Assembly (NCBI RefSeq): GCF_001039005.1
Contig: NZ_LDWR01000011.1
Coordinates: 1-64,000 of the forward strand
From: Burkholderia cepacia
GTDB lineage: Bacteria; Pseudomonadota; Gammaproteobacteria; Burkholderiales; Burkholderiaceae
Reading direction: 5' to 3'
DNA length: 64,000 nt
Shown here: positions 1 to 64,000 of the stretch, piece by piece
How the letters are laid out: every line of letters begins with the position of its first letter
How positions within the stretch are numbered: position 1 is the first letter of the stretch
The notes under the pieces: generated by a model
What the model was told of the DNA's origin: nothing
The model's input: the letters and a program-made list of their open reading frames with translations, nothing else
Databases searched by the model: none
Program-made: the position numbers and the translations under genes

Positions 1-1170
1 TTCACTTCCCCTGGATGGCGGCTCGCCGCCATCGTGCTCGTCGGGCTGAACCTGCGGCCGGCGCTGGCCGCGGTCGGCCCGCTGCTCGACATGATCCAGC
101 GCGCGACCGGCATGAGCGACGGCGCGGCGAGCCTGCTGACGACGATCCCGGTCCTGCTGATGGGGCTCGGCGCGCTGAGCGCGCGGCGCCTGCAGCGCGT
201 GACCGGCATCGCGGGCGGCGTATGGATCGGCGTCGCGCTGATCGGGCTGGCCTGCGTGGCGCGCATCGGCGCGCAGCATGCGTGGCTGCTGCTCGCGAGC
301 GCCTGCTGCGCGGGCATCGGGATCGCGATGGTGCAGGCGCTGTTGCCCGGCTTCGTGAAGGCGCATTTCGCGACGCGGATCGGCGGCGCGATGGGCGTGT
401 ATTCGACGTCGATCATGGGCGGTGCGGTGCTCGCGAGCGTCGTCGCGCCGTTCGCCGCGGCCCGCTGGGGCTGGCTTGTCGCGCTCGCGGGCTGGGCGTT
501 GCCGGCCGTGGTGGCCGCGCTCGCCTGGCCGCTCGCCAGCCGCGGCGGCGATGCGCTCGCGGCCGGGCCGGCTTCGGCGTCGCATGCGCAGCCGTCGCGC
601 TCGCCGCGCGCATGGCGGCTCGCACTGTTCTTCGGGATCGCGACGGGCGCCTACACGCTCGTGCTCGCGTGGCTGCCGCCGTACTACATGCGGCTCGGCT
701 GGTCGCCGACCGCGGCCGGCAGCCTGCTCGGCGGCGTGACGCTCGCGGAAGTCGTCGCGGGGCTGACGATCTCGGCGGTGATCGACCGCCTGCCCGATCG
801 CCGGCCCGCGCTGCATGCGGCGATCGCGTCGCTGTTGATCGGGCTGCTGGTGATGCTGGCCGCGCCCGAAGCGCTCGCGCTGCCGGCCGCGCTGCTGCTC
901 GGCGCGGGAATCGGCGCGCTGTTTCCGCTGTCGTTGATCGTCACGGTCGACCATGCGGCGACGCCGGCCGATGCCGCATCGTTGACGGGCTTCGTACAGG
1001 GGATCGGCTACCTGATCGCCGGATTGTTTCCGTTCGCGGCCGGCGTCGTGCGCCAGCATCTCGCGGATCTGATGCCCGCGTGGGTGGCGATGGCGTGCCT
1101 GTGCGTTGTGCTGTTCGTGCTGGCGGTGGGTTTTGCGCCGAGGCTCGCGCGGCGGGTCGCGAGCGCCTAG
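1..1170 (+). CDS. MFS transporter, CynX/NimT-like (5' end cut by window)
   Basis: The frame is open from the first base (reading FTSPGWRLAAIVLVGLNLRP) to the stop at 1168-1170, so the true start lies outside the window. About 390 residues are visible, close to a full 12-helix permease. The opening helix with GLNLRPALA and the series of Ala/Leu/Val-rich membrane segments, split by a hydrophilic central loop near residues 185-200, are typical of the CynX/NimT branch of the major facilitator superfamily (cyanate or nitroimidazole transporters). The substrate cannot be read from sequence. The MarR gene that follows is convergent, so the two are not one operon. Confidence 0.8.
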   Translation, partial: FTSPGWRLAAIVLVGLNLRPALAAVGPLLDMIQRATGMSDGAASLLTTIPVLLMGLGALSARRLQRVTGIAGGVWIGVALIGLACVARIGAQHAWLLLASACCAGIGIAMVQALLPGFVKAHFATRIGGAMGVYSTSIMGGAVLASVVAPFAAARWGWLVALAGWALPAVVAALAWPLASRGGDALAAGPASASHAQPSRSPRAWRLALFFGIATGAYTLVLAWLPPYYMRLGWSPTAAGSLLGGVTLAEVVAGLTISAVIDRLPDRRPALHAAIASLLIGLLVMLAAPEALALPAALLLGAGIGALFPLSLIVTVDHAATPADAASLTGFVQGIGYLIAGLFPFAAGVVRQHLADLMPAWVAMACLCVVLFVLAVGFAPRLARRVASA

Positions 1171-1203
1171 GCGCTCGGCCCCGCGTCGGGCCCGTCAACC
1201 CCA

Positions 1204-1740
1204 TCAGCCCGTCGCATCGCGCTCCGCGACAAACCGCCGATACGCGCGTTCGGACGGGCACCGCCGCAAGTCGCACGCATCTTCGTCGCACAGCCGGCAG
1301 ACCCGGATCGCGTTCTGCATGTCGTCGGCCAGTGCGCCGATCAGTTGCTCGCAGATCGGCATGAGCTGCGCACACTGTTCGGCCGTCAACGTACGCGTGA
1401 CGTCCGCGATCGCCGCGCCGCGCGCGCCCAGCACCTGCTGCACCGCGTCGTGCCCGGCCTCGGTCAGCGCCAGCACGACCGTCCGCCTGTCCTCGCCGGG
1501 CTCGCGCGCGACGAGCCCCTCCTGCGCCATCCGCTCGGCGAGCCGCACGGCCGACGAATGCACGAGCATCAGTTGCCGCGCGAGCGCGTCGATCGTCAGC
1601 GTAGGCGCCTGCGACAGCAGAACCAGCGCATCCGCGATCGACCCATGCAGCCCCGTCTCGCGCGCGATCGCGTCCTCTACCCGGTCGTTCAGCGCAAGCG
1701 AGAGCGCACCCAGCAGATTGTTCAGGCGTTGCTTTTTCAC
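1204..1740 (-). CDS. MarR-family regulator with C-terminal cysteine cluster
   Basis: This is a winged-helix regulator of about 178 residues. The region TIDALARQLMLVHSSAVRLA is the recognition helix area, and EPGEDRRTVVLALTEAG is the MarR wing signature. The GTG at 1740 is chosen as start because AGGAG sits seven bases upstream; a GTG at 1770 would also be open but lacks a ribosome site. The C-terminus carries CRLCDEDACDLRRC, a C-x2-C-x4-C-x4-C cluster that could bind a metal or sense redox state (inference). The gene is divergent from an EamA permease and probably controls it and itself through the palindrome between them. Confidence 0.85.
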   Translation of the reverse strand: MKKQRLNNLLGALSLALNDRVEDAIARETGLHGSIADALVLLSQAPTLTIDALARQLMLVHSSAVRLAERMAQEGLVAREPGEDRRTVVLALTEAGHDAVQQVLGARGAAIADVTRTLTAEQCAQLMPICEQLIGALADDMQNAIRVCRLCDEDACDLRRCPSERAYRRFVAERDATG

Positions 1741-1752
1741 GTAGGCGCTCCT

Positions 1753-1779
1753 AGTATATGTGTGCGTCACGCATATAAT
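1753..1779. promoter_or_regulatory. Probable MarR operator overlapping two facing -10 boxes
   Basis: An imperfect palindrome at 1755-1777 has outer arms TATATG and CATATA and inner GTG/CAC. It touches TATACT (1753-1758, minus strand, for the MarR gene) and a consensus TATAAT (1774-1779, plus strand, for the EamA gene). A bound MarR dimer would block both promoters. The match to -35 consensus is weak on both sides. Confidence 0.6.
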
Positions 1780-1881
1780 TTAAACCATCGTGTCGCCGCT
1801 GTCAGCCGCGGCGCGATCCCGTCGATCCGGGCGGCCGCACGCCCGCATTCTACGTGTCGATATTTCGAGCGGAGTCACCGC

Positions 1882-2787
1882 ATGAACGGCAGCGCGCGCA
1901 AGACCGGATGCCTGATCATGGCGACGCTGTGCTGGGGCGTCGCCATTCCGTTCAGCAAGATGGCGTTGCCTGCCCTCTCGCCCGCGTGGCTCATCGTGCT
2001 GCAGATCGCCGCGAGCGTCGCAGCGCTCGCCTGCGTTGCTGCCGTGCAGCGCGTCAGCCTCGCCGGCATCGCACCGGTGCAGGTCGCCGTCGTTGCGCTG
2101 ATCGGTATGCTCGAACCATGCGGCGCGTACTACCTCGGATTCGTCGGCATGCAATCCACGTCCGCGCTGCACACGGCGGTGATCTTCGCGCTCGAACCGC
2201 TCGGCATTCTCGCGTTCAACATCGCGCTGTTCCGGTTCAGGGTCGACACGCGGCTGCTGGTCGCGGGCGTCGTCGCGTTGACGGGCGTGGTCGTCATCGC
2301 GCTCGGCGATGCATCGGCGGACGGGCACGCATCGCTGCGCGGCGACGCGTTCGTGTTCGCCGGCGTGATGGTGGCCGCGCTGTATGTGTCGTTGTCGACG
2401 CAGGCCGTGACGCTCCCGTCCGCGACGACGATGCTGCTGATTCAGCAGGCCGGCTCGCTGATCCTGGCGCTCGTGCTGCTTGGTATCGAGGCTGACGGCG
2501 GCGACGGGCTGCCGGCCTGGTCGGCAGTGTGGCCCGCGCTGGCGATCGGCGTGCTGCAGTTCACGCTCGCGTTTCTGTTTTATTTTCGCGGTGCGCGCGA
2601 CAACGCGTCGTACTGGAGCGTGGTCGTGCTCAACCTGATCCCCGTCGTCGGCATCGCCGCGTCGATCCTGATCCTCGGGGAATCGGCGTCGCCGATCTAC
2701 TTTGTCGGCGGAGCGATCACGATCGGCGCCGCGATCTACACGCACCTGCGCGAACGCCGCGCCGAACTCCGGCCGGCGCGAGCGTGA
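1882..2787 (+). CDS. EamA-family (DMT) permease
   Basis: This protein of 301 residues has about ten hydrophobic segments arranged as two similar halves, the plan of the drug/metabolite transporter superfamily. LIMATLCWGVAIPFSKMALP at the N-terminus and the C-terminal pattern around LNLIPVVGIAASILILGES match EamA repeats. It is an inner-membrane exporter or importer of unknown small molecules. The ATG at 1882 is preceded by CGGAG at 1869-1873. It is divergent from the MarR gene, which is its likely regulator, and its stop abuts the cobM stop tail to tail. Confidence 0.85.
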   Translation: MNGSARKTGCLIMATLCWGVAIPFSKMALPALSPAWLIVLQIAASVAALACVAAVQRVSLAGIAPVQVAVVALIGMLEPCGAYYLGFVGMQSTSALHTAVIFALEPLGILAFNIALFRFRVDTRLLVAGVVALTGVVVIALGDASADGHASLRGDAFVFAGVMVAALYVSLSTQAVTLPSATTMLLIQQAGSLILALVLLGIEADGGDGLPAWSAVWPALAIGVLQFTLAFLFYFRGARDNASYWSVVVLNLIPVVGIAASILILGESASPIYFVGGAITIGAAIYTHLRERRAELRPARA

Positions 2788-3516
2788 TCAGCCTGCGCTC
2801 GCGTACAGCGTCGAATCCGCGAATCCTTCGGCATCGAGCACGCGCCCGATCAGGATCAGCGCGGTGCGCTCGATCTGAGTGCCCTGCACCTTGGCGACGA
2901 TGTCGGCGAGCGTGCCGGTCACGCGTTCCTCGTCGGGCCAGCTCGCGCGATAGATCACTGCGACCGGGCAATCGGCGCCGTAATGCGGCAGCACTTCGTC
3001 GACGATCCGCGCGAGATGGCGCACGCCGAGATGGATCGCGAGTGTCGCGCGGTGCGCCGCGAGCGAGCCGAGCGCCTCGCCTTCCGGCATCGTCGTCTTG
3101 CCCGCGAAGCGCGTGAGGATCACCGTCTGCGCGACGCCGGGCAGCGTCAGTTCGACGCCGAGCGTCGCCGCGCACGCGGCCGTGGCCGTCACGCCCGGCA
3201 CGATTTCGTACGGAATCCCGAGGGCCTTCAGGCGGCGGATCTGCTCGCCGATCGCGCCGTACAGCGACGGGTCGCCCGAATGCACGCGCGCAACGTCCTG
3301 CCCTTTCGCATGCGCGCCGGCGAGCAGCGCGACGATCGCGTCGAGGTCGAGCTCGGCCGTATTGACGACCTGCTCCGCGCGATGGCCGTCGAGCACGGCC
3401 GGCGGGACCAGCGAGCCCGCATACAGGATCACCGGGCACGTGCGCACGAGGCGCTGGCCCTTCACCGTGATCAGCTCCGGGTCGCCGGGGCCCGCGCCGA
3501 TGAAATACACCGTCAT
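2788..3516 (-). CDS. cobM: Precorrin-4 C11-methyltransferase
   Basis: CobM/CbiF transfers a methyl group from S-adenosylmethionine to C-11 of precorrin-4 in the cytoplasm. The 242-residue length fits the tetrapyrrole methylase family. The N-terminal FIGAGPGDPELITVKG is the family's glycine-rich motif, YAGSLVPPAVL and HSGDPSLYGAIGEQ are typical of CobM, and VPGVTATAACAATLG is the second SAM-binding region. The ATG at 3516 has GGAG upstream. It is the last gene of the leftward operon cobL-cbiD-cobK-cobM, 43 bases after cobK. Confidence 0.95.
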   Translation of the reverse strand: MTVYFIGAGPGDPELITVKGQRLVRTCPVILYAGSLVPPAVLDGHRAEQVVNTAELDLDAIVALLAGAHAKGQDVARVHSGDPSLYGAIGEQIRRLKALGIPYEIVPGVTATAACAATLGVELTLPGVAQTVILTRFAGKTTMPEGEALGSLAAHRATLAIHLGVRHLARIVDEVLPHYGADCPVAVIYRASWPDEERVTGTLADIVAKVQGTQIERTALILIGRVLDAEGFADSTLYASAG

Positions 3517-3559
3517 CGAAAAATCTCCGTCAATTCGTTGGATGATCGGCCGCGCGGCG

Positions 3560-4291
3560 TCACGCGCGTGCGGCCGGATCGAGTGCGTCGAGCAGCGCGG
3601 CGGCCGAGTCGAATGCGCGGTCGGCGCGGGGCAGCGGCGGCCGGCGCAGCATCACGACCGGCAGCCGGCGTTCGCGCGCGACGTCGAGCTTGGCCTCGGT
3701 GGCCGCGCCGCCGCTGTTCTTGCTGACGACGACGTCGACGCCCATCAGCGCGAACAGCGCACGCTCGCCGTCGAGCGTAAACGGCCCGCGCGCGGCAATG
3801 ATCTGCGCCTGCGCGTTGCCGGGATGGGCGTCGAGGCAGCGCACGAGCCAGAACTGCTGCGGCGGAATCGTGTCGAGATGCGCGAGCGGCTCGCGGCCGA
3901 GCGTGAACAGCGGCCGCCTGAACGGCGCGAGCGCGGCCTCGATGCCGGCCCAGTCGTCGACCATCCGCCAGTCGTCGCCGGGTTGCGGCACCCACGGCGC
4001 GCGGCGCAACGCCCATAGCGGCACGCCCGCGTCGCGTGTCGCGGCGGCCGCGTTCGCGCTGATTCGTGCGGCATACGGATGCGTCGCGTCAATCACGAGG
4101 CCGATGCCGGCGTCGCGCAAATAGGCGGCCAATCCGGCGGCGCCGCCGAAGCCGCCGACACGCACGTCGCAGCGCAGGTCGCCGGGCACCTTGCCGAGGC
4201 CGGCCAGGCTATAGACGTGCCGCGGGCCGAGCGCGCGCGCGATGGTCAGCGCGTCGCCGGTGCCGCCGAGCAGCAGGATGCGCGCGCTCAT
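3560..4291 (-). CDS. cobK: Precorrin-6A reductase
   Basis: CobK/CbiJ reduces precorrin-6A with NADPH to give precorrin-6B. The protein has 243 residues. It begins [20 protein letters not shown], a nucleotide-binding start typical of the family, and contains [17 protein letters not shown] and the C-terminal [15 protein letters not shown], both strong CobK signatures. The ATG at 4289-4291 overlaps the cbiD stop by four bases (ATGA), which indicates translational coupling and fixes the start. Confidence 0.95.
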
Positions 4292-5376
4292 CGCGCTTGC
4301 CCGACGAAGCGGCCCTGCCGGTCGATCGCGAACATCTCGACGGCGACCGTTGGGGGCACGATGTCGCGCGCAACCCGCAGCGCCTGCGCGCACACGAGAT
4401 CGCCGAGCGGCACGCCGTCGGCCAGCGCGAGCTTCAACGCTTCCTGGCTCGTGTTCGCGCCGCGCATCGCGGCCTGCAGCGCATCGCTCGCGCCGGCCTC
4501 GGCCGCCCACTGCGCGAGCAGCGGCAGGTCGATGCTCGAATGGCGGCTGTGCAGGTCGAGGTGGCCGGCCGCGAGCTTGCTGAGTTTGCCGAAGCCGCCG
4601 CACATCGACAGGCGCGCGATCGGCGCGCGCCGCAGGTGCTTGAGCACCGCGCCCGCGAAATCGCCCATCTCGATCAGCGCCATGTCGGGCAGGTGGTAGT
4701 GCGCGCGCATCGCGTCCTCGCTCGCATTGCCCGTGCACGCGGCGATATGCGCGATGCCGTTCGCGCGCGCGACGTCGATGCCCTGGTGGATCGACGCGAT
4801 ATAGGCCGAGCACGAGAACGGCCGCACGATGCCGGTGGTGCCGAGGATCGACAGCCCGCCGACGATGCCCAGGCGCGGATTCATCGTCTTCAGCGCGAGC
4901 GCCTCGCCGCCTTCGACGCCGATCGTCACGTCGAAACCGCCCGCGTAGCCATGCTCGGCCGCCAGCGCGTCGAGGTGCGTCGTCATCATCTGGCGTGGCA
5001 CCGGGTTGATCGCCGGTTCGCCGACCGGCAGCGTCAGCCCCGCGCGGGTGACCGTGCCGACGCCCGGCCCCGCGTGAAAGCGCACGCCAGGCGCCGCCGC
5101 GAGCGCGACGCGCGCGAAGACCAGCGCGCCATGCGTGACGTCCGGATCGTCGCCGGCATCCTTGATCGTGCCGGCCTCGGCGCCGTCGGCCGTGGTCCGG
5201 CAGAACTCGAGCCGCATCAACACGTGCTGTCCCTTCGGGAGCACAATCTCGACCGCGTCGTCCGCACGGCCCGCGAGCAGCAGGCGCGCGGCCGCGAGCG
5301 ACGTCGCGGTCGCGCAGCTTCCGGTCGTATAGCCGAAACGCAGCGGTGCGGGCTGTTCGGAGGTTTCGTCGCGCAT
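4288..5376 (-). CDS. cbiD: Cobalt-precorrin-5B C1-methyltransferase
   Basis: CbiD methylates C-1 of the ring-contracted intermediate. It has about 362 residues. Signatures seen are [18 protein letters not shown] near the N-terminus, [13 protein letters not shown], and [20 protein letters not shown]. CbiD belongs to the cobalt-early (anaerobic) route, whereas the aerobic route uses CobF; no cobF is visible here, so CbiD appears to replace it. The ATG at 5376 overlaps the cobL stop as TGATG. A GTG one codon upstream is possible but less likely. Confidence 0.95.
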
Positions 5377-6638
5377 CACACGTTCGTCGGGTTCGTCGCG
5401 TTCGACGGTCCGGCCATGTCGATCGTGTCGGCCGCATCGGGCTTGCGCACGTCATACAGCGTGACCGGCAACGGCTGCCGCCACGTATCGAAGCGGCCGA
5501 GCGGCTCCGCATGCGCGAGCGACACGCGCGTGAGCGTGCCGCCGTGCGCATCGCGCCATGCGGCGAGTGCCATCTCGCCCTGCAGCGTGACCGCGTTCGC
5601 AACCAGCCGGCCGCCCGGCTTCAGCGACGACCAGCACGCGTCGAGCACGCCGGGCGCCGTCGCCCCGCCGCCGATGAAGATCGCGTCGGGTGCGGCGAGC
5701 CCCGCGAGCGCATCGGGCGCGCGGCCGGCGACGAGCTGCAGGCCCGGCACGCCGAGCGCATCGCGGTTGTGCTCGATGAAGCGCTGCCGCTCCGCATGCG
5801 CTTCGATCGCGATCGCCTGGCACGACGGATGCGCGCGCATCCATTCGATGCCGATCGAGCCGCTGCCGGCGCCGACATCCCACAGCAGCTCGCCGGGCGC
5901 GGGCGCGAGGCGGCCGAGCGTCATCGCGCGCAGGTCGCGCTTGGTGAGCTGGCCGTCGTGGCGGTACGCATCGTCGGGCAGGCCGGGCGTGAGCGCGCGG
6001 CGCGGCGCGTCGGGGCCGGCCTGGCAGTCGAGCGCGACCAGATTGAGCGCGGCGGTTTCGTCGATGTTCCAGTCGAGCGCGAGGCCGTCGAGACGACGCT
6101 CGAGCGGGCCGCCCAGATGTTCGAAGACACTGAGGCGCGTCGGCCCGAAGCCGCGCGCGACGAGCTCGGCCGCGACGGCGGCCGGCGTGCGGCCGTCGGC
6201 GCTCAGCACGAACAGGCGCCGGCCCGGCAGCAGGTGGCGCGCGAGCGTCGCGAGCGGACGGCCGACGAGCGATACCGCGCCGATGTCCTGCAGCGCCCAG
6301 CCGAGACGCGCGGCCGCCAGCGACAGCGACGACGGCGCGGGCAGCACGCGCCATTCGTCGGGGGAAAGCGCGCGGGCGAGCGTCGCGCCGACGCCGAACA
6401 GCATCGGGTCGCCGCTCGCGAGCACGCAGACGGGCGACGGGCGGCGGCCGAGCACGCCCGCGATGTCGAATGGCGACGGCCACGCTTCGCGTGCAGCCGG
6501 CAGCCGCGCGGGCAGCATGTCGAGATGCCGCTGCGCGCCGACGACGAGCGTCGCATCGAGCAGCGCGCGCCGCGCGCTGCGTCCGAGCCCCGCGTACCCG
6601 TCGTCGCCGATACCCACTACCGTCAGCCACGCCGTCAT
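5376..6638 (-). CDS. cobL: Precorrin-6Y C5,15-methyltransferase (decarboxylating)
   Basis: CobL is a fusion of CbiE and CbiT that methylates C-5 and C-15 and removes the acetate side chain at C-12. About 420 residues are read from ATG 6638. The N-terminal half (about 1-200) is a tetrapyrrole methylase domain with [16 protein letters not shown] and [12 protein letters not shown]. The C-terminal half (about 228-420) is a Rossmann methyltransferase with [17 protein letters not shown]. An upstream ATG at 6752 is open, but its extra 38 residues do not resemble the family. It is the first gene of the leftward operon, and I see no riboswitch in front of it. Confidence 0.93.
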
Positions 6639-6855
6639 GCACCCTTCCCCATCGTTCGATTCCATCGTGTCGCCGCGCGGCCGTAAAAGGGCCGGCGCAG
6701 CCGTCCGCATTGCGAAAGACGGCATGGTACCGTGTTCCACCCCGCGTTTCATCTACCGGCCCGCCGGCGCCGGGTCGTCCTCCGTTTCGTCCGCCGCGAA
6801 CGGCTTTCCGGTCGCGAACCGCGGTCGAAATCGGGTATCCTACGGCCGTTCGTTC

Positions 6856-7018
6856 GCCGGTGCCCTTCGGGGCCGAAGAGGGAACACAGGGCGCGCCGCG
6901 CGCCGCTGTGGCTGCCCCCGCAACTGTAGACAGCGAGCCGATCTCCCCCTCACGCCACTGGTTCGACCGGGAAGGCCGGGAGCCGGCGCCGACCTGTCAG
7001 CCAGGAGACCTGCCGGCC
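6856..7018 (+). promoter_or_regulatory. Cobalamin riboswitch upstream of cobG
   Basis: The stretch begins GGTGCC at 6859, runs through GAAGAGGGAACACAGG and CTGCCCCCGCAACTGTAG, and ends with CCGGGAAGGCC and the B12 box AGCCAGGAGACCTGCCG at 6999-7015. These are the conserved blocks of the adenosylcobalamin riboswitch in their usual order. TATCCT at 6836-6841 is a plausible -10, placing transcription start just before the aptamer; the -35 is unclear. It should reduce cobG-H-I-J expression when B12 is plentiful. Confidence 0.93.
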
Positions 7019-7099
7019 AGAAAGTGCGTGCGTGCCAGTCGGCGTCGGGCGGGGTGTACCGATGCGTTGGCCGCGGCGCGACACTGCCCCGGTACCCCG

Positions 7100-8521
7100 T
7101 TGAGTTCCGCCCCCGATTCGATTCCTGCGTCGCCTGTCGTGCGCCCTTCGGCCTGTCCGGGGCTCATGCGCGTCGTTGCGGCCGCCGACGGCGGGCTGTG
7201 CCGGATCAAGCTGCCGGGCGGCCGGCTCGACGCGGGCCAGGCACGCGCGATCGCCGCCGCCGCGCGCGCATACGGCTCCGGCGCGATCGACGCGACCAAT
7301 CGTGCGAATCTCCAGCTACGCGGCATTCGCGACGGCGCGGCCGACGCGTTGACGCGCGCGTTGCTCGACGCGGGGCTCGGCCCGCGCGCCGCTGCCGCCG
7401 CAAACTCGCCCGCGGATTCAACCGCCGATGCGGCCGCACTCGCCGCGAGCGACGACGTCCGCAACGTGATGCTCAGCCCGCTCGCCGGGCACGACCCCGT
7501 CGCGCTCATCGACAGCCGCGCGCTCGCCGTTCCGCTGCTCGACATGCTGGCAAGCGAGCCGCGCCGCGGCGAGCTGTCGCCGAAATTCTCGATCCAGCTC
7601 GACGGCGGCGAAGCGGTCGCGGCGCTCGATCATCCGCACGACATCTGGCTCGCCGCATGGCGCCGCGCCGACGGCGCGGTGCGCATCGCGGCCGGGCTGG
7701 CCGGTTGTCCGCCGATTGCATTCGACGATACGCCTGCTTCGGTCGATGTGTCGCCCGACCAGAGCGTCGTGCTCGTCCGCGCACTGCTGCTCGCGTTCCT
7801 CGATCTCGCGCCGGCCGACGTCACGCGAATGCGTGCGCTGCTCGCGACCGCGACGTGCGGCGAACGCGCGTTGCTCGAACACGCGCAGCACTACTTGCCT
7901 TTCCCGCTCGTGGCCGATCCCGCGCTCGCCGGCTGGCGGCGCATGCGCTCCGATTCCGCACTGCGTTTCGGCGCGCGTCCGTCGCTCGATGCAGCGCGCT
8001 GCAGCGTCGGTGCGCAATTCGCGCTCGGGCGGCTCGACGCGACGCAACTGGAACGGCTCGCCGCATTGGCTGAAACAGACGGCGACGGCACGCTGTCGAT
8101 GACGCCGTGGCAAGGCGTGTTCATCCACGGCGTGTCGCACGCACGCGCAGCGGCCACGCTCGACGCGCTCGCATCGCTCGGCCTCGTGTGTACATCGTCG
8201 GACCCGCTTGCGACGCTCGTCGCGTGTACCGGCAGCGCGGGCTGCGCGAAAGCGCACGCCGACACGAAACACGACGCACTCGCGCTTGCCGCGCGCATCG
8301 GCCATCCGCTCGACGTGCACCTGAGCGGCTGCGAGCGCCACTGCGCGCTGCCGCATCCCGCGACGCACACGCTCGTCGCAGTGGCACCCGCGCACTATGA
8401 CCTTTACCGGCGCGACGCCGCCGCGGGCCTCGGCGCCCGGCTCGCGCGCCATCTGACGATTGACCAGGCCGCGGCCCGACTGACGGACGCGCGGCACAGC
8501 CAGGACACCACCGATGCTTGA
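7100..8521 (+). CDS. cobG: Precorrin-3B synthase (start uncertain)
   Basis: CobG is an oxygen-dependent monooxygenase that makes precorrin-3B, the hallmark of the aerobic B12 route. It is related to sulfite/nitrite reductases. The motif RPSACPGLMRVVAAADGG opens the core, and the C-terminal CTGSAGC (C-x5-C) and SGCERHC (C-x3-C) supply four cysteines for an iron-sulfur cluster. About 473 residues result from a TTG at 7100. A GTG at 7139 is equally open; an ATG at 7166 would cut the conserved ACPGL motif. None has a clear ribosome site. The stop overlaps the cobH start by eight bases. Confidence 0.9.
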   Translation: MSSAPDSIPASPVVRPSACPGLMRVVAAADGGLCRIKLPGGRLDAGQARAIAAAARAYGSGAIDATNRANLQLRGIRDGAADALTRALLDAGLGPRAAAAANSPADSTADAAALAASDDVRNVMLSPLAGHDPVALIDSRALAVPLLDMLASEPRRGELSPKFSIQLDGGEAVAALDHPHDIWLAAWRRADGAVRIAAGLAGCPPIAFDDTPASVDVSPDQSVVLVRALLLAFLDLAPADVTRMRALLATATCGERALLEHAQHYLPFPLVADPALAGWRRMRSDSALRFGARPSLDAARCSVGAQFALGRLDATQLERLAALAETDGDGTLSMTPWQGVFIHGVSHARAAATLDALASLGLVCTSSDPLATLVACTGSAGCAKAHADTKHDALALAARIGHPLDVHLSGCERHCALPHPATHTLVAVAPAHYDLYRRDAAAGLGARLARHLTIDQAAARLTDARHSQDTTDA

Positions 8522-9140
8522 CTACATTCGCGACGGGCAGGAAATCTACCGCCAGTCGTTCGCGACGATCCGTGCCGAGGCCGACCTGTCGCAGGTCCCG
8601 CCCGATCTCGAGAAACTGGCGGTGCGCGTGATTCACGCGAGCGGGATGGTCGATGTCGTCTACGACCTGCGCTTCTCGGCCGGTGCCGGCACGGCGGGCC
8701 GCGCGGCACTCGCGGCGGGTGCGCCGATCCTGTGCGACGCGAAGATGGTCGCCGAAGGCATCACGCGCGCGCGGCTGCCTGCCGCCAACCGCGTGATCTG
8801 CACGCTCGGCGAGCCGGAGGTGCCCGATCTCGCACGGCATCTCGGCAACACGCGCTCGGCCGCGGCGCTCGAACTGTGGCGCCCGCATCTGGCAGGCAGC
8901 GTCGTCGTGATCGGCAATGCGCCGACCGCGCTGTTCCATCTGCTCGACATGATCGACGCCGGCGCGCCGCGCCCCGCGCTGATCCTCGGGTTCCCGGTCG
9001 GCTTCATCGGCGCGGCCGAATCGAAGGCGATGCTCGACGCCGACAGCCGCGGCGTGCCGTACGTCGCGCTGCTCGGCCGGCGCGGCGGCAGCGCGATGGC
9101 GGCCGCCGCGGTCAACGCGCTCGCGACGGAGGTCGAATGA
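8514..9140 (+). CDS. cobH: Precorrin-8X methylmutase
   Basis: CobH moves a methyl group from C-11 to C-12 to form hydrogenobyrinic acid. The 208 residues match the family length. [20 protein letters not shown] contains the conserved catalytic histidine (about residue 43), and [27 protein letters not shown] and [13 protein letters not shown] are family blocks. It overlaps cobG by eight bases and cobI by four, so the rightward operon is tightly coupled. Confidence 0.96.
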
Positions 9141-9871
9141 CGACCGCGCGCGGACGCCTGTTCGGGGTCGGCGTCGGCCCCGGCGACCCTGAACTGATGA
9201 CGATCAAGGCGCTGCGCGTGCTGCAGGCCGCGCCCGTGGTCGCGTATTTCGTCGCGAAGGGCAAGAAAGGCAATGCCTATGGCATCGTCGAAGCGCACCT
9301 GCTCGACGCGCAGACGCAACTGCCGCTCGTCTATCCGGTGACGACCGAGGCACTGCCGCCGCCGCTTTGCTACGAGACGGTGATTGCCGACTTCTACGAT
9401 ACGGCCGCCGAGATCGTCGCCGCGCACCTCGACGCGGGCCGCGACGTCGCGGTGATCTGCGAGGGCGACCCGTTCTTCTACGGCTCGTACATGTACCTGC
9501 ACGACCGCCTCGCGCCGCGCTACGACACGGAGGTCATCCCGGGTGTGTGCGCGATGCTCGGCGGCACGGCCGTGCTCGGCCAGCCGCTCGTCTATCGCAA
9601 CCAGAGCCTGTCGGTGCTGTCGGGCGTGCTGCCCGAGCACGAACTGCGCGCGCGGCTCGCACAGGCCGACGCGGCCGTCGTGATGAAGCTCGGCCGCAAT
9701 TTCGACAAGGTGCGGCGCGTGCTCGACGAACTCGGGCTCGCGAAGCGCGCGCTGTATGTCGAGCGCGCGACGATGGCGAGCCAGCGCATCGTGCCGCTCG
9801 ACGAAGTCGACCCGATGGCGTCGCCGTATTTCTCGCTGCTCGTCGTGCCGGGGGAAAAATGGCAAGGATGA
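9137..9871 (+). CDS. cobI: Precorrin-2 C20-methyltransferase
   Basis: CobI methylates C-20 of precorrin-2 using S-adenosylmethionine. The 244-residue product opens with [20 protein letters not shown] and holds [33 protein letters not shown] and [13 protein letters not shown], which together identify CobI/CbiL among tetrapyrrole methylases. The ATG overlaps the cobH stop as AATGA, and the stop overlaps the start of cobJ. Confidence 0.95.
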
Positions 9872-11583
9872 CGACTCCGCCCGCGATCGTGATTCTCGGC
9901 GCGGGCGCGCTCGACACCGCGCAGCGTATCCAGGCGCGCTATCCGGGTGCGCGCATCCACGGGCTCGCGTCGCGCGTCGATGCCGACGTGCCATTCGACG
10001 AACTCGGCGCGCACCTGCGCGAACTCTATGCGCGCGGCCTGCCGATCGTCGCGCTGTGCGCGGCCGGCATCGTGATCCGTTGCATCGCGCCCGCGCTCGC
10101 CGACAAGGGCGTCGAGCCGCCCGTGCTCGCGGTTGCGGAGGACGGTTCGGCCGTCGTGCCGCTGCTCGGCGGGTTGACGGGCGTGAACGCGATCGCGCGC
10201 GAACTGGCCGAATGGCTCGGCGTCGCGCCGGCGATCACGACGAGCGGCGAACTGCGCTTCGGCGCATGCGTGCTCAATCCGCCCGAAGGGTATGCACTCG
10301 CCGATCTCTCGCAGGGCAAGCGCTTCGTGTCCGACCTGCTTGCGGGCGCATCGACGCGCATCGACGGCGCGGCGCCGTGGCTCGACGATGTCGCGCTGCC
10401 GCGCGACGACGCGGCCGCGCATGCGATCCGCGTGACGCCCGATGCGTGGCGCGGCACGCGCGACGAGCTCGTGATCCATCCGCGCAGCGTGGTGGTCGGC
10501 GTCGCTGCGGATACCGTGCACGCGCACGAAACGCTCGCCGCGCGCATCGAAGCGGCGCTCGACGCACAAGGCCTCGCGCGGCTGGCGCTCGCGGCCATCG
10601 TCGCGCCGGCATCGGCGATCGGCGATGCCGCGCTGGAGGACGCCGCGCAAACGCTCGATGTCCCGCTGCGTTTCGTCGATGTCGATGTCGATCATCACGC
10701 GCAAGCCGATGCGGCGACGCTGCTCGGCCATGCGTTGCGCGTCACGCACACGCTGCGTGCTGCATCGGAAGGCCTCGCATGCGCGGTCGCGTCGCAGCCA
10801 GTCGATCCCGCCACGCTCGGCCGCGCGCGCGGCCGCCTGACGGTGCTCGGCCTCGGCCCGGGCGCCGCCGCATGGCTCACGCCGGCCGCGCGCGCCGCGC
10901 TCGACCAGGCGACCGACATCCTCGGCTACACGACCTACGTGACCATGGCCGGCCCGTTTCGCGACGACCAGCGCGTGCACGGCACCGACAATCGCGAGGA
11001 GATGCAGCGCGCGCGCCATGCGTTCGAGCTCGCGGCCGAAGGCCGGCGTGTTGTGGTCGTATCGTCGGGCGACCCCGGCGTGTTCGCGATGGCCGCGGCC
11101 GTGCTCGAAGCGCTCGACGAAGCGCGCGACCCGCAATGGGCCGCGGTCGACCTGCGCGTGGAGCCCGGCGTATCGGCGTCGCTCGCGACGGCCGCGCAGG
11201 CCGGCGCGCCGCTCGGTCATGATTTCTGCGCGATCTCGCTGTCGGACAACCTGAAGCCGTGGGACGTGATCGAGACACGTCTGCGGCATGCGGCGCAAGC
11301 CGACCTCGTGATGGCGTTCTACAACCCGATCTCGCGTGCGCGGCCGTGGCAGCTCGATCGTGCGCTCGACGTCGTGCGCGCACACCGCGCGGCCGATACG
11401 GTGATCGTGCTCGGGCGCGACATCGGCCGGCCGGGCGCGACGCTCGCGACGACGACGCTCGGCGCGCTGCGCAGCGATCAGGTCGACATGCGCACGATGG
11501 TGATCGTCGGTTCGTCGACCACCCGGCGTTTCGCGATCGGCGACGGGCGCGAATGGGTCTATACGCCGCGCTGGTATCGCTGA
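9868..11583 (+). CDS. cobJ: Precorrin-3B C17-methyltransferase fused to CbiG-like N-terminus
   Basis: The C-terminal part (from about residue 322, [18 protein letters not shown]) is CobJ, which methylates C-17 with ring contraction; [29 protein letters not shown] and [12 protein letters not shown] are diagnostic. The first 320 residues resemble CbiG: an N-terminal domain (about 1-140, with [18 protein letters not shown]) and a CobE/CbiG-C-like domain (about 205-320, from [14 protein letters not shown]). CbiG is a lactone-opening protein of the anaerobic route. The ATG at 9868 forms an ATGA overlap with cobI; another in-frame ATG lies at 9859. Confidence 0.93.
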
Positions 11584-11589
11584 AGCGGG

Positions 11590-12792
11590 CTAGCGCGTGA
11601 ACCCGGCACCACGCGCGTCGGCATGCTCGGTGCCGGCCGCGCTGCTGGTTCGCCAGAAGCGGTACACGAGCACGCCGACGATGGCCTGCGCCACGACCAC
11701 GAACGCGACGCAGCCGGCCCATCCCCACCGATGCCAGCCGGGCACCGGCAGGATCGAGCCGAGACTGCCGCCGAAGTAATAACAGGACAGGTAGATCCCG
11801 ATCGCCGTCGAGCGCGCCGACGCTGCCGCCTGGGAGATGAACGTGTTGGCCGACGCCTGTTCGACGAACACGGCGGTCGAGCTGAGCGCGAGGCCGGCCA
11901 GGATCACCGGCACGCTGTCGGACAGCGTCAGCAGCGCCCCGCCGATCGCAAGCGCGGCCGCGGCGAGCCCCGGCGCGCGCGGGCCGCGATGCCGCGCGAG
12001 GCGCCCCGCGAGCGGCGTCACCACCACCGCCACCAGAAACACCGCATAGATCGCGCCGATCTCGACCGTGCCGAAGCCGAACGGTGCGCGCGCGAGCCGC
12101 AGGCCGACGAACGTGAACGTCGCGACCTGCGACGCGAGCACGCACGCGCCAATCGCGAACGACGCGAGCAGCGGGCCGCGCGTGACGACTCGCCATGACG
12201 GCCCCGCATCCGCATCGTGGCCGGAACGCGGCGCGATCGGGCGGGACGCCGGCAGGCTCGCGTAAATTGCCACGCCCGTGACGAGACACAGCGCGGCGAC
12301 GACGTCGAGCGCGTGCCGCCAGCCCCACATCGACGTCAGCAGGTTGGTCGCGAAGCGGCCCGCGAAACCGCCGAGCGTCGTGCCGGCGACGAACAGCGCG
12401 CTAATTTCAGCCGACGTGCCGCGATCGAAACGTTCGCCGATAGTTGCGATCGACAGCGCAAAGACGAACGGCATGATCAGTCCGGTGGCAAAGCGCGCGC
12501 CGAGAAACGACGTGAAACTCGCCGCATGCGCGGACCACAAGACCGGCAGCGCGACGGCCACCGCCGCGCACGCGATCGCGACGCGCCGTTCGATGCGTGC
12601 GGCCAGCACGCCGACGAACGGCGCGATAATGGCGACGGCCGTCGTGGTCGCGCTCACGCCCTGCCCCGCGCGCTCCGCGCTGATGCCGAAGGTCGCCGCG
12701 AGTTCGTGCAGGATGCCCTGCGTCGAATAGAGATTGAGAAACGCGGCGAAGCCGCAAAGAAAGAACGCGATGCGCGTGGTCCGGTCGTTCAT
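11590..12792 (-). CDS. MFS transporter, YnfM-like
   Basis: This inner-membrane permease has about 400 residues with twelve predicted helices. FAAFLNLYSTQGILHELAAT in the first helices and the pattern ARFATGLIMPFVFALSIATI match the YnfM/sugar-efflux-like branch of the major facilitator superfamily. Start ATG 12792 is chosen because upstream in-frame codons add a polar stretch unlike the family. Only six bases separate its stop from that of cobJ, so the genes are convergent. It is divergent from a LysR gene, its probable regulator. The substrate is unknown. Confidence 0.85.
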   Translation of the reverse strand: MNDRTTRIAFFLCGFAAFLNLYSTQGILHELAATFGISAERAGQGVSATTTAVAIIAPFVGVLAARIERRVAIACAAVAVALPVLWSAHAASFTSFLGARFATGLIMPFVFALSIATIGERFDRGTSAEISALFVAGTTLGGFAGRFATNLLTSMWGWRHALDVVAALCLVTGVAIYASLPASRPIAPRSGHDADAGPSWRVVTRGPLLASFAIGACVLASQVATFTFVGLRLARAPFGFGTVEIGAIYAVFLVAVVVTPLAGRLARHRGPRAPGLAAAALAIGGALLTLSDSVPVILAGLALSSTAVFVEQASANTFISQAAASARSTAIGIYLSCYYFGGSLGSILPVPGWHRWGWAGCVAFVVVAQAIVGVLVYRFWRTSSAAGTEHADARGAGFTR

Positions 12793-12886
12793 CGGGGATG
12801 CCTGGTCGTCGATGCCGACAGTCTGACGAGCGCGCCGCATGCACGCCAATACCGTTTTCACCGCCATTGATACCGGAACGACAACA

Positions 12887-13789
12887 ATGCTCGACCTGCG
12901 CCGCCTCCGCTACTTCGTGGTCGTCGCCGACGAACTGCACTTCGGCCGCGCGGCATTGCGCCTGCGCGTCGCGCAGCCGCCGCTGACGCGCCATATCGCC
13001 GCGCTGGAAAGCGAGCTCGGCGTTCGGCTGTTCGAGCGTTCGACGCGCGCGGTGCGGCTGACGCCCGAAGGCGCGCTGTTCCTCGAGCATGCGCGTAACG
13101 TCGTCAGCGCGGCCGCCGAGGCCGAGGCGAGCGCGCGCAAGATGGCGCAAGGCATCGCCGGGCGCCTCGTGATCGGTTATGCGAGCTCGATTCCGATGTC
13201 CGACACGTTCCCGGACGTCATCCGCGTCGCGAGCCGGACGATGCCCGACGTCGAGCTCGCGTTCCGCGAAGCGGCGACCGCCAGCCAGCGCCAGCAGATC
13301 GCGGACGGCACGATGGACATCGGTTTCGGCTGGGCGTGGGACGGCGCGCCCGGTGTGCCGGTTGCGTCGCTCGTCGTGTCGCGCGAACCGCTCGTCGCGG
13401 CCGTGCCGGCCGGGAATCCGCTCGCGGGCCGCGCGAGCGTCGACGTCGCGGCGCTTGCAAACGAAACCTTCGTGACCTTTCCGCCCGGTTACGGTTCGGC
13501 GTTGACCGCGGCGCTGGACGACCTGTGCGCGCAGGCCGGATTCGCACCGCGCATCGGCGCGACCGCTGCGCAGATCACGACGCTCGTGTCGCTCGTGGCC
13601 GCCGAACGCGGTATCGCGATCGTGCCGGGCTTCACGGCGACGCTGCAGCGTCCGGGCGTCGTGTACGTGCCGCTCGCCGGCACGCGTGCGGTCGAGCAGA
13701 TCGTGTCGTGGAGCGAGCCGTTTTCGTCGGCGTGCGTCGAACGCTTCGTCGCGCTCGCGCGCTCGCTTGTGCAACCCGCATCGGCATGA
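12887..13789 (+). CDS. LysR-family transcriptional regulator
   Basis: The protein has 300 residues. It begins MLDLRRLRYFVVVADELHFG, and the helix-turn-helix RAALRLRVAQPPLTRHIAAL spans about residues 20-40, followed by LGVRLFERSTRAVRLTPEG, all standard for LysR. The C-terminal two-thirds is a periplasmic-binding-like effector domain. LysR regulators usually control the divergent gene, here the MFS transporter. I could not pick out a clear T-N11-A box in the 94-base intergenic region. Confidence 0.9.
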   Translation: MLDLRRLRYFVVVADELHFGRAALRLRVAQPPLTRHIAALESELGVRLFERSTRAVRLTPEGALFLEHARNVVSAAAEAEASARKMAQGIAGRLVIGYASSIPMSDTFPDVIRVASRTMPDVELAFREAATASQRQQIADGTMDIGFGWAWDGAPGVPVASLVVSREPLVAAVPAGNPLAGRASVDVAALANETFVTFPPGYGSALTAALDDLCAQAGFAPRIGATAAQITTLVSLVAAERGIAIVPGFTATLQRPGVVYVPLAGTRAVEQIVSWSEPFSSACVERFVALARSLVQPASA

Positions 13790-13983
13790 TGCGGGTCAAA
13801 CGACCCGGATCGCTCTTTCCCCGTGGTTCCGGTGTCCTGGCCGCGCAACCCCCTCTTCCACACCGATCACGTTAGCCAAAACGGGGGATCGCCCTCACCG
13901 AATGCCGCAGGTATCGCCGGATTGACGCGCGTCCCGAATGCCGGCGCAGTCGCCCGCGAATTCGATGAGGGCTGCTCGATACT

Positions 13984-16239
13984 TCAGTTCACCACGATGG
14001 TGTAAACCGCACGCGCGTCAGCCAGTCCCCCGTCGTTCGTGGCCGTGACGCCAAACGTGTAACTCCCGGTCCTCCCGGGCGTACCAACGATCCCGCCAGT
14101 ATCCTGATTGAACTGGAGGCCTGGGGGCAATCCCCCGCTGGTCACCGTGAAACGGACGGTCGCAGGCGTATTCGACGTGATTTTCGCTGCGTAGAGCGTG
14201 CCTCGAGCGGCGGCTGGCAAGACTGCGGGGCCCAGTTGCGGTGTCGGCACCGATACGGTCTGCGGATTGCCGATCGGGATGCCTCCGGAACTTACCGGCC
14301 GCAACGACCAACTTTGGCCGGGGGTAATGGTCTCCAGGGTCCAGCAGGTAGTCTGGTCGCGAAGCGCGGCCCTTTGCTTTTCGGTGAACGCGCCGAGATT
14401 CCTGGCTGTTTCCCACTGCTTGATCTTGTCGAGAATCTTCGGCGCCGAGGGCAAGGTTGCCACCCAGCCCCTGAAGCCTATGCCGGCGTTGAGCGCCGCG
14501 CCGCGTGCGAGCCTGGTTTCGATCTGGGTCAACGAGAGGTCTGTGATATCGAACCATCCAAGCATGCCCGGCAGGTAGTTGGCCTGGTAGAAGACGTTGT
14601 TGCGGTACAGCTGATCCATATCCAAGTTGGTCCAGTTCGCCCGGGTCAGCATATCCCACGCATTCGAGGTCATCCGGCTTGTCTCGCTGATGTATCCATC
14701 GTGCCCGGTCTGGGCAGCGTAGGTGCCGTTTATCAACCGGGCAATGCCGAAGCTGCCCCAGCCGGTATCACTGGCGGATTCCACCCCGTCGAAGGAGTGG
14801 TACCGGATGCCGACGTTGTTCCTGATGGTCCCCAGCCGGGTGGCGATCTCGTCGATGATGCCGAGGCCGCCGATGGCCCCGTTATACGAATTCACGATCA
14901 CACTCGCAACGGGCGTGCCGCGCGCGGCCGGGGCGGGGATGGAGTCCCACTGGCCTCGGGTCAGCCCACTGACTTTCCATTCACTGCCGCTCCTTTGGGC
15001 ATCTTTGTACGAGATGAACTCGTCGCCGATACGTAGCATCTTCTCTTTGATCCCGTCCGGCATCGGCACGAATCCACTCAAGTAGAGCATCGCGGTCGTC
15101 ATGTTCAACGACCGGGACAAGGTGGCTTGGCAACCCAAGGCCAAACGAGGGTCCGCGGGCGGTGAAACGTAGGGATCGATGGAGGTGGGCGGGCCGACGC
15201 TGATGAAGTCCGACATGGTATGAACGCCGACGCGGACACCGTGCTCCTTGGCAGTTTTCACCAGCTTTTCAGCCCCGTTGTCGCTGCCGCCGAAGGTGGA
15301 GTCGAACTGATAATGCCCGGTGGATTTCCAGGGGCCGCGATAGTTCTCTGGCGAGTAGATGTAGTTGATTCCCGCGCTGTGGGCGAGGCGGGCAGCCTTG
15401 TCGACATTGCCGGTGTCGAGATCGTTCACCACGAAAGACGACTGGCCGCTGGCCTGCGCCACTTTCTGCCACTGGCCATTCTGGGTCGGATACGGGAGGT
15501 TTTCACCCGAAGCAATGAACGACAACAGGGTCGTCACGAGCTCCGGTGCGCTGCCGTATAGCGCAATCTTCGATCCGATTACCGAGCCTGCGCGGTCGAG
15601 TGGGCCGAGCGGGATCGGATAGCCATCGGGGTTGAGCCGATCGCGCCGGCGCGTGTAGTCGTACGTAAAGGCTCGCAGCACGGCCCCCCATGACGTCTTT
15701 GCCGCCACGCTCCACGGTTCCATCGACGCCACGTACAGATTGTACGGATTGGAGATAATGTCGTTTCCCCAGCCGTATTGCGGATATTCCTTGGGCCACG
15801 CGCCTTCGGTGCGGTCGTTGAGCGGCTTGAGGCCGATGGCGAATTCGTTGTCTCGTACCACGCCCGCGGCTTCGCCGACGGTCTGGTTGATCGCGACAGG
15901 CAATGGCCCCCACAGCAGCGCCTGAACGTCGTAATCGCGGTCGGTCTTCACGCGGGTGACTTCAAAGGTGGCATAGCCGTTCTTCTGCAGGACGCGGACA
16001 TCGACCTCGAATGCGATGCCGGTGTCATTCACGAAGGACAGCGTGTTGTCGGCGGCGGACCACCGGACGCTGGCGGGCAACACCAGTATTCCGTTGATCA
16101 CGAGTCTGACGAGCAGGACGAACTTCCCGGGCGAGATGTAGTTGCGGCCGCTGCGGGAATCGATGAGTTCGACGATGGCGCCGGTGGAGTCCAGGCCGAG
16201 CGTCAAGTAGCCAGCCGGAATGTGTAGAGTGCTTGTCAT
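13984..16239 (-). CDS. Putative glycoside-hydrolase-like protein with C-terminal Ig-like domain
   Basis: The product has about 751 residues and no signal peptide. I cannot place it in a named family with confidence. Three zones are visible: a beta-rich N-terminus (about 1-240, from LHIPAGYLTLGLDSTG), a barrel-like centre (about 270-620, with HGVRVGVHTMSDF and IRYHSFDGVESASD, where acidic residues could be catalytic) and a C-terminal putative-Ig (He_PIG-like) domain (about 666-751, with GGLPPGLQFNQDTGGIVGTP). The ATG at 16239 has AGGAAGG upstream. The DNA looks less GC-rich than its neighbours. It lies downstream of an H-type lectin gene on the same strand, which suggests carbohydrate binding and processing. 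Confidence 0.6.
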   Translation of the reverse strand: MTSTLHIPAGYLTLGLDSTGAIVELIDSRSGRNYISPGKFVLLVRLVINGILVLPASVRWSAADNTLSFVNDTGIAFEVDVRVLQKNGYATFEVTRVKTDRDYDVQALLWGPLPVAINQTVGEAAGVVRDNEFAIGLKPLNDRTEGAWPKEYPQYGWGNDIISNPYNLYVASMEPWSVAAKTSWGAVLRAFTYDYTRRRDRLNPDGYPIPLGPLDRAGSVIGSKIALYGSAPELVTTLLSFIASGENLPYPTQNGQWQKVAQASGQSSFVVNDLDTGNVDKAARLAHSAGINYIYSPENYRGPWKSTGHYQFDSTFGGSDNGAEKLVKTAKEHGVRVGVHTMSDFISVGPPTSIDPYVSPPADPRLALGCQATLSRSLNMTTAMLYLSGFVPMPDGIKEKMLRIGDEFISYKDAQRSGSEWKVSGLTRGQWDSIPAPAARGTPVASVIVNSYNGAIGGLGIIDEIATRLGTIRNNVGIRYHSFDGVESASDTGWGSFGIARLINGTYAAQTGHDGYISETSRMTSNAWDMLTRANWTNLDMDQLYRNNVFYQANYLPGMLGWFDITDLSLTQIETRLARGAALNAGIGFRGWVATLPSAPKILDKIKQWETARNLGAFTEKQRAALRDQTTCWTLETITPGQSWSLRPVSSGGIPIGNPQTVSVPTPQLGPAVLPAAARGTLYAAKITSNTPATVRFTVTSGGLPPGLQFNQDTGGIVGTPGRTGSYTFGVTATNDGGLADARAVYTIVVN

Positions 16240-16740
16240 TTTTCGACCTTCCTGACGAGAATGGGGGGCGCGAGCGGCGCAGATGCACCAGTGCACCCTT
16301 CCCTCGCGTGCCGTGAGCCAATATTCAGAACACCGAATCGATGCTCATGACGTACATGCAGCGGTGGTCGGCGGATACCCCGGACATTGGACATGGCTGA
16401 TCTGGCCGACGGATTCGAGCGCTCCCGCCTGCCGTCGACGGCGGCCATCTTTCATCGAAAGGCGACCGTGCCGGCTTTCGAAGCGCGATCCTTTACGGCA
16501 TCGGGATCGCGGGCTCTGCGTCGTGAGCCTTGCGTCCGACAACGCACCATGACCGCCTCAACAGCCCTCGCCGACGCAAGCAACCTGCGCGGAGCATGCG
16601 GCGCAACACGTGACACCGATGGCGCCAGCCGCAGTGAATGGCTGCGGCTGGCCAGCCGCCGAACTGCCTGGTCAAACTTCCGGCGGTGAAGCCGGCGCAG
16701 TTAGAAAAGAGGCAGCGACCGCATTATTCCGGTTCGATTT
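16240..16740. other. 500-base gap between lectin and hydrolase-like genes
   Basis: I see no convincing gene here: short open frames on both strands lack ribosome sites and recognisable products. It contains the hairpin at 16624-16652 and a smaller dyad TGCACCAGTGCA near 16285. The part next to 16240 should hold the promoter of the hydrolase-like gene, if that gene is not read through from the lectin gene. Confidence 0.5.
16624..16652. terminator. Perfect 11-bp hairpin downstream of the lectin gene
   Basis: The arms GCCAGCCGCAG and CTGCGGCTGGC are exactly complementary around a seven-base loop TGAATGG. It lies about 90 bases after the lectin stop. No T-run follows on either strand, so it may stabilise an mRNA end or aid Rho-dependent stopping rather than act as a classic terminator. 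Confidence 0.4.
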
Positions 16741-17064
16741 TTATTGGCTCGGAACTTCGGCGATATACGAAACGTAGAGGTTTTGCCCCCAATCGCTGCC
16801 CGAATAATTGGGGAATACCTTATCTTCGCGGGTGATGTTGACGTTGAATCCGGTCGTCGTGACTTGGGTCACCGTCACCGAGAACGTGTCCGGATAATTG
16901 GTTGCGTCGTTGGGGTCCTGGAGGGCCGTCACGACAACAATGGGAGCGGTCGAAAACGTGCCCGGGAACGTGATTTGCGCATTGAAAGGCGGGTTGATCC
17001 AGGAATTCTGGTCGCCGCCTGGAACGCTTCCGACTGCCTGCTTTGCTACGATTCTTTCCAGCAT
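16741..17064 (-). CDS. H-type lectin domain protein
   Basis: This small protein of 107 residues consists almost entirely of one H-type lectin domain: ITFPGTFSTAPIVVVTALQD, then FSVTVTQVTTTGFNVNITRE, ending with a tryptophan/tyrosine-rich strand NLYVSYIAEVPSQ. The snail agglutinin family folds this way, forms trimers and binds GalNAc-type sugars; sugar specificity here is unknown. No signal peptide is present. The ATG at 17064 has an excellent AAGGAG seven bases upstream. It is followed on the same strand by the hydrolase-like gene, and the local base composition is lighter than the surroundings, which hints at transfer. Confidence 0.75.
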   Translation of the reverse strand: MLERIVAKQAVGSVPGGDQNSWINPPFNAQITFPGTFSTAPIVVVTALQDPNDATNYPDTFSVTVTQVTTTGFNVNITREDKVFPNYSGSDWGQNLYVSYIAEVPSQ

Positions 17065-17164
17065 TTTGAGCTCCTTATGGATAAGACGACGTTGCATCGT
17101 GAATGAGCCGCGCGCGAAAGCACTCCGCTCGAAGACAAAGTTATGCCGTGCGTAAGGCGAAAGC

Positions 17165-17183
17165 GATTACACGTGATTACACG
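17165..17183. repeat. Two direct copies of GATTACACG, 10-bp period
   Basis: GATTACACGT is followed at once by GATTACACGA, so GATTACACG occurs twice one helical turn apart. It lies in the 390-base region between the divergent lectin and chitinase genes, about 100 bases upstream of the lectin start. Such spacing suits binding of a regulator on one face of the helix, but no family is identifiable. Apart from this I see no gene in 17065-17454. Confidence 0.4.
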
Positions 17184-17454
17184 ATTGAAGCAGCTGTCAG
17201 GGCGTGCCGAGCGTGACGTTTTTATTTCGAAACCGGTGGTAAGTTTTTCTTGATCGATGCCCGGCGCATTACGGAACAGTGTCGAATCGGCAAGATCGTT
17301 ACGTATCGAGAATCAAATAACAAAAAGAACACCTAACCATTCACTATTCGGCGCGAATCCTCCAAGATGGGCACGCCGCCGGCCGGACATGCCCGGTCGC
17401 CCGTCCGGCGGCGATACGCGGGCCAGCGTATCCCTCTTCCACTTGGAGAACCCA

Positions 17455-18810
17455 ATGAACAACAATGTGTTGCCGCGTTTCATCCCGCGCGCGCTTGCCG
17501 CGGGTTGTCTGCTCGCAGCCGCGAGCGTGTCCCAGGGCGCCGGCGTCTATGCGCCTTTCGTCGACGTCACGCTCTATCCGACGCCGCTCGTCGACCAGAT
17601 CGGCGTCCGGCAAGGCATCCAGCAGTTCACGCTCGCGTTCGTGGTCGCGGGCAACGGCTGCGCGCCGTCGTGGGGCGGCGTGCAGCCGATCGGCAACGGC
17701 GCGAGCGGTGGCCTGCTCACCGCGCTGTCGACGTCGATCGCGAGCTATCGCGCGAAAGGCGGCGAAGTCGCCGTATCGTTCGGCGGCGCGAACGGCACGC
17801 CGCTGATGCAGGCGTGCACGACGGTCCCCGCGCTGAAGACGGCGTACCAGACCGTGATCGACACGTACGGCCTCACGCATATCGACTTCGACATCGAGGG
17901 CGCGTCGCAGCAGGACACTGCGTCGGTCGCACGCAACTTCCAGGCCGTCGCGCAACTGCAGTCCGACTATGCGGCCAAGGGCAAGCCGCTGCACGTCACG
18001 CTGACGCTGCCGACGATGCCGACCGGGCTCACGCAGGACGGCGTGAACGTCGTCAACGCGGCGATCGCGAACAACACGTCGTTCGACGCGGTGAACCTGA
18101 TGACGATGGACTACGGCCCCGCGAACATCGACATGGGCGCGGCCGCGATCAGCGCCGCGCAGGCGCTGTACGCGCAACTCGACACCGCGTTCAAGTCGGT
18201 CGGCCAGACGAAGACCAGCGCGCAGCTCTGGCAGATGGTCGGCGTCACGCCGATGATCGGCGTGAACGACGTGCAGGGCGAGACCTTCACGCTCGCGAAC
18301 GCGCAAAGCGTGCTGAACGCGGCGGTCAACAACGGCTACGGATTCTTCGGCAACTGGTCGGTCGGCCGCGACCAGCCGTGCCCGAGCAACGGCGCGTATG
18401 CGTCGCCGACCTGCTCGGGCGTCGCGCAGCAGCCGTACGCGTTCGCGACGATCTTCAAGGCACTCGACGGCAAGTGGGGCGCGGGCGTCACGCAGGACCC
18501 GAACTACGGCGGCGGCTCGAACGGCGGCACGCCGCAGCCGGGTGCGCCCTGGGCGGCCGGCCAGGTCTATACGGCCGGCGCGACGGTTACCTACCAGGGC
18601 ACGACGTATCAGGCGCAATGGTGGACGCAGGGCGACGTGCCCGGCCAGGCCGCCGTGTGGAAGCCGGTCGGCGGCGGCTCGCCCGTGTGGTCGGCCACGA
18701 CCGCCTACCAGGGCGGCACGTGCGTGATGTACCAGGGCGCGAAGTACTGCGCGAAATGGTGGACGCAGGGCGACAACCCGAGTGCGGGCGGCGTGTGGGT
18801 GAAGTCGTGA
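17455..18810 (+). CDS. Secreted GH18 chitinase with two chitin-binding domains
   Basis: The protein has 451 residues. Residues 1-28 form a signal peptide (Arg-rich start, hydrophobic core ALAAGCLLAAASVS). A family 18 glycoside hydrolase domain follows; THIDFDIEG at about residue 142 is the D-x-D-x-E catalytic motif, with the final Glu as acid. Two CBM5/12-type chitin-binding modules with paired tryptophans (YQAQWWTQGDVPG and YCAKWWTQGDNPS) end the protein at about 364-405 and 410-451. It should be exported and degrade chitin or related N-acetylglucosamine polymers. TTGGAGAA lies before the ATG at 17455. Confidence 0.92.
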   Translation: MNNNVLPRFIPRALAAGCLLAAASVSQGAGVYAPFVDVTLYPTPLVDQIGVRQGIQQFTLAFVVAGNGCAPSWGGVQPIGNGASGGLLTALSTSIASYRAKGGEVAVSFGGANGTPLMQACTTVPALKTAYQTVIDTYGLTHIDFDIEGASQQDTASVARNFQAVAQLQSDYAAKGKPLHVTLTLPTMPTGLTQDGVNVVNAAIANNTSFDAVNLMTMDYGPANIDMGAAAISAAQALYAQLDTAFKSVGQTKTSAQLWQMVGVTPMIGVNDVQGETFTLANAQSVLNAAVNNGYGFFGNWSVGRDQPCPSNGAYASPTCSGVAQQPYAFATIFKALDGKWGAGVTQDPNYGGGSNGGTPQPGAPWAAGQVYTAGATVTYQGTTYQAQWWTQGDVPGQAAVWKPVGGGSPVWSATTAYQGGTCVMYQGAKYCAKWWTQGDNPSAGGVWVKS

Positions 18811-18821
18811 TGGTGTGACGC

Positions 18822-18876
18822 GCGGCGGGCCGTTTCCGGCGCGGCGGGATCGCGCGCCGGCGAACGGCCCGCCGCC
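18822..18876. terminator. Long GC-rich hairpin between convergent chitinase and IclR genes
   Basis: GCGGCGGGCCGTT with CCGGCGCG on the left pairs with CGCGCCGG and GAACGGCCCGCCGC on the right, giving a stem of about 21 pairs with one bulge. It sits just after the chitinase stop and before the IclR stop, where a bidirectional terminator is expected. No U-tract is present, so its mode of action is unsure. Confidence 0.6.
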
Positions 18877-18893
18877 GGTGATGGCGTACTGCC

Positions 18894-19637
18894 CTACCCG
18901 CGTGCGTGCTCGGCCAGCAGCCGCGCCTTCGCGTCGACGAGCAGCGCCGCATGCGTGTCGCGATGCTGGCGGATCCGCTCGGTCGGCCCGACGACCGATA
19001 GCCCGTACCAGTCGCCGTCGAGCGTCAGCGCGACCGCGATCGCCGACAGCTCGGGCGCGCTCTCGCCGAAGTTCTCGGCCCAGCCGAGTTCGCGAAACCG
19101 CGCGGTTTGCGCGACGAGCGCCGGCAGGTCGGCCACCGTCGCGTCGGTGAAGCGTTCGAACGGCAGCTGCGCGCCGAGCGCCTGCTGCGCATCGCCGGCG
19201 AGTTCCGCGAAGATCGCCTTGCCGATCGAGTTCGCGTGCAGCGGGCGCAGTTCGCCCGGCTGGCGCGTATAGCGGATCGCCTGCTCCGATTCGACGACGT
19301 CGAGGTACGTGACCGACAGGCCCTGGATCTTGCCGAGCACGGCCGTCTCGCGGCTCGCGTCGCGCAGCGCGACGAGATGCGGATGGACGATGTCGACGAC
19401 GGGATCGGTCGCGTCGATCGCGGCGGCGATCGTCTGCAGTCGGCGCGTCGGGTAGTAGCCGCCGCGCTTGCGCACTTCGTACAGGTAGCCGCGGCTCACG
19501 AGCGTGCGCGCCATCGCGAGGCAGCTCGACGCCGGCACATTGAGCAGGCGCGCGAGTTCGGTGAGCGGCAGCGGCCGCCGTTCGGCGGCGAACAGCTCGA
19601 ACAGGTCGAGCGTGCGGGCAACGAGTTTGACGTCCAT
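18894..19637 (-). CDS. IclR-family transcriptional regulator
   Basis: The protein has 247 residues. The N-terminal winged helix is LTELARLLNVPASSCLAMAR (about 26-45) followed by LVSRGYLYEVRKRGGYYPT. The C-terminal effector domain shows LHANSIGKAIFAEL and LSAIAVAL, typical of IclR. It is the last gene of the leftward operon CoA-transferase, transporter, acyl-CoA dehydrogenase, IclR and probably controls that operon. The likely binding site is the dyad at 23555-23596 in front of the first gene (inference). Confidence 0.9.
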   Translation of the reverse strand: MDVKLVARTLDLFELFAAERRPLPLTELARLLNVPASSCLAMARTLVSRGYLYEVRKRGGYYPTRRLQTIAAAIDATDPVVDIVHPHLVALRDASRETAVLGKIQGLSVTYLDVVESEQAIRYTRQPGELRPLHANSIGKAIFAELAGDAQQALGAQLPFERFTDATVADLPALVAQTARFRELGWAENFGESAPELSAIAVALTLDGDWYGLSVVGPTERIRQHRDTHAALLVDAKARLLAEHARG

Positions 19638-19689
19638 GACGAGCGCTTGATTCGAAACGGGAAACCGCGCGCCGGCGGGCTGCCGCGCG

Positions 19690-20856
19690 TCAGTACGACT
19701 TCGGCAGCCCGAGCACCTTCTCCGCGATGTAGCACAGGATCAGTTGCGGGCTCACGGGCGCGAGCCTCGGAATCATACACTCGCGCAGGTAGCGCTCGAC
19801 ATGGTATTCCTTCGCGTAGCCCATCCCGCCGTGCGTCGCGATCGCCGTCTGGCACGCGTGGAACGCGGCTTCCGCGCCGAGGTATTTCGCCGCGTTCGCC
19901 TCCGCGCCGCACGGCTGCCCCGTGTCGTAGCGCGTCGCGGCCTTCATCACCATCAGCCACGCGGCCTCGAGCTGCATCCACGCCAGCGCGAGCGGATGCT
20001 GGATCGACTGGTTCTGCCCGATTGGCCGGCCGAACACGACACGCTCGCACGCATACTGCGTCGCGCGGCGCAGCGCGGCCTGCCCGAGGCCGATCGCCTC
20101 GGCGGCGATCAGGATCCGTTCGGGATTCAGCCCGTGCAGCAGGTACCGGAAGCCGTCGCCTTCGTTGCCGATCAGGTCGTCGCGCGATACGCGCAGGTTG
20201 TCGATGAACAGCATGTTCGAATCGACGGCCTTGCGGCCCATCTTCTCGATCTCGCGCACCTCGACGCGCGAGCGGTCGAGGTCGGTATAGAACAGGCTCA
20301 GCCCGTCGGTCGGCTTCGCGACCTGGTCGAGCGGCGTCGTGCGCGCGATGATCAGCATCTTGTTCGCGACCTGCGCGGTCGAGATCCAGATCTTGCGCCC
20401 GCTCAGCACATAGTGATCGCCGTCGCGGCGCGCCTGCGTGGTCAGGTGCGTGGTGTCGAGGCCCGCGTCGGGTTCCGTCACCGCGAAGCACGCCTTGTCG
20501 CGCCCGGCGATCAGCGGCGGCAGGAAGCGCGCCTTCTGCGCGTCGTTGCCGAACACCTGCACCGGGTTCAGCCCGAAGATGTTCATGTGGACGGCCGACG
20601 CGCCGGACAGGCCGGCGCCCGATGCGCTGATCGTGCGCATCATCAGCGCGGCCTCGGTCATCCCGAGCCCGGCGCCGCCGTGGGCCGGGTCCATCGCGAT
20701 GCCGAGCCAGCCGGCCTCGGCGAGCGCCGCGTGGAAATCGGCCGGAAACCCGCCCGCGCGATCGCGTTCGAGCCAGTAGTCGTCGCCGAAGCGCGCGCAG
20801 ATTTTCTCGATCGCGCTTTCGATCGCGCGCTGGTCGTCGGTCAGGTCGAACTGCAT
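19690..20856 (-). CDS. Acyl-CoA dehydrogenase
   Basis: This FAD enzyme of 388 residues oxidises an acyl-CoA to the enoyl-CoA. CFAVTEPDAGLDTTHLTTQA and YVLSGRKIWISTA are the two family signatures, and the C-terminal ATHGGMGYAKEYHVERYLRE holds the glutamate at the position of the catalytic base in short-chain types. The acyl substrate is unknown; the neighbouring CoA-transferase and CitMHS-like transporter suggest a carboxylic acid taken up, activated and oxidised. The ATG at 20856 follows GGGAGAG. Confidence 0.9.
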   Translation of the reverse strand: MQFDLTDDQRAIESAIEKICARFGDDYWLERDRAGGFPADFHAALAEAGWLGIAMDPAHGGAGLGMTEAALMMRTISASGAGLSGASAVHMNIFGLNPVQVFGNDAQKARFLPPLIAGRDKACFAVTEPDAGLDTTHLTTQARRDGDHYVLSGRKIWISTAQVANKMLIIARTTPLDQVAKPTDGLSLFYTDLDRSRVEVREIEKMGRKAVDSNMLFIDNLRVSRDDLIGNEGDGFRYLLHGLNPERILIAAEAIGLGQAALRRATQYACERVVFGRPIGQNQSIQHPLALAWMQLEAAWLMVMKAATRYDTGQPCGAEANAAKYLGAEAAFHACQTAIATHGGMGYAKEYHVERYLRECMIPRLAPVSPQLILCYIAEKVLGLPKSY

Positions 20857-20893
20857 GGACTGCTCTCCCGGAAAAGGTGAACGGATGCGCCGC

Positions 20894-22195
20894 TCATAGC
20901 GGAAACACGCTCGTCGCGACCGCTGCGAAGACCATCAGCACGGTGGCGGCGAACAGGAACGGAATCGTGAATTTCTGGTGCTCGGCCAGCTCGACGCCGG
21001 TCAGGCCGACGATCAGGAACGTCGCGGGCGTGAGCGGGCTCACCGGGAAACCCGTCGTCATCTGGCCGAGCAGCGCGGCCTGCGCCATCTGGATCGGCGG
21101 CACGCCGAGCAGCTTGCCGCTCTCCGCGAGTACCGGCAGCACGCCGAAGTAGAACGAATCGGGATCGAACAGCAGGCTGAGCGGCATCGACAACAGCCCG
21201 AGCACGAACGGCATGTGGCGCGCATGCTCGACCGGCACGTGCGCGACGACGACTTCCGCCATCGCCTTCAGCATTCCGGTGCCGGACATGATGCCGGTGA
21301 ACGCGCCGGCCGCGAGCAGCACGCTGGCCATCATCAGCGCGGCCTTCGCATGCGCGTCGATCCGTTCGCGCTGGGCCTGCACGTCCGGGTAGTTGATCAC
21401 CAGCGCGGCGACCGTGCCGAGCATGAACATCACCATCGGGTCGACGATGCCCGACACCAGCGTGACGAGCACGACGAGCGTCAGCGCGAGGTTGATCCGG
21501 AAGCGGTCCGGCCGGCGCAACGCGCGTTCGGCGTCGGTCAGCTCGCGCGGCGCGACCGCGAGCGATGCCGCGCCGGCGCGATCGAGCCCGAGCCGTTTCG
21601 CCTCGCGCGCGCCGAGTACGTATGCGGTACCGAACACGAACACGAGCCCGACGATCTGCACCGGAATCATCGGCATGAAGATCGCCGAACCGGGAATGTG
21701 CAAAGCCGCCGACGCGCGCAGCATCGGCCCGACCCACGGCAGGAAGTTGACGCCGGCCGCCATCGACGCGACACATGCGAGGATGCGGCGATCCATCCCG
21801 AGCCGCGTATAGAGCGGCATCATCGCGGGCAGCGTGACGAGAAACGTGACGGCGCCCGAGCCGTCGAGATGGATCAGCAGCGCAAGCAGCGCCGAACCCA
21901 TCACGATGCGCGGCGGATGGCAGCCGATCACGCGCAGCACGCCCGCGATGATCGGGTCAAGCATCCCCGCATCGGTGAGGATTCCGAAAAATAGAATCGC
22001 AAAAACAAACATCCCGGCAATCGGGCCGATGTTCTGTACGCCGTGCACGATGAACTTGCCGGTCGCGAGCCCGAACCCGGCCGCGAGCGACGCGGCCACC
22101 GGCACGACGATCAGCGCGACCAGCGGCGACAGCCGCTTCGTGATGATCAGGCCGAACAGCGCGACGATGGCGATCGCGCCGATCCATGCGAGCAT
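20894..22195 (-). CDS. CitMHS-family carboxylate transporter
   Basis: The product has about 433 residues and roughly eleven or twelve membrane helices. NIGPIAGMFVFAILFFGILTD, IHLDGSGAVTFLVTLP and LLGQMTTGFPVSPLTPATF are characteristic of the citrate-Mg2+/H+ symporter family. The exact substrate may be citrate or another di- or tricarboxylate. The ATG at 22195 has GAGGAGA upstream. The gene lies between the CoA-transferase and acyl-CoA dehydrogenase genes on the same strand. Confidence 0.85.
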   Translation of the reverse strand: MLAWIGAIAIVALFGLIITKRLSPLVALIVVPVAASLAAGFGLATGKFIVHGVQNIGPIAGMFVFAILFFGILTDAGMLDPIIAGVLRVIGCHPPRIVMGSALLALLIHLDGSGAVTFLVTLPAMMPLYTRLGMDRRILACVASMAAGVNFLPWVGPMLRASAALHIPGSAIFMPMIPVQIVGLVFVFGTAYVLGAREAKRLGLDRAGAASLAVAPRELTDAERALRRPDRFRINLALTLVVLVTLVSGIVDPMVMFMLGTVAALVINYPDVQAQRERIDAHAKAALMMASVLLAAGAFTGIMSGTGMLKAMAEVVVAHVPVEHARHMPFVLGLLSMPLSLLFDPDSFYFGVLPVLAESGKLLGVPPIQMAQAALLGQMTTGFPVSPLTPATFLIVGLTGVELAEHQKFTIPFLFAATVLMVFAAVATSVFPL

Positions 22196-22311
22196 GATGC
22201 GTCTCCTCTTCTGCCGGCGAGCGCCTCGGTGCGCGAGCCGGCGTGATATCCGAATGGGGTCGTCCGGCTCGCGCGTCGGGTGGCCGCGATGCCGGGATGC
22301 CGCGTTGCCGG

Positions 22312-23472
22312 TCAGTCCCGGCGGGGGGCGCCGTGGTCGTCGTCGGCAAACACCTGCGCCGCGTGTTCGTTCAGCGCGGGCGGCGGCCGCCGGTACGTGG
22401 CCGGCGTGCGGCCGAGCTTGATCGGCGACGCGATGCCGCGATGCCGTCCCAGCTCGACCTTCATCTCCCGGTGCGCGACGTGCGGATGGTCGAGCGCCGC
22501 ATCGAGCCCGAGCACGGGCGCGCACGGCACGCCGCGACGCATCAGCTGCTCCGCGAGCGCCGCGCCGTCGTGCCCGGCCAGCGCCGTTTCGAGCAGCGCG
22601 CGCAGCGCGGCGCGGTTCGCGCTGCGCGCGCGGTTGTCCGCGAACCGCGGATCGCCGGGCCAGTCGCGCGTGCCGAGCACGTCGCACAGCGCCGCGAACT
22701 GCCCGTTGTTGCCGACCGCCAGGAAGATGTCGACGGTGGCCGTCGGAAAGCTGTCGTACGGCGTGATGTTCGGGTGCGCGTTGCCGGTGCGCACGGGCGC
22801 GTTGCCCGAATGGAAGAAGTTCGGCGTATGCGGATGCAGGATCGACAGCGCGCAGTCGAACAGCGTCGATTCGACGAACTGGCCGCGGCCGCTCGCGTCG
22901 CGCTCGCGCAGCGCCATCAGCACGCCGAGCGCCGCGTTCAGCCCCGTGACGAGGTCGACGATCGGCACGCCGACGCGCAGCGGCGCGCCGCCTGCTTCGC
23001 CGTTCACGCTCATCAGCCCCGCGAGCGCCTGCACGGCCGCGTCGTAGCCGGGCAGCCCGCCGAGCGGGCCGTCCGCGCCGAAGCCCGACACGCGGCAATA
23101 AACGAGGCGCGGAAACCGCGCATGCAGCGCGTCGAAACCGAGCCCCCAGCGCTCCATCGTGCCGATCTTGAAGTTCTCGACGACGGCGTCCGCATGTTCG
23201 AGCAGGCCGAGCAGCCGCTCGCGGTCGTCCGGTTTCGTCAGGTCGAGCGCGATGCCGAGCTTGTTGCGGTTCACGCCGAGGAAATACGACGCGGTGTCGC
23301 CGTCGAACGGCGGGCCCCACGTGCGCGTCTCGTCGCCGGACGGCGGTTCGACCTTGATCACCTCCGCGCCGTGGTCGGCGAGGATCTGCGTCGCGTACGG
23401 GCCGCCCAGCACCCGCGACAGATCGATGATGCGCAATCCCGCCAGCGCGCCCTGCTGCTCGTGTTCCGCCAT
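22312..23472 (-). CDS. CaiB/BaiF (family III) CoA-transferase
   Basis: The 386-residue protein transfers CoA between acyl groups. GLRIIDLSRVLGGPYATQIL and ADHGAEVIKVEPPSGDETR open the family, and RVGVPIVDLVTGLNAALGVL contains the aspartate that forms the acyl-enzyme anhydride in formyl-CoA transferase. It is the first gene of the operon and presumably activates the acid brought in by the CitMHS transporter. AGGAG lies eight bases before the ATG at 23472. Confidence 0.9.
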   Translation of the reverse strand: MAEHEQQGALAGLRIIDLSRVLGGPYATQILADHGAEVIKVEPPSGDETRTWGPPFDGDTASYFLGVNRNKLGIALDLTKPDDRERLLGLLEHADAVVENFKIGTMERWGLGFDALHARFPRLVYCRVSGFGADGPLGGLPGYDAAVQALAGLMSVNGEAGGAPLRVGVPIVDLVTGLNAALGVLMALRERDASGRGQFVESTLFDCALSILHPHTPNFFHSGNAPVRTGNAHPNITPYDSFPTATVDIFLAVGNNGQFAALCDVLGTRDWPGDPRFADNRARSANRAALRALLETALAGHDGAALAEQLMRRGVPCAPVLGLDAALDHPHVAHREMKVELGRHRGIASPIKLGRTPATYRRPPPALNEHAAQVFADDDHGAPRRD

Positions 23473-23554
23473 GCGTCTCGCTCCTGCTTCCGGTTGATCG
23501 GACTGCCGGTTCCGGTGGTTCGGCGCCCGCGGCGCACCCTTCCGGATTCATCGA

Positions 23555-23604
23555 ATAATTCTCGTATGTGAATTAATATTCACACTCGGGAATTATGTTG
23601 TCAA
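23555..23604 (-). promoter_or_regulatory. Operator-like 42-bp dyad next to a consensus -35
   Basis: Two nested inverted repeats share one centre. Inner arms are TGTGAAT and ATTCACA (23567-23584); outer arms are ATAATTCTCG and CGGGAATTAT (23555-23564 and 23587-23596, nine of ten pairs). On the minus strand a perfect TTGACA lies at 23599-23604, so the dyad covers the spacer and -10 of the CoA-transferase operon. It is AT-rich in a GC-rich region. Binding by the operon's IclR protein is inferred. Confidence 0.65.
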
Positions 23605-23748
23605 GCCCGGATGCACCCGGCTGCCGCGCGGAGAACGTCGCCGCGCGCAAGTGGGGACGACACCGAACCCGGGCCGGTTGCGGTGCCGCCCCGCCCTTCG
23701 TTAAGCTGACGAAATACGTTCATCTCGAAAAAATAAGGCGGAATATTC

Positions 23749-23985
23749 ATGAAACGGTTGCTGCTGACGGCCTTCGTGCTGGCGTCGACGCTGGGCGTCG
23801 CACACGCGCAGACCCAGACTTTCCAATTCGGCGAAGGACAGACGCAGATGCCCGGCGCGGCGCCCCGGGCCGCCGCGTCGACCACACGGCACGCGCCGGC
23901 GCCCCATCACCGGCGCGCCGTTCACAAGAGCCGCCATCCGCGCCACGCGAAGCCGACGCGCAACGGGATCTACACGCACGCGTGA
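23749..23985 (+). CDS. Small secreted His/Arg-rich peptide
   Basis: This 78-residue product starts MKRLLLTAFVLASTLGVAHA, a clear Sec signal peptide with an AHA-Q cleavage site. The mature part is about 58 residues, with a Gln-rich start (QTQTFQFGEGQTQ) and a basic tail rich in His, Arg and Pro (APHHRRAVHKSRHPRHAKP). AAGGCGG lies before the ATG. The function is unknown; metal binding or envelope association are possible. It is not obviously part of an operon. Confidence 0.65.
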   Translation: MKRLLLTAFVLASTLGVAHAQTQTFQFGEGQTQMPGAAPRAAASTTRHAPAPHHRRAVHKSRHPRHAKPTRNGIYTHA

Positions 23986-24135
23986 CGCGGCGTATATCGC
24001 GCGACGCCGTGCACGGAACTGTCACGAACGGCCGGTAAGATCGGCGCGGCTGCTTGCATGCCGTCGCGGCCCGCTGCCGGATCACGAACCGCCGACGCGC
24101 ATTTTCTCCACGATTCAGCACCTGTTTTGCCGAAC

Positions 24136-24558
24136 ATGAGTACCGGGCCGGATACCCTCGCCGTCATCAAGGAGCGCGCCACGATCGTGTGCCGCCAGCG
24201 CAGCAGCGTGCTGCTGGTCGCCCGCACCGCGTCGCGCTGGTCGCTGCCGGGCGGTACGATCCGGCGCGGCGAGACGCCGCTCGAGGCCGCGCAGCGGGAG
24301 CTTGCCGAGGAAACGCGGCTGGAGGGGCTCGTGCTCGACTACGCGGTTCAATTCGGCGGGCTGACGAAGCTGCATCACGTGTTCGTGGCCGACGTGCCGG
24401 CGCACCTGACCCCGCACGCGAGCAACGAGATCGCCCGCTGCAAGTGGTTCACCGTCGACCGGCTTGAAACGCTGCGCGCGAGCGTGCCGACGCGCAAGAT
24501 CATCGAACTGCTGCGCCTCGACTGTTTTTCGGCGATCCTGAACGGCCCGCGGCGCTGA
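24136..24558 (+). CDS. Nudix hydrolase
   Basis: Nudix enzymes cleave nucleoside diphosphates linked to another group. The 140-residue protein has the box GTIRRGETPLEAAQRELAEE, which fits G-x5-E-x7-REU-x-EE; the usual glycine after EE-x is replaced by arginine (EETRLEG), while all metal-binding glutamates are kept. The ATG at 24136 is chosen because the longer frame from 24058 adds unrelated sequence. The ribosome site is weak. Its substrate is unknown. Confidence 0.85.
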   Translation: MSTGPDTLAVIKERATIVCRQRSSVLLVARTASRWSLPGGTIRRGETPLEAAQRELAEETRLEGLVLDYAVQFGGLTKLHHVFVADVPAHLTPHASNEIARCKWFTVDRLETLRASVPTRKIIELLRLDCFSAILNGPRR

Positions 24559-24579
24559 CGCCGATGTCGCCCGCGCCGC

Positions 24580-24906
24580 TCACGTGCGCAGGAAAGGGCC
24601 GGCCTTGCGTTCGAGCAGCGTGACGAGTTCGGGCTGCATGAACGCGTACCGGTCGGGGATGTCGAGGCAGACGATCTGCTTGTGCTTCAGGTGAGCACCG
24701 AATAGCGCCGACAGCCTGGTGCGGTGCGCACGCTCCATCACGAAGACGATGTCGGCCCAGTCGAGCTGGTCGGCCGACAGGCGCATGTCTGCATCGGGCG
24801 CGAGGCCCGCGGAGTCGGTTTCGACGCCCGGCCACGCGGCGAACACCGCTTCGGCCGTCGGGCTGCGCAGCCGGTTGCGGCTGCAGATGAACAGCGCCCG
24901 CGTCAT
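24580..24906 (-). CDS. Low-molecular-weight tyrosine phosphatase-like protein
   Basis: The 108-residue protein begins ALFICSRNRLRSPTAEAVF, giving the phosphatase loop C-x5-R-S at about residues 8-15. LDWADIVFVMERAHRTRL and CLDIPDRYAFMQPELV resemble the later strands of this fold. It is shorter than classic LMW-PTPs (about 150 residues) and matches the compact predicted-phosphatase group. GGAG lies upstream of the ATG at 24906. It is convergent with the Nudix gene. Confidence 0.8.
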   Translation of the reverse strand: MTRALFICSRNRLRSPTAEAVFAAWPGVETDSAGLAPDADMRLSADQLDWADIVFVMERAHRTRLSALFGAHLKHKQIVCLDIPDRYAFMQPELVTLLERKAGPFLRT

Positions 24907-24931
24907 GTCGCTTCTCCGCCCGCTGGTCCGC

Positions 24932-25504
24932 TTACCCCTGAGGAATCGTGCCCGGCCGCACGTACGCGAGCATGTGCGGCACGTAGTCGGCCTTGCCGAG
25001 CTCGACGCCGTGATGGCGCAGGATCGCGTACGCGGCGATCGCGTGGAAGTAGAACTGCGGCAGCGCCCAGTCGCGCGCGTACTGCTCGCCCGTCATGTCG
25101 AACGCGATCCCGTTCGGCAGTTCGAGCGCGATCGGCAGTGCGGCGCCGCCGTCGAGCGCATCCGGCGCGAGTTCGCCGAGAAACGCGAGCGTGCCGGCGA
25201 GGATGCCCTGCGCGTCGCTCGGCGAGCCGGGCTGCGCATCCGCGTTCCATCCGGCTTCGCGCAAAGCCAGCAGCGCCGCCGGCAACGGTTCGCCGCGCAG
25301 CCGGTAGACCGGCTCCATCGACTGGAAGCACGAGAAGCGCACCTGTGCGGCGAGCGGATACATGTCGGCCGCCAGCTTCAGCGTCATCACCGCGTCGAGC
25401 TCGCCGCCCGCGGCCTGCCGGTGTGCGACAGCCTTGTCGAGCCACGCGGACTGCGCGCGCAGCATCTGGGTAAATGTGGGAACGAGAAGTTGGGTCGGTG
25501 ACAC
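24932..25504 (-). CDS. DUF1993 family protein
   Basis: The 190-residue protein of unknown function matches the DUF1993 pattern: PTFTQMLRAQSAWLDKAVAH at the N-terminus, LKLAADMYPLAAQVRFSCFQ in the middle and QFYFHAIAAYAILRHHGVEL near the end. The family is helical and related to DinB-like four-helix proteins. A GTG start at 25504 is chosen because AGGAG lies seven bases upstream. The phosphatase-like gene follows after 25 bases on the same strand, so the two may be co-transcribed. Confidence 0.8.
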   Translation of the reverse strand: MSPTQLLVPTFTQMLRAQSAWLDKAVAHRQAAGGELDAVMTLKLAADMYPLAAQVRFSCFQSMEPVYRLRGEPLPAALLALREAGWNADAQPGSPSDAQGILAGTLAFLGELAPDALDGGAALPIALELPNGIAFDMTGEQYARDWALPQFYFHAIAAYAILRHHGVELGKADYVPHMLAYVRPGTIPQG

Positions 25505-25676
25505 GTGTGCGCTCCTGTGTAGTGGTTCGCGCCACGATATCAGCGTCGGCGCAAAACTGCATCCCGACCGCGGTGACGCACACGATCCGATATGGATTCG
25601 GCGCGTTGTCGCGTGGCGCGTGCGAATGTTTCCGCTTGCCGGACGATCGACGACGCCTGGCCGCCGACACGCAGCG

Positions 25677-26129
25677 TCACGGCTTGCCGTGGCGGGCCAG
25701 GAACCGGTCGAGTTGCGAGGCAAACGTCTTGCCGTCGCGCGCGCTGAACGGCGCCGGCCCGCCCGTGTCGATGCCCGCGCTGCGCAACTGGTCCATCATC
25801 GCGCGCGTCGACAGGCGCTCCTCGATGTTCTCGCGGCTGAACCAGTTGCCGCGCGGGTCGAGCGCATGCGCGCCCTTGTCGAGCACGGCGGCGGCCAGCG
25901 GGATGTCGGCGGTGATCACGAGGTCGCCGGCCTCGGCCATCTCGACGATGCGCGCGTCAGCCACATCGAAGCCGGCCGGCACCTGCACCGCCTTGATGAA
26001 CGGCGACGGCGGCGTGCGCAGAAACTGGTTCGCGACCAGCGTCACGCAGATTTCGGCACGACGCGCGGCGCGAAACAGCATGTCCTTGATGACGGCGGGA
26101 CACGCGTCGGCATCGACCCATACTTGCAT
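25677..26129 (-). CDS. YaiI/YqxD (DUF188) family protein
   Basis: The 150-residue protein begins [20 protein letters not shown], the family signature, and contains [20 protein letters not shown] with conserved acidic residues, followed by [20 protein letters not shown]. The family is PIN-like and may act on nucleic acid; no role is established. ATG 26129 is chosen because the longer frame adds unrelated residues. It lies 58 bases after the chelatase gene on the same strand. Confidence 0.9.
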
Positions 26130-26187
26130 GGCGGTTTTTTCCAGTGAGCAGCAGAAGCGGCGATCATAGCGCACCGCCGGCCGGCAA

Positions 26188-26871
26188 TCAGCCGATCGGG
26201 TCCATGCAAAGCGCATCGGCCGTCACCCACTGCGCGCCCCATGCAGCGGCGAGCCGCGCGCCCTGCCCGATCCGCACGGCCGCATCGTCGAAGTCGACGA
26301 ACACGACGTGATCGGCCGCCGAGGGTTTCGCCGGCGTCTCGCGCGTGCGCCCGTCGGACAACACCCACAGCCAGCGCTGCTTGTCGGGCTCGCGCCGCGC
26401 ATCGTGCGCGAGCAGGTGCGCGGCGGCCGCGATGCCGTCCGCGAGCGGCGTGCCGCCGCCGCCGTCGACCGGTTCGAGCCAGCGCGCGTTCCACCAGCGC
26501 GGCACGGCCGGACCGAAGCGTCGCGCGGCGCCATTGCCACCGAAGCAGATCAGCGCGGTTTCGACGCGGTCGCGCGCGGCGCGATCGAAATACGCGACGA
26601 TCAGCCCCTTCGCCAGCGCGAGCCGGTCGTGCGACAGCATCGACGCCGAACAGTCGAGCACGAAGCAATGCAGCGCATCCGGTGCGCCGGCACGCTTCCG
26701 GTAGCGCAGATGGCCGTGATGCAACGGATCGCCGCGCTTCGCGGCGAACGTCGCCGGCCACGCGACGGCCGTGCCGGTGCGCGCCGTACCCGGCACGCGT
26801 GCGGCTGCGCCTTGCTGCCATCGAGGACCGCGAACGGCGTTCGCGGCGGCGCCGGCTCGATGGCTCAGTGT
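26188..26871 (-). CDS. chlD: VWA portion of ChlD-like cobaltochelatase, reached by -1 frameshift
   Basis: This frame lacks a convincing start near its useful part and continues the ChlI frame after a -1 slip at 26871-26877, giving a full product of about 584 residues. After the join it reads [11 protein letters not shown], then a von Willebrand A domain with the MIDAS motif [17 protein letters not shown] and SDGRT, the metal-ion site that in ChlD/CobT contacts the large chelatase subunit. Together with ChlI it would power cobalt insertion by CobN. The alternative is a separately started VWA gene, as drawn in some genomes. Confidence 0.85.
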
Positions 26872-26877
26872 TTTTTT
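26817..26877 (-). promoter_or_regulatory. Programmed -1 ribosomal frameshift signal in chlI/chlD
   Basis: In the mRNA, codons TTA AAA AAA CAC TGA end the ChlI frame. The seven A residues (26871-26877) allow a one-base backward slip. Six bases later a stem-loop starts: outer arms GCCATCGAG (26864-26856) and CTCGATGGC (26825-26817), nine perfect pairs, enclosing a second perfect stem CCGCGAAC/GTTCGCGG (26846-26839 with 26835-26828) with a three-base loop. Slippery run, spacer and structure match a stimulated -1 site, as reported for chlD genes in other prokaryotes. Confidence 0.85.
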
Positions 26878-27941
26878 AACGGCAGCGGCACCACGCTTTT
26901 CACGTCGCGCAGCCCGGCCGGCTCGGGCCGCAGATAGCCCCAGTCGCCCTGCGCGACGGCGGTGTCGTTCCCGGTTGTGCCCGGTTGATCTTCCGGCTGC
27001 TGGCGTGCCTCCGGCGGTGAACGATCGTCGCGTGCGCGGTCCGGCTGCGACGCGCCGGACGACGGCGGCGTACCGGCATGGCGCCGGTGCCGCAGCACGG
27101 CTTCGGCCACGCGCGCCACGTGCGACATCGTCACCGCATCGGCCTGCTCCAGCGCGGCGAGTGCGCGCGCGGCGCGCAGCATCACGAGATCGGCGCGCAA
27201 CCCGTCGACGGCCGCGTCGATGCACAGCGCGCTGACATGCGCATGCACCGCATCGCCGAAATCGAGCATCCCCAGCCGCGCACGCGCCGCGTGAATCCGG
27301 TCGCCGAGTTCGCGCTGCGCGGCTGCATGGCGTGCGCGGAACGCATCCGGATCGAGATCGAATGCCAGCCGCGCTTTCACTATCCGCTCGCGCTGCGCGG
27401 CATCGAAACAGTTCTCCAGCTCGACCATCAGCCCGAAACGGTCGAGCAACTGCGGACGCAGTTCGCCTTCTTCGGGATTCATCGTGCCGATCAGCACGAA
27501 GCGCGCGTCGTGCGCGTGCGACACGCCATCGCGCTCGACGAGGTTGACGCCGCTCGCGGCGACGTCGAGCAGCGTATCGACGAGCCCGTCGGCGAGCAGG
27601 TTGACTTCGTCGACATACAGCACGCCGAGATGCGCGCGCGCAAGCAAGCCCGGCCGGAAGCGCACGCCGTTTTCGGCCAGCGCATGCGCGAGATCGAGCG
27701 TGCCGGTGACCTGTTCGTCGCTCGCCGACAGCGGCAGCGTGACGAACTGCCCTTCAGGCAGCAGCTCCGCGAGGCCGCGCGCGGCGGTCGATTTCGCGGT
27801 GCCGCGCGGCCCGCTCACCAGCACGCCGCCGAGCGACGGGTCGATCGCGGCGAGCAGCAGCGCCTGCTGCAATGCATCCTGCGCGACGAGCGCCGCAAAC
27901 GGAAAGACCGCGCGGGCGCGGTGCAGTGTCGGATCGGTCAT
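26865..27941 (-). CDS. chlI: ChlI-like AAA+ subunit of cobaltochelatase
   Basis: The zero-frame product has 358 residues. Walker A is SGPRGTAKST (about residue 43), Walker B is VLYVDEVNLL, and GTMNPEEGELRPQLLDRFGL is the sensor region typical of magnesium-chelatase I subunits. A Pro/Gln/Arg-rich linker follows from about residue 295 and the frame ends at KKH-stop directly after the slippery A run. The start overlaps the cobN stop by four bases (ATGA). It should hydrolyse ATP to drive CobN, taking the place of CobS. Confidence 0.92.
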   Translation of the reverse strand: MTDPTLHRARAVFPFAALVAQDALQQALLLAAIDPSLGGVLVSGPRGTAKSTAARGLAELLPEGQFVTLPLSASDEQVTGTLDLAHALAENGVRFRPGLLARAHLGVLYVDEVNLLADGLVDTLLDVAASGVNLVERDGVSHAHDARFVLIGTMNPEEGELRPQLLDRFGLMVELENCFDAAQRERIVKARLAFDLDPDAFRARHAAAQRELGDRIHAARARLGMLDFGDAVHAHVSALCIDAAVDGLRADLVMLRAARALAALEQADAVTMSHVARVAEAVLRHRRHAGTPPSSGASQPDRARDDRSPPEARQQPEDQPGTTGNDTAVAQGDWGYLRPEPAGLRDVKSVVPLPLKKH

Positions 27942-30900
27942 CGCCGTCCCCCTTCCTGGAGTTGTTCGCTTTCGAGCCAGACCGCTTCGATCCGCTCGCG
28001 ATAGTCGCCCGGCTGCTGCCACAAGCCGCGCTGCATCGCCTCGACGAAGCGTTCGCAGATGCCGTGCAGCGCCTTCGGATTGTGCCGTTCGAGGAACCCG
28101 CGCGTGTCGTCGTCGAACAGGTACGCGTCGGCGACGAGCGCGTACTGGTGGTCGGACAGCACGCGCGCGGTCGCGTCATAGCCGTACAGGTAGTCGACGG
28201 TCGCGGCCAGCTCGGCCGCGCCCTTGTAGCCGTGGCGCTTCACGCCGTCGAGCCATTTCGGGTTGACGACGCGCGAGCGGATCACGCGTGCGATTTCCTC
28301 GCGCAGCGTGCGCATCTTCGGCGCGACCGGGTTCGCATGGTCGCCGTGGTAGATGCTCGGCTGCTGCCCGGACAGGTGCCGCACGGCCGCCGTCATCCCG
28401 CCCTGGAACTGGTAGTAGTCGTTCGAATCGAGGATGTCGTGCTCGCGGCTGTCCTGGTTCTGCACGACGACGTCGATCGTCGCCAGCCGCTCGCCGAACA
28501 CGTCGGGCGCGGCATCGCCCGCGCTGTTCTGCGCATACGCATGGCCGCCCCACTGACGGTAGGCGTCGGCGAGATCGGCGTCGGTCTGCCAGCGGCGCTG
28601 GTCGATCAGGTCCTGCAGGCCCGCGCCGTAGCTGCCCGGCCGCGCGCCGAACACGCGCCAGCCGGCGCGGCGCCGCGCTTCGTCGGGCGGCACGCCTTGC
28701 GCGACCCACTTCGCGCGTTCGCGCTCGATGCGCGCGCGGATCGGGTTCAGTTCCTCCGGCTCGTCGAGCGCGGCGACGGCCTGCACCGCTGCGTCGAACA
28801 GGTGCATCAGGTTCGGGAACGCATCGCGGAAGAATCCGGATACGCGCAGCGTCACGTCGATGCGTGGCCGGTCGAAGATCTCGATCGGCAGGATCTCGAA
28901 GTCGGTCACGCGATGGCTGCCGTGCGCCCATTTCGGCCGCACGCCGAGCAGCGCAAACGCCTGCGCGATGTCGTCGCCGCCCGTGCGCATCGTCGCCGTG
29001 CCCCACACGGACAGGCCGATCGCGCGCGGATAGTCGCCGTGATCCTGCAGATGACGCTCGATCAGTTGCTGCGCGGATTTCAGACCGAGCGACCAGGCGG
29101 CTTGCGTCGGCACCGCGCGCGTGTCGACCGAGTAGAAGTTGCGGCCGGTCGGCAGCACGTCGGGGCGGCCGCGCGACGGCGAGCCGCTCGGCCCCGGCGG
29201 CACGAAGCGGCCGTCGAGCCCGCGCAGCAGCTGGCGCATTTCCTCGCCGCCGCATGCGTCGAGCGCGGGGATCAGCGTCGAGCGCACGCGCTCGATCACG
29301 GCGAGTGTATGCGGCCATGCGCCGGGCGGTGTCGCGTCGGTGCCGGCGTTGCCGCCTGCGGCTGCGCACAGCCCGTCCAGCCACTGCTGCGCGAGCCGTT
29401 CGAGCCGCTCGCGCGTATCGCCCGCATGGCGCCACGGCGACGCGTCGAGCGCCTGCAGGACTGCCGGGCGCGGGCCGGCCCACGGCGCGGCCCAGTCGGC
29501 CGACAGCGGATCGAAGTCGTCGCCGAGCGCGAGATCGCGCGCGAGCGCGCCGATCAGCCCCGCACGCACGCCCTTGCCGTCGCCGATCGGAAAACGCGCG
29601 AGCGCGAGCAGCGTGTCGCGCCGCTGACGGTCGGCCGGCGATACGCCGAACACGTGCAGCCCGTCGCGAATCTGCGCTTCCTTCAACTCGCACAGCCATG
29701 CGTCGACGCGCGTCAGCAGCGCATCCTCGTCGCCAGTGTCGCGCGGCGGCGATACGCTCAGCTCGTCGTGCAGCCGGTGCTCGGCGATCGTCGCGAGGAT
29801 CGTCTTGCGCAGCAGCTTCGCGCGCCGCGCATCGACCATCAGCGCCTCGTAGTATTCGTCGACCTGCCGTTCGAGATCCTGCAGCGGCCCGTAGTTTTCC
29901 GCGCGCGTGAGCGGCGGCATCAGGTGATCGATGATCACGGCCTGTGCGCGGCGCTTCGCCTGGCTGCCCTCGCCCGGATCGTTGACGATGAACGGATACA
30001 GGTGCGGCAGCGGCCCGAGCGTCAGGTCGGGCCAGCACGCGTCGGACAGCGCGACGCTCTTGCCCGGCAGCCATTCGAGGTTGCCGTGCTTGCCGAGATG
30101 GATGACCGCGTCGATGCGATACGCATCGCGCAGCCAGAAATAGAACGCGAGATACGCGTGCGGCGGCACCAGATCCGCGTCGTGGTAGCTCGCGTAGTCG
30201 TTCTCGCCGCGCGAGCGCGACGGCTGGATGCCGACGAACACGTTGCCCGCGCGCCAGCCGGCGATCGTGAAACGCCCTTGCCGCAGCGTCGGGTCGGCTT
30301 CGGGTGGGCCCCAGCGTTCGTTCAGCGCGTCGCGCACGGCCGCCGGCAGCCGCGCGAAATGCGCGACGTAATCGGCCAGCGGAAAACTCTGGAACGCCGG
30401 GCGGAACGCATGCACGGCCGCGTCATTGGTCACGCCTTCGGTGAGCCGCGCGATCAGCGCGTCGCCGTCGGGCGGCAGGTCGGCCACCGCATAGCCCGCG
30501 TCGCGCAGCGCCGCGAGCACGCGCAGCGCGGACGCCGGTGTGTCGAGCCCGACGCCGTTGCCGATCCGCCCTTCGCTTTGCGGATAGTTCGCGAGAATCA
30601 GCGCGACGCGCTTGCTCGCGTTGTCGAGCGTGCGCAGCCGGCACCAGCCGCGCGCCAGCGCCGCGACGAACTCGATCCGTTCGGCGTCCGGCTGGTAGCG
30701 CACGACGTCGACCTCGGTGTGCGGGCAGCGATACGCGAGCCCCTTGAAGCTCACCGCGCGCGTGACGATGCGCCCGTCGACCTCGGGCAGCGCGATGTGC
30801 ATCGCGATGTCGCGCGCGTGCAGGCCCTGGTTGTCGGCGACCCATGCGTCGCGATTACCGCCGGACAGGATCACCTGCAGCACCGGCGCGTCGCCGGCGA

Positions 30901-31747
30901 GCACCTCCGGCTCGGCGGCATCGATCGCGCCGGCCGCGAACGCGGTCGTGTTCAGCACGAGCGCGACGTCGTGCGTGTCGCACAGCTGCGTGATGACCTC
31001 GCGGCTCACCGCATCCTTGAGCGACGTCACCGCGATCGGCAGCGGATTCAGCCCTTCCCGCACGAGCGCGTCGGCCAGCGCGTCGAACACGGCCGTGTTC
31101 GCGGCCTGCCAGTGCGCGCGATAGAACAGGATCGCGACGACCGGCGCGCCGGGCGTCCAGCGCGGCCGCCAGTCGTCGACGCTCGCGCGGTCGCGCGCCG
31201 GGTGATACAGCGCGGCGGCCGGCAGCGGGCGCGGCAGCTCGGGTTCGTCGCCGAAGCCGAGCGTGTGGAACGCGATGCTGCGCAGCAGCGCGTCGGCGTT
31301 GTGCACGCCGCCTTCGCGCAGGTAGCGCCACCACAGCCGGCACAGGTCAGGCGCGACCGTGCTCTTCGCGACGAGGTTCGGGTCTTCCTGCAGGTCGCCC
31401 GAGAACATCGCGAGCTGCTGCCCGCGCTTCGATGCGAGCGACACGGCCTGCTCGATCCCGTACGGCCAGTACGCTTCGCCGCCGAGATGATCGATCACGA
31501 CCGTCTTCGCGTGGCGCAGCACGTCGTCGACATAGAAATCGACGGACGCCGGCTGCCGCAGGAACGTGACGTTCGCGAGCCGCACGCTCGGAAAGCCGGC
31601 CGGCAGCTGTGGCACGACGCTCGCGAGCAGCGACAGCGTCGTGTCGGCCGAGCTCAGGATCACGATGTCGGCCGGTTGCTGGTCGATCCGGACGACGCCT
31701 TGCGTATCGTCGACGAAGCCGCCCGGCGTGGTGCGCAGCAGATGCAT
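27938..31747 (-). CDS. cobN: Cobaltochelatase large subunit
   Basis: CobN inserts cobalt into hydrogenobyrinic acid a,c-diamide. Its 1269 residues match the family. Conserved blocks include RVALILANYPQSEGRIGNGV, IHLGKHGNLEWLPGKSVALS, GRNFYSVDTRAVPT and the C-terminal RVVNPKWLDGVKRHGYKGA. It lies in the leftward operon nicT-cobW-cobN-chlI/chlD, six bases after cobW, and overlaps chlI by four bases. All subunits act in the cytoplasm with ATP. Confidence 0.97.
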   Translation of the reverse strand: MHLLRTTPGGFVDDTQGVVRIDQQPADIVILSSADTTLSLLASVVPQLPAGFPSVRLANVTFLRQPASVDFYVDDVLRHAKTVVIDHLGGEAYWPYGIEQAVSLASKRGQQLAMFSGDLQEDPNLVAKSTVAPDLCRLWWRYLREGGVHNADALLRSIAFHTLGFGDEPELPRPLPAAALYHPARDRASVDDWRPRWTPGAPVVAILFYRAHWQAANTAVFDALADALVREGLNPLPIAVTSLKDAVSREVITQLCDTHDVALVLNTTAFAAGAIDAAEPEVLAGDAPVLQVILSGGNRDAWVADNQGLHARDIAMHIALPEVDGRIVTRAVSFKGLAYRCPHTEVDVVRYQPDAERIEFVAALARGWCRLRTLDNASKRVALILANYPQSEGRIGNGVGLDTPASALRVLAALRDAGYAVADLPPDGDALIARLTEGVTNDAAVHAFRPAFQSFPLADYVAHFARLPAAVRDALNERWGPPEADPTLRQGRFTIAGWRAGNVFVGIQPSRSRGENDYASYHDADLVPPHAYLAFYFWLRDAYRIDAVIHLGKHGNLEWLPGKSVALSDACWPDLTLGPLPHLYPFIVNDPGEGSQAKRRAQAVIIDHLMPPLTRAENYGPLQDLERQVDEYYEALMVDARRAKLLRKTILATIAEHRLHDELSVSPPRDTGDEDALLTRVDAWLCELKEAQIRDGLHVFGVSPADRQRRDTLLALARFPIGDGKGVRAGLIGALARDLALGDDFDPLSADWAAPWAGPRPAVLQALDASPWRHAGDTRERLERLAQQWLDGLCAAAGGNAGTDATPPGAWPHTLAVIERVRSTLIPALDACGGEEMRQLLRGLDGRFVPPGPSGSPSRGRPDVLPTGRNFYSVDTRAVPTQAAWSLGLKSAQQLIERHLQDHGDYPRAIGLSVWGTATMRTGGDDIAQAFALLGVRPKWAHGSHRVTDFEILPIEIFDRPRIDVTLRVSGFFRDAFPNLMHLFDAAVQAVAALDEPEELNPIRARIERERAKWVAQGVPPDEARRRAGWRVFGARPGSYGAGLQDLIDQRRWQTDADLADAYRQWGGHAYAQNSAGDAAPDVFGERLATIDVVVQNQDSREHDILDSNDYYQFQGGMTAAVRHLSGQQPSIYHGDHANPVAPKMRTLREEIARVIRSRVVNPKWLDGVKRHGYKGAAELAATVDYLYGYDATARVLSDHQYALVADAYLFDDDTRGFLERHNPKALHGICERFVEAMQRGLWQQPGDYRERIEAVWLESEQLQEGGRR

Positions 31748-31753
31748 CGTGCG

Positions 31754-32833
31754 TTACGCCTGTTGCGGTTCGGCCGCGCACGCGGCGTCGAACGCGCGCT
31801 GCAGTGCGGCCGCGTCGAGATCCTCGCCGATCAGCACGAAGCGGCTCGCGCGCGTTTCGCCGTCCTGCCAGCGACGGTCGAAATAGCTGTCGAAGCGGCG
31901 GCCGACGCCCTGGATCACGAGCCGCATCGGCGCGCCGGGCAGCGCGGCGAAGCCCTTCGCGCGGTAGATCGTGTGCGCCTCGACCACGCGCTGCAGCGCG
32001 GCGATCGTCGCTTCGCGCGTGCCCGCGTCGCCCGATACGACCACCGAGTCGAAATCGTCGTGGTGGTGATCGTGATCGCCGTCGTCGGCCGAGCCGTGAT
32101 GGTCGTGACGCAGGTGGATCGTGTCTTCCGATGCCGATTCGAGCCCGAGCAGCATCGCGAGGTCGAGCTCGCCGCGCGTCGCGCGCACGATCTTCACCTG
32201 CGGCGGGATCTCGTCGCGGATCGCGGTTTCGATCTGCGCGAACTGTGCGTCGCCGACGAGATCGGCCTTGTTCACGATCACGAGATCGGCGGACGACAGC
32301 TGATCGGCGAACAGCTCGTGCAGCGGCGATTCGTGGTCGAGGTTCGGATCGGCGCGGCGTTGCGCGTCGACGGCCTGCGGGTTTTCCGCGAACTGGCCGC
32401 TCGCGGCGGCCGGCCCGTCGACGACGGTCACGACCGCGTCGACCGTGAAGCTGTTGCGGATCGTCGGCCAGTTGAACGCCTGCACGAGCGGCTTCGGCAG
32501 CGCGAGGCCCGACGTCTCGATCAGCACGTGGTCGATGTCCGCACGCCGCTCGACGAGCGCTTCCATCACCGGATAGAACTCTTCCTGCACGGTGCAGCAC
32601 AGGCAGCCGTTCGCGAGCTCGTAAAGCTGGCCGGACGCTTCGTCCTGCGTGTCGTCGCAGCCGATGCCGCAACCCTTGAGGATTTCGCCGTCGATGCCGA
32701 GTTCGCCGAATTCGTTGACGATCACCGCGATGCGGCGGCCTTCGGCATGCTGCAGGATGTGGCGCATCAGCGTCGTCTTGCCGCTGCCGAGAAAGCCCGT
32801 GACGATCGTGACGGGAAGCTTGCGTAGGGTCAT
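31754..32833 (-). CDS. cobW: CobW metal-chaperone GTPase
   Basis: The 359-residue GTPase has the P-loop TGFLGSGKTTL near residue 13, the metal-binding ANGCLCCTVQEEF (C-x-C-C), SADLVIVNKADLV for guanine recognition, and a C-terminal CobW domain. A His/Asp-rich loop (LRHDHHGSADDGDHDHHHDD, about residues 242-261) may store or relay cobalt. It sits between the cobalt importer and the chelatase, consistent with delivery of cobalt to CobN, though that role is inferred from context and the family. Confidence 0.94.
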   Translation of the reverse strand: MTLRKLPVTIVTGFLGSGKTTLMRHILQHAEGRRIAVIVNEFGELGIDGEILKGCGIGCDDTQDEASGQLYELANGCLCCTVQEEFYPVMEALVERRADIDHVLIETSGLALPKPLVQAFNWPTIRNSFTVDAVVTVVDGPAAASGQFAENPQAVDAQRRADPNLDHESPLHELFADQLSSADLVIVNKADLVGDAQFAQIETAIRDEIPPQVKIVRATRGELDLAMLLGLESASEDTIHLRHDHHGSADDGDHDHHHDDFDSVVVSGDAGTREATIAALQRVVEAHTIYRAKGFAALPGAPMRLVIQGVGRRFDSYFDRRWQDGETRASRFVLIGEDLDAAALQRAFDAACAAEPQQA

Positions 32834-32858
32834 GGTGGGTCCAGTATCGGGAAAGAGG

Positions 32859-33917
32859 TCAGGCGGAGATCGTCACGTCGATCTCGTCGTAGCGCTTCAC
32901 GCGGTAAATCACGGCCGACACGAGCCAGCTCGCGACGAACAGCCCGATCACGAGGTAGCCGAGCATGCCGAAATGCGCGGCCGCCATCGATGCGAAGTCC
33001 CACACGGGGCCTTGCAGCGACAGCTTGTCGGCGATGAGCGCGAGCACCTCGATGCCGCCGATCAGCGCGGCGACCAGCACGGAGACGAAAGTGATCGTCA
33101 TGTTGTAGTAGAGCTTGCGGATCGGCCGCACGTACGCCCAGCGGTATGCGCCCATCATCAGGATGCCGTCGGTCGTGTCGACGAGCGTCATGCCGGCCGT
33201 AAACAGCGCGGGCAGCACCATCACCGACCAGAACGACAGGCCGCCCTGCACCTGCGTGGCCGAGATACCGAACAGCGCGATCTCGGTCGCGGTGTCGAAG
33301 CCGATCCCGAACAGGAACCCGATCGGATACAGGTGCCAGCTGCGCGACACGAGCCGGAACAGCGGCCGGAAGATGCGCGCGAGCACGCCGCGCTTGTTCA
33401 TCAGCAGGTCGAGATCCTCCTCGACGAGCGGCTCGCCGCGCTTTACCGCGCGAAACGTCCGGTACACGGAGATCAGGATCATCAGGTTCGCGGCCGCGAG
33501 CAGTAGCAGGAAAAACGCCGACACGCAGGTGCTGATCGTCCCGCCGATCGCGCGCATGCCGTCGAAGCGTGCGATCGACGCGGCCGTCAGCGCGACCACG
33601 ACCGACATCACGATCACGACCGTCGAGTGGCCGAGCGAAAAGAACAGGCCCGCGCCGAGCGGGCTGCGGCCCTCCTGCATCAGCTTGCGCGTGACGTTGT
33701 CGATCGCCGCGATGTGGTCGGCGTCGACTGCATGGCGCAGCCCGAACACGTACGCGAGTAGCGCGGTGCCGAGCAGCACGGGCTGGCCGTGGAAGGCGGC
33801 GAACGCCCAGACCCACGCGCCTGCGTTGAAGGCGATCAGCAGCGCATAGATCGCGACGATCTTGCCGCGCAGCCCGGATGAACTGTCGTTGAACAGGCGA
33901 AACAGCGAATCGAGCAT
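32859..33917 (-). CDS. Nickel/cobalt transporter, NicT (HoxN) family
   Basis: This inner-membrane permease has 352 residues and about eight helices. FGLRHAVDADHIAAIDN holds the H-x4-D-H metal motif in an early helix, and FFSLGHSTVV, FGIGFDTATEI and FTAGMTLVDTTDG are the remaining NiCoT signatures. The riboswitch upstream and the cobW-cobN genes downstream argue that cobalt is the metal. AAAGGAG lies five bases before the ATG at 33917. It starts the leftward operon. Confidence 0.94.
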   Translation of the reverse strand: MLDSLFRLFNDSSSGLRGKIVAIYALLIAFNAGAWVWAFAAFHGQPVLLGTALLAYVFGLRHAVDADHIAAIDNVTRKLMQEGRSPLGAGLFFSLGHSTVVIVMSVVVALTAASIARFDGMRAIGGTISTCVSAFFLLLLAAANLMILISVYRTFRAVKRGEPLVEEDLDLLMNKRGVLARIFRPLFRLVSRSWHLYPIGFLFGIGFDTATEIALFGISATQVQGGLSFWSVMVLPALFTAGMTLVDTTDGILMMGAYRWAYVRPIRKLYYNMTITFVSVLVAALIGGIEVLALIADKLSLQGPVWDFASMAAAHFGMLGYLVIGLFVASWLVSAVIYRVKRYDEIDVTISA

Positions 33918-34119
33918 GACGCTCCTTTGCGAACGGTCGACATGAAGCATGCCAACACGGCCGTCGCTGCGCGGCCCCGTGCGGCCCCGCCCTCCATCGG
34001 GCCGGATCATGCGCGCTTGCGCGGGCGGCCGGACGACGGGAATCGGGAAACGCTCGGGTGTCGGGCACGCTGCGGCCGTGGACGATGCGCCGCCTCCCCG
34101 CGGCGCTGAACCCCAACGT

Positions 34120-34354
34120 TTAGGCCGGTATCCGGGCTGACGAACACGCTGCTTCGCCTTCCCGGATGCGCGGGGCATCCAGTGGCGGTCGTCCGCATGC
34201 GCGCGGCATGCGGCGAAGCGGCGTTGCATCGCGGCGGGCACGATGCGTTCGCTTACCGTTGCGGGGGCAGCACAGGTTGGCTCGACTGCGACGCAGGCAG
34301 GCTCCCTGTTTCCCGTTTAACTGCGCGCGCCGGAGCGGCGCGCGCGAGCACCAA
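34120..34354 (-). promoter_or_regulatory. Cobalamin riboswitch upstream of the nicT operon
   Basis: Read on the minus strand it begins GGTGCTCG (34352-34345), passes a GC-rich hairpin, AGTTAAACGGGAAACAGGGA, CTGTGCTGCCCCCGCAACGG and CACTGGATGCCCC, and ends CAGCCCGGATACCGGCC near 34123. These are the ordered conserved blocks of the cobalamin aptamer. About 200 bases separate it from the nicT start and hold the expression platform; I see no gene there. High B12 should shut off cobalt import and chelation. Confidence 0.93.
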
Positions 34355-34364
34355 AACGCGTGCG

Positions 34365-34393
34365 AGTGTAGGCGCCGGGGGCGGGAGCGTCAA
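34365..34393 (-). promoter_or_regulatory. Sigma-70-type promoter for the nicT operon
   Basis: On the minus strand TTGACG (34393-34388) is followed after 17 bases by TACACT (34370-34365). Transcription would start near 34358, a few bases before the riboswitch begins at 34354, which supports both calls. Confidence 0.65.
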
Positions 34394-34461
34394 GGCGACG
34401 CGGGCCGCCGGGCCGGGTTTCGCACGGCCGGCGCGCCACGCCGGAGGCCGTGCGCGGCGGG

Positions 34462-34490
34462 TTCGCGCGGGCGGACCGCTGTGCTATCGT
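34462..34490 (+). promoter_or_regulatory. Possible promoter for the cobA operon
   Basis: TATCGT at 34485-34490 is a fair -10 placed about 12 bases before the plus-strand riboswitch. The -35 at the proper distance, TTCGCG (34462-34467), is poor, so an activator or a different promoter cannot be excluded. Confidence 0.4.
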
Positions 34491-34501
34491 AGCGCCGCGT
34501 T

Positions 34502-34706
34502 CGGTGCTCGCACGCGCATTCCGCGCATGCAGTTAAACGGGAAACAGGAGGCGGACGACCGCCCGGCCTGTGCTGTCCCCGCAACGGTACGCCGCCCGCG
34601 CGACGCGCTTCCCCGCGCACGCGCCCATGCCGCCCACGATGCCACTGCCCTTCACCGGGCGGGAAGGCCGCGGCCTGGCAAGCGGCCAGCCCGGATACCG
34701 GCCGAC
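34502..34706 (+). promoter_or_regulatory. Cobalamin riboswitch upstream of cobA
   Basis: It begins CGGTGCTCG, then AGTTAAACGGGAAACAGGAG, CTGTGCTGTCCCCGCAACGG, GCCACTGCCC, CACCGGGCGGGAAGGCCG and CAGCCCGGATACCGGCCGAC near 34704. The blocks are the same as in the divergent aptamer at 34120-34354, with closely similar wording, so the two may have arisen by duplication. The 184 bases between it and cobA contain no gene and should hold the expression platform. Confidence 0.93.
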
Positions 34707-34890
34707 GCAAGGGGCGAGCCCGACGCTCGCCGAACGCCCGATCCGCGGGGGACGGATGGGGTGCGCATTCCACCCGCGTTCGCGCGGGCTTCGCCCGATC
34801 CGTTATGCGTTGCCTGTTTGCCGGCCGCCGATGTGCCGCCCGCCTTCCCCTTTCCACTGTTTCGACACGGTGCGCGCCGTGCCGCGCGCG

Positions 34891-35640
34891 ATGAGCCGCG
34901 CGTGGCTCATCGGCGCCGGCCCCGGCGACGCCGACCTGCTGACGCTCAAGGCCGTGCGTGCGATCGGCGCGGCGGACGTGCTGCTCGTCGACGATCTCGT
35001 GAACCCCGACGTGTTGCGTCATGCTCGCGTCGATGCACACATCGAGCACGTCGGCAAGCGCGGTGGCCATGCGTCCACGCCGCAGGAGACGATCGTCGCC
35101 GCGATGCTCGCGCACCTGCGCGCGGGCCGCAGCGTCGCGCGGCTCAAGGGCGGCGATCCGTTCGTGTTCGGCCGCGGCGGCGAGGAACTGGCCGCGCTCG
35201 GCGCGGCGGGTTTTCCGGTCGAGGTCGTGAACGGCATCACCGCGGGCATTGCCGCACCGGCCGCACTGGGCATTCCGGTCACGCAGCGCGGCGACGCGCA
35301 GGGCGTGATCTTCGTCACGGGCCATGGCGCGGGCGCCGACGAACCCGACTGGCGCGCGCTCGCGGCGACCCGCATGACGATCGTGATCTACATGGGCATC
35401 CGCCGGCTCGATACGATTGCGGCGGCGCTGCGCGACGGCGGCCTGCCCGGCGATACGCCGTGCGCGGCGATCGAGAACGCGACGCGTCCCGGGCAGCGGC
35501 ACGTGCTCGCGACGCTCGACACCCTCGTCGAACAGGTCGGCGCGACCGGCATCGGTTCGCCGGCGATCGTCGTGATCGGCCGCGTCGCGGCGCTCGCCGA
35601 CGATCCTGCGGTGCGCGCGGCGCTCGGCGGCGGCGCATGA
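34891..35640 (+). CDS. cobA: Uroporphyrinogen-III C-methyltransferase
   Basis: CobA (SUMT) methylates uroporphyrinogen III at C-2 and C-7 to make precorrin-2, the entry to B12 and siroheme. The 249-residue protein starts MSRAWLIGAGPGDADLLTLK and has VDDLVNPDVLRHAR, RLKGGDPFVFGRGGEELAAL and VVNGITAGIAAPAALGIPVT, all diagnostic. The ATG at 34891 is the natural family start; the frame is open further upstream through the leader but without homology. The stop overlaps the cobE start by four bases. Confidence 0.95.
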   Translation: MSRAWLIGAGPGDADLLTLKAVRAIGAADVLLVDDLVNPDVLRHARVDAHIEHVGKRGGHASTPQETIVAAMLAHLRAGRSVARLKGGDPFVFGRGGEELAALGAAGFPVEVVNGITAGIAAPAALGIPVTQRGDAQGVIFVTGHGAGADEPDWRALAATRMTIVIYMGIRRLDTIAAALRDGGLPGDTPCAAIENATRPGQRHVLATLDTLVEQVGATGIGSPAIVVIGRVAALADDPAVRAALGGGA

Positions 35641-36014
35641 TGCGCGTTGCGCTCGGCGTCGGTTTCCGCGCGGGCACGACGGCCGCGCAACTCGACGCCG
35701 CGATCCGCGCGACGCTGGCGCTTTACCCGGACGCCGAACCGGCGGTCGTCGCGACGCTCGCCGACAAGGCGCGCGCCCGTGCGCTGCGCACGCTGTGTGC
35801 CCGCCGCGGCTGGCCGCTCGTCGCGTTCGACGCAGCGCGGCTCGCGAGCCATCCCGAACTGGCCGCGAGCGGCCCGTCGGATGCCGCGCTCGCGCGCTTC
35901 GGCGTCGCGGGCGTGGCCGAGCCGTGCGCGCAACTCGCGGCGCCGCACGGCCGGCTGCTGGGCCCCAAATCCATCCGGGACGGCGTGACGGTCGCGCTCG
36001 CCGGCCCGCTCTGA
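35637..36014 (+). CDS. cobE: CobE/CbiG C-terminal-like protein
   Basis: The 125-residue protein matches the CobE/CbiG-C domain: MRVALGVGFRAGTTAAQLDA at the N-terminus, then ATLADKARARALRTLCARRG and WPLVAFDAARLASHPE. CobE is needed for aerobic B12 synthesis in other bacteria, but its chemical role is unsettled. A similar domain is also fused inside CobJ here. The ATG overlaps the cobA stop (ATGATG), so the genes are coupled. Confidence 0.88.
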   Translation: MMRVALGVGFRAGTTAAQLDAAIRATLALYPDAEPAVVATLADKARARALRTLCARRGWPLVAFDAARLASHPELAASGPSDAALARFGVAGVAEPCAQLAAPHGRLLGPKSIRDGVTVALAGPL

Positions 36015-36048
36015 ACCCGTTGTTTCGCTTTCGACAGGACGATTCCCG

Positions 36049-36651
36049 ATGAAGACCGATACAGAATCCCATCAGCGGATGGCCGAACGCCGCCGCGCCG
36101 GCCACGAGAAGAAGCAGGCCGCCGCCACCCACGAAAAGGGCCTGCTGATGGTCCACACCGGCAACGGCAAGGGCAAGAGCACGGCCGCGTTCGGCATGGC
36201 CGTGCGCGTGCTCGGCCACGGCATGCGGCTCGGTGTCGTGCAGTTCATCAAGGGGGCGCTGCATACGTCCGAGCGCGACTTCCTCGGCGCCGTCGCGGAA
36301 TGCGACTTCGTGACGATGGGCGACGGCTACACGTGGAACACGCAGAACCGCGACGCCGACATCGCGACCGCGCGCAAGGGCTGGGACGAGGCGCGCCGGA
36401 TGATCGAAAGCGGCGACTACCGGATGGTGATTCTCGACGAGCTGAACACCGTGCTGAAGTACGAATACCTGCCGCTCGACGAAGTGCTCGCGACGTTCGT
36501 CGCGCGCCCGGACTCGGTGCACGTCGTCGTCACCGGGCGCCACGCGCCCGATGCGCTGATCGACGCGGCCGATCTCGTCACAGAAATGCGGCTCGTCAAG
36601 CATCCGTACAAGGAGCAAGGCGTGAAGGCGCAGCGCGGCGTGGAGTTTTGA
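36049..36651 (+). CDS. cobO: Corrinoid adenosyltransferase
   Basis: CobO/BtuR attaches the adenosyl group of ATP to reduced cobalt corrinoids. The 200-residue protein has the P-loop VHTGNGKGKSTAAFGMA near residue 35, QFIKGALHTSERDFL, and ILDELNTVLKYEYLPLDEV followed by VTGRHAPDALIDAADLVTEM, the family core. The C-terminal HPYKEQGVKAQRGVEF is the typical tail. It is third in the rightward operon cobA-cobE-cobO-cobB. Confidence 0.97.
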   Translation: MKTDTESHQRMAERRRAGHEKKQAAATHEKGLLMVHTGNGKGKSTAAFGMAVRVLGHGMRLGVVQFIKGALHTSERDFLGAVAECDFVTMGDGYTWNTQNRDADIATARKGWDEARRMIESGDYRMVILDELNTVLKYEYLPLDEVLATFVARPDSVHVVVTGRHAPDALIDAADLVTEMRLVKHPYKEQGVKAQRGVEF

Positions 36652-36653
36652 GC

Positions 36654-37958
36654 GTGCCGGCCTGCCCCGCGCTGTTCGTCAGCGCGCCCGCGTCCGGCCA
36701 GGGCAAGACGTCGGTGACGGCCGGCCTCGCGCGGCTGCACCGCCGGCTCGGCCGCCGCGTGCGCGTGTTCAAGACCGGCCCCGATTTTCTCGATCCGATG
36801 CTGCTCGAACGCGCGAGCGGCGCGCCCGTGCATGCGCTCGACCTCGGGATGGTCGGCGAGGCCGGCTGCCGCGCGCTGCTGGCCGATGCCGCGCGCGAGG
36901 CGGACCTGATCCTGATCGAGGGCGTGATGGGGTTGTTCGACGGCACGCCGAGCAGCGCCGACCTCGCGGCCGCGTTCGGTGTGCCGGTCGTCGCGGTGAT
37001 TTCCGCGAAATCGATGGCACAGACGTTCGCGGCGATCGCGTTCGGGCTCGCGCGGTTCCGGCCGGGGCTGCCGTTTCACGGCGTGCTGGCGAACCGAGTC
37101 GGCTCGGCACGGCATGCGGAACTGCTGCAACAGGCGCTGCCCGCCGACCTGCGCTGGCTCGGGCACGTGCCGGCCGATGCGGGCATCGCGCTGCCTGAAC
37201 GGCATCTCGGCCTGCACCAGCCGGCCGACATCGGCGATCTCGATGCGCGGCTCGAGCGCGCGGCCGACGTGCTTGCGCAAACGGCGCTCGCCGAATTGCC
37301 GCCGGCCGTCGCGTTCGCGGAACCGGGTGTCGCGGCGCCGCTGCCGCGTGCGCTCGCCGGCAAGCGGATCGCGGTCGCGCGCGATGCGGCGTTCTCGTTC
37401 ATTTATCCGGCGAATCTTGCGTTGCTCGACGCGCTCGGCGCGCAGTTGCGATTCTTCTCGCCGCTCGCGGACGAGAGCGTGCCGGACGATTGCGACGCGC
37501 TGTTCCTGCCGGGCGGTTATCCGGAACTGCATGCGGCGACGCTCGCGGCGAATGCCGCGACCGCCAGCACGATCCGCGCGCACGCGGCGGCCGGCCGGCC
37601 GATCGTCGCGGAATGCGGGGGAATGGTGTATCTGTGTGAATCGCTGACCGATGTGGACGGCGCTACGACGCCGATGCTCGGCCTGCTGCCGGGCCACGCG
37701 ACGATGCAGCGCCGGTTCGCGGCGCTCGGCATGCAGCGGCTCGATACGCGCACGGGGCCGATGCGCGGCCATACGTTCCACTATTCGCGGCTCGCGACGC
37801 CGCTGGAGCCGGTCGCGAACGCCGTGCGCCCCGACGGCGCGCCGGGCAGCGGCGAAGCCGTCTATCGCAGCGGCGCGGTGGTCGCGACGTACATGCACAT
37901 GTACTGGCCGTCGAATCCGGATGTGGTCGTGGCTTTGTTCAGCGGGGAAGCGTTCTAG
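36654..37958 (+). CDS. cobB: Hydrogenobyrinic acid a,c-diamide synthase
   Basis: CobB amidates the a and c acetates using glutamine and ATP. The 434-residue protein has an N-terminal P-loop (SAPASGQGKTSVTAGLARL), FKTGPDFLDPMLLERAS and ILIEGVMGLFDG, and a C-terminal glutaminase domain with LPGGYPELHA and the catalytic cysteine in AECGGMVYLCES; a late HTFHYSRL supplies a histidine. A GTG start at 36654 is chosen because GGAG lies eight bases upstream. It is the last gene of the operon. Confidence 0.95.
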   Translation: MPACPALFVSAPASGQGKTSVTAGLARLHRRLGRRVRVFKTGPDFLDPMLLERASGAPVHALDLGMVGEAGCRALLADAAREADLILIEGVMGLFDGTPSSADLAAAFGVPVVAVISAKSMAQTFAAIAFGLARFRPGLPFHGVLANRVGSARHAELLQQALPADLRWLGHVPADAGIALPERHLGLHQPADIGDLDARLERAADVLAQTALAELPPAVAFAEPGVAAPLPRALAGKRIAVARDAAFSFIYPANLALLDALGAQLRFFSPLADESVPDDCDALFLPGGYPELHAATLAANAATASTIRAHAAAGRPIVAECGGMVYLCESLTDVDGATTPMLGLLPGHATMQRRFAALGMQRLDTRTGPMRGHTFHYSRLATPLEPVANAVRPDGAPGSGEAVYRSGAVVATYMHMYWPSNPDVVVALFSGEAF

Positions 37959-38049
37959 ATCGATCGATGCCGCGCGCGGATCGAGGCGGCACAGGTCAAG
38001 CCGGGATTCCGAACCGCTTTGCAACGATTGTGCCACTCGACGTGCGCGG

Positions 38050-38349
38050 CTATAGATGTCGTTCGATATCCATCCGTTGATGCAAGACCCGAATCACATC
38101 GATCGCGTCGTCCGTTTCGCGATAGAACACGACGTGAGAGCCAACCGCGTACCTGAAATATCCATCCCGAACAATGCAAGTTCGACCGGCCTTCTTGCCG
38201 TGCGCCAGCGCTTCCATCGTCCCGATCAGATCGCGGTGGTAGTGGTCTGCCTGCGCGAGCGACCAATGCTCGGCGGTATAACGCCAAATGTCTTCGAGAT
38301 CGAGTTCGGCCAGTGGTGTCAGCCGGAGCTGCTTGCCTTTAACCGCCAT
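38050..38349 (-). CDS. parE: ParE-type toxin (RelE/ParE family)
   Basis: The 99-residue protein reads LTPLAELDLEDIWRYTAEHW at the N-terminus and FRYAVGSHVVFYRETDDAID then VIRVLHQRMDIERHL at the end, the classic ParE pattern. ParE toxins usually inhibit DNA gyrase. The ATG at 38349 overlaps the antitoxin gene by 11 bases, so the pair is co-translated. The longer frame from 38415 would run into parD and is rejected. Confidence 0.92.
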   Translation of the reverse strand: MAVKGKQLRLTPLAELDLEDIWRYTAEHWSLAQADHYHRDLIGTMEALAHGKKAGRTCIVRDGYFRYAVGSHVVFYRETDDAIDVIRVLHQRMDIERHL

Positions 38350-38584
38350 GCGTGGCCCGCATGCGGACCAGGAAGGCCTCGCTGTCGAATGGCTTGGGCG
38401 CCCCTGATGCCTCACCGGCCTTCAACGCTTCTTGCAACGCACGCATTTGCGTTTCGTGCGACTCGAGGAGCCGCAAACCGGCTCGCACGACGTCGCTTGC
38501 GGAACCGTATCGCCCCGATTGCACTTGAGCGTCGACAAATTCGGCAAAGTGGTCGCCCAGGGAAACGGATGTGTTTCGCGACAT
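38339..38584 (-). CDS. parD: ParD-type antitoxin
   Basis: The 81-residue protein begins MSRNTSVSLGDHFAEFVDAQ, a ribbon-helix-helix DNA-binding domain, with YGSASDVVRAGLRLLESHE typical of ParD. The C-terminal part would wrap the toxin. A near-perfect AAGGAGGT precedes the ATG. It presumably represses the operon at the palindrome 30 bases upstream. Confidence 0.92.
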   Translation of the reverse strand: MSRNTSVSLGDHFAEFVDAQVQSGRYGSASDVVRAGLRLLESHETQMRALQEALKAGEASGAPKPFDSEAFLVRMRATHGG

Positions 38585-38609
38585 GAGTCACCTCCTTTTC
38601 AATGCAATC

Positions 38610-38630
38610 ATCATATACCAAAATTTGGTA
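38610..38630 (-). promoter_or_regulatory. parDE operator and -10 box
   Basis: TACCAAAATTTGGTA (38616-38630) is an inverted repeat with seven-base perfect arms around one central base. On the minus strand it runs directly into TATGAT (38615-38610), a good -10 for parD, so ParD bound there would block transcription. The -35 (TGCAAA region) is weak. Confidence 0.65.
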
Positions 38631-38704
38631 CATTTTGCATTCGGACGCCGTGGCGCCCTTGCCGATGTCCGGCCCGCACCGCATGCGTTACCACCTTCGT
38701 CAGG

Positions 38705-39244
38705 TCAGGGTTTTTCGCGGCCCGGCGCTTCCGAACGCGAAGTCCGAATCACGGTGCCGTCAGGCGAGAAATGCGCGTTGAACATTGCGTCGCCCGATAC
38801 GCCGCCCTCGGCCCAGTGCCAGCTCCACACCTCTTCATGGCTCAACGCGTATTGCGCGATCTCGGTCGGCTTGCCGAGCAGTTGCCGCACGTCGTCCTTC
38901 GACATCCCCGGCACGACCTTCGCGATGTTCGCCGCCGTCAGCGCCTGCGTGATCGACACGAGCCGGCCGTCGGGCCCGAAATCGAGCATGTAGGTACTCG
39001 TGCCGTACGGTCCACGCGGATACTCGAACCGCTGCGAGCCGTCGTCGCCCTGCCTGACCATCTCGGGCTTGCCTGCCTGGCGAAGCACGTCCTCGGTCGT
39101 CGAGACGCCCGGCTGCAGGTTGCCGAACGCCATCGGATCGGGCTTGATCGCATTCACCGCGTCAGCCACTTTCTGGTCGTCACACCCGGCTGCCAGAACG
39201 CCGACCGCACAGGCCGTCAGCACGGTCAGAAGCTGTTTTCGCAT
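38705..39244 (-). CDS. OmlA/BamE-like outer-membrane lipoprotein
   Basis: The 179-residue protein begins MRKQLLTVLTACAVGVLAAG followed by the lipobox cysteine, so it is a lipoprotein. The mature part holds two SmpA/OmlA-like segments: LQPGVSTTEDVLRQAGKPE and VVPGMSKDDVRQLLGKPTEI, each with a G-x-(S/T)-x2-(D/E)-V pattern seen in BamE-type folds. The first binds a motif like that of the BamE family, but this is longer than BamE. An upstream ATG at 39262 is also possible. Its function is unknown. Confidence 0.8.
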   Translation of the reverse strand: MRKQLLTVLTACAVGVLAAGCDDQKVADAVNAIKPDPMAFGNLQPGVSTTEDVLRQAGKPEMVRQGDDGSQRFEYPRGPYGTSTYMLDFGPDGRLVSITQALTAANIAKVVPGMSKDDVRQLLGKPTEIAQYALSHEEVWSWHWAEGGVSGDAMFNAHFSPDGTVIRTSRSEAPGREKP

Positions 39245-39418
39245 TTCGTCCACACCTGTATTCATCGAGCCGATCCGGCGTCGCGCGCAGCGTAGCACGC
39301 GACCTGTTCAGCCGATGTCAAGGAGCGTCAAATCAGCGTGTGCGGTCCGCGCGCGTCCGATTTCGTGGGCGCGCACGCACACACCGGGCGGCGGTCGCCA
39401 TGCCGCCGCGCCTCTGCG

Positions 39419-40582
39419 TCAAACCAGAAACGCCTCGGCCAGCTTGACCCAGTAAGAAGCGCCGGTCGGCAGCGCGGCATCGTTGAAGTCGTAGCCCGGG
39501 TTGTGAACCATGCAGCCGCCCTCCCCGTCGCCATTGCCGATGATCAGATAGCTGCCCGGCCGTTTCTCGAGCAGGAACGCGAAATCCTCGCTGCCGGTCA
39601 GCGGCACCATCCCGTCGATCAGGTTCGCGTCGCCCACCCACTCGCGTGCGACGCCGCGCGCAAACGCGGTCATCTCCTCATCGTTGACGAGCACCGGGTA
39701 GCGGCGCTGATAGTCGATCGTCGCGGTGGCGCCGAACACGGCCGCCTGCGCATGCACGACTTCCTTGATGCGTGTCTCGAGCAGGTCCCGCACCTCGGGC
39801 TTCAGCGCGCGCACGGACAGGCGCATCTGCGCGCGATCGGGAATCACGTTCGGCGCCTCGCCCGCGTGGATCGCGCCGACCGTGACGATCGCCATGTCGA
39901 GCGGCGACACGTTGCGCGACACGATCGTCTGCAACGCCAGCACGATCTGCGCGCACACGACGACGGGATCGATCGCCTTGTGCGGCACCGCGCCGTGGCC
40001 GCCGCGGCCCTGCACATCGATGGTCACGGTATCCGACGACGCCATGAACGGCCCCGACAGGAAGCCGAATTTTCCGGTCGGGAAGCCCGGCATGTTGTGC
40101 ATCGCGAAGATCGCATCGCACGGGAACAGCTCGAACAGCCCGTCGTCGAGCATCTTCTTCGCACCGCCGAGCCCTTCCTCGGCCGGCTGGAAAATCAGGT
40201 TCAGCGTGCCCGAGAAGCGGCGCTCGCGGGCGAGATGCTTCGCGGCCGCGAGCAGCATCGCCGTGTGGCCGTCGTGACCGCACGCATGCATCTTGCCGGC
40301 GATCGTGCTCTGGTACGGCAGGCCCGTCGACTCGTGGATCGGCAGCGCGTCCATGTCGGCGCGCAGGCCGAGGCGCTGCGTGCCGTCGCCTGCCTTCAGC
40401 TGCGCGACGACGCCCGTGCCGCCTAACCCGCGATGCACCGTGTAGCCCCACGACTGCAGTTGCTCCGCGACGAGGTCGCTCGTCGCGAATTCCTCGAAGC
40501 CCAGTTCGGGATGGGCATGGATGCGGTGCCGGATCTCGATCATTTCGTCGGCAAGGCCTGCGGGAATCACGCTGTGCGTCAT
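39419..40582 (-). CDS. M20 family amidohydrolase (hippurate hydrolase-like)
   Basis: The 387-residue enzyme hydrolyses N-acyl amino acids or similar amides using two metals. RHRIHAHPELGFEE opens the family; MHACGHDGHTAMLL and FQPAEEGLGGAKKML hold metal ligands and the catalytic glutamate; GRGGHGAVPHKAIDPV is the dimerisation domain; and VPLTGSEDFAFLLEKRPGSY is near the end. AGGAG lies upstream of ATG 40582. The longer frame from 40798 has no homology. The natural substrate is unknown. Confidence 0.92.
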   Translation of the reverse strand: MTHSVIPAGLADEMIEIRHRIHAHPELGFEEFATSDLVAEQLQSWGYTVHRGLGGTGVVAQLKAGDGTQRLGLRADMDALPIHESTGLPYQSTIAGKMHACGHDGHTAMLLAAAKHLARERRFSGTLNLIFQPAEEGLGGAKKMLDDGLFELFPCDAIFAMHNMPGFPTGKFGFLSGPFMASSDTVTIDVQGRGGHGAVPHKAIDPVVVCAQIVLALQTIVSRNVSPLDMAIVTVGAIHAGEAPNVIPDRAQMRLSVRALKPEVRDLLETRIKEVVHAQAAVFGATATIDYQRRYPVLVNDEEMTAFARGVAREWVGDANLIDGMVPLTGSEDFAFLLEKRPGSYLIIGNGDGEGGCMVHNPGYDFNDAALPTGASYWVKLAEAFLV

Positions 40583-40844
40583 GGGGTCGTCTCCTGTGTC
40601 CGGTGGGGAATACGCAGCCAAGGATAGTCGGTTAGACGGCAACCGGGCAGACGGAAAGTCGTCACGGTAGCAACTGACAGTTGCCGTTTCGAGGCGTGAC
40701 ACGCGGTAAGCACAGTCCGGCCATCCGGACGACTGCCGCTCGCTACGCGGGCATGTGAAACTTCGATTTTCCGCGTATAAGGATCCGGCGATGGCCACTG
40801 AGATATCGAGAATATCGCCTGTTCATCAAAGACTTGCGAAGGGT

Positions 40845-40899
40845 TGTTCATTTTTTGACGTTTGTACATTTTTTGTGTACGCTGACAAAAAAGTGAACA
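40845..40899 (+). promoter_or_regulatory. Promoter with nested inverted repeats upstream of the AbiE-like pair
   Basis: Outer arms TGTTCATTTTTTG (40845-40857) and CAAAAAAGTGAACA (40886-40899) are complementary apart from one base; inner arms GTACA (40864-40868) and TGTAC (40876-40880) lie between them. TTGACG at 40855-40860 with TACGCT at 40878-40883 (17-base spacer) can serve as promoter. The AT-rich site stands out and fits negative autoregulation by the AbiEi protein. The remainder of 40583-40913 holds no gene. Confidence 0.65.
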
Positions 40900-40913
40900 G
40901 ACGACCCGCTCCG

Positions 40914-41987
40914 ATGCCCAAGAACGCCACCCTCCCGATGTCGGAACAGCACGTGCTCGACGAAGCGTGCGCCGCATTCGAACGCGCGACGCGGCGCTTC
41001 AAGGCGCGGCCCGTGCGCGTGCCGGCCGCGTACAACGCGCGTGCCGACGCGATGATCCGCTTCGACGTCGCCGGGCAGGCATTCGAGATGCCGGTCGCCG
41101 TGAGCCTGCGTGTCGAATCGCTGCCGGGCGCGCTCGCGGAATTGCGCCGCCGCGGCGGCGCTGCCCCGATGCCTGGCGAGCGGCCGCTGATGCTGGTCGC
41201 GCCGTATCTTTCGGCCGAGCAGGCTGCCGGCCTGACCGACCAGGGCATTCCGTTTCTCGACACCGCCGGCAACGCATGCCTGATTCAGCCGGAGGCAACC
41301 GTGATGATCGCGGGCCGGCCGAAACCCGCACGCGCGCCACGGCGGCAGGCATCGCGCGCGACGACGCCGAAGGGACTGGCCGTGATGTTCGCGCTCGCGA
41401 CGCAGCCGGGACTCATCGCGCAGCCGTATCGGGGGATCGCCGCCGCGTCGGGCGTCGCGCTCGGCACGGTCAATCTCGCGATGGACGATCTGATCGCGCG
41501 CGGCCTCGTCGGGCAGCGTCGCAACGGCGAGCGCCTGATTCCCGACTGGCCGCGCTTCGTGCAGGAGTGGGTCGCGCTGTACCCGAGCCGCTTGCGCGCG
41601 AAACTGCCGAGCCGCCGGTTTACCGGCCTCGCGCCCGACTGGTGGCGCGGTTTCGATTTCGCGGCATTCGATGCGCGGCTTGGCGGCGAGCCGGCGGCCG
41701 ACCTGCTGACGCACGATCTGAAGCCGGCCGCGATTACCGTCTATACGCACGGCGCGGTGCCCAACCGCCTGCTGCTCAAGGCTCGCCTGCGCCCGGACGA
41801 ACACGGCGACGTCGAATTCCTCGAAGCGTTCTGGCCGCACTCGCCTGCGCTCGACTGGCACGAGCAGGATGTGCCGCTCGTGCCGCCGCTCCTGATCTAC
41901 GCGGATCTCGTCTCGTCCGGGGACAGCCGCAACCTTGCCGCCGCCGAACGGATCCATGACCGATACCTCGCCCACCCGCCCGCTTGA
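40914..41987 (+). CDS. AbiEi-like type IV antitoxin / regulator
   Basis: The product has 357 residues from ATG 40914; an upstream ATG at 40755 would place the operator inside the gene and is rejected. The centre reads TTPKGLAVMFALATQPGLIA then YRGIAAASGVALGTVNLAMD, a winged-helix region; the C-terminus (LLTHDLKPAAITVYTHGAVP and FLEAFWPHSP) resembles the AbiEi antitoxin-like family. In known AbiE systems the antitoxin represses its operon and counters the toxin without a stable complex. It overlaps the next gene by 32 bases. Confidence 0.75.
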   Translation: MPKNATLPMSEQHVLDEACAAFERATRRFKARPVRVPAAYNARADAMIRFDVAGQAFEMPVAVSLRVESLPGALAELRRRGGAAPMPGERPLMLVAPYLSAEQAAGLTDQGIPFLDTAGNACLIQPEATVMIAGRPKPARAPRRQASRATTPKGLAVMFALATQPGLIAQPYRGIAAASGVALGTVNLAMDDLIARGLVGQRRNGERLIPDWPRFVQEWVALYPSRLRAKLPSRRFTGLAPDWWRGFDFAAFDARLGGEPAADLLTHDLKPAAITVYTHGAVPNRLLLKARLRPDEHGDVEFLEAFWPHSPALDWHEQDVPLVPPLLIYADLVSSGDSRNLAAAERIHDRYLAHPPA

Positions 41988-42861
41988 AGTCGATCCACGC
42001 CGGCCGCTCGAGCCGGTGGCGGTCGCGCTGCTGCAAGCGGTCGGCACGGCCTGCGCGCGCCTCGACGCGGCTTTCGTCGTCGCTGGCGCAACCGCGCGCG
42101 ACATCCTGATGTGGCACGTGCACGGCATCCGGCCGGTGCGCGCGACACGGGACGTCGACATCGCGGTGTGCGCGGTGAGCTGGCCATTCCACGCGCATCT
42201 CGTCGATGAACTCGTCGCGACCGGGCAATTCACGCGCGCACCGAAACAGCAGCAGAAACTGCTGTTCGAGAGCGGAACGCACGGTTTTCGCACCGAGCTC
42301 GATCTCGTGCCGTTCGGGCCGCTCGAAACGCCGCCGGGCGAGATCGTGTGGCCGCCGGGCGGCGAATTCGTGCTGAACGTGCTCGGGTTCCAGGAAGCGG
42401 TCGACACCGCACAGCCGGTGTCGATCGACGCGCGCACCGTGGTGCCGGTGGCCAGCCTGCCGGCGCTCGCGCTGCTGAAGCTGCTCGCATGGAAGGACCG
42501 GCGCGCGCGCCAGAACAGCGACGCGTACGACCTGCTGTTCCTGCTGCGGAATTTTCACGACGCCGGCAATCGCGAACGTATCTGGGATGCCGCGCCGGAC
42601 CTGCTCGAGATGCACGCGTTCCAGCCGGGTCTTGCCGCCGCCGCGCTGCTCGCACGCGATGCGACACGGATCGCGTTGCCGCAAACGCGCGACGCCATCC
42701 GCGCGTTGCTGTCCGACGAAGCGACTTACACGGCACTCGGCCAGGATCTGCTGGCACGCGCATTCGCACAGTTGCCGGGCGAATTCAGCGATGACGCCGA
42801 CCGGTACCTCGACGCGTTCCGCCACGCCTTTCTCGTTGATCCGCCGGCCCCGCCCGCGTGA
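41956..42861 (+). CDS. AbiEii-like nucleotidyltransferase toxin
   Basis: The 301-residue protein belongs to the AbiEii/AbiGii nucleotidyltransferase group. VVAGATARDI and RATRDVDIAV form the nucleotidyltransferase core with paired aspartates, TELDLVPFG supplies the third, and LLKLLAWKDRRARQNSDAYD gives the lysine and aspartates of the C-terminal part. Characterised relatives block translation by modifying tRNA. The ATG at 41956 overlaps the antitoxin gene by 32 bases. Confidence 0.8.
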   Translation: MTDTSPTRPLEVDPRRPLEPVAVALLQAVGTACARLDAAFVVAGATARDILMWHVHGIRPVRATRDVDIAVCAVSWPFHAHLVDELVATGQFTRAPKQQQKLLFESGTHGFRTELDLVPFGPLETPPGEIVWPPGGEFVLNVLGFQEAVDTAQPVSIDARTVVPVASLPALALLKLLAWKDRRARQNSDAYDLLFLLRNFHDAGNRERIWDAAPDLLEMHAFQPGLAAAALLARDATRIALPQTRDAIRALLSDEATYTALGQDLLARAFAQLPGEFSDDADRYLDAFRHAFLVDPPAPPA

Positions 42862-42909
42862 CGCGCCGCTGCAAAACAGCCACGCCACCAAGCTTTCGCC
42901 CCGCTGCGC

Positions 42910-43326
42910 TCAGGCCGCCCAGTCTTCGAGCGACAACCCGGCGACCCGGCCGAATTCGCGACCGTTGTTCGTGACGAGCACCGCGCCGGCCGCGATCGCA
43001 TGTCCGGCGATCGACGCATCGTTCGCGCCGATCGGCGTGCCGCGCGCGGCGAGATCGGCACGAATCGCGGCCGTTGCATCGACGGCCGCCGTATCCCACG
43101 ACAGCACGCCATCCAGCCGCGACACAAAGGCCGTCACGAGTTCCGCATGCTTCGGCGACGCTTTCCTGCCGACCGCGCCGAACCGCATTTCGGCATAGGT
43201 AATCGCCGATACGACGATCCGGTGCTGCGCATTGACGCACGACTGCAACCGCGACAGCACCACGGGTGGCCGCTCGCGCATGATGAACGAACAGATGTTC
43301 GTATCGAGCATATAGAGTGTCGTCAC
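42910..43326 (-). CDS. vapC: VapC-type PIN ribonuclease toxin
   Basis: The 138-residue protein has YMLDTNICSFIMRERP (first Asp), SAITYAEMRFGAVGR (conserved Glu), GANDASIAGHAIAAGAVLVT (third Asp) and NNGREFGRVAGL, the full PIN catalytic set. VapC toxins cut tRNA or rRNA. A GTG start at 43326 makes a four-base GTGA overlap with vapB and is preferred over the ATG at 43311. Confidence 0.93.
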   Translation of the reverse strand: MTTLYMLDTNICSFIMRERPPVVLSRLQSCVNAQHRIVVSAITYAEMRFGAVGRKASPKHAELVTAFVSRLDGVLSWDTAAVDATAAIRADLAARGTPIGANDASIAGHAIAAGAVLVTNNGREFGRVAGLSLEDWAA

Positions 43327-43586
43327 CGGCCGGACTCCGTCGACTCGGCGGCATCGCCGGACAGGTCGAAGCGACCGGACTCGATGACGGCCGGGCGTTC
43401 GGCGAGAAAGTCGGTGTCGGCCAGCGGTTCGTTCGCGAACGAGATCCACGTGGGGCGCACCGGCCGCAGCAGCAGCGTGTCGCCCTCGCGGCGGATCTCG
43501 AGTTCCGTCACGCCCTCGAACTCCATGTCCTTCGGGATGCGGATTGCCTGGTTACGGGCGTTCTTGAAAATGGAAACGGTGCGCAT
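43323..43586 (-). CDS. vapB: VapB-type antitoxin
   Basis: The 87-residue protein starts MRTVSIFKNARNQAIRIPKD, a swapped-hairpin AbrB/MazE DNA-binding fold typical of VapB, followed by MEFEGVTELEIRREGDTLLL; the acidic C-terminus would neutralise the toxin. GGAG lies eight bases before the ATG at 43586. The upstream open frame to 43808 would swallow the promoter and is rejected. Confidence 0.92.
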   Translation of the reverse strand: MRTVSIFKNARNQAIRIPKDMEFEGVTELEIRREGDTLLLRPVRPTWISFANEPLADTDFLAERPAVIESGRFDLSGDAAESTESGR

Positions 43587-43615
43587 GAGCCACTCCACGG
43601 GAGTACGATGCGCCC

Positions 43616-43643
43616 ATTCTAGGCATATGCCGGCATATGTCAA
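43616..43643 (-). promoter_or_regulatory. vapBC promoter with overlapping palindromic operator
   Basis: On the minus strand a perfect TTGACA (43643-43638) is followed after 16 bases by TAGAAT (43621-43616). The 16-base perfect palindrome CATATGCCGGCATATG (43624-43639) covers the spacer and the edge of the -35, an ideal site for VapB autorepression. Confidence 0.8.
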
Positions 43644-43826
43644 TATTGAGGGGCGCGAATCGGGCGTCGCGTCCCATGCTGTAGCGGGTGTTTTTGCCAT
43701 GTCGTCGTGCCTGTCGTCGATGAGGAGAGCGATCCATTCTTCACGACGCAGGCCGCGCGGTCCATATCCCGGACGGCCGATGCAGGCGCGACGCAGGGCC
43801 GCGCGCATCGTCGCCCGCCCGCCTCG

Positions 43827-44843
43827 TCACGGCAACCGGAAAGTGTCGAAGAATGTGTCGCGCTCGATCATGGTGAGCGCCGCACGCTTGTGCGGGAAAT
43901 CGAATTCCTTCAGCGTGTGGAACCCGAGCCGGTGCATGTACGCAATGTGCCGCACGTGATCGACGCGCGGCTCGCCGACGAGCCGCTGCGTGCGCGGCTC
44001 GTCGACGAACATGTAGTGCAGCACCCCGCTCCACCACGCATGCAGCTTGCCGGCGCTCTGGAAACGCGAGTCGCCGATCAGCAGGTGCAGCCCGCGATCG
44101 TAGTCGTGCGCGTCGTAGAACGGCGCGAGGCGATCCTCCTTCGCCCAGTAGAACTCGAAATAGCCGAACGGCGTGTCGTCGAAATAGCCGATCATCGGAT
44201 GCATGTGCGGATCGGCGAGCCGCTCGACGAGATACGCCGCATGCTCGTCGCGCGTGCCGCGCTGGTCCCAGAACTGCGCGACGCGATCGAGGTTCATCCA
44301 GCCGCTGAACAGGTCCGCGTGCGCGTCGATGTCGACGGTGCGCAGGCTGAACGTCATCCCGACCTGCGGCATATAGCGCGCATAGATCTCGCCCGCCGGC
44401 GACGGCGGCCGCACCGGATGCCGGTGGCCGTTCGTGATCGCGTAGCGCAGCGGCATCCCGCCCGACGCGGGTGCCGTCAGCCACGGCCGCGGGTTCTGCC
44501 AGAACGTCGTGCGCGACACGCTCAGGCGCAGCATGTCGCCGGCGACCTGCGCGCTGTCGATCACGCCCTCGCGCACCGCGCGTGCGACGTACGACGCGAC
44601 GGCCGCCGCACCGGCGCCGCCGAGCGGCACCGAGATCGTTGCCGCATCGTGCCGCGTGTCGGTGTTGAACAACGCGACGAACGCCGCGAGCAGCCAGTCC
44701 GGCGAGTCGTCGGGATGCCATGCGTCGAGCGTGTGCTCGGCGACCTGCGTCGCCTGGCCGTGCGTGGCGCCGTCGAGCGCCGCAGCCACCTCACCTTCGA
44801 CGGCGTCCGCGGCACCGGCCGGTTTCGTCAGCGTGTCTTCCAT
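43827..44843 (-). CDS. orbL: Siderophore N-acyltransferase of the ornibactin locus
   Basis: The 338-residue protein resembles IucB/AlcB-type GNAT acyltransferases: MTFSLRTVDIDAHADLFSGW, FGYFEFYWAKEDRLAPFYDA and HDYDRGLHLLIGDSRF are shared with that family and with OrbK. It should transfer an acyl group to hydroxylamine nitrogen of hydroxyornithine (inference from family and locus). The ATG at 44843 overlaps the pvdF stop as TGATG. It is the last gene of the leftward cluster. The symbol follows the gene order of the known ornibactin locus. Confidence 0.9.
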   Translation of the reverse strand: MEDTLTKPAGAADAVEGEVAAALDGATHGQATQVAEHTLDAWHPDDSPDWLLAAFVALFNTDTRHDAATISVPLGGAGAAAVASYVARAVREGVIDSAQVAGDMLRLSVSRTTFWQNPRPWLTAPASGGMPLRYAITNGHRHPVRPPSPAGEIYARYMPQVGMTFSLRTVDIDAHADLFSGWMNLDRVAQFWDQRGTRDEHAAYLVERLADPHMHPMIGYFDDTPFGYFEFYWAKEDRLAPFYDAHDYDRGLHLLIGDSRFQSAGKLHAWWSGVLHYMFVDEPRTQRLVGEPRVDHVRHIAYMHRLGFHTLKEFDFPHKRAALTMIERDTFFDTFRLP

Positions 44844-45682
44844 CACAGTGCTCCCGCATCGTGGCGGTCGGCGAGGACGTGAAGCCCCCGCTCGAGCGCC
44901 GGAAACAGACTGCGCTGGAAGTTGTTCCAGCGCAGTTCGAGAATCGTGTCGTCCGGCGCGATCGGCGTGTCGAGCACGTCGCTGATCACCTCGCCGGAAT
45001 CGATGCCGTTGTCGACGTAGTGGAACGACGCACCCGTCATCGTCACCGGCTCGACGGACGACGTCGCGCCGCTCGCCCAGTCGACCCGTTCGCCGCGCGC
45101 GCCGTGCAGCGCGTCGAGCGTCGCCCACGCGCCGCGCCGCTGATACGGCGAATCGTCGGCCGTGATGCCCGGGTGGATGTTCGCGATGCGCCGGTGAAAG
45201 CGCGCGCCGGGCCGCACGAGTTCGTCGAGGATCACGAGCAGCCCGTCGAGCACGACGACGTCCGCGTCGAGTTCGAGCAGGCGCTCGAGCAGGCGGCGCT
45301 CGAACGCCTGTTTACCGGCCACGCGCTCGCGCGCGTCGCGCGGCAGGCGCCGGTACGTCGACGGAATCGAACAGAACAGTTCGTCGACCGGCCGGCCCTG
45401 CACCGTCAACCCTTCCGGCAGGATCCACGGGCGGCCCGGCGTGCGCGCGAACCCGTAATCGGCCACTTTCGCGCGATCGGCCGGCGAACCGTCGTCGTCG
45501 TCGACGATCACGCCCTTGAGCGTGTAGCGCTCGCCGAGCGGCGAGTCGTTCAGGCGCTCGACGAGGAATTCGAGCGGCGCCTTCATGTAGCGCGTGCCGC
45601 CCTGATAAGCGACCGGCTGGCCGGCGCGATCGGCCGCGCCGTTGCGCAGCGACTGGATGTAGACGAGATTTTTCTTCGGCAT
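44843..45682 (-). CDS. pvdF: N5-hydroxyornithine formyltransferase
   Basis: PvdF transfers formyl from formyl-tetrahydrofolate to N5-hydroxyornithine, making the formylated residue of ornibactin. The 279-residue protein carries the formyltransferase core IANIHPGITADDSPYQR, with the Asn/His pair, and YVDNGIDSGEVISDV, with the conserved Asp. The ATG at 45682 (MPKKNLVYIQSLRNG) is chosen over a GTG at 45715. The ribosome site is weak. It lies 88 bases after orbA. Confidence 0.92.
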   Translation of the reverse strand: MPKKNLVYIQSLRNGAADRAGQPVAYQGGTRYMKAPLEFLVERLNDSPLGERYTLKGVIVDDDDGSPADRAKVADYGFARTPGRPWILPEGLTVQGRPVDELFCSIPSTYRRLPRDARERVAGKQAFERRLLERLLELDADVVVLDGLLVILDELVRPGARFHRRIANIHPGITADDSPYQRRGAWATLDALHGARGERVDWASGATSSVEPVTMTGASFHYVDNGIDSGEVISDVLDTPIAPDDTILELRWNNFQRSLFPALERGLHVLADRHDAGAL

Positions 45683-45770
45683 GGAGGCGTCGTGGAAAAA
45701 AGCGGACGAAGGCACCGCGGCCAGCCCGCGCCGGCCACAAGGGCCGGCCGGCAGGCTGCGGCGCGCAACG

Positions 45771-48044
45771 TCACCAGTTGTATTTCGCGGTTGCGATCAC
45801 CGTGCGGTCGGTGCCGAACACGCAGACGTTCATCGACTGGCAACCGCTGATGTAATGGCGGTTGAACAGGTTCGTCCCGTTCACGGCGAAGCGCCAGTTA
45901 CGCGTGTCGTAATGCACACCCGCGTCGAACAGCGTGACGCTCGATACCGTCAGCGAGTTGTCGGCCGCACCGGCCGACGCGCTCTGGTAGCGAATGCCGC
46001 CGCCGAGGCCGAAGCCGGCGAGCGGCCCCGTGTGCCACGTCCAGTCGGTCCACAGCGACGCCATCTGGCGCGGACGCGGGATGTCGACCGGCCAGTTGTT
46101 CAGCGACACGTCGTTGGCCTTCACGTTCTTCACGTCCTGGTACACGTACGACGCGATCAGCGACAGGTTCCGCGTGAGCTTGCCGGTCGCGCTCAGCTCG
46201 ATCCCGCGCGAACGCACCTCGCCCGTCTGCACCGACTTCGTGCCGCCAGGGTCCTCACTCGGCAGCGCCGACGTGAGCACATTGGTCTGGTTGATCTGGT
46301 AGATCGCCGCGTTCAGCATCAGGTTCTTGCCGGGCGGCTGCCAGCGCAGGCCGGCCTCGATCTGCTTGCCGCGCGTCGGCTGCGGCAGCCCGCCGCCGAG
46401 CAGGTTCACGCCGATCAGCGGATTGAACGACGTCGCATAGCTGATGTACGGCGACAGCCCGTAGTCGCCCTGGTACGTCAGGCCGACGCGGCCGGTGAAC
46501 GCCGTCACGTCCGCCTTCGTCGACGTGCCGCCCGCGCGGTCGTCCATCCGCATGTTGACCCAGTCCTCGCGGCCGCCGAGCGTCAGCGTCCAGCGGTTCC
46601 ACTTGATCTGGTCCTGCGCGTACAGGCCGAACGTGTTCATCGCCGTGTACGTGTTGGTGCGGGACGTCGACGCCGGATCGAACACCGCCGTCGTGACCGG
46701 CAGGTAAACCGGGTTGTAGATGTTCAGCGGCGGCGCGGCGGCGAGCCATTCGCTGTCGGTCGCGGTCTGCCGGTTGTACTGGAAGCCGAGCAGCAGCGTG
46801 TGCTGGAGCGGGCCCGTCGCGAAACGGCCTTCCACGTTGTTGTCGATGTCGAAGCGGCTGTAGTTCATCTGGAACACGCCGGCCCAGCGCGACACGTCGG
46901 TCGTGCTGCCGTCGACGAAGCCGTTGCCGAACACCGAGCCGTTGTCGAGCGACAGGTGCATCAGGCGCACGTTCTGCCGGAACTTCCACGCCGGGGTCAG
47001 GTTCTGCTCGAACTGGTAACCGACCGACCACTGCTTCTTGCGGTAGTAGTTGAAGTTCCCGTCGCCTTCGTACACATCCTTGTTGATCTGCCCGTTCGGG
47101 TTCGGCAGCACCGTGCCCACCGCCGGCAGGAAGTTCGACGAGATATCGCCCCAGTCCTGCAGGTACGTCGCGGACAGCGTCAGCGACGTATCCGCGTTCG
47201 GGCGCCAGCGGAACGACGGCGCGAGCGCGACGCGCTGGTCGTTGTTCGGGCCGGTCAGCGCATTGCCGTCGCGCGCGACGCCGACGAACCGGTACGCGTA
47301 CTTGCCGTCCGCGTCGAGCTTGTCGCCGACGTCGATCATGAACTGCTTGCGCGCATAGTTGCCGATCTGCACGCCGGCCTCACGCACGCGCTCGCCGTCG
47401 GCGAGCTTGGTCTGCACGTCGATGATCGCGCCGGGGTCGCCCGCGCCGTACAGCACCGAGGTCGGCCCGCGCAGCACGGTGATGCTGTCGATCATGTATG
47501 GATCGACGCGCCAGCTCGCGAGGTTGATCGTGTTCGGCACCTGCAGCCCGTTCACGTAGGCGGTCGGCGTGAAGCCGCGCAGTGCCGCATACCAGTCCGA
47601 ACGGTTGTCCGAACCGTACGACGAGAAGCCCGGCACGTAGCGCAGCGCAGCGTTCACGTCGGTTGCGCCGGTCATCTCGATCTGCTGCGCGGTGACGACG
47701 TTGATCGTCTGCGGAATCTCGTTGATCGGCGTGTCGGTCTTCGTGCCGGCGCGGCTGCGCTTCGCGACGAGCCCGACCGTGCCGTCTCCTTCCGAGGCCG
47801 CGTTGACGTTGATCGCCGGCAGCGTGCCATTCGGCGAGCCGTTCTGCGCGCTGGTCGACGTACTGCCCGCCGCACCGTTCTGCGCACTGCTGGCCGACGC
47901 CGTGGCGCCTGCGTTCCCGGCCGGCGCCGTCTGGGCGTATGCCTGCCCCGCCGCCACACCGAACGCCACGCTTGCCGCGGCTGCGATCGCACGCAAACGC
48001 GTGCCTGTTGCCCACTCCATCTTTCTCTGCTCCACTTTTTTCAT
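45771..48044 (-). CDS. orbA: TonB-dependent ferric ornibactin receptor
   Basis: The 757-residue outer-membrane receptor has a signal peptide (ending near AAGQAYAQ), a Ser/Ala-rich linker, a plug domain starting INEIPQTINVVTAQQIEMTG and a 22-strand barrel ending with FGTDRTVIATAKYNW, with aromatic final residue. No N-terminal STN signalling domain is seen, so it should not act through a FecR-type switch. GGAG lies five bases before the ATG at 48044. Its position next to pvdA and pvdF matches orbA of Burkholderia. Confidence 0.94.
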   Translation of the reverse strand: MKKVEQRKMEWATGTRLRAIAAAASVAFGVAAGQAYAQTAPAGNAGATASASSAQNGAAGSTSTSAQNGSPNGTLPAINVNAASEGDGTVGLVAKRSRAGTKTDTPINEIPQTINVVTAQQIEMTGATDVNAALRYVPGFSSYGSDNRSDWYAALRGFTPTAYVNGLQVPNTINLASWRVDPYMIDSITVLRGPTSVLYGAGDPGAIIDVQTKLADGERVREAGVQIGNYARKQFMIDVGDKLDADGKYAYRFVGVARDGNALTGPNNDQRVALAPSFRWRPNADTSLTLSATYLQDWGDISSNFLPAVGTVLPNPNGQINKDVYEGDGNFNYYRKKQWSVGYQFEQNLTPAWKFRQNVRLMHLSLDNGSVFGNGFVDGSTTDVSRWAGVFQMNYSRFDIDNNVEGRFATGPLQHTLLLGFQYNRQTATDSEWLAAAPPLNIYNPVYLPVTTAVFDPASTSRTNTYTAMNTFGLYAQDQIKWNRWTLTLGGREDWVNMRMDDRAGGTSTKADVTAFTGRVGLTYQGDYGLSPYISYATSFNPLIGVNLLGGGLPQPTRGKQIEAGLRWQPPGKNLMLNAAIYQINQTNVLTSALPSEDPGGTKSVQTGEVRSRGIELSATGKLTRNLSLIASYVYQDVKNVKANDVSLNNWPVDIPRPRQMASLWTDWTWHTGPLAGFGLGGGIRYQSASAGAADNSLTVSSVTLFDAGVHYDTRNWRFAVNGTNLFNRHYISGCQSMNVCVFGTDRTVIATAKYNW

Positions 48045-48066
48045 GCGGTCTCCGACCGCGCCTTTG

Positions 48067-49431
48067 TCAAAGAGCGAAAGCCATGCGGCCCGCGCTCGCC
48101 CCGTTTTCTTGTCTTGCCCGGGCCGCGCCTTCGTTTTGGGCGGGCGCGATCCCGTCTTCGAGCGACGCGCAGATTTCGTCCGCGCGGCGCGCCAGTACCG
48201 ACAGCAGCGTGTCGGACAATCCGTGGCTGTCTTCGCAGCAGCCTTGCAGGTAGATGCGCGGCGCGAAATGCTCGGGCGTCGCGAGCAGGTAGTCGCGCGT
48301 GACGTCGCCGCGCGTGAGCGCATCGCCCAGGTGCGGCGCGAGCCCTTCGAGCAGTGCCGAATGCGTGTCGCGGCGGTAGCCCGTCGCGAGCACGAGCGCG
48401 TCGAAGCGTTCGACGCGCGTGGCGCCGCTCATCCGGTCGCGCAGCGTCAGTTCGATGCGGCCGTCGGCACTGCGCACCGCGGCCTCGATCGCGCTGTTCG
48501 CGAGCAGTGCATGACGCGGCGTGCCGTCGATGCGCTGCAGGTACAGCATTTCGTAGATCTGTTCGATCAGCGGCCGGTCGACCACCGCGTAGTTGGTGTC
48601 GCGATAGCGATCGAGCAGCGCGCGGCGCGCGTCATGCGGCTGTGAATAAACGACGTCGGTGAACTCGGGACTGAAGATCTCGTTGACGAACGGACTGTCG
48701 TCGGCCGGCTTCAACGCGCCGGCGCGCATCACGAGGCTCGCGTCGACGTGCGGGAAGCGGCGCGCGAGATCGATGAACACCTCGGCCGCGCTCTGCCCCG
48801 CGCCGATCACCGCGACGCGGCGGCGTTCGCCGTCCGGCGACGCGACGAGCCGGTCGATGTCGGTGAGATAGGACGACGAATGGATCACGCGGTCGCGGCC
48901 GAGCGCGGCAAACGCGTCCGGAACCGCGGGCGTGCCGCCGACGCCGACCGACAACGCGCGCGTGACGCGCTGGCGTTCGTGGCCGGCGGCGTCACGCGAC
49001 AGCACCCGCAGCGCGTCGATCCGCGCGCCGTCGCCGTGCACGGGTTCGATCGCGAGGACGGTCTCGCTGTAATGGACGCGATCGTCGAACGCGTCGGCGA
49101 CCCAGCTCAGGTAGTCGTGGAATTCGACGCGAGTCGGATAGAAGTTCTTCAGGTTGACGAATTCGTTCAGCCGGCCGCGTTCGAACAGGTAGTTGATGAA
49201 CGTGTAGCGGCTTTTCGGATCGCGCATCGTGACGAGATCCTTCAGAAACGAGATCTGCATCCGGCAGTCGTCGAGCAGCATCCCGCGATGCCAGCCGAAT
49301 TCCGGCTGGCGCTCGACGAAGCAATGGGCGAACGTGCGCGCGCCGCTGCGCTCCGCGAGGCGCACGGCCAGCGCCAGATTCGACGGCCCGAAGCCAACGC
49401 CGATCAGGTCGAATACGGTTTCTCTCTGCAT
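48067..49431 (-). CDS. pvdA: L-ornithine N5-monooxygenase
   Basis: PvdA hydroxylates the side-chain nitrogen of ornithine with FAD, NADPH and oxygen, the first step of hydroxamate siderophore synthesis. The 454-residue protein has the FAD motif LIGVGFGPSNLALAVR, the NADPH motif VAVIGAGQSAAEVFIDLARR and the late VLATGYRRD. QISFLKDLVTMRDPKSRYTF is typical of the family. It lies 22 bases before orbA and follows orbK. Confidence 0.96.
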   Translation of the reverse strand: MQRETVFDLIGVGFGPSNLALAVRLAERSGARTFAHCFVERQPEFGWHRGMLLDDCRMQISFLKDLVTMRDPKSRYTFINYLFERGRLNEFVNLKNFYPTRVEFHDYLSWVADAFDDRVHYSETVLAIEPVHGDGARIDALRVLSRDAAGHERQRVTRALSVGVGGTPAVPDAFAALGRDRVIHSSSYLTDIDRLVASPDGERRRVAVIGAGQSAAEVFIDLARRFPHVDASLVMRAGALKPADDSPFVNEIFSPEFTDVVYSQPHDARRALLDRYRDTNYAVVDRPLIEQIYEMLYLQRIDGTPRHALLANSAIEAAVRSADGRIELTLRDRMSGATRVERFDALVLATGYRRDTHSALLEGLAPHLGDALTRGDVTRDYLLATPEHFAPRIYLQGCCEDSHGLSDTLLSVLARRADEICASLEDGIAPAQNEGAARARQENGASAGRMAFAL

Positions 49432-49463
49432 GTTTCAGCTCCCTTGTCGGTGAATCCGGCCCG

Positions 49464-50477
49464 TCAGACGTGACGGCCGGAGAAGAACGTCTCGCGCAGC
49501 GTGCGCATCCACAGCGGCTGCGCGTCGGCCAGCGCGAGACGGCGCTGCCGCGCGAAGCCATGCCGCGCGAGATGGTCGGCAACCCGCGCGTGGCCGGCCG
49601 GAACGGCACAGCCGACCGCTTCGGTACGCAGGTCGTCGAGAAACAGGTAATGAACGACGGACGGCAGCCAGCCCGCCACGCAATGCGGGCCGCGCCAGCG
49701 CGACTCGCCGACCAGCATCCGCAGCCCGCGGTCGTAGTCGCGCGCCGCGACGTGCGGTGCGAGCGCGTCCTCCTTCAGCCAGAACGCCTCGAAATACGCG
49801 AACGGTTCGCCGTTGAAACAACCGACGAGCGGCGTGACATGCGGATCGGTGTCGGCCGTGTCGGGCTGCGCGCCCGGCCAGCCGTCGCGCACGCGCGGCT
49901 CGGCGAACCAGCGCGCGACCCGCTCGGCATCCTCGGCCGGCTGCCAGCCGCGCAGCGTGAAGCGCACGCCGAGTGCCGGCAGGTCACGCGCGTAGACCTC
50001 GCCGCGCGACGCGGGCGGCCGGCGCGGGTGACGCCGGCCGCCGGTCAGCATCGGCAGCGTCGCGCACGGCAGATGTGGGCCGACGAGCCACAGATCGGCC
50101 TGCTGTGCCCAGCCGTCGCGCACGCAGCGGCCGCCGTCGGCGAGCACGCCGCTCGCGCGCAGCGCATCGAGCGCCACCGCCGGCCATGCGGCCGGATCGA
50201 GCCGGATCGTCGCGTGGTGCGCACCGTCCGAAAACGCCGCGGACAGCGCGGCCAGCAGCCCACGCCGCTGGTCGGCCGGCGCCGCGCGATGGTTGTACGC
50301 GACGAGGCGCAACGTGCCGTCGTCCGCGAGTTGCGCGCGCAGCAACTGCGCGCCGATGCCGTCGCCCTGCGCGACCCGGATCTCCGAGCCGTCGCGCGCG
50401 GCGAACAGGCCGTCCGCGAACGCGAGGCGGCACGTATCGGGCATCGTGAATCCGTCCGGACGCACTTCAGCCAGCAT
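49464..50477 (-). CDS. orbK: Siderophore N-acyltransferase of the ornibactin locus
   Basis: The 337-residue protein is a GNAT-type acyltransferase of the IucB/AlcB group and a clear paralogue of OrbL: RHPRRPPASRGEVYARDLPA, FAYFEAFWLKEDALAPHVAA and RDYDRGLRMLVGESRW align with the OrbL blocks. It may attach the hydroxy-fatty acyl chain to the first ornithine. AGGAGG precedes the ATG at 50477, which overlaps the orbJ stop by 11 bases. Confidence 0.9.
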   Translation of the reverse strand: MLAEVRPDGFTMPDTCRLAFADGLFAARDGSEIRVAQGDGIGAQLLRAQLADDGTLRLVAYNHRAAPADQRRGLLAALSAAFSDGAHHATIRLDPAAWPAVALDALRASGVLADGGRCVRDGWAQQADLWLVGPHLPCATLPMLTGGRRHPRRPPASRGEVYARDLPALGVRFTLRGWQPAEDAERVARWFAEPRVRDGWPGAQPDTADTDPHVTPLVGCFNGEPFAYFEAFWLKEDALAPHVAARDYDRGLRMLVGESRWRGPHCVAGWLPSVVHYLFLDDLRTEAVGCAVPAGHARVADHLARHGFARQRRLALADAQPLWMRTLRETFFSGRHV

Positions 50478-53400
50478 GGCGTTCCTCCTGTCCTGTTTCC
50501 GCTTGCGCATCGAGCCGCGCGCCGAGTGCCGCGAGCGTCGGCGACGCGAACACGTCGGCGACCGTCAGCGCATGACCGGCGCGGCCGGCCGCGTCGACGA
50601 AACGCACGACGTCGAACGACGTCGCGCCGGCTTCGAACAGGTCCGCGCCGGGCTCGGGCGCGGCCGTCGCGAACGTGTCCGACCACAGCGCCGCGAGCAC
50701 GGCAGCCGCGTGCGGCGTGTGGGACGGCGTGTCGGCGAGTGCGCCGCCGCTTGCATGGGCGACGCCGGCCGCCTGCGCGACGGCACGCGTATCGGGCGCG
50801 CCGAGCGCCGCTTCCGACGCACCGGCGAAGCGCGCGACTTCGTCGTGATAGACATCGACGAGCGCATCGACGAAACCGCGGTCGAGCAGTTCGTCCGCAT
50901 ACGAGAACGCGGCGCTCACGCGGCCGTCCGGATGCTCGACGACGTCCAGCTCGAGCGTGAACACGACGCGATGGCGCACGTCGTCGAACACAGCGAGCGA
51001 CAGGCCGGCCCAGTCGCGAGCGGCCGCGCCCGTCGGGCGCAGGTAGTTGAACATCACCTGGAACAGCGGATTGGCCTGTGCGGCACGCGGCGCGCGCAGC
51101 GCCGCGACGACGTCGGCGAACGGCACGTCCGCATGCGCATACGCGGCGAGCGCCGTATCGCGCACCTGTGCGAGCACGTCCGCGCGGCGCACGGCCGGGT
51201 CGATTCGCGTGCGCACGACGACCGAATTGATGAACAGGCCGAGCGCATCGCGTGCCGCATCGCCGGTCAGCTCGCGCGTCGACGCGAGTACGCCGACCGG
51301 CTGGTCGGCCGCGCCCGTCGCGCGGAACAGCGCGGTATTGAGCGCCGCGTGCAGCAACATCGGCAGCGTCGCGTGCGCCGCCGACGCGGCGTCGCGCGCG
51401 GCGCGGATCAGCGGCGCGTCGAATTCGAATGCGATGCGGGCCGCGCGCCATTGCGGTACGGCCGGCGCATCCGCACGCAGTGGCAGCACGCGCGACGGCA
51501 GATTGGCCAGCGCGTCGCGCCAGTACGCGACGCGGGCCGGATGGCACGGCGCGGGCAGCACGAGTTGCGCAACCGCTTCGGCCGGCACGGCGTCGCCCTG
51601 CACACGAGCGACATAGCAAGCGCGAACCGCATCGAGCCACAGCTCGATCGATTCGCCATCCGACACGATGTGATGGATCGTCACCGACAACACGTGGTCG
51701 TCCGTGCCGAGCCGCAGCACGCGGGCGCGCCACAGCAACGCATCGGCCGCGAGGTCGAATGGCGCGAGCGCATCCTCGTCGGTCAGCGCCGCCGCGCGGG
51801 CGAGCGCATCGGGCTGCGCCGACAGGTCGACCAGCGGCAGCGCAACCGTCGCCACCGCGTCGATCCGTTGGCCCGGCAACGCGCCGTCGCGAACGACGAG
51901 CCGCGCGCGCAGCGCCGGATGCACGGCCGCCGTCGCCGCGAACGCGGCGCGCAGCGCATCGACGTCGAGTGGGCCACGCACGCGCAGCGCGACCGGAATG
52001 TTGTACGCGGCGCTGTCCGGCTGCGCGCGCCACAGGAACCACAGGCCGAGCTGCGCGGGCGACAGCGGCCACACGCCGTGTGCGTCGGGTTTCGCGATCG
52101 CGACACCTGGCGCTGCCGCACCGGCATGCGCGGCGCGCGGCGCGTCGGCCACCTGCAGCGCGTACTGCGCGAGCACCGGCGCCTCGAACAGCGCGCGCAC
52201 CGGCACGTCGCGACCGAGCCGTTCGGCCACGCGCGTCGCGACGCGCACGGCGGCGAGCGAATGGCCGCCGAGATCGAAGAAATGATCGCCGCGGCCGACC
52301 CGCTCGAGATTCAGCACGTCGCACCAGATCGCCGCGAGCGCGGCTTCGTCGCCGTCGTGCGGCGCTTCATACGTGCGTTCGACCCGTACGGGCGCCGGCA
52401 GCCGTGCGCGGTCGACCTTGCTGTTCGCGTTGCGCGGCAGCGCGTCGAGCACGATCAGTTGCGCGGGCACCATGTAGTCGGGCAGCGTGCGGCGCAGGTG
52501 CGCGTCGAGCGTCGCGGCTTCGACGGGTTGTGCGGCCGCCTGCGCGTCGGCGGTCAGCTCGACGTACGCAACGAGTTGCGCGAGCGCGCCCTGCCCGTGC
52601 ACGACCGCGCACGCTTCGCGCACCGCATCGTGCGCGGCAAGCTGCGCCTCGATCTCGCCGAGCTCGATACGCAAGCCGCGCAGCTTCACCTGGTGATCGA
52701 CGCGGCCGATGAAGTCGAACACACCGTCCGCGCGGCGTCGCACGAGGTCGCCCGTGCGATACAGCCGCGCGCCCGGCGCGCCGTACGGATCGGGCACGAA
52801 ACGTTCGGCCGTCAGCGCCGGGCGATCGAGATAACCGCGCGCGACGCCGATCCCCTCGCCGCCCAGATACAGTTCGCCGATCACGCCCACCGGCAGCGGA
52901 TGCAGCCGCTCGTCGAGCACGTGCGCGGTGCGTGCGCCGACCAGCGTGCCGATCGGCAGATACGCGGCGTCGCCGAGCTTCGCGAGATCGTCGCCGGGCC
53001 GGAACATCCACAGCGTCGGCGTGATGACCGTCTCGGTCGGCCCGTAACCGTTGACCACGCGCACGTTCGGCAGCGCGCGGCGCAGCATCGCGAACGCCTC
53101 GCGCGACGTCGCCTCGCCACCGACGGTCAGCGAACGCAGCGTCGGCGGCGCGCCGTGCGCGAGCGCCCATTCGGCGAGCTGCGCGGCGCAGCCCGGCGGC
53201 ACGTAGGTCATCGTCACGCCGTCGCGGACCATCATCGCGCAGGTCTGCGCGGGCGGCCACAGCACGTCGGCCGTCACCGACACGGCGGCGCCCGACATGT
53301 ATTGCGAAAACCAGCCTTCGTGCGCGCCGTCGAAGTTGACCGACTGGAACAGCAGGAACACGTCCTGCTCACCCGCGCCGTAGCGCTCGGCGATCGCCGC

Positions 53401-55446
53401 GCAATGCAGCGCGAACGACGCATGGTCGACGATCACGCCCTTCGGCTTGCCGGTCGAGCCCGACGTGTAAATCGCGTAGGCCGCATGGCCCGGCAGTACA
53501 TCCGGCAGCGCGACGTGCGCGGCTTCGTCGAGGCAGTCGATTTCATCGGCGCGCCATACGCGCAGGTCCGGCAGCTCGGGCAACGACGCGGCGCTCGCGC
53601 CATCGGTCAGCACGTGTGCAATGTTGGCATCGCCGACGATCTGCGCAAGCCGTTCGCGCGGATGAGCCGGATCGAGCGGCACGAACGCGGCGCCCGACTT
53701 CAGCACGGCGATCAGCGCGACCAGCAGGTCGACCGAGCGCTGCAGCGCCACGCCGACGCGCATCTCCGGCCGCACGCCGGCCGCCACCAGATGGCGTGCC
53801 AGGCACGCCGCGCGTGCATCGACCTCGCCGCGCGTCAGCGCGCGATCGACATCGGCGACGCCGCGGGCATCGGGCCGCGCGTGTGCATGCGCGGCGATGC
53901 GCGCATGCACGGGCACGAACGGTTCGGTATCCGTCGCGCCCGCCGGCGCATTCCACGCAAACAGCTGTGCCCGCTCGTCGGCCGGCAGCCAGTCGAGATC
54001 GCCGACCGGCATGTCGGGGCGCGCGAGCGCATCGCCGAGCAGCGTGACGAAGCGCGCGGCCAGCCGCGCGATCGCGTCGGCGTCGAACAGGTCGAGCGCG
54101 TAGATGAACGCGGCGTCGAACGTCCCGTCGGGCGTCGCCTCGACCGACAGCGTCAGGTCGAACTTCGCGGACGGCGTGCCGGACGGCAGCAACGCGGCCG
54201 CGGCCGCGCCGAGCGCAGGCAGCGCGCGGCGTTCGCCATACGCGGCCATCACCTGGAACAGCGGATGGTGGCTCGCGCTGCGCGGCACGCCGAGCGCGTC
54301 GACCACCTGCTCGAACGGCACGTCCTGGTGCATCTGCGCGTCGACAAGCGCGCGCTGCGTGCGCGCGACCAGCGACGAGAAGTCGCCGTGCGCGGGCACG
54401 TCGACGTCGATCGCGAGCGTATTGACGAAGAAGCCGATCAGGCCGGCGACCTCCGCGCGTTCGCGGTTCGCGGCCGGCACGCCGACGCAGATCCGCGCAT
54501 CGCCGGTCGCGCGCGCCAGCAGCGCATCGAGCGCGGCGAGCAGCACCGCGAACGGCGTCGCGCCCGATGCGGCCGCGAACGCGCGCAGTTGCGCGCCGAC
54601 GCGTGCGTCGAGCGAAAACACCTGGCGTGCGCCGCGCGCACTGCGGCGCGCCGGCCGCGCGGTCGCGCCCGGCAGCGTCAGCACGCCGCGCTGCGGATCG
54701 AGCCGTTCGCGCCAGAACGCAAGCTGGCGATCGCGTTCGCCGGCATCGAGCCAGCGACGCTGCCACAGCGCGTAGTCGGCATACTGGATCGGCAGCGGCG
54801 CGAGCGGCACCGGCCGGTCGGACGCATACGCGCGATAGAACGCCGCGAGTTCTTCCAGCATCACGCCCGACGACCAGCCGTCCGACACGATGTGATGCAC
54901 CGTCAGCGCGAGCCAGTGATGCGTCGCGTCGAAGCGCACCAGGTGCGCGCGCACGAGCGGCGCCGCGCCGAGATCGAACGGTTCGGCTTCGTCGGCCGTT
55001 GCGACGGCCTCCGCGCGCGCGTCACGCTGCGCGTCCGGCAGCGCTTCGAGATCGGTTTCGCGCCACGGGCAGCGCAGCGGCGCGTGGATCGTCTGCGCGA
55101 CGCCGTCCGGCGCCTCGTCGAACGTGGTACGCAGCGCCTCGTGGCGTGCGATCAGCGCGTCGCACGCCAGACGCAGCGCATGCACGTCGAGCGGGCCCGT
55201 CAGCGCCAGGCGCTCGGTGATGTGATACGCGTCGGGCGCGTCGATCAACCGTGCATGCAGCCACAGCCGCGTCTGCGCGAACGATGCCGGCACGCGGTCG
55301 CTGCGCGGCGTGCGCGGCGGGATCGGCAGCACGCGAAAGTCGATGCCGGCCGCGCCGAGCTTGTCGATGAAGACCGCGCGCTGCGCGTCGGGCAGTTGCG
55401 CGAAACGCGTCGCGAGCGCCAGCCAGTCGGGTTGCACCTTCGTCAT
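50467..55446 (-). CDS. orbJ: Ornibactin peptide synthetase, C-A-T-C-T
   Basis: The 1659-residue enzyme has, in order: condensation (HHIVSDGWS near residue 187), adenylation (YTSGSTGKPKGVIVDH near 660, YRTGDLVRRRADG), thiolation (DLGGHSLAAV, serine about 1062), a second condensation (HHIVSDGES near 1256) and a final carrier-like domain (DLFEAGATSFDVV, serine about 1609). No thioesterase is present. By the known ornibactin structure this module adds formyl-hydroxyornithine, and the last condensation may join putrescine for release (inference). It starts nine bases after the orbI stop. Confidence 0.95.
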   Translation of the reverse strand: MTKVQPDWLALATRFAQLPDAQRAVFIDKLGAAGIDFRVLPIPPRTPRSDRVPASFAQTRLWLHARLIDAPDAYHITERLALTGPLDVHALRLACDALIARHEALRTTFDEAPDGVAQTIHAPLRCPWRETDLEALPDAQRDARAEAVATADEAEPFDLGAAPLVRAHLVRFDATHHWLALTVHHIVSDGWSSGVMLEELAAFYRAYASDRPVPLAPLPIQYADYALWQRRWLDAGERDRQLAFWRERLDPQRGVLTLPGATARPARRSARGARQVFSLDARVGAQLRAFAAASGATPFAVLLAALDALLARATGDARICVGVPAANRERAEVAGLIGFFVNTLAIDVDVPAHGDFSSLVARTQRALVDAQMHQDVPFEQVVDALGVPRSASHHPLFQVMAAYGERRALPALGAAAAALLPSGTPSAKFDLTLSVEATPDGTFDAAFIYALDLFDADAIARLAARFVTLLGDALARPDMPVGDLDWLPADERAQLFAWNAPAGATDTEPFVPVHARIAAHAHARPDARGVADVDRALTRGEVDARAACLARHLVAAGVRPEMRVGVALQRSVDLLVALIAVLKSGAAFVPLDPAHPRERLAQIVGDANIAHVLTDGASAASLPELPDLRVWRADEIDCLDEAAHVALPDVLPGHAAYAIYTSGSTGKPKGVIVDHASFALHCAAIAERYGAGEQDVFLLFQSVNFDGAHEGWFSQYMSGAAVSVTADVLWPPAQTCAMMVRDGVTMTYVPPGCAAQLAEWALAHGAPPTLRSLTVGGEATSREAFAMLRRALPNVRVVNGYGPTETVITPTLWMFRPGDDLAKLGDAAYLPIGTLVGARTAHVLDERLHPLPVGVIGELYLGGEGIGVARGYLDRPALTAERFVPDPYGAPGARLYRTGDLVRRRADGVFDFIGRVDHQVKLRGLRIELGEIEAQLAAHDAVREACAVVHGQGALAQLVAYVELTADAQAAAQPVEAATLDAHLRRTLPDYMVPAQLIVLDALPRNANSKVDRARLPAPVRVERTYEAPHDGDEAALAAIWCDVLNLERVGRGDHFFDLGGHSLAAVRVATRVAERLGRDVPVRALFEAPVLAQYALQVADAPRAAHAGAAAPGVAIAKPDAHGVWPLSPAQLGLWFLWRAQPDSAAYNIPVALRVRGPLDVDALRAAFAATAAVHPALRARLVVRDGALPGQRIDAVATVALPLVDLSAQPDALARAAALTDEDALAPFDLAADALLWRARVLRLGTDDHVLSVTIHHIVSDGESIELWLDAVRACYVARVQGDAVPAEAVAQLVLPAPCHPARVAYWRDALANLPSRVLPLRADAPAVPQWRAARIAFEFDAPLIRAARDAASAAHATLPMLLHAALNTALFRATGAADQPVGVLASTRELTGDAARDALGLFINSVVVRTRIDPAVRRADVLAQVRDTALAAYAHADVPFADVVAALRAPRAAQANPLFQVMFNYLRPTGAAARDWAGLSLAVFDDVRHRVVFTLELDVVEHPDGRVSAAFSYADELLDRGFVDALVDVYHDEVARFAGASEAALGAPDTRAVAQAAGVAHASGGALADTPSHTPHAAAVLAALWSDTFATAAPEPGADLFEAGATSFDVVRFVDAAGRAGHALTVADVFASPTLAALGARLDAQAETGQEERHAG

Positions 55447-55455
55447 CCGTCGTCC

Positions 55456-58400
55456 TTATTGGGTTTCCAGTTCGCCGAGCAGCGCGTCGATCGCGCTCGC
55501 CGCATCGGTCGCGCCGCGCGCCGCGCAGGCCGCGTCGATCGCTTCCGCGCAGCGCGCGAGCGTGCGCGTGTCGAACAGCGTGCGCAGCGGCAGCGCGAGC
55601 CCCCAGTGCAGGTTCGCCTGCGCGTGAGCCTGCGTCGCGAGCAGCGAATGGCCGCCGAGCAGGAAGAAATCGCCGTCGCGACCGATCGCGTCCACGTGCA
55701 GCACGCGTTGCCAGATGTCCGCGAGCGCGCGTTCGGTGTCGGTCGCGAGCTCGACGGTTTCGGCCGCTTCGCGCACCGGCGCTGGCAGCGCATGGCGGTC
55801 GCACTTGCCGTTCGGCGTGACAGGCAGCGCATCGAGTTCGATCAGTTGCGACGGCACCATGTAGGCCGGCAGTTGCGCGCGCAACGCGTCGAGCAGCGCC
55901 GCGCGGTCGAGCGGACCCGCGTCGCCGCGTGCGACATAACCGACCAGCTGCTCGTCGCGCACGATCACGACCGCATCGTTCACGCCGGGCGCCGCGCGCA
56001 GCAACGCCTCGATCTCGCCCGGCTCGATCCGCTGGCCGCGCAGCTTCACCTGCGTGTCGACGCGGCCGAGGTAGTCGAGCGCGCCGTCGGCGCGGCGCCG
56101 CGCGAGGTCGCCGGTCCGGTACATGCGCGCGCCCGGCACGAACGGATCGGGCACGAAGCGATCGGCGGTCAGCGCCGGACGGCCGAGATAACCGCGCGCC
56201 AGGCCCGCGCCCGCGAGGTACAACTCGCCGGTCGCGCCGGCCGGCACCGGCTGCCATGCGGCATCGAGCACGTGCAGCTGCAGGTTCGCGATCGGATGGC
56301 CGATCGGCACCGCGACCGCGTTCGCGTCGTCGGGGCCGCAAGTCCAGTGCGACACGTCGATCGCGGCCTCGGTCGGCCCGTACAGGTTCACGAGCGTCGC
56401 GTTCGGCAGCAGCCGTGCCATCTTCGCGACGAGTTCGGGCGCGAGCGCCTCGCCACTCGCGACGATCAGGCGCACGCTGTCGCATTGCGCGGCGGCCGAG
56501 AAATCGTCGAGATAGGCGGCGAACGCGGCGAGCATCGACGGCACGAAATGCAGCACCGTCACGCCGTGCGCATGGATCGCGGCCGCCAGGCGTGCCGGAT
56601 CGCGATGATCGCCGGGCGCGGCGATCGCGAGCTTCGCGCCGATCGCCAGCGGCCATACGAATTCCCATACCGATACGTCGAAGCCGAACGGCGTCTTGTG
56701 CAGCACGACGTCGTCGCGCGTCAGCCGATATGCGTGCTGCATCCACGCGATCCGGTTCGCGAGCGCGCCGTGCGTGTTGCCGGCGCCCTTCGGCTTGCCG
56801 GTCGAACCCGACGTGTAGATCAGGTAGGCGAGCTGCGCGTCGTCGACCTCGGCGGTCGTGTCGGCGGTCGTGTCGGCGGATGCGTCCGCCGCTTCATCGG
56901 CAAGCAGGTCCGCCACCGTCAGCAACTGCGTCGCGGCGCCGTCGCCCAGCGCGGCCTCGACCTGCTCGCGCAGGTGGGCCTGCGTGATCGCGACGGCCGG
57001 TCGCGCGTCGCGCAGCAGGTACGCAATGCGCTCGGCCGGATAGTCGGGATCGACCGGCAGGTACGCCGCGCCGGCCTTCAGCACGCCGACGAGCGCCATG
57101 ACCATGTCGAACGAACGCTCGACGCACAGTGCGACCGGCGTGTCGGGCCGCACGCCGCGCCGGCGCAGCGCGGCCGCGATGCGCGACGTGCCGGCGTCGA
57201 GTTCGCGATAGGTCGCGCGATGCACGCCGCCGTGAACATCCGCGTATTCGAGCGCGATCGCGTCCGGCATCGCCTGTGCCGCAGCGGCGAATTGCAGGTG
57301 CAGCGGCTGCCGTTGCGAATCCGGCCATGCACGCGCGGTGTCCTGTGCCAGCGCCAGTGCGGCGCGTGTCGCGTCGTCGGCGATCGACAGCGTGCCGAGC
57401 AGCGCGTCCGGCGTGCGGGCCAGTGCGTCGAGCGCGCAGGCGAACGCGCGGTGCCAGGTCTCGACCTGCCGCGCATCGACGCGTGCGGTGTCGTAGCCGT
57501 AGTCGATCGTCAGCTCGGCGCCGCTTTCGATCACGAGCGTCAGCGCGAAATCGGTGGCTTCGATGCTGCGCACGCCGCTCAACGCGAGTGCGCGCGGATC
57601 GGCGTCGCGCACCGTGTCGTCGACCGGGTAGTTCTCGAACACGACCAGCGTGTCGAACAGCGCACCGCCGGCGCCGCGCGCCCAGCGCTGGATGTCGGCG
57701 AGCGGCGTATGCGCATGCTCGGCGGCGGCCGCGTTGTCGCGCTGCAGCGCCTGCAGCCAGTTGGCCGCGCGCTGCTGCGGCGCCGGTGCCGTGATCACCG
57801 GCAGCGTGTTGATAAAGAGACCGAGCACCGTGTCGACATCCGCGAGCGCATCGGGGCGGCCCGCGACCGTCGCGCCGAACGCGACGGCCGGCTGGTGCGT
57901 CATCCGCTGCAGCGCGAGCGCCCAGGCGCCCTGCACCAGCGTGTTGACGGTCAGCTTCAGTGCGCGCGCCGTTTGCGCGACGCGCGTCATCGTTTCCGCG
58001 TCGAGCGTCGCGCGCCACGTGACCATCTCGGCGTCCGCGCGGTCTGCCGCGCGCTCCGCGATCAGCGTCGGCGCGTCGAGCCGTGCGAGGCGTTCGGTCC
58101 AGAAGCGCTCGTCGGCATCGCGGTCGCGCGTGCCGAGCCACGCGATGAAGTCGCGATAGCGCAGCGCCGGGCGGCTGGCAAACGGCGACACGGCATCCGG
58201 GTCGCGATAGTCGCGCAGCACGTCTGCCAGCAGGCGTGCGGTGCTCCAGCCATCGAGCAGCACGTGGTGACGCGTCCACACGACGCGCCATGCGTCGTCC
58301 GTCACGCGGATCAGCGTGAGCCGCATCAGCGGCGGCTCGCGCCAGTCGAAACCGCGCGCGCGGTCAGCCGCGAGCCATGCGTCGAAATCGGCGTCGAGCG

Positions 58401-61400
58401 TATCGCCGCGCGTGCGCCAGTCGAGCTGTTCGACCGGCATCCGCGCGTGGCGATGCACGCGCTGCAAAGGTGCGGCTTCGTCCGGCATCACGCTCGTGCG
58501 CAGGATGTCGTGGCGCGCGACGGATGCGTCGAACGCGGCCGCGAGCCGGTCTGCGTCGAGTGCGGTCGCGGTCGCGACGAGCTGGTTCACATAGCTCGCG
58601 TGACCAGGTGCGAACAGCGCATGGAACAGAATGCCCTGCTGCATCGGCGACAGCGGATACACGTCGTCGATCGCGCGCCAGTCGAGCGGCGTGCGTTCGA
58701 TCGCGGCCTGCGTGAGGCCGGCCGCCTGCGCGAGCGGAAAATCGCCCGGCGTCGCACCACCGCCGCGATGCGCGACACGCGACGCGCAGGCTTCGACGAG
58801 CTCCCGCAGCGCGGCCGCGAAGCGTTCGGCGAACACGTCGATCGTCGCGCGTTCGAACTGCGGCGCGCCATAGACCCAGTGCACTTTCAGCGTGCGTGCG
58901 CCGTCGCGGTCCGTATCGAGGTATGCGTGGATCGCGAGCGTATTGCCGAGCGGTCCCTGTGGATCGCGCTCGACGCCGGAGCCACCGAAGCGCGGCACGA
59001 GCGTCGCGTCGCGCGGCGCATCGAACTGGCCCAGGTAGTTGAACGTGACACGCGGGCGCGGCACGGCGGCCAGCGCCGCGCGCGTTGCCGCGTCGCCGTA
59101 GTGCGCGAGCACGCCGAAGCCGAGCCCTTTGTGCGGCACCGCGCGCAGCGTGTCCTTGACCGCGCACAGCGTGTCGCGCGCCGTTGCCGCGACCGGCAGC
59201 GTCACCGGGTAATGGCTCGTCAGCCAGCCGATCGTGCGGCTGGCATCCGCGTCGTCGAACAGCGCCTCGCGGCCGTGCCCTTCTAGTTCGACACGGCACG
59301 ATGTGGCGCTGCGTGATCCGGCCAGCGTCAGCGCGAGCGCCGCGCCCAGCAGTTCGATCGTCTGCGCGCGGTAGGCCGCGTGCGCATCGGTCAGCGCCGC
59401 GCGGGTCAATGCCGCGTCGATCGTCTGCACGACGACGGCCGCATCGGCGTTCGTTGCCGCGGCGCCGGGATGATCGGGCACGAGGTCGTCGCCCTGCGCC
59501 ATGCCGGCCCAGTACGCGGCCTCGGCTGCGAACGGCGATGCCGGCTCCGTCGCGGCGCGTGCGAGCCGTGCGGCCCATGCATCCGCGCGCAGGCCCGGCT
59601 GCGACAGCCGGACCGGCGTGCGTTCGCACGCGGCGCGGTAGGCCGTGTCCAGGTCGTCGAGCAGGATGCGCCACGATACGCCGTCGACGATCGCATGGTG
59701 AATCGCGAGATAGAGCTGCGTCGAACCGTCCGGCAGCCGTGCCGCGCAGGCGCAGGCGAGCGGCCCGCGGCCGAGGTCCAGACGGCGCTGCAACGCGTCG
59801 AAGCGCGCGAGCGCGTCGGCTTCGTCGCGTGCGGCAACGTCGACGAACGGCAGTGCGTCGTAAGGCTTCGCGGCATCGCTGGCGTGCCACGTGCCGTCCG
59901 CGCCGCGCGCGAAGCGCTGGCGGAATGCATCGTGATGCGTCAGCACCGCATCGAATGCCCGCGCGAACGCATCCGCGTCGAACGGCCCGCGTACATCGAA
60001 CGCGACCGACTGGTTCCAGTGGCCGCGATGCGGGACGTCGAGCGCGAAGAAGCGCTGTTGCGCGGGCGTCAGGATCGGCGCGGCCGCCGGCGTCGCCGCA
60101 GTGGTCGCGGTTGCGATTGCAGGCTGAGCAGCAGCGCTCACGTCCTCCGTTTTCGCGATGCGCGCGAGTTCGGCGACCGTCGGGCCGTCGAACAGCTGCT
60201 TCGGCGTGAAGCGCACGCCGCGCTTGCGCGCACGGGCAATCACCTGCAGCACGAGGATCGAATCGCCGCCGAGTTCGAAGAAGTTGTCGTCGCGGCCGAC
60301 CTGCGGGGCTTTCAGCACGGCCTGCCAGACTTCGGCGAGCACCGTTTCGACCGCGCCCCGCGGCGCGTCGCCGGACGCGCTCGCGACCGGCGCGGCCGCC
60401 AGTTCGCGCAGCGCCGCGCGATCGATCTTGCCGTTCGCGGTCACCGGCAGGCGCGCGAGCGCGACGAACTGCGCGGGCACCATATAGTCGGGCAGCTTCG
60501 CGGCGAGCGCCGCGCGCATGGCGGCTTCGTCGAATGCCGCGCCATCGCGCATCACGACGAACGTCGCGAGCCGCAGGCGGCCATCGTGCTCGATCGCAAG
60601 TGTTTCGGCCTGTGCGACCGGGCCGGCCGCGCGCACGGCCGCACTCACCTCGCCCGGTTCGACGCGGTAGCCGCGAATCTTCACCTGGTCGTCGATGCGG
60701 CCGAGGAAAGCGATGCGGCCGTCCGCGCGCAAGCGCACGCGGTCGCCCGTGCGATACAGCCGCGCGCCGGGTGTGAACGGATCGGGCACGAAGCGTTCGG
60801 CGGTCTGCGCCGGGCGACCGAGGTAGCCGCGCGCGACGCCCGGCCCGCCCAGGTACAGTTCACCCGTCGCGCCGGCCGGCACGCACGCGCCGAACGCGTC
60901 GAGCACGAGCGCGCGTGCATTCGGCAGCGGCAGGCCGAGCGGCACGCCGCTTGCGGAATCGCGCGCGTCGGCGGCAATCGACGCCGTGTCGCACGCGATC
61001 GCGCCGACCGTCGCTTCGGTCGGCCCGTAATGGTTGATCACGCGGCAGGCCGGCGCGAGCGCGGCCAGGCGCGCGACGAGCGCCCACGTGAGCGTTTCGC
61101 CACCCGTCACGAGCGCGTGGCGCGGCAGCACGTCGGCCGGCACGCGCGCGTCGAGCAGCGCCTGCAGGTGGCTCGGCACGATCTTCAGCACGCCGACGTC
61201 GCGGCGCCGCATCTCGTCCGCGAACAAGTCGGGATCGAATGCGCACGCGGCCGGCAGCAGGTGCAGCGTGCGGCCCGCGCACAGCGCGCCGAACAGCGTC
61301 GTGTGGCCGAGGTCGGCCGCCACGGTCGACACCATCGCGAACGACGCGTCCGGTGCGAACGCGAGTTCGTCGAGCATCCCCTGCACGTAGTCGGCCAGCG

Positions 61401-64000
61401 CGCCGTGCGACACGACGACGCCCTTCGGCGCGCCGGTCGAGCCCGACGTATAGATCAGGTACGCGCCCTGTTCCGGATGCGGCGCGACGCGCACGCCGAT
61501 CGCATGGGCGAGCATCGCGTCCTGTGCGAGCGCATCGACGTCGAGCGGCTGCGTGTCGATGCCGGCCGGCCACGCGGCCGTATCCGCGACGAGCGCCCAG
61601 CGCGCGCCGCAGTCGGCTGCGGCCGCGGCGAGCCGGGCGGCCGGTTGCGCGGGATCGAGCAACACGGCGAGCGCACCGGCCTTCAGCGCGCCGAGCAGGC
61701 CGACGACGAAGCGGGCCGATCGTTCGATGCAGACGACGACCGGCGCTTCGGCGGCGGCACCACGCTGGATCAGCGCGCGTGCGATGCGGTTCGACGCGTC
61801 GTCGAGTTCGGCGAACGTCAGCGACGCCGACGCATCGGCAAGCGCGACACGATGCGGGTACGCGGCCGCCTGCCGCGCGAATGCGGCGACGATGTCGGCA
61901 TGCTCGACCTTCAGCGCACGGCCGTCGCGCGGCTGGCGCGAGGCAGCCGACGCGTCGCACGGCAGTGCGGCCGTCGTGCGTTGCGGATCGTGCGCGGCCG
62001 CGCCGACGAGCGCCGCATAGCTGTCGAGCCAGGCGCGCGCGGTATCCGCGTCGATACAGTCGGTCGCATAGGCCGCGACCAGCTCGATCCCGTTCGCGTC
62101 GTCCGTGAAATCGAGCGCGAAGTCGAAGCGCGCGGCGAGATCGGGCCCCGGCGTTGCAACCGCCGTTGCGCCCGGCAGCACGCTGTCGTGCCGCGCGTCG
62201 AACTGCTGTGCGAATTTCACGCGCAGCCATTCGTCGCCGCGCTTGACCGGCGGCTTCACCGCATCGACGACACGCTCGAACGGTACATCCTGGTGCGCAA
62301 CCGCGTCGAGTGCCGCCGTGCGTGCCGCGTCGACCAGCGTGCGGAACGGCAGCGTCGGTGCCACACGCACGCGCAGCGCGACCGTGTTCAGGAAGAGACC
62401 GAGCAGCGCACGCGTTTCCGGGCGCTGGCGATGCGCGACCGGCACTGCGACGACGATATCCGTTGCGCCGGTCAGACGCGACAGCCATGCGTCGAGCGCG
62501 GCCAGCAGCACCGTGAACACGGTGGCCTGCGCGTCGCGCGCGAGTTGCCGCACGTCGGCCGCGACCGCGTCGGGCAGGCGCACCGATACGCGTGCGCCCT
62601 GCAGCGTGCGTGCGGCGCCCGGCTGCCGATCGACCGGCAGCGCGAGCGGGCCCGGCACGTCGCGCAATGCGCCGCGCCAGTAATCGAGCTGGCGCTCGCC
62701 CTCGCCGCCCGCCAGCATGTCGCGCTGCCAGTCCGCGTAATCGGCGTACTGGATCGGCAGATCGGGCAACGACGGTTCGCGGCCTTCGGCATACGCGCGG
62801 TAGGCGGCCGACAGTTCGTCGAACGCGCAACGCGAGCTCCAGCCGTCGGTGATCGCGTGATGCGCGGTCAGCAGCAGGCGATGACGGTCGTCGGCCAGCG
62901 CCACGAGCGTCGCGCGCAGCAGCGGGCCGTGCGCGAGGTCGAACGGTTCTGCCGCATCGCGCTCGGCGAGACGCGCGGCTTGCGCATCGCGCGCGGCCGG
63001 CGGCTGGTCGCGCAGGTCGATCGCGGCGATCGATACCGGCAGATGCGCATGGATCCGCTGCATCACGACGCCGTCGTCGTTGTCGACGAGCGTCGTACGC
63101 CACGCTTCGTGCCGTCCGATCACGTGATCGAGCGCGCGCTGCAGTGCGTCGCGATCGAGCGTGCCGTCGATGGTCCAGTGCGCGGCGATGTGATACGCGG
63201 CGCTCGCGTCACGTGTTTGCGCGAGCACCCAGAAACGTTGCTGTGCGAGCGACGCCGCACGGTCGACATGCGGCGCGCCGGATGCAGCCGCATCGATCGT
63301 CGTGCGGCGCGCGGAAATGGCGGCCAGCGGCTCGCCGGTCTCGCGTTCCGCGCAATCGACCGTCCCGGCCAGCTCGGCGAGCGCCGGATCGGCGAACAGC
63401 GTGTCGAGCCGCAGGTTCACGCGCCAGGCGGCACGGATCGCGGCCTGCAACTGCATCGCGGCGAGCGAATCCGCGCCCAGCGCAAAGAAATGGTCGTCGC
63501 GCGACGGCGCTGCGTCGAGGCCGAGCAGCGTCTGCCAGAGGTCGGCGATTTGTTGTTCGGTCGGCGTGCGCGGCGCGTCGCCGGCACCGAGCGTCGTGTC
63601 GCGCGCGGCGGCAATCCGCTCGCGCAGCGCGGCACGATCGATCTTGCCGTTCAGCGTATACGGCAGCGCATCGCAGCGCACGAACCGGTGCGGTTGCCAT
63701 GCCGCCGGCAATTGCGCGGCCACGTGCGCCTTCAGCGCCGCATCGTCGGCCGCCGCACGCAGTGCAACGCAGGCGATCAGCCGCGTCGGCCCGTTGCCGG
63801 TTTCGGCGACCACGGCCGCGTCGGCCACGGCCGGATGCGAGCGCAGGCATGCTGCAATTTCAGCGGGCTCCACGCGCACGCCGCGCACCTGGACCTGGTC
63901 GTCGAGGCGGCCCAGGTAGTCGAATGCGCCATCGTCGCGCATGCGTGCAAGGTCACCCGTGCGATAGACGCGCGCACCCGGCTCGCCGTCCGGATCGGGA
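55456..64000 (-). CDS. orbI: Ornibactin peptide synthetase, N-terminal part outside the window
   Basis: The frame is open to the window edge, entering inside an adenylation domain (VYRTGDLAR just before 63943). The visible order is: end of A1; T1 (serine near 63467); C (HHAITDG near 62850); A2 (SGSTGAPKG near 61440); T2 (GGDSILVL near 60260); an epimerisation domain (HHAIVDGVSW near 59690); C (HHVLLDGWS near 58258); A3 (SGSTGKPKG near 56805); T3 (GGHSLLATQ near 55646). One epimerisation domain after module 2 fits the D-hydroxyaspartate of ornibactin; modules 1 and 3 would add acyl-hydroxyornithine and serine. Confidence 0.95.
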   Translation of the reverse strand, partial: PDPDGEPGARVYRTGDLARMRDDGAFDYLGRLDDQVQVRGVRVEPAEIAACLRSHPAVADAAVVAETGNGPTRLIACVALRAAADDAALKAHVAAQLPAAWQPHRFVRCDALPYTLNGKIDRAALRERIAAARDTTLGAGDAPRTPTEQQIADLWQTLLGLDAAPSRDDHFFALGADSLAAMQLQAAIRAAWRVNLRLDTLFADPALAELAGTVDCAERETGEPLAAISARRTTIDAAASGAPHVDRAASLAQQRFWVLAQTRDASAAYHIAAHWTIDGTLDRDALQRALDHVIGRHEAWRTTLVDNDDGVVMQRIHAHLPVSIAAIDLRDQPPAARDAQAARLAERDAAEPFDLAHGPLLRATLVALADDRHRLLLTAHHAITDGWSSRCAFDELSAAYRAYAEGREPSLPDLPIQYADYADWQRDMLAGGEGERQLDYWRGALRDVPGPLALPVDRQPGAARTLQGARVSVRLPDAVAADVRQLARDAQATVFTVLLAALDAWLSRLTGATDIVVAVPVAHRQRPETRALLGLFLNTVALRVRVAPTLPFRTLVDAARTAALDAVAHQDVPFERVVDAVKPPVKRGDEWLRVKFAQQFDARHDSVLPGATAVATPGPDLAARFDFALDFTDDANGIELVAAYATDCIDADTARAWLDSYAALVGAAAHDPQRTTAALPCDASAASRQPRDGRALKVEHADIVAAFARQAAAYPHRVALADASASLTFAELDDASNRIARALIQRGAAAEAPVVVCIERSARFVVGLLGALKAGALAVLLDPAQPAARLAAAAADCGARWALVADTAAWPAGIDTQPLDVDALAQDAMLAHAIGVRVAPHPEQGAYLIYTSGSTGAPKGVVVSHGALADYVQGMLDELAFAPDASFAMVSTVAADLGHTTLFGALCAGRTLHLLPAACAFDPDLFADEMRRRDVGVLKIVPSHLQALLDARVPADVLPRHALVTGGETLTWALVARLAALAPACRVINHYGPTEATVGAIACDTASIAADARDSASGVPLGLPLPNARALVLDAFGACVPAGATGELYLGGPGVARGYLGRPAQTAERFVPDPFTPGARLYRTGDRVRLRADGRIAFLGRIDDQVKIRGYRVEPGEVSAAVRAAGPVAQAETLAIEHDGRLRLATFVVMRDGAAFDEAAMRAALAAKLPDYMVPAQFVALARLPVTANGKIDRAALRELAAAPVASASGDAPRGAVETVLAEVWQAVLKAPQVGRDDNFFELGGDSILVLQVIARARKRGVRFTPKQLFDGPTVAELARIAKTEDVSAAAQPAIATATTAATPAAAPILTPAQQRFFALDVPHRGHWNQSVAFDVRGPFDADAFARAFDAVLTHHDAFRQRFARGADGTWHASDAAKPYDALPFVDVAARDEADALARFDALQRRLDLGRGPLACACAARLPDGSTQLYLAIHHAIVDGVSWRILLDDLDTAYRAACERTPVRLSQPGLRADAWAARLARAATEPASPFAAEAAYWAGMAQGDDLVPDHPGAAATNADAAVVVQTIDAALTRAALTDAHAAYRAQTIELLGAALALTLAGSRSATSCRVELEGHGREALFDDADASRTIGWLTSHYPVTLPVAATARDTLCAVKDTLRAVPHKGLGFGVLAHYGDAATRAALAAVPRPRVTFNYLGQFDAPRDATLVPRFGGSGVERDPQGPLGNTLAIHAYLDTDRDGARTLKVHWVYGAPQFERATIDVFAERFAAALRELVEACASRVAHRGGGATPGDFPLAQAAGLTQAAIERTPLDWRAIDDVYPLSPMQQGILFHALFAPGHASYVNQLVATATALDADRLAAAFDASVARHDILRTSVMPDEAAPLQRVHRHARMPVEQLDWRTRGDTLDADFDAWLAADRARGFDWREPPLMRLTLIRVTDDAWRVVWTRHHVLLDGWSTARLLADVLRDYRDPDAVSPFASRPALRYRDFIAWLGTRDRDADERFWTERLARLDAPTLIAERAADRADAEMVTWRATLDAETMTRVAQTARALKLTVNTLVQGAWALALQRMTHQPAVAFGATVAGRPDALADVDTVLGLFINTLPVITAPAPQQRAANWLQALQRDNAAAAEHAHTPLADIQRWARGAGGALFDTLVVFENYPVDDTVRDADPRALALSGVRSIEATDFALTLVIESGAELTIDYGYDTARVDARQVETWHRAFACALDALARTPDALLGTLSIADDATRAALALAQDTARAWPDSQRQPLHLQFAAAAQAMPDAIALEYADVHGGVHRATYRELDAGTSRIAAALRRRGVRPDTPVALCVERSFDMVMALVGVLKAGAAYLPVDPDYPAERIAYLLRDARPAVAITQAHLREQVEAALGDGAATQLLTVADLLADEAADASADTTADTTAEVDDAQLAYLIYTSGSTGKPKGAGNTHGALANRIAWMQHAYRLTRDDVVLHKTPFGFDVSVWEFVWPLAIGAKLAIAAPGDHRDPARLAAAIHAHGVTVLHFVPSMLAAFAAYLDDFSAAAQCDSVRLIVASGEALAPELVAKMARLLPNATLVNLYGPTEAAIDVSHWTCGPDDANAVAVPIGHPIANLQLHVLDAAWQPVPAGATGELYLAGAGLARGYLGRPALTADRFVPDPFVPGARMYRTGDLARRRADGALDYLGRVDTQVKLRGQRIEPGEIEALLRAAPGVNDAVVIVRDEQLVGYVARGDAGPLDRAALLDALRAQLPAYMVPSQLIELDALPVTPNGKCDRHALPAPVREAAETVELATDTERALADIWQRVLHVDAIGRDGDFFLLGGHSLLATQAHAQANLHWGLALPLRTLFDTRTLARCAEAIDAACAARGATDAASAIDALLGELETQ

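Follow-up and report, generated by a model that had tools for sequence, protein, structure and literature searches.

Work by Antonov from 2020 is reported to derive both subunits of cobalt chelatase from chlD genes with a frameshift between their two parts (fs-chlD). Antonov 2013 (PMC3711429) groups 23 magnesium-chelatase genes with a frameshift into one cluster, from six genera with Burkholderia named among them, and finds 63, 40 and 10% frameshifting in E. coli for cassettes with 11, 9 and 7 As; an archaeal recoding review (PMC8211752) repeats the 2013 result. Kuznetsov 2022 (PMC9227772) presents a model in which a single gene supplies two subunits of cobalt chelatase; a term search of its main text finds 0 occurrences of Burkholderia. 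The Pseudomonas protegens chelatase gene contains an A_AAA_AAR site with a strong stem downstream; in its available text, Atkins 2016 (PMC5009743) describes strong structure potential with a poorly conserved sequence, and suggests purine and pyrimidine strands and a possible triplex.

The gene described here resembles fs-chlD of PMC3711429 in having a −1 shift at a poly-A run between a ChlI-like part and a downstream part, and the P. protegens chelatase in having an A_AAA_AAR site with a strong stem downstream. It differs from the former in its compound stem: the available text of PMC3711429 gives neither a compound stem nor covariation for Burkholderia, and no account of such a chlD stem in this genus was found in the literature searched, within the coverage of one library. 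The preliminary description of this DNA had stated that frameshifted chlD genes are known in other prokaryotes, which is true and undersells the precedent, since Burkholderia itself is named in PMC3711429. This kind of frameshift site is already published, in this genus too; what merits recording is that pairing maintains the two-storey stem and that the stop codon has a fixed position, and these details do not amount to a new mechanism.

In dnaX, the shift yields a shorter protein, and an upstream Shine-Dalgarno (SD)-like element assists. Its slippery site is accompanied by two stimulators (PMC3711429). The gene described here is like dnaX in its Lys-Lys heptamer and downstream stem, and unlike it in that the shift leads to a longer protein and that an upstream SD-like motif is seen in none of 23 loci from the same genus.

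The window, the whole 64-kb stretch of DNA that was analyzed (69.7% GC), contains the following features on its minus strand:

31754..32833, minus strand: CobW, upstream of cobN (TIGR02475, 486.8 bits, cut-off 332)
27938..31747, minus strand: CobN, large cobaltochelatase subunit, directly upstream of chlD (TIGR02257, 1588 bits, cut-off 822)
26865..27941, minus strand: 0-frame ChlI-like AAA+ ATPase, 358 aa, small subunit (AAA_lid_2; Mg_chelatase; TIGR02442, profile positions 88-343; TIGR02030)
26871..26877, minus strand: slippery heptamer A_AAA_AAA (sequence)
26865..26867, minus strand: 0-frame stop TGA, in the 6-nt spacer, one codon past the heptamer (sequence)
26856..26864, minus strand: 5′ arm of the outer stem (RNAfold and relatives)
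26839..26847, minus strand: 5′ arm of the inner stem (RNAfold)
26827..26835, minus strand: 3′ arm of the inner stem, after a 3-nt loop at 26836-26838 (RNAfold)
26817..26825, minus strand: 3′ arm of the outer stem (RNAfold and relatives)
26188..26871, minus strand: −1-frame VWA part of ChlD, 227 codons and a stop (PF13519 VWA_2; TIGR02442, profile positions 457-589)

Both parts of the gene match one NCBIfam model, TIGR02442 (putative cobaltochelatase), at 379.7 bits for the ChlI part and 64.2 bits for the VWA part when scored apart; the threshold of 779 bits applies to the whole protein. The ChlI ATG at 27941 overlaps the CobN stop codon (ATGA), and cobW, cobN and the split chlD, all on one strand, probably form an operon. 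Among the 80 named loci retained as the best of 181 relatives, the one nearest to the VWA part comes from Burkholderia catarinensis (93% identical). As expected of fs-chlD, CobN is present and the window's genome has no separate gene for the small subunit: a search at E up to 0.001 returned one ChlI locus. For TIGR02030, two matches are counted in this genome and one is listed; two stretches of the protein itself are hit by this model. CobS-like and CobT-like matches score 122 bits (cut-off 559) and 102 bits (cut-off 759), far below the cut-offs. These belong to a distant CobS-like and CobT-like gene pair found elsewhere in the genome (G000:C185:33269-35759), which is perhaps another MoxR/VWA-type pair.

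The junction reads TTA AAA AAA CAC TGA, and the VWA frame lies in −1 relative to the ChlI frame. The run of seven As is the sole A7 on either strand of the 64 kb, where shuffles predict 0.29. It is followed by the 6-nt spacer CACTGA. On the minus strand, RNAfold predicts an outer helix of 9 bp enclosing an inner one, also of 9 pairs, that is capped by a 3-nt loop. The preliminary description had reported the end of the ChlI frame, the A run with the VWA part in −1, the stop inside the spacer, and a 9-pair stem 6 nt downstream enclosing a second hairpin, all of which the sequence, frame check and fold bear out; its count of eight perfect inner pairs also holds, since one of the 9 is a G-U pair. 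The 358-residue ChlI was likewise correct, and the 584 residues given for the fusion agree with the arithmetic sum of 357 and the 227 VWA codons from slip point to stop.

With the frames, heptamer, spacing, predicted stem, conservation, neighboring genes and single ChlI locus observed directly, the site in the window is very probably a −1 programmed ribosomal frameshift in the cobaltochelatase chlD gene. Ribosomes that do not slip would terminate at the TGA one codon past the A run, producing ChlI, the 358-aa small ATPase subunit. A fraction of ribosomes, held by the compound stem 6 nt downstream, would slip back one base on A_AAA_AAA and enter the VWA frame, producing a ChlI-VWA protein of 584 aa, the putative medium subunit. 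The short and long proteins would then join CobN for cobalt insertion in aerobic B12 synthesis. That slipping takes place in this organism, how efficient it is, what the stem contributes and which roles the subunits play are inferred.

The conservation of the site was followed in two sets of relatives. The family sample comprised 200 genomes, 97 of which matched the VWA part; 89 of these have a split gene, seven have an unbroken frame, and one (G188) has separate ChlI and ChlD genes of the Mg-chelatase kind. The named set comprised 80 loci from records of Burkholderia, Paraburkholderia, Trinickia and Caballeronia, retained by a single scan as the best of 181 relatives. The 89 family and 80 named loci (169 in all) overlap and yield 146 distinct loci. 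The VWA part is in −1 in every split family gene (89/89) and in every named locus (80/80), as well as in six genomes of other families. Indels in homopolymer runs are a common assembly error, and the junction sits in such a run, so that a sequencing error or a pseudogene had to be considered; the frame relation shared by all these relatives already refutes that explanation, the probability of which we put at practically nil.

Of the 89 family loci, 87 have AAAAAAA as the heptamer and 2 have AAAAAAG; the corresponding counts are 78 and 2 in the 80 named loci, and 142 and 4 in the 146 distinct loci. No split locus examined has two frames without the A run, a combination that the preliminary description had named as evidence against a frameshift. 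The 0-frame stop falls exactly one codon past the heptamer in all 89 family loci (TGA in 88, TAG in 1) and in all 146 distinct loci (145 and 1). The window gene has the consecutive ChlI-like and VWA frames in −1 and the conserved A_AAA_AAR site of fs-chlD genes, and the reading of the site as a programmed frameshift, first proposed in the preliminary description, is supported by the −1 relation, the A_AAA_AAR site and the stop position in every distinct locus. Among sampled Burkholderiaceae with CobN, the published kind of recoding is the rule (89 of 97 genomes). The single sense codon between the heptamer and the 0-frame stop varies, and the spacing is constant in 146/146 loci and in six loci outside the family.

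The A run could also act at the level of transcription, with RNA polymerase stuttering on it to give mRNAs of altered length that encode the fusion. A homopolymer of seven is present in the window, and one locus outside the family (L182) has a run of 10. However, four of the 146 distinct loci have the run shortened to A6G, as do two loci outside the family (L175 and L176), a change that retains tandem re-pairing of the Lys-tRNAs, and the start of the stem at a fixed 6-nt spacing fits a ribosomal signal. Transcriptional slippage is accordingly considered quite improbable.

In the 146 distinct loci the two Lys codons are preceded by a codon for A, L, V, P, S, T, E or I, the third base of which is always A. 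Eight amino acids with a constant final A, despite a GC content of 69.7%, point to selection acting on the bases and not on the protein. This invariant base is left unexplained if the locus consists of two ordinary overlapping genes, the VWA part being started by translational coupling after the ChlI stop. A GTG does occur in the VWA frame 71 nt past the stop in many Burkholderia loci, the window included, and coupling can coexist with recoding according to Antonov 2013 (PMC3711429). The GTG of the window lies beyond the stem, however, and has no SD-like motif by the rule of our script. Counting ATG, GTG and TTG as starts (CTG and other rare starts lie outside the count), 69 of the 169 loci, duplicates included, have none in the interval leading from the slip site to the VWA match, and a start with an SD-like motif occurs there in 8/169. 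In 5/169 loci the VWA frame opens merely 13 nt before the ChlI stop, which is 3 nt before the heptamer. No conserved independent start of the VWA protein, the other finding that the preliminary description had set against a frameshift, is therefore seen, and coupling as the source of the VWA part is highly improbable.

Upstream of the slip site, an SD-like motif is found in 10/21 loci of one genus (labeled g10), 3/9 of a second (g3), 1/3 of a third (g15), 0/23 of the window's genus, and none of the other genera. Since it is confined to some genera, the motif is not a general element. In g10 (for example L055, L057 and L059), 18/21 loci have an AGG at 5-18 nt before the A run, with none in the window's genus (0/23). 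The AGG or SD-like motif of g10 could be an extra stimulator.

The stem of the window does not stand out by its energy, the RNAfold value giving z = −1.21 against shuffles, 24/200 of which fold at least as well, and a search of 501 bases against Rfam returned no match at E up to 1. The folding energy of the window alone being weak, the case for the stem rests on comparison with relatives. The 5′ arm of the outer stem has 21 different sequences in the 89 family loci. With its best-matching 3′ arm it forms 9/9 pairs in 60 loci, 8/9 in 26 and 7/9 in 3, a choice of arm that favors pairing; shuffled arms reach 9/9 in 0.5% and 8/9 in 10% of trials. When the stem region is excised and folded, the outer 5′ arm has 7 or more of its 9 bases paired in all 146 distinct loci, and the stretch between the outer arms is 30 nt in 124 of them.

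An R-scape-like, tree-based G-test gives weak covariation for single pairs (E ~0.04 for the best pair, E >1 for every other structural pair), and a whole-helix test was therefore used. This test took 116 rows, 22 of the 146 distinct loci having been dropped because the 3′ arm was not at +42 and 8 because their 82-mer was already present. In the null, the changes of each column were re-placed on the tree in 2000 replicates. Both helices together have 1733 of 1856 cells paired, against a null mean of 1525 and maximum of 1670 (reached in 0/2000), for a structure that is the window's own fold and rows selected by arm spacing, which favors pairing, with the inner helix trimmed from 9 to 7 pairs after the apical two were seen to form in only 53 and 43 of the 116 rows. 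Pairs with a double change number 9 over both helices, against 4.0 in the null (reached in 0/2000). When partners are slid by 1-3 columns, 225-557 of 1044 outer cells and 272-450 of 812 inner cells pair. Taken alone, the outer helix has paired cells within the null (198/2000) and double changes in excess of it (5 against 0.8; 0/2000); the inner helix has paired cells above the null (723/812; 0/2000) and double changes within it (622/2000). The compensatory changes that the preliminary description proposed to look for are thus present for both helices jointly, beyond a tree-aware null, but weak for single pairs.

De novo RNAalifold on the 116 gap-free rows recovers the outer helix; in the fixed columns of these rows it does not recover the inner one. 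Full inner pairing is absent from 26/116 rows in fixed columns, and the enclosed hairpin beats 95/100 shuffles in only 29/146 loci, a median of 16 shuffles folding as well. In this gene, the downstream RNA structure that characterizes fs-chlD is predicted, and pairing maintains it across the two helices taken together, a result relevant to the statement of Atkins 2016 that the chelatase structure shows no strong sequence conservation (PMC5009743). The triplex-type stimulator suggested for Pseudomonas in the available text of PMC5009743 has one purine-rich strand, whereas in the outer stem counted here purines make up 5 of the 9 bases of the 5′ arm in 115, 4 in 30 and 3 in 1 of the 146 loci. 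By this count, the triplex idea of Atkins 2016 does not fit.

Eight relatives provide a natural test of the need for a short subunit. CobN scores over the cut-off in 97/200 family genomes, of which 89 are the genomes with a split gene and 8 have an unbroken ChlI-VWA frame. The eight fused genes, L204-L211 (G105, G121, G053, G038, G008, G037, G029 and G017), encode proteins of 667-831 aa that include the VWA motif, and no slip site is found at their junctions. A dnaX-like reverse slip, yielding the short protein from a fused frame, was sought in 16 in-frame fusions (8 from the family and 8 from the class): there is no such heptamer at the ChlI-VWA junction, where runs of A or T reach a maximum length of 3-5, and a slippery-type heptamer occurs elsewhere in the frame in 7/16. 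In four of the eight fused-gene genomes, a ChlI search picked up nothing beyond the two fragments of the fused gene itself. The remaining four (G105, G121, G053 and G017) have further ATPase matches that are weak (E 8.9e-9 or worse), two of them ~350 aa in length. As eight genomes that have CobN contain the fused gene in one unbroken frame and lack a clear separate ChlI, the short protein may not be indispensable; these relatives argue against a strict need for it, unless one of the weakly matching ATPases serves. Several genomes of genus g3 (for example G002:C92:78596-81802) contain a second, distant CobN-like gene of ~280 bits, below the cut-off, near the first or elsewhere.

It is conceivable, if doubtful, that the heptamer, the stop one codon on and the two-storey stem right after the stop form one composite element in which the stop is part of the stimulator, and that the short protein has been dropped in some relatives. 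The outer stem geometry would then be fixed while the inner hairpin drifts, the relatives with an unbroken frame would be those that dropped the short protein, and, if this were true, the small subunit would be dispensable.

Outside the family, a class search matched 60 of 369 genomes, and 29 loci (L175-L203) were examined. Five are split in −1 with an A run, eight are clear in-frame fusions, and 11 gave no clear assignment; L190 matches weakly and in frame, and L186, L191 and L192 have no more than a weak ATPase match at a distance of over 1.1 kb. L196 (G255) is in frame at the ChlI-VWA junction, and its VWA matches change frame inside the domain, reflecting an error or a broken gene. The five split genes (L175, L176, L177, L178 and L182) have the VWA part in −1 and an A run followed by a single codon and TGA; their stems vary in strength and place. 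The A run is broken to A6G in L175 and L176. An order search matched 58 of 349 genomes, with 29 loci beside the window and at least one new split gene. This gene (L217), from another family of the same order, has the VWA part in −1, A7, one codon and TGA, and a stem in the same place with a different sequence. In L177 and L178, which represent one other family, a second run, A8, is found ~30 nt past the stop, just beyond the stem.

Follow-up and report, generated by a model that had tools for sequence, protein, structure and literature searches.

A probable programmed -1 ribosomal frameshift site with a two-storey hairpin in the cobaltochelatase gene chlI/D of Burkholderia cepacia

How does a Burkholderia that possesses cobN, for the large subunit of cobaltochelatase, and no separate gene for the small subunit obtain all the parts of this enzyme? 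The question is raised by a locus in the 64 kb stretch of B. cepacia DNA analysed here (the window), in which an AAA+ ATPase frame of the ChlI type runs out just after a run of A residues and a VWA-domain frame continues from that run in -1. From the comparisons set out below, we put at about 93% the probability that ribosomes undergo a programmed -1 shift at this site in the cell, the gene being a frameshifted chlD (fs-chlD) at the end of a riboswitch-led hoxN-cobW-cobN-chlI/D series. Such a shift would account for the absence of a separate small-subunit gene from this Burkholderia. An earlier note on this DNA had read the overlap in the same way, as a programmed -1 site joining ChlI and VWA, and the constancy of the slippery heptamer and the covariation of an outer stem among relatives support that reading.

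Frameshifting of this kind, in this gene and in this genus, is already known. A study published in Mol. Biol. Evol. in 2020 is said to concern programmed -1 frameshifting in chlD (magnesium-chelatase fs-genes). The available parts of PMC3711429 (Nucleic Acids Res. 2013) describe a cluster of 23 fs-genes for magnesium chelatase, shifted by -1 and spread over six genera that include Pseudomonas and Burkholderia itself. According to the available parts of PMC9227772 (Kuznetsov et al., 2022), the signal lets one gene give both the small and the medium subunit, and an RNA structure downstream of the chlD frameshift site is usual. The present locus resembles the genes of both papers in its gene pair, in the -1 direction and in its poly-A slippery site; it differs in that a two-storey hairpin, covariation and a fixed geometry with the stop inside the spacer were not found described in those parts of PMC3711429 and PMC9227772. 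A literature search on the combination of programmed frameshift, stem-loop, cobalamin and Burkholderia found no report that joined them. The present contribution is to align the two-storey hairpin across relatives and to show how it covaries and how constant the geometry of the site is; parts of this may already be published.

The overlap of the two frames and its genomic setting

The ChlI frame, which is on the minus strand, ends TTA AAA AAA CAC TGA, and the VWA frame, in -1, is open through the A run to its own stop (26190..26188); direct reading and the list of open reading frames agree on this layout, as they do with the earlier description of it (Table 1). No other A7 or T7 run occurs in the 64 kb of the window. 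A slip on A_AAA_AAA would be expected to give a product of 357 + 227 = 584 residues, and recomputation returned the lengths previously quoted for this fusion and for the 358-residue ChlI protein. The spacing had also been described correctly: the outer stem begins at 26864, six bases past the A run and immediately after the TGA (26867..26865), which lies in the spacer.

Table 1. Features of the chlI/D locus and its surroundings in the window
Feature	Position	Strand	Basis
VWA part, -1 frame, 227 codons after slip + stop	26188..26871	-	ORFs, profiles
GTG, probably taken by databases as the start of a free-standing 202-aa VWA protein; the true start is probably elsewhere	26794..26796	-	202 codons to stop
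Outer stem, 3' arm, 9 nt	26817..26825	-	fold, pair counts
One-base bulge	26826	-	fold
Inner stem, 3' arm, 9 nt	26827..26835	-	fold, pair counts
Loop of three	26836-26838	-	fold
Inner stem, 5' arm, 9 nt, first pair G-U	26839..26847	-	fold, pair counts
Internal loop, left side, 8 nt	26848..26855	-	fold
Outer stem, 5' arm, 9 nt	26856..26864	-	fold, pair counts, branch counts
Spacer CAC TGA, 6 bases, zero-frame stop inside (TGA 26865-26867)	26865..26870	-	sequence; layout common to relatives
Slippery heptamer A_AAA_AAA, zero-frame codons AAA AAA	26871..26877	-	read from sequence
chlI part, AAA+ ATPase with AAA lid; 358 aa when read in the zero frame	26865..27941	-	ORFs, profiles
cobN, large cobaltochelatase subunit; TGA overlaps chlI ATG	27938..31747	-	TIGR02257 over cut-off
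cobW	31754..32833	-	TIGR02475 over cut-off
HoxN/NixA-type nickel/cobalt transporter	32859..33917	-	TIGR00802 over cut-off
Cobalamin riboswitch heading hoxN-cobW-cobN-chlI/D	34106..34370	-	RF00174, 55.4 bits, cut-off 31.5
Further cobalamin riboswitch	6841-7031	+	RF00174
Further cobalamin riboswitch	34485-34720	+	RF00174

In profile searches, the chlI part exceeded the cut-offs for PF01078, PF07728 and PF17863, and its matches to TIGR02442 and TIGR02030 fell below both whole-protein cut-offs; the VWA part exceeded the cut-off for PF13519. TIGR02442, which models a fused cobaltochelatase subunit, is matched in the right order, best by ChlI over profile positions 88-343 and by VWA, below the cut-off, over 458-590. 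The model is of one protein, whereas here there are two frames joined only by a slip, each below the whole-protein cut-off. Just downstream, an open reading frame at 25677-26216 (-), which seems to encode a protein resembling YaiI/DUF188, overlaps the end of the VWA frame.

We read hoxN, cobW, cobN and chlI/D as probably forming one transcript. At the Rfam gathering threshold, the three cobalamin riboswitches were the sole matches in the window; the one heading hoxN and the second of the two on the plus strand stand back to back, facing in opposite directions. The genome to which the window belongs (a draft of 188 contigs, 99.99% complete) has one CobN match, and searches of it revealed no CobT, no CobS_N and no second ChlI beyond this locus. 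A search for the locus in the plasmid collection gave no match. The features that we would expect of an fs-chlD gene can be listed for this locus: an AAA+ ChlI part is followed by a VWA part in the -1 frame; an A-rich slippery heptamer (A_AAA_AAA in the window) stands in the zero frame at the overlap; cobN is present, with no separate small-subunit gene in the genome; and a downstream RNA structure is indicated by fold and covariation, its stimulatory role being our inference.

If the site works as we suppose, a ribosome with AAA AAA in its P and A sites would reach the base of the compound hairpin six bases ahead and pause, and a fraction of the paused ribosomes would slip back by one base. 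Ribosomes that did not slip would read one more codon and stop at the TGA, giving a ChlI-like small ATPase subunit of 358 aa; those that slipped would give an ATPase-VWA medium subunit of 584 aa. Together with CobN, the small and medium subunits would make up the cobalt chelatase, inserting cobalt into vitamin B12. That the two products are indeed the small and medium subunits of cobaltochelatase is quite probable from gene content and published work; we presume further that the hairpin stimulates the slip, that both proteins are built into the enzyme and that it matters in what ratio they are made. The efficiency of frameshifting at this site would have to be judged by analogy. For chelatase cassettes in E. 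coli, the available parts of PMC3711429 give 63, 40 and 10% frameshifting for 11, 9 and 7 A residues.

Constancy of the heptamer and the case for separate genes

Relatives were taken from three sets, which overlap in species. For the named set, 560 relatives were found and the best 80 of them used. The genus set comes from 65 genomes, with a match in 64 (in one only weak) and none in the other, from which 63 strong loci, including that of the window, were used. The family search gave a match in 149 of 200 genomes, and the 66 places outside the genus with E < 1e-100 were taken, of which 64 were usable; this set stops short of the ChlI-like matches of lower strength, with nine genomes lying at about 1e-56 to 1e-63 and many more below that. 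Rows were dropped for L211 and L216 (a short piece without a ChlI match), for L086 (the contig ends within the gene) and for eight loci in which the two parts are fused in the zero frame, considered in the last section. This left 198 non-fused loci with a readable ChlI end: 71 named (from the best 80 of 560), 63 genus and 64 family.

In all 198, the ChlI stop is preceded at a distance of three bases by A_AAA_AAA or A_AAA_AAG. The earlier note had named homologues that keep two frames and lack the A run as evidence against its reading, and none was found among these loci. A VWA match is present in 197 of them, the exception (L030) having kept the heptamer; in L034 the heptamer is present and the VWA frame is -1. 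Across the 196 loci that were tabulated, the VWA frame is without exception -1, and no stop interrupts it between the heptamer and the VWA match. Of these heptamers, 151 end in A and 45 in G; the zero-frame stop is TGA in 161, TAG in 34 and TAA in one, TAG being frequent in Pseudomonas. The order of heptamer, three bases, stop and stem is retained among relatives.

These counts bear on two other ways of accounting for the A run. In one, the run would cause transcriptional slippage and hence a mixed pool of mRNA, the hairpin being only a feature for RNA polymerase or for stability; A homopolymers of more than seven are indeed cited for transcriptional recoding in the available parts of PMC3711429. 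The run length is, however, seven in 150 of the 196 loci (the window's among them), six in 45 and eight in just one, the change of the last base from A to G shortens the homopolymer yet preserves the ribosomal heptamer A_AAA_AAG, and the layout from heptamer to stem is kept, all of which makes this explanation very improbable. The other would have a once-fused gene broken by a genuine frameshift mutation, or by a sequencing error. Zero-frame fused homologues do exist (8 of 80 named loci, these being the best 80 of 560), but the two-frame arrangement occurs in 63 of 63 loci of the genus Burkholderia and in other genera, and the VWA frame is open in relatives and constrained by codon position there. 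The conservation of the two-frame arrangement refutes the idea of a broken gene or sequencing error, to which we attach next to no probability.

A more serious competitor to a programmed ribosomal shift is that there are simply two genes: ribosomes reinitiating past the ChlI stop would translate VWA from a start of its own (for example the GTG at 26796), and the A run would be incidental. Many VWA proteins in the databases are 202 aa long, the length counted from that GTG, and a start codon stands there in 38 of the 63 genus loci; at least one in-frame ATG, GTG or TTG lies between the slip and the VWA match in 48 of the 63. Against this, and against the independent start that the earlier note had named as a refutation if proven, 25 of the 63 have no start at the 202-aa position and 15 have none at all in the interval. 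Codon constraint was gauged in the 49 ungapped genus loci: from the stem to the VWA match, positional entropy at the three codon positions of the -1 frame is 0.46, 0.41 and 0.84, third positions past the stem being about twice as variable as the others. This suggests, from sequence variation, that the VWA frame is the one translated here, over a stretch that lies partly downstream of the GTG. Two separate genes would also leave unexplained both the phase-locked A6[A/G] of the 198 loci and the covarying stem six bases behind the A run; we regard them as improbable, and an independent VWA start may be a minor source at most. Database entries that give the 202-aa VWA protein as a gene of its own are suggested to be wrong.

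A hairpin in two storeys

The RNA of 26811-26864 (-) folds at -28.9 kcal/mol (z = -3.06), a value equalled by 2 of 200 shuffles. The nine outer pairs and the three-base loop described in the earlier note were recovered; the inner stem, given there eight pairs, has nine when the closing G-U is counted.

For a scan among relatives, the nine bases after the stop were taken as the 5' arm of the outer stem and a partner was sought downstream, with dinucleotide shuffles of the downstream sequence as control. Nine of nine pairs were found in 137 and eight of nine in 38 of 184 distinct sequences, window included, as compared with 0.6% and 8.3%, respectively, in shuffled sequence; one locus (L143) has an N inside the stem and scores five of nine. 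In the 38 rows of Pseudomonas type, a stem of different sequence stands at the same place, its fifth pair being CG in 18, TG in 11 and TA in nine. Three Burkholderia loci (L147-L149) have a hairpin of 60 instead of 48 bases, with the outer stem kept and the length still a multiple of three.

Covariation was assessed in an alignment (A1) of the window with 95 of the 96 loci that have a 48-base stem (L146 was left out), comprising 95 distinct rows. The A1 loci had been pre-filtered at seven or more of nine outer pairs, and A1 does not include the 38 rows of Pseudomonas type among the 184; this selection biases the percentage of paired outer-stem cells upward, and has less effect on the double changes and on the controls, slid or shuffled. 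A second alignment (A2) is a hand-picked close subset of 38 rows, on which no claim rests. The structure of the window pairs in 86.5% of the cells of A1 (96 sequences), the shuffled mean being 77.9; the figures are 96.6% for the outer stem (raised by the filter) and 76.5% for the inner. The covariation score was 0.292, as against 0.152 in shuffled alignments and 0.057-0.134 with slid partners, and was reached by none of 500 shuffles; the number of pairs changed on both sides, 12, was reached by 13 of 500.

On a tree of the 95 sequences, the outer stem has 15 pair-keeping double changes on single branches (0-6 in slid controls) and seven pair-breaking changes. The inner stem has 16 such double changes (slid controls 1-12), and this count alone is weak evidence, because 12 also appear when the partners are slid by -3; its 44 pair-keeping changes stand beside 35 pair-breaking ones, many more than in the outer stem, which again makes the inner stem weak when considered by itself. 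Its two top pairs are loose, being unpaired in 37 and 56 of the 95 sequences, and RNAalifold, applied to the 96 sequences, retained only seven outer pairs. From this, the inner storey is likely to be part of the hairpin, though a variable part. The alignment of both stems that the earlier note had proposed bears out the outer one and, more loosely, the inner one.

Within the outer stem (26817-26864, -), the wobble positions of the -1-frame codons lie opposite one another, an arrangement that allows silent compensatory changes. Columns 18 and 57 are CG instead of UA in 13 sequences, with the encoded His and Arg kept in 12 of these; at columns 17 and 58, a change from AU to GC (one event on the tree, five sequences) turned both His and Trp into Arg and left the pair intact. 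We read these changes with the pair retained as selection on the RNA, and the relatives compared show, as far as such comparisons reach, a hairpin kept by natural selection. Covariation in this way defines a precise hairpin that can be put to the test.

A parallel is offered by E. coli dnaX, in which a heptamer of the A_AAA_AAG type with a stem about six bases downstream lets one gene specify two AAA+ subunits of one complex, the frameshift yielding the short form. Heptamer type, stem distance and the origin of two AAA+ subunits from one gene are alike at chlI/D. The polarity is reversed, a slip here leading to the long form, and the chlI/D site differs further in the upstream Shine-Dalgarno-like element, which would complete a three-part signal of the dnaX kind and was not found among the 196 loci: duplexes with the anti-Shine-Dalgarno sequence averaged -3.98 kcal/mol against -4.16 in shuffled sequence, and a four-base Shine-Dalgarno core lies upstream of the heptamer in 25 of the 196.

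Relatives with a fused gene

Among the best 80 of 560 named loci, ChlI and VWA are fused in the zero frame in eight (L035, L038, L044, L048, L050, L068, L071 and L088), and the genomes of these eight contain no second strong ChlI match (the next best being at 6e-9). Five come from marine gammaproteobacteria with a CobN match: Neptuniibacter (L035, L071), Psychromonas (L038, L068) and Marinomonas (L048). Neither CobT nor CobS_N was detected in these five genomes, for which completeness is not given; the other three genomes have matches to both CobS_N and CobT, and one of them is without a CobN match.

In the five CobN-bearing fused genomes, either the fused protein does duty for both subunits or a short form arises by an undetected route, perhaps a run of another kind, a +1 site, an internal start or proteolysis, and a free small subunit may, to judge by gene content, be dispensable in some lineages. 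The claim that a separate small subunit is required in a set ratio is weakened by the five genomes in which none was detected; the frameshift itself in Burkholderia is not. That CobN is matched while CobS, CobT and a second ChlI go undetected suggests that fused ChlD alone could suffice to drive cobalt insertion in these marine gammaproteobacteria, in which case the frameshift of Burkholderiaceae and Pseudomonas, held by the two-storey hairpin, would be a device for dosing or co-translational assembly, and not the sole source of an essential subunit; we offer this tentatively, as a rather unlikely interpretation. The fused gammaproteobacteria that lack a small subunit form a natural control for the need of a two-product ratio.

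The linkers of the fused proteins were searched for a site of reversed polarity, at which a slip would take the ribosome out of the fused frame and onto an early stop; the form sought was XXXYYYZ (Y = A or T). No such slippery site is shared by the eight; candidates occur in four (L035, L038, L048 and L050), at differing places, and the longest run in any of the linkers is an A9 in L050. In the Marinomonas genome of L048 (G245, contig C8), the CobN match falls into two parts, some 13 kb from each other and on opposite strands, reflecting either a rearrangement or an assembly error.
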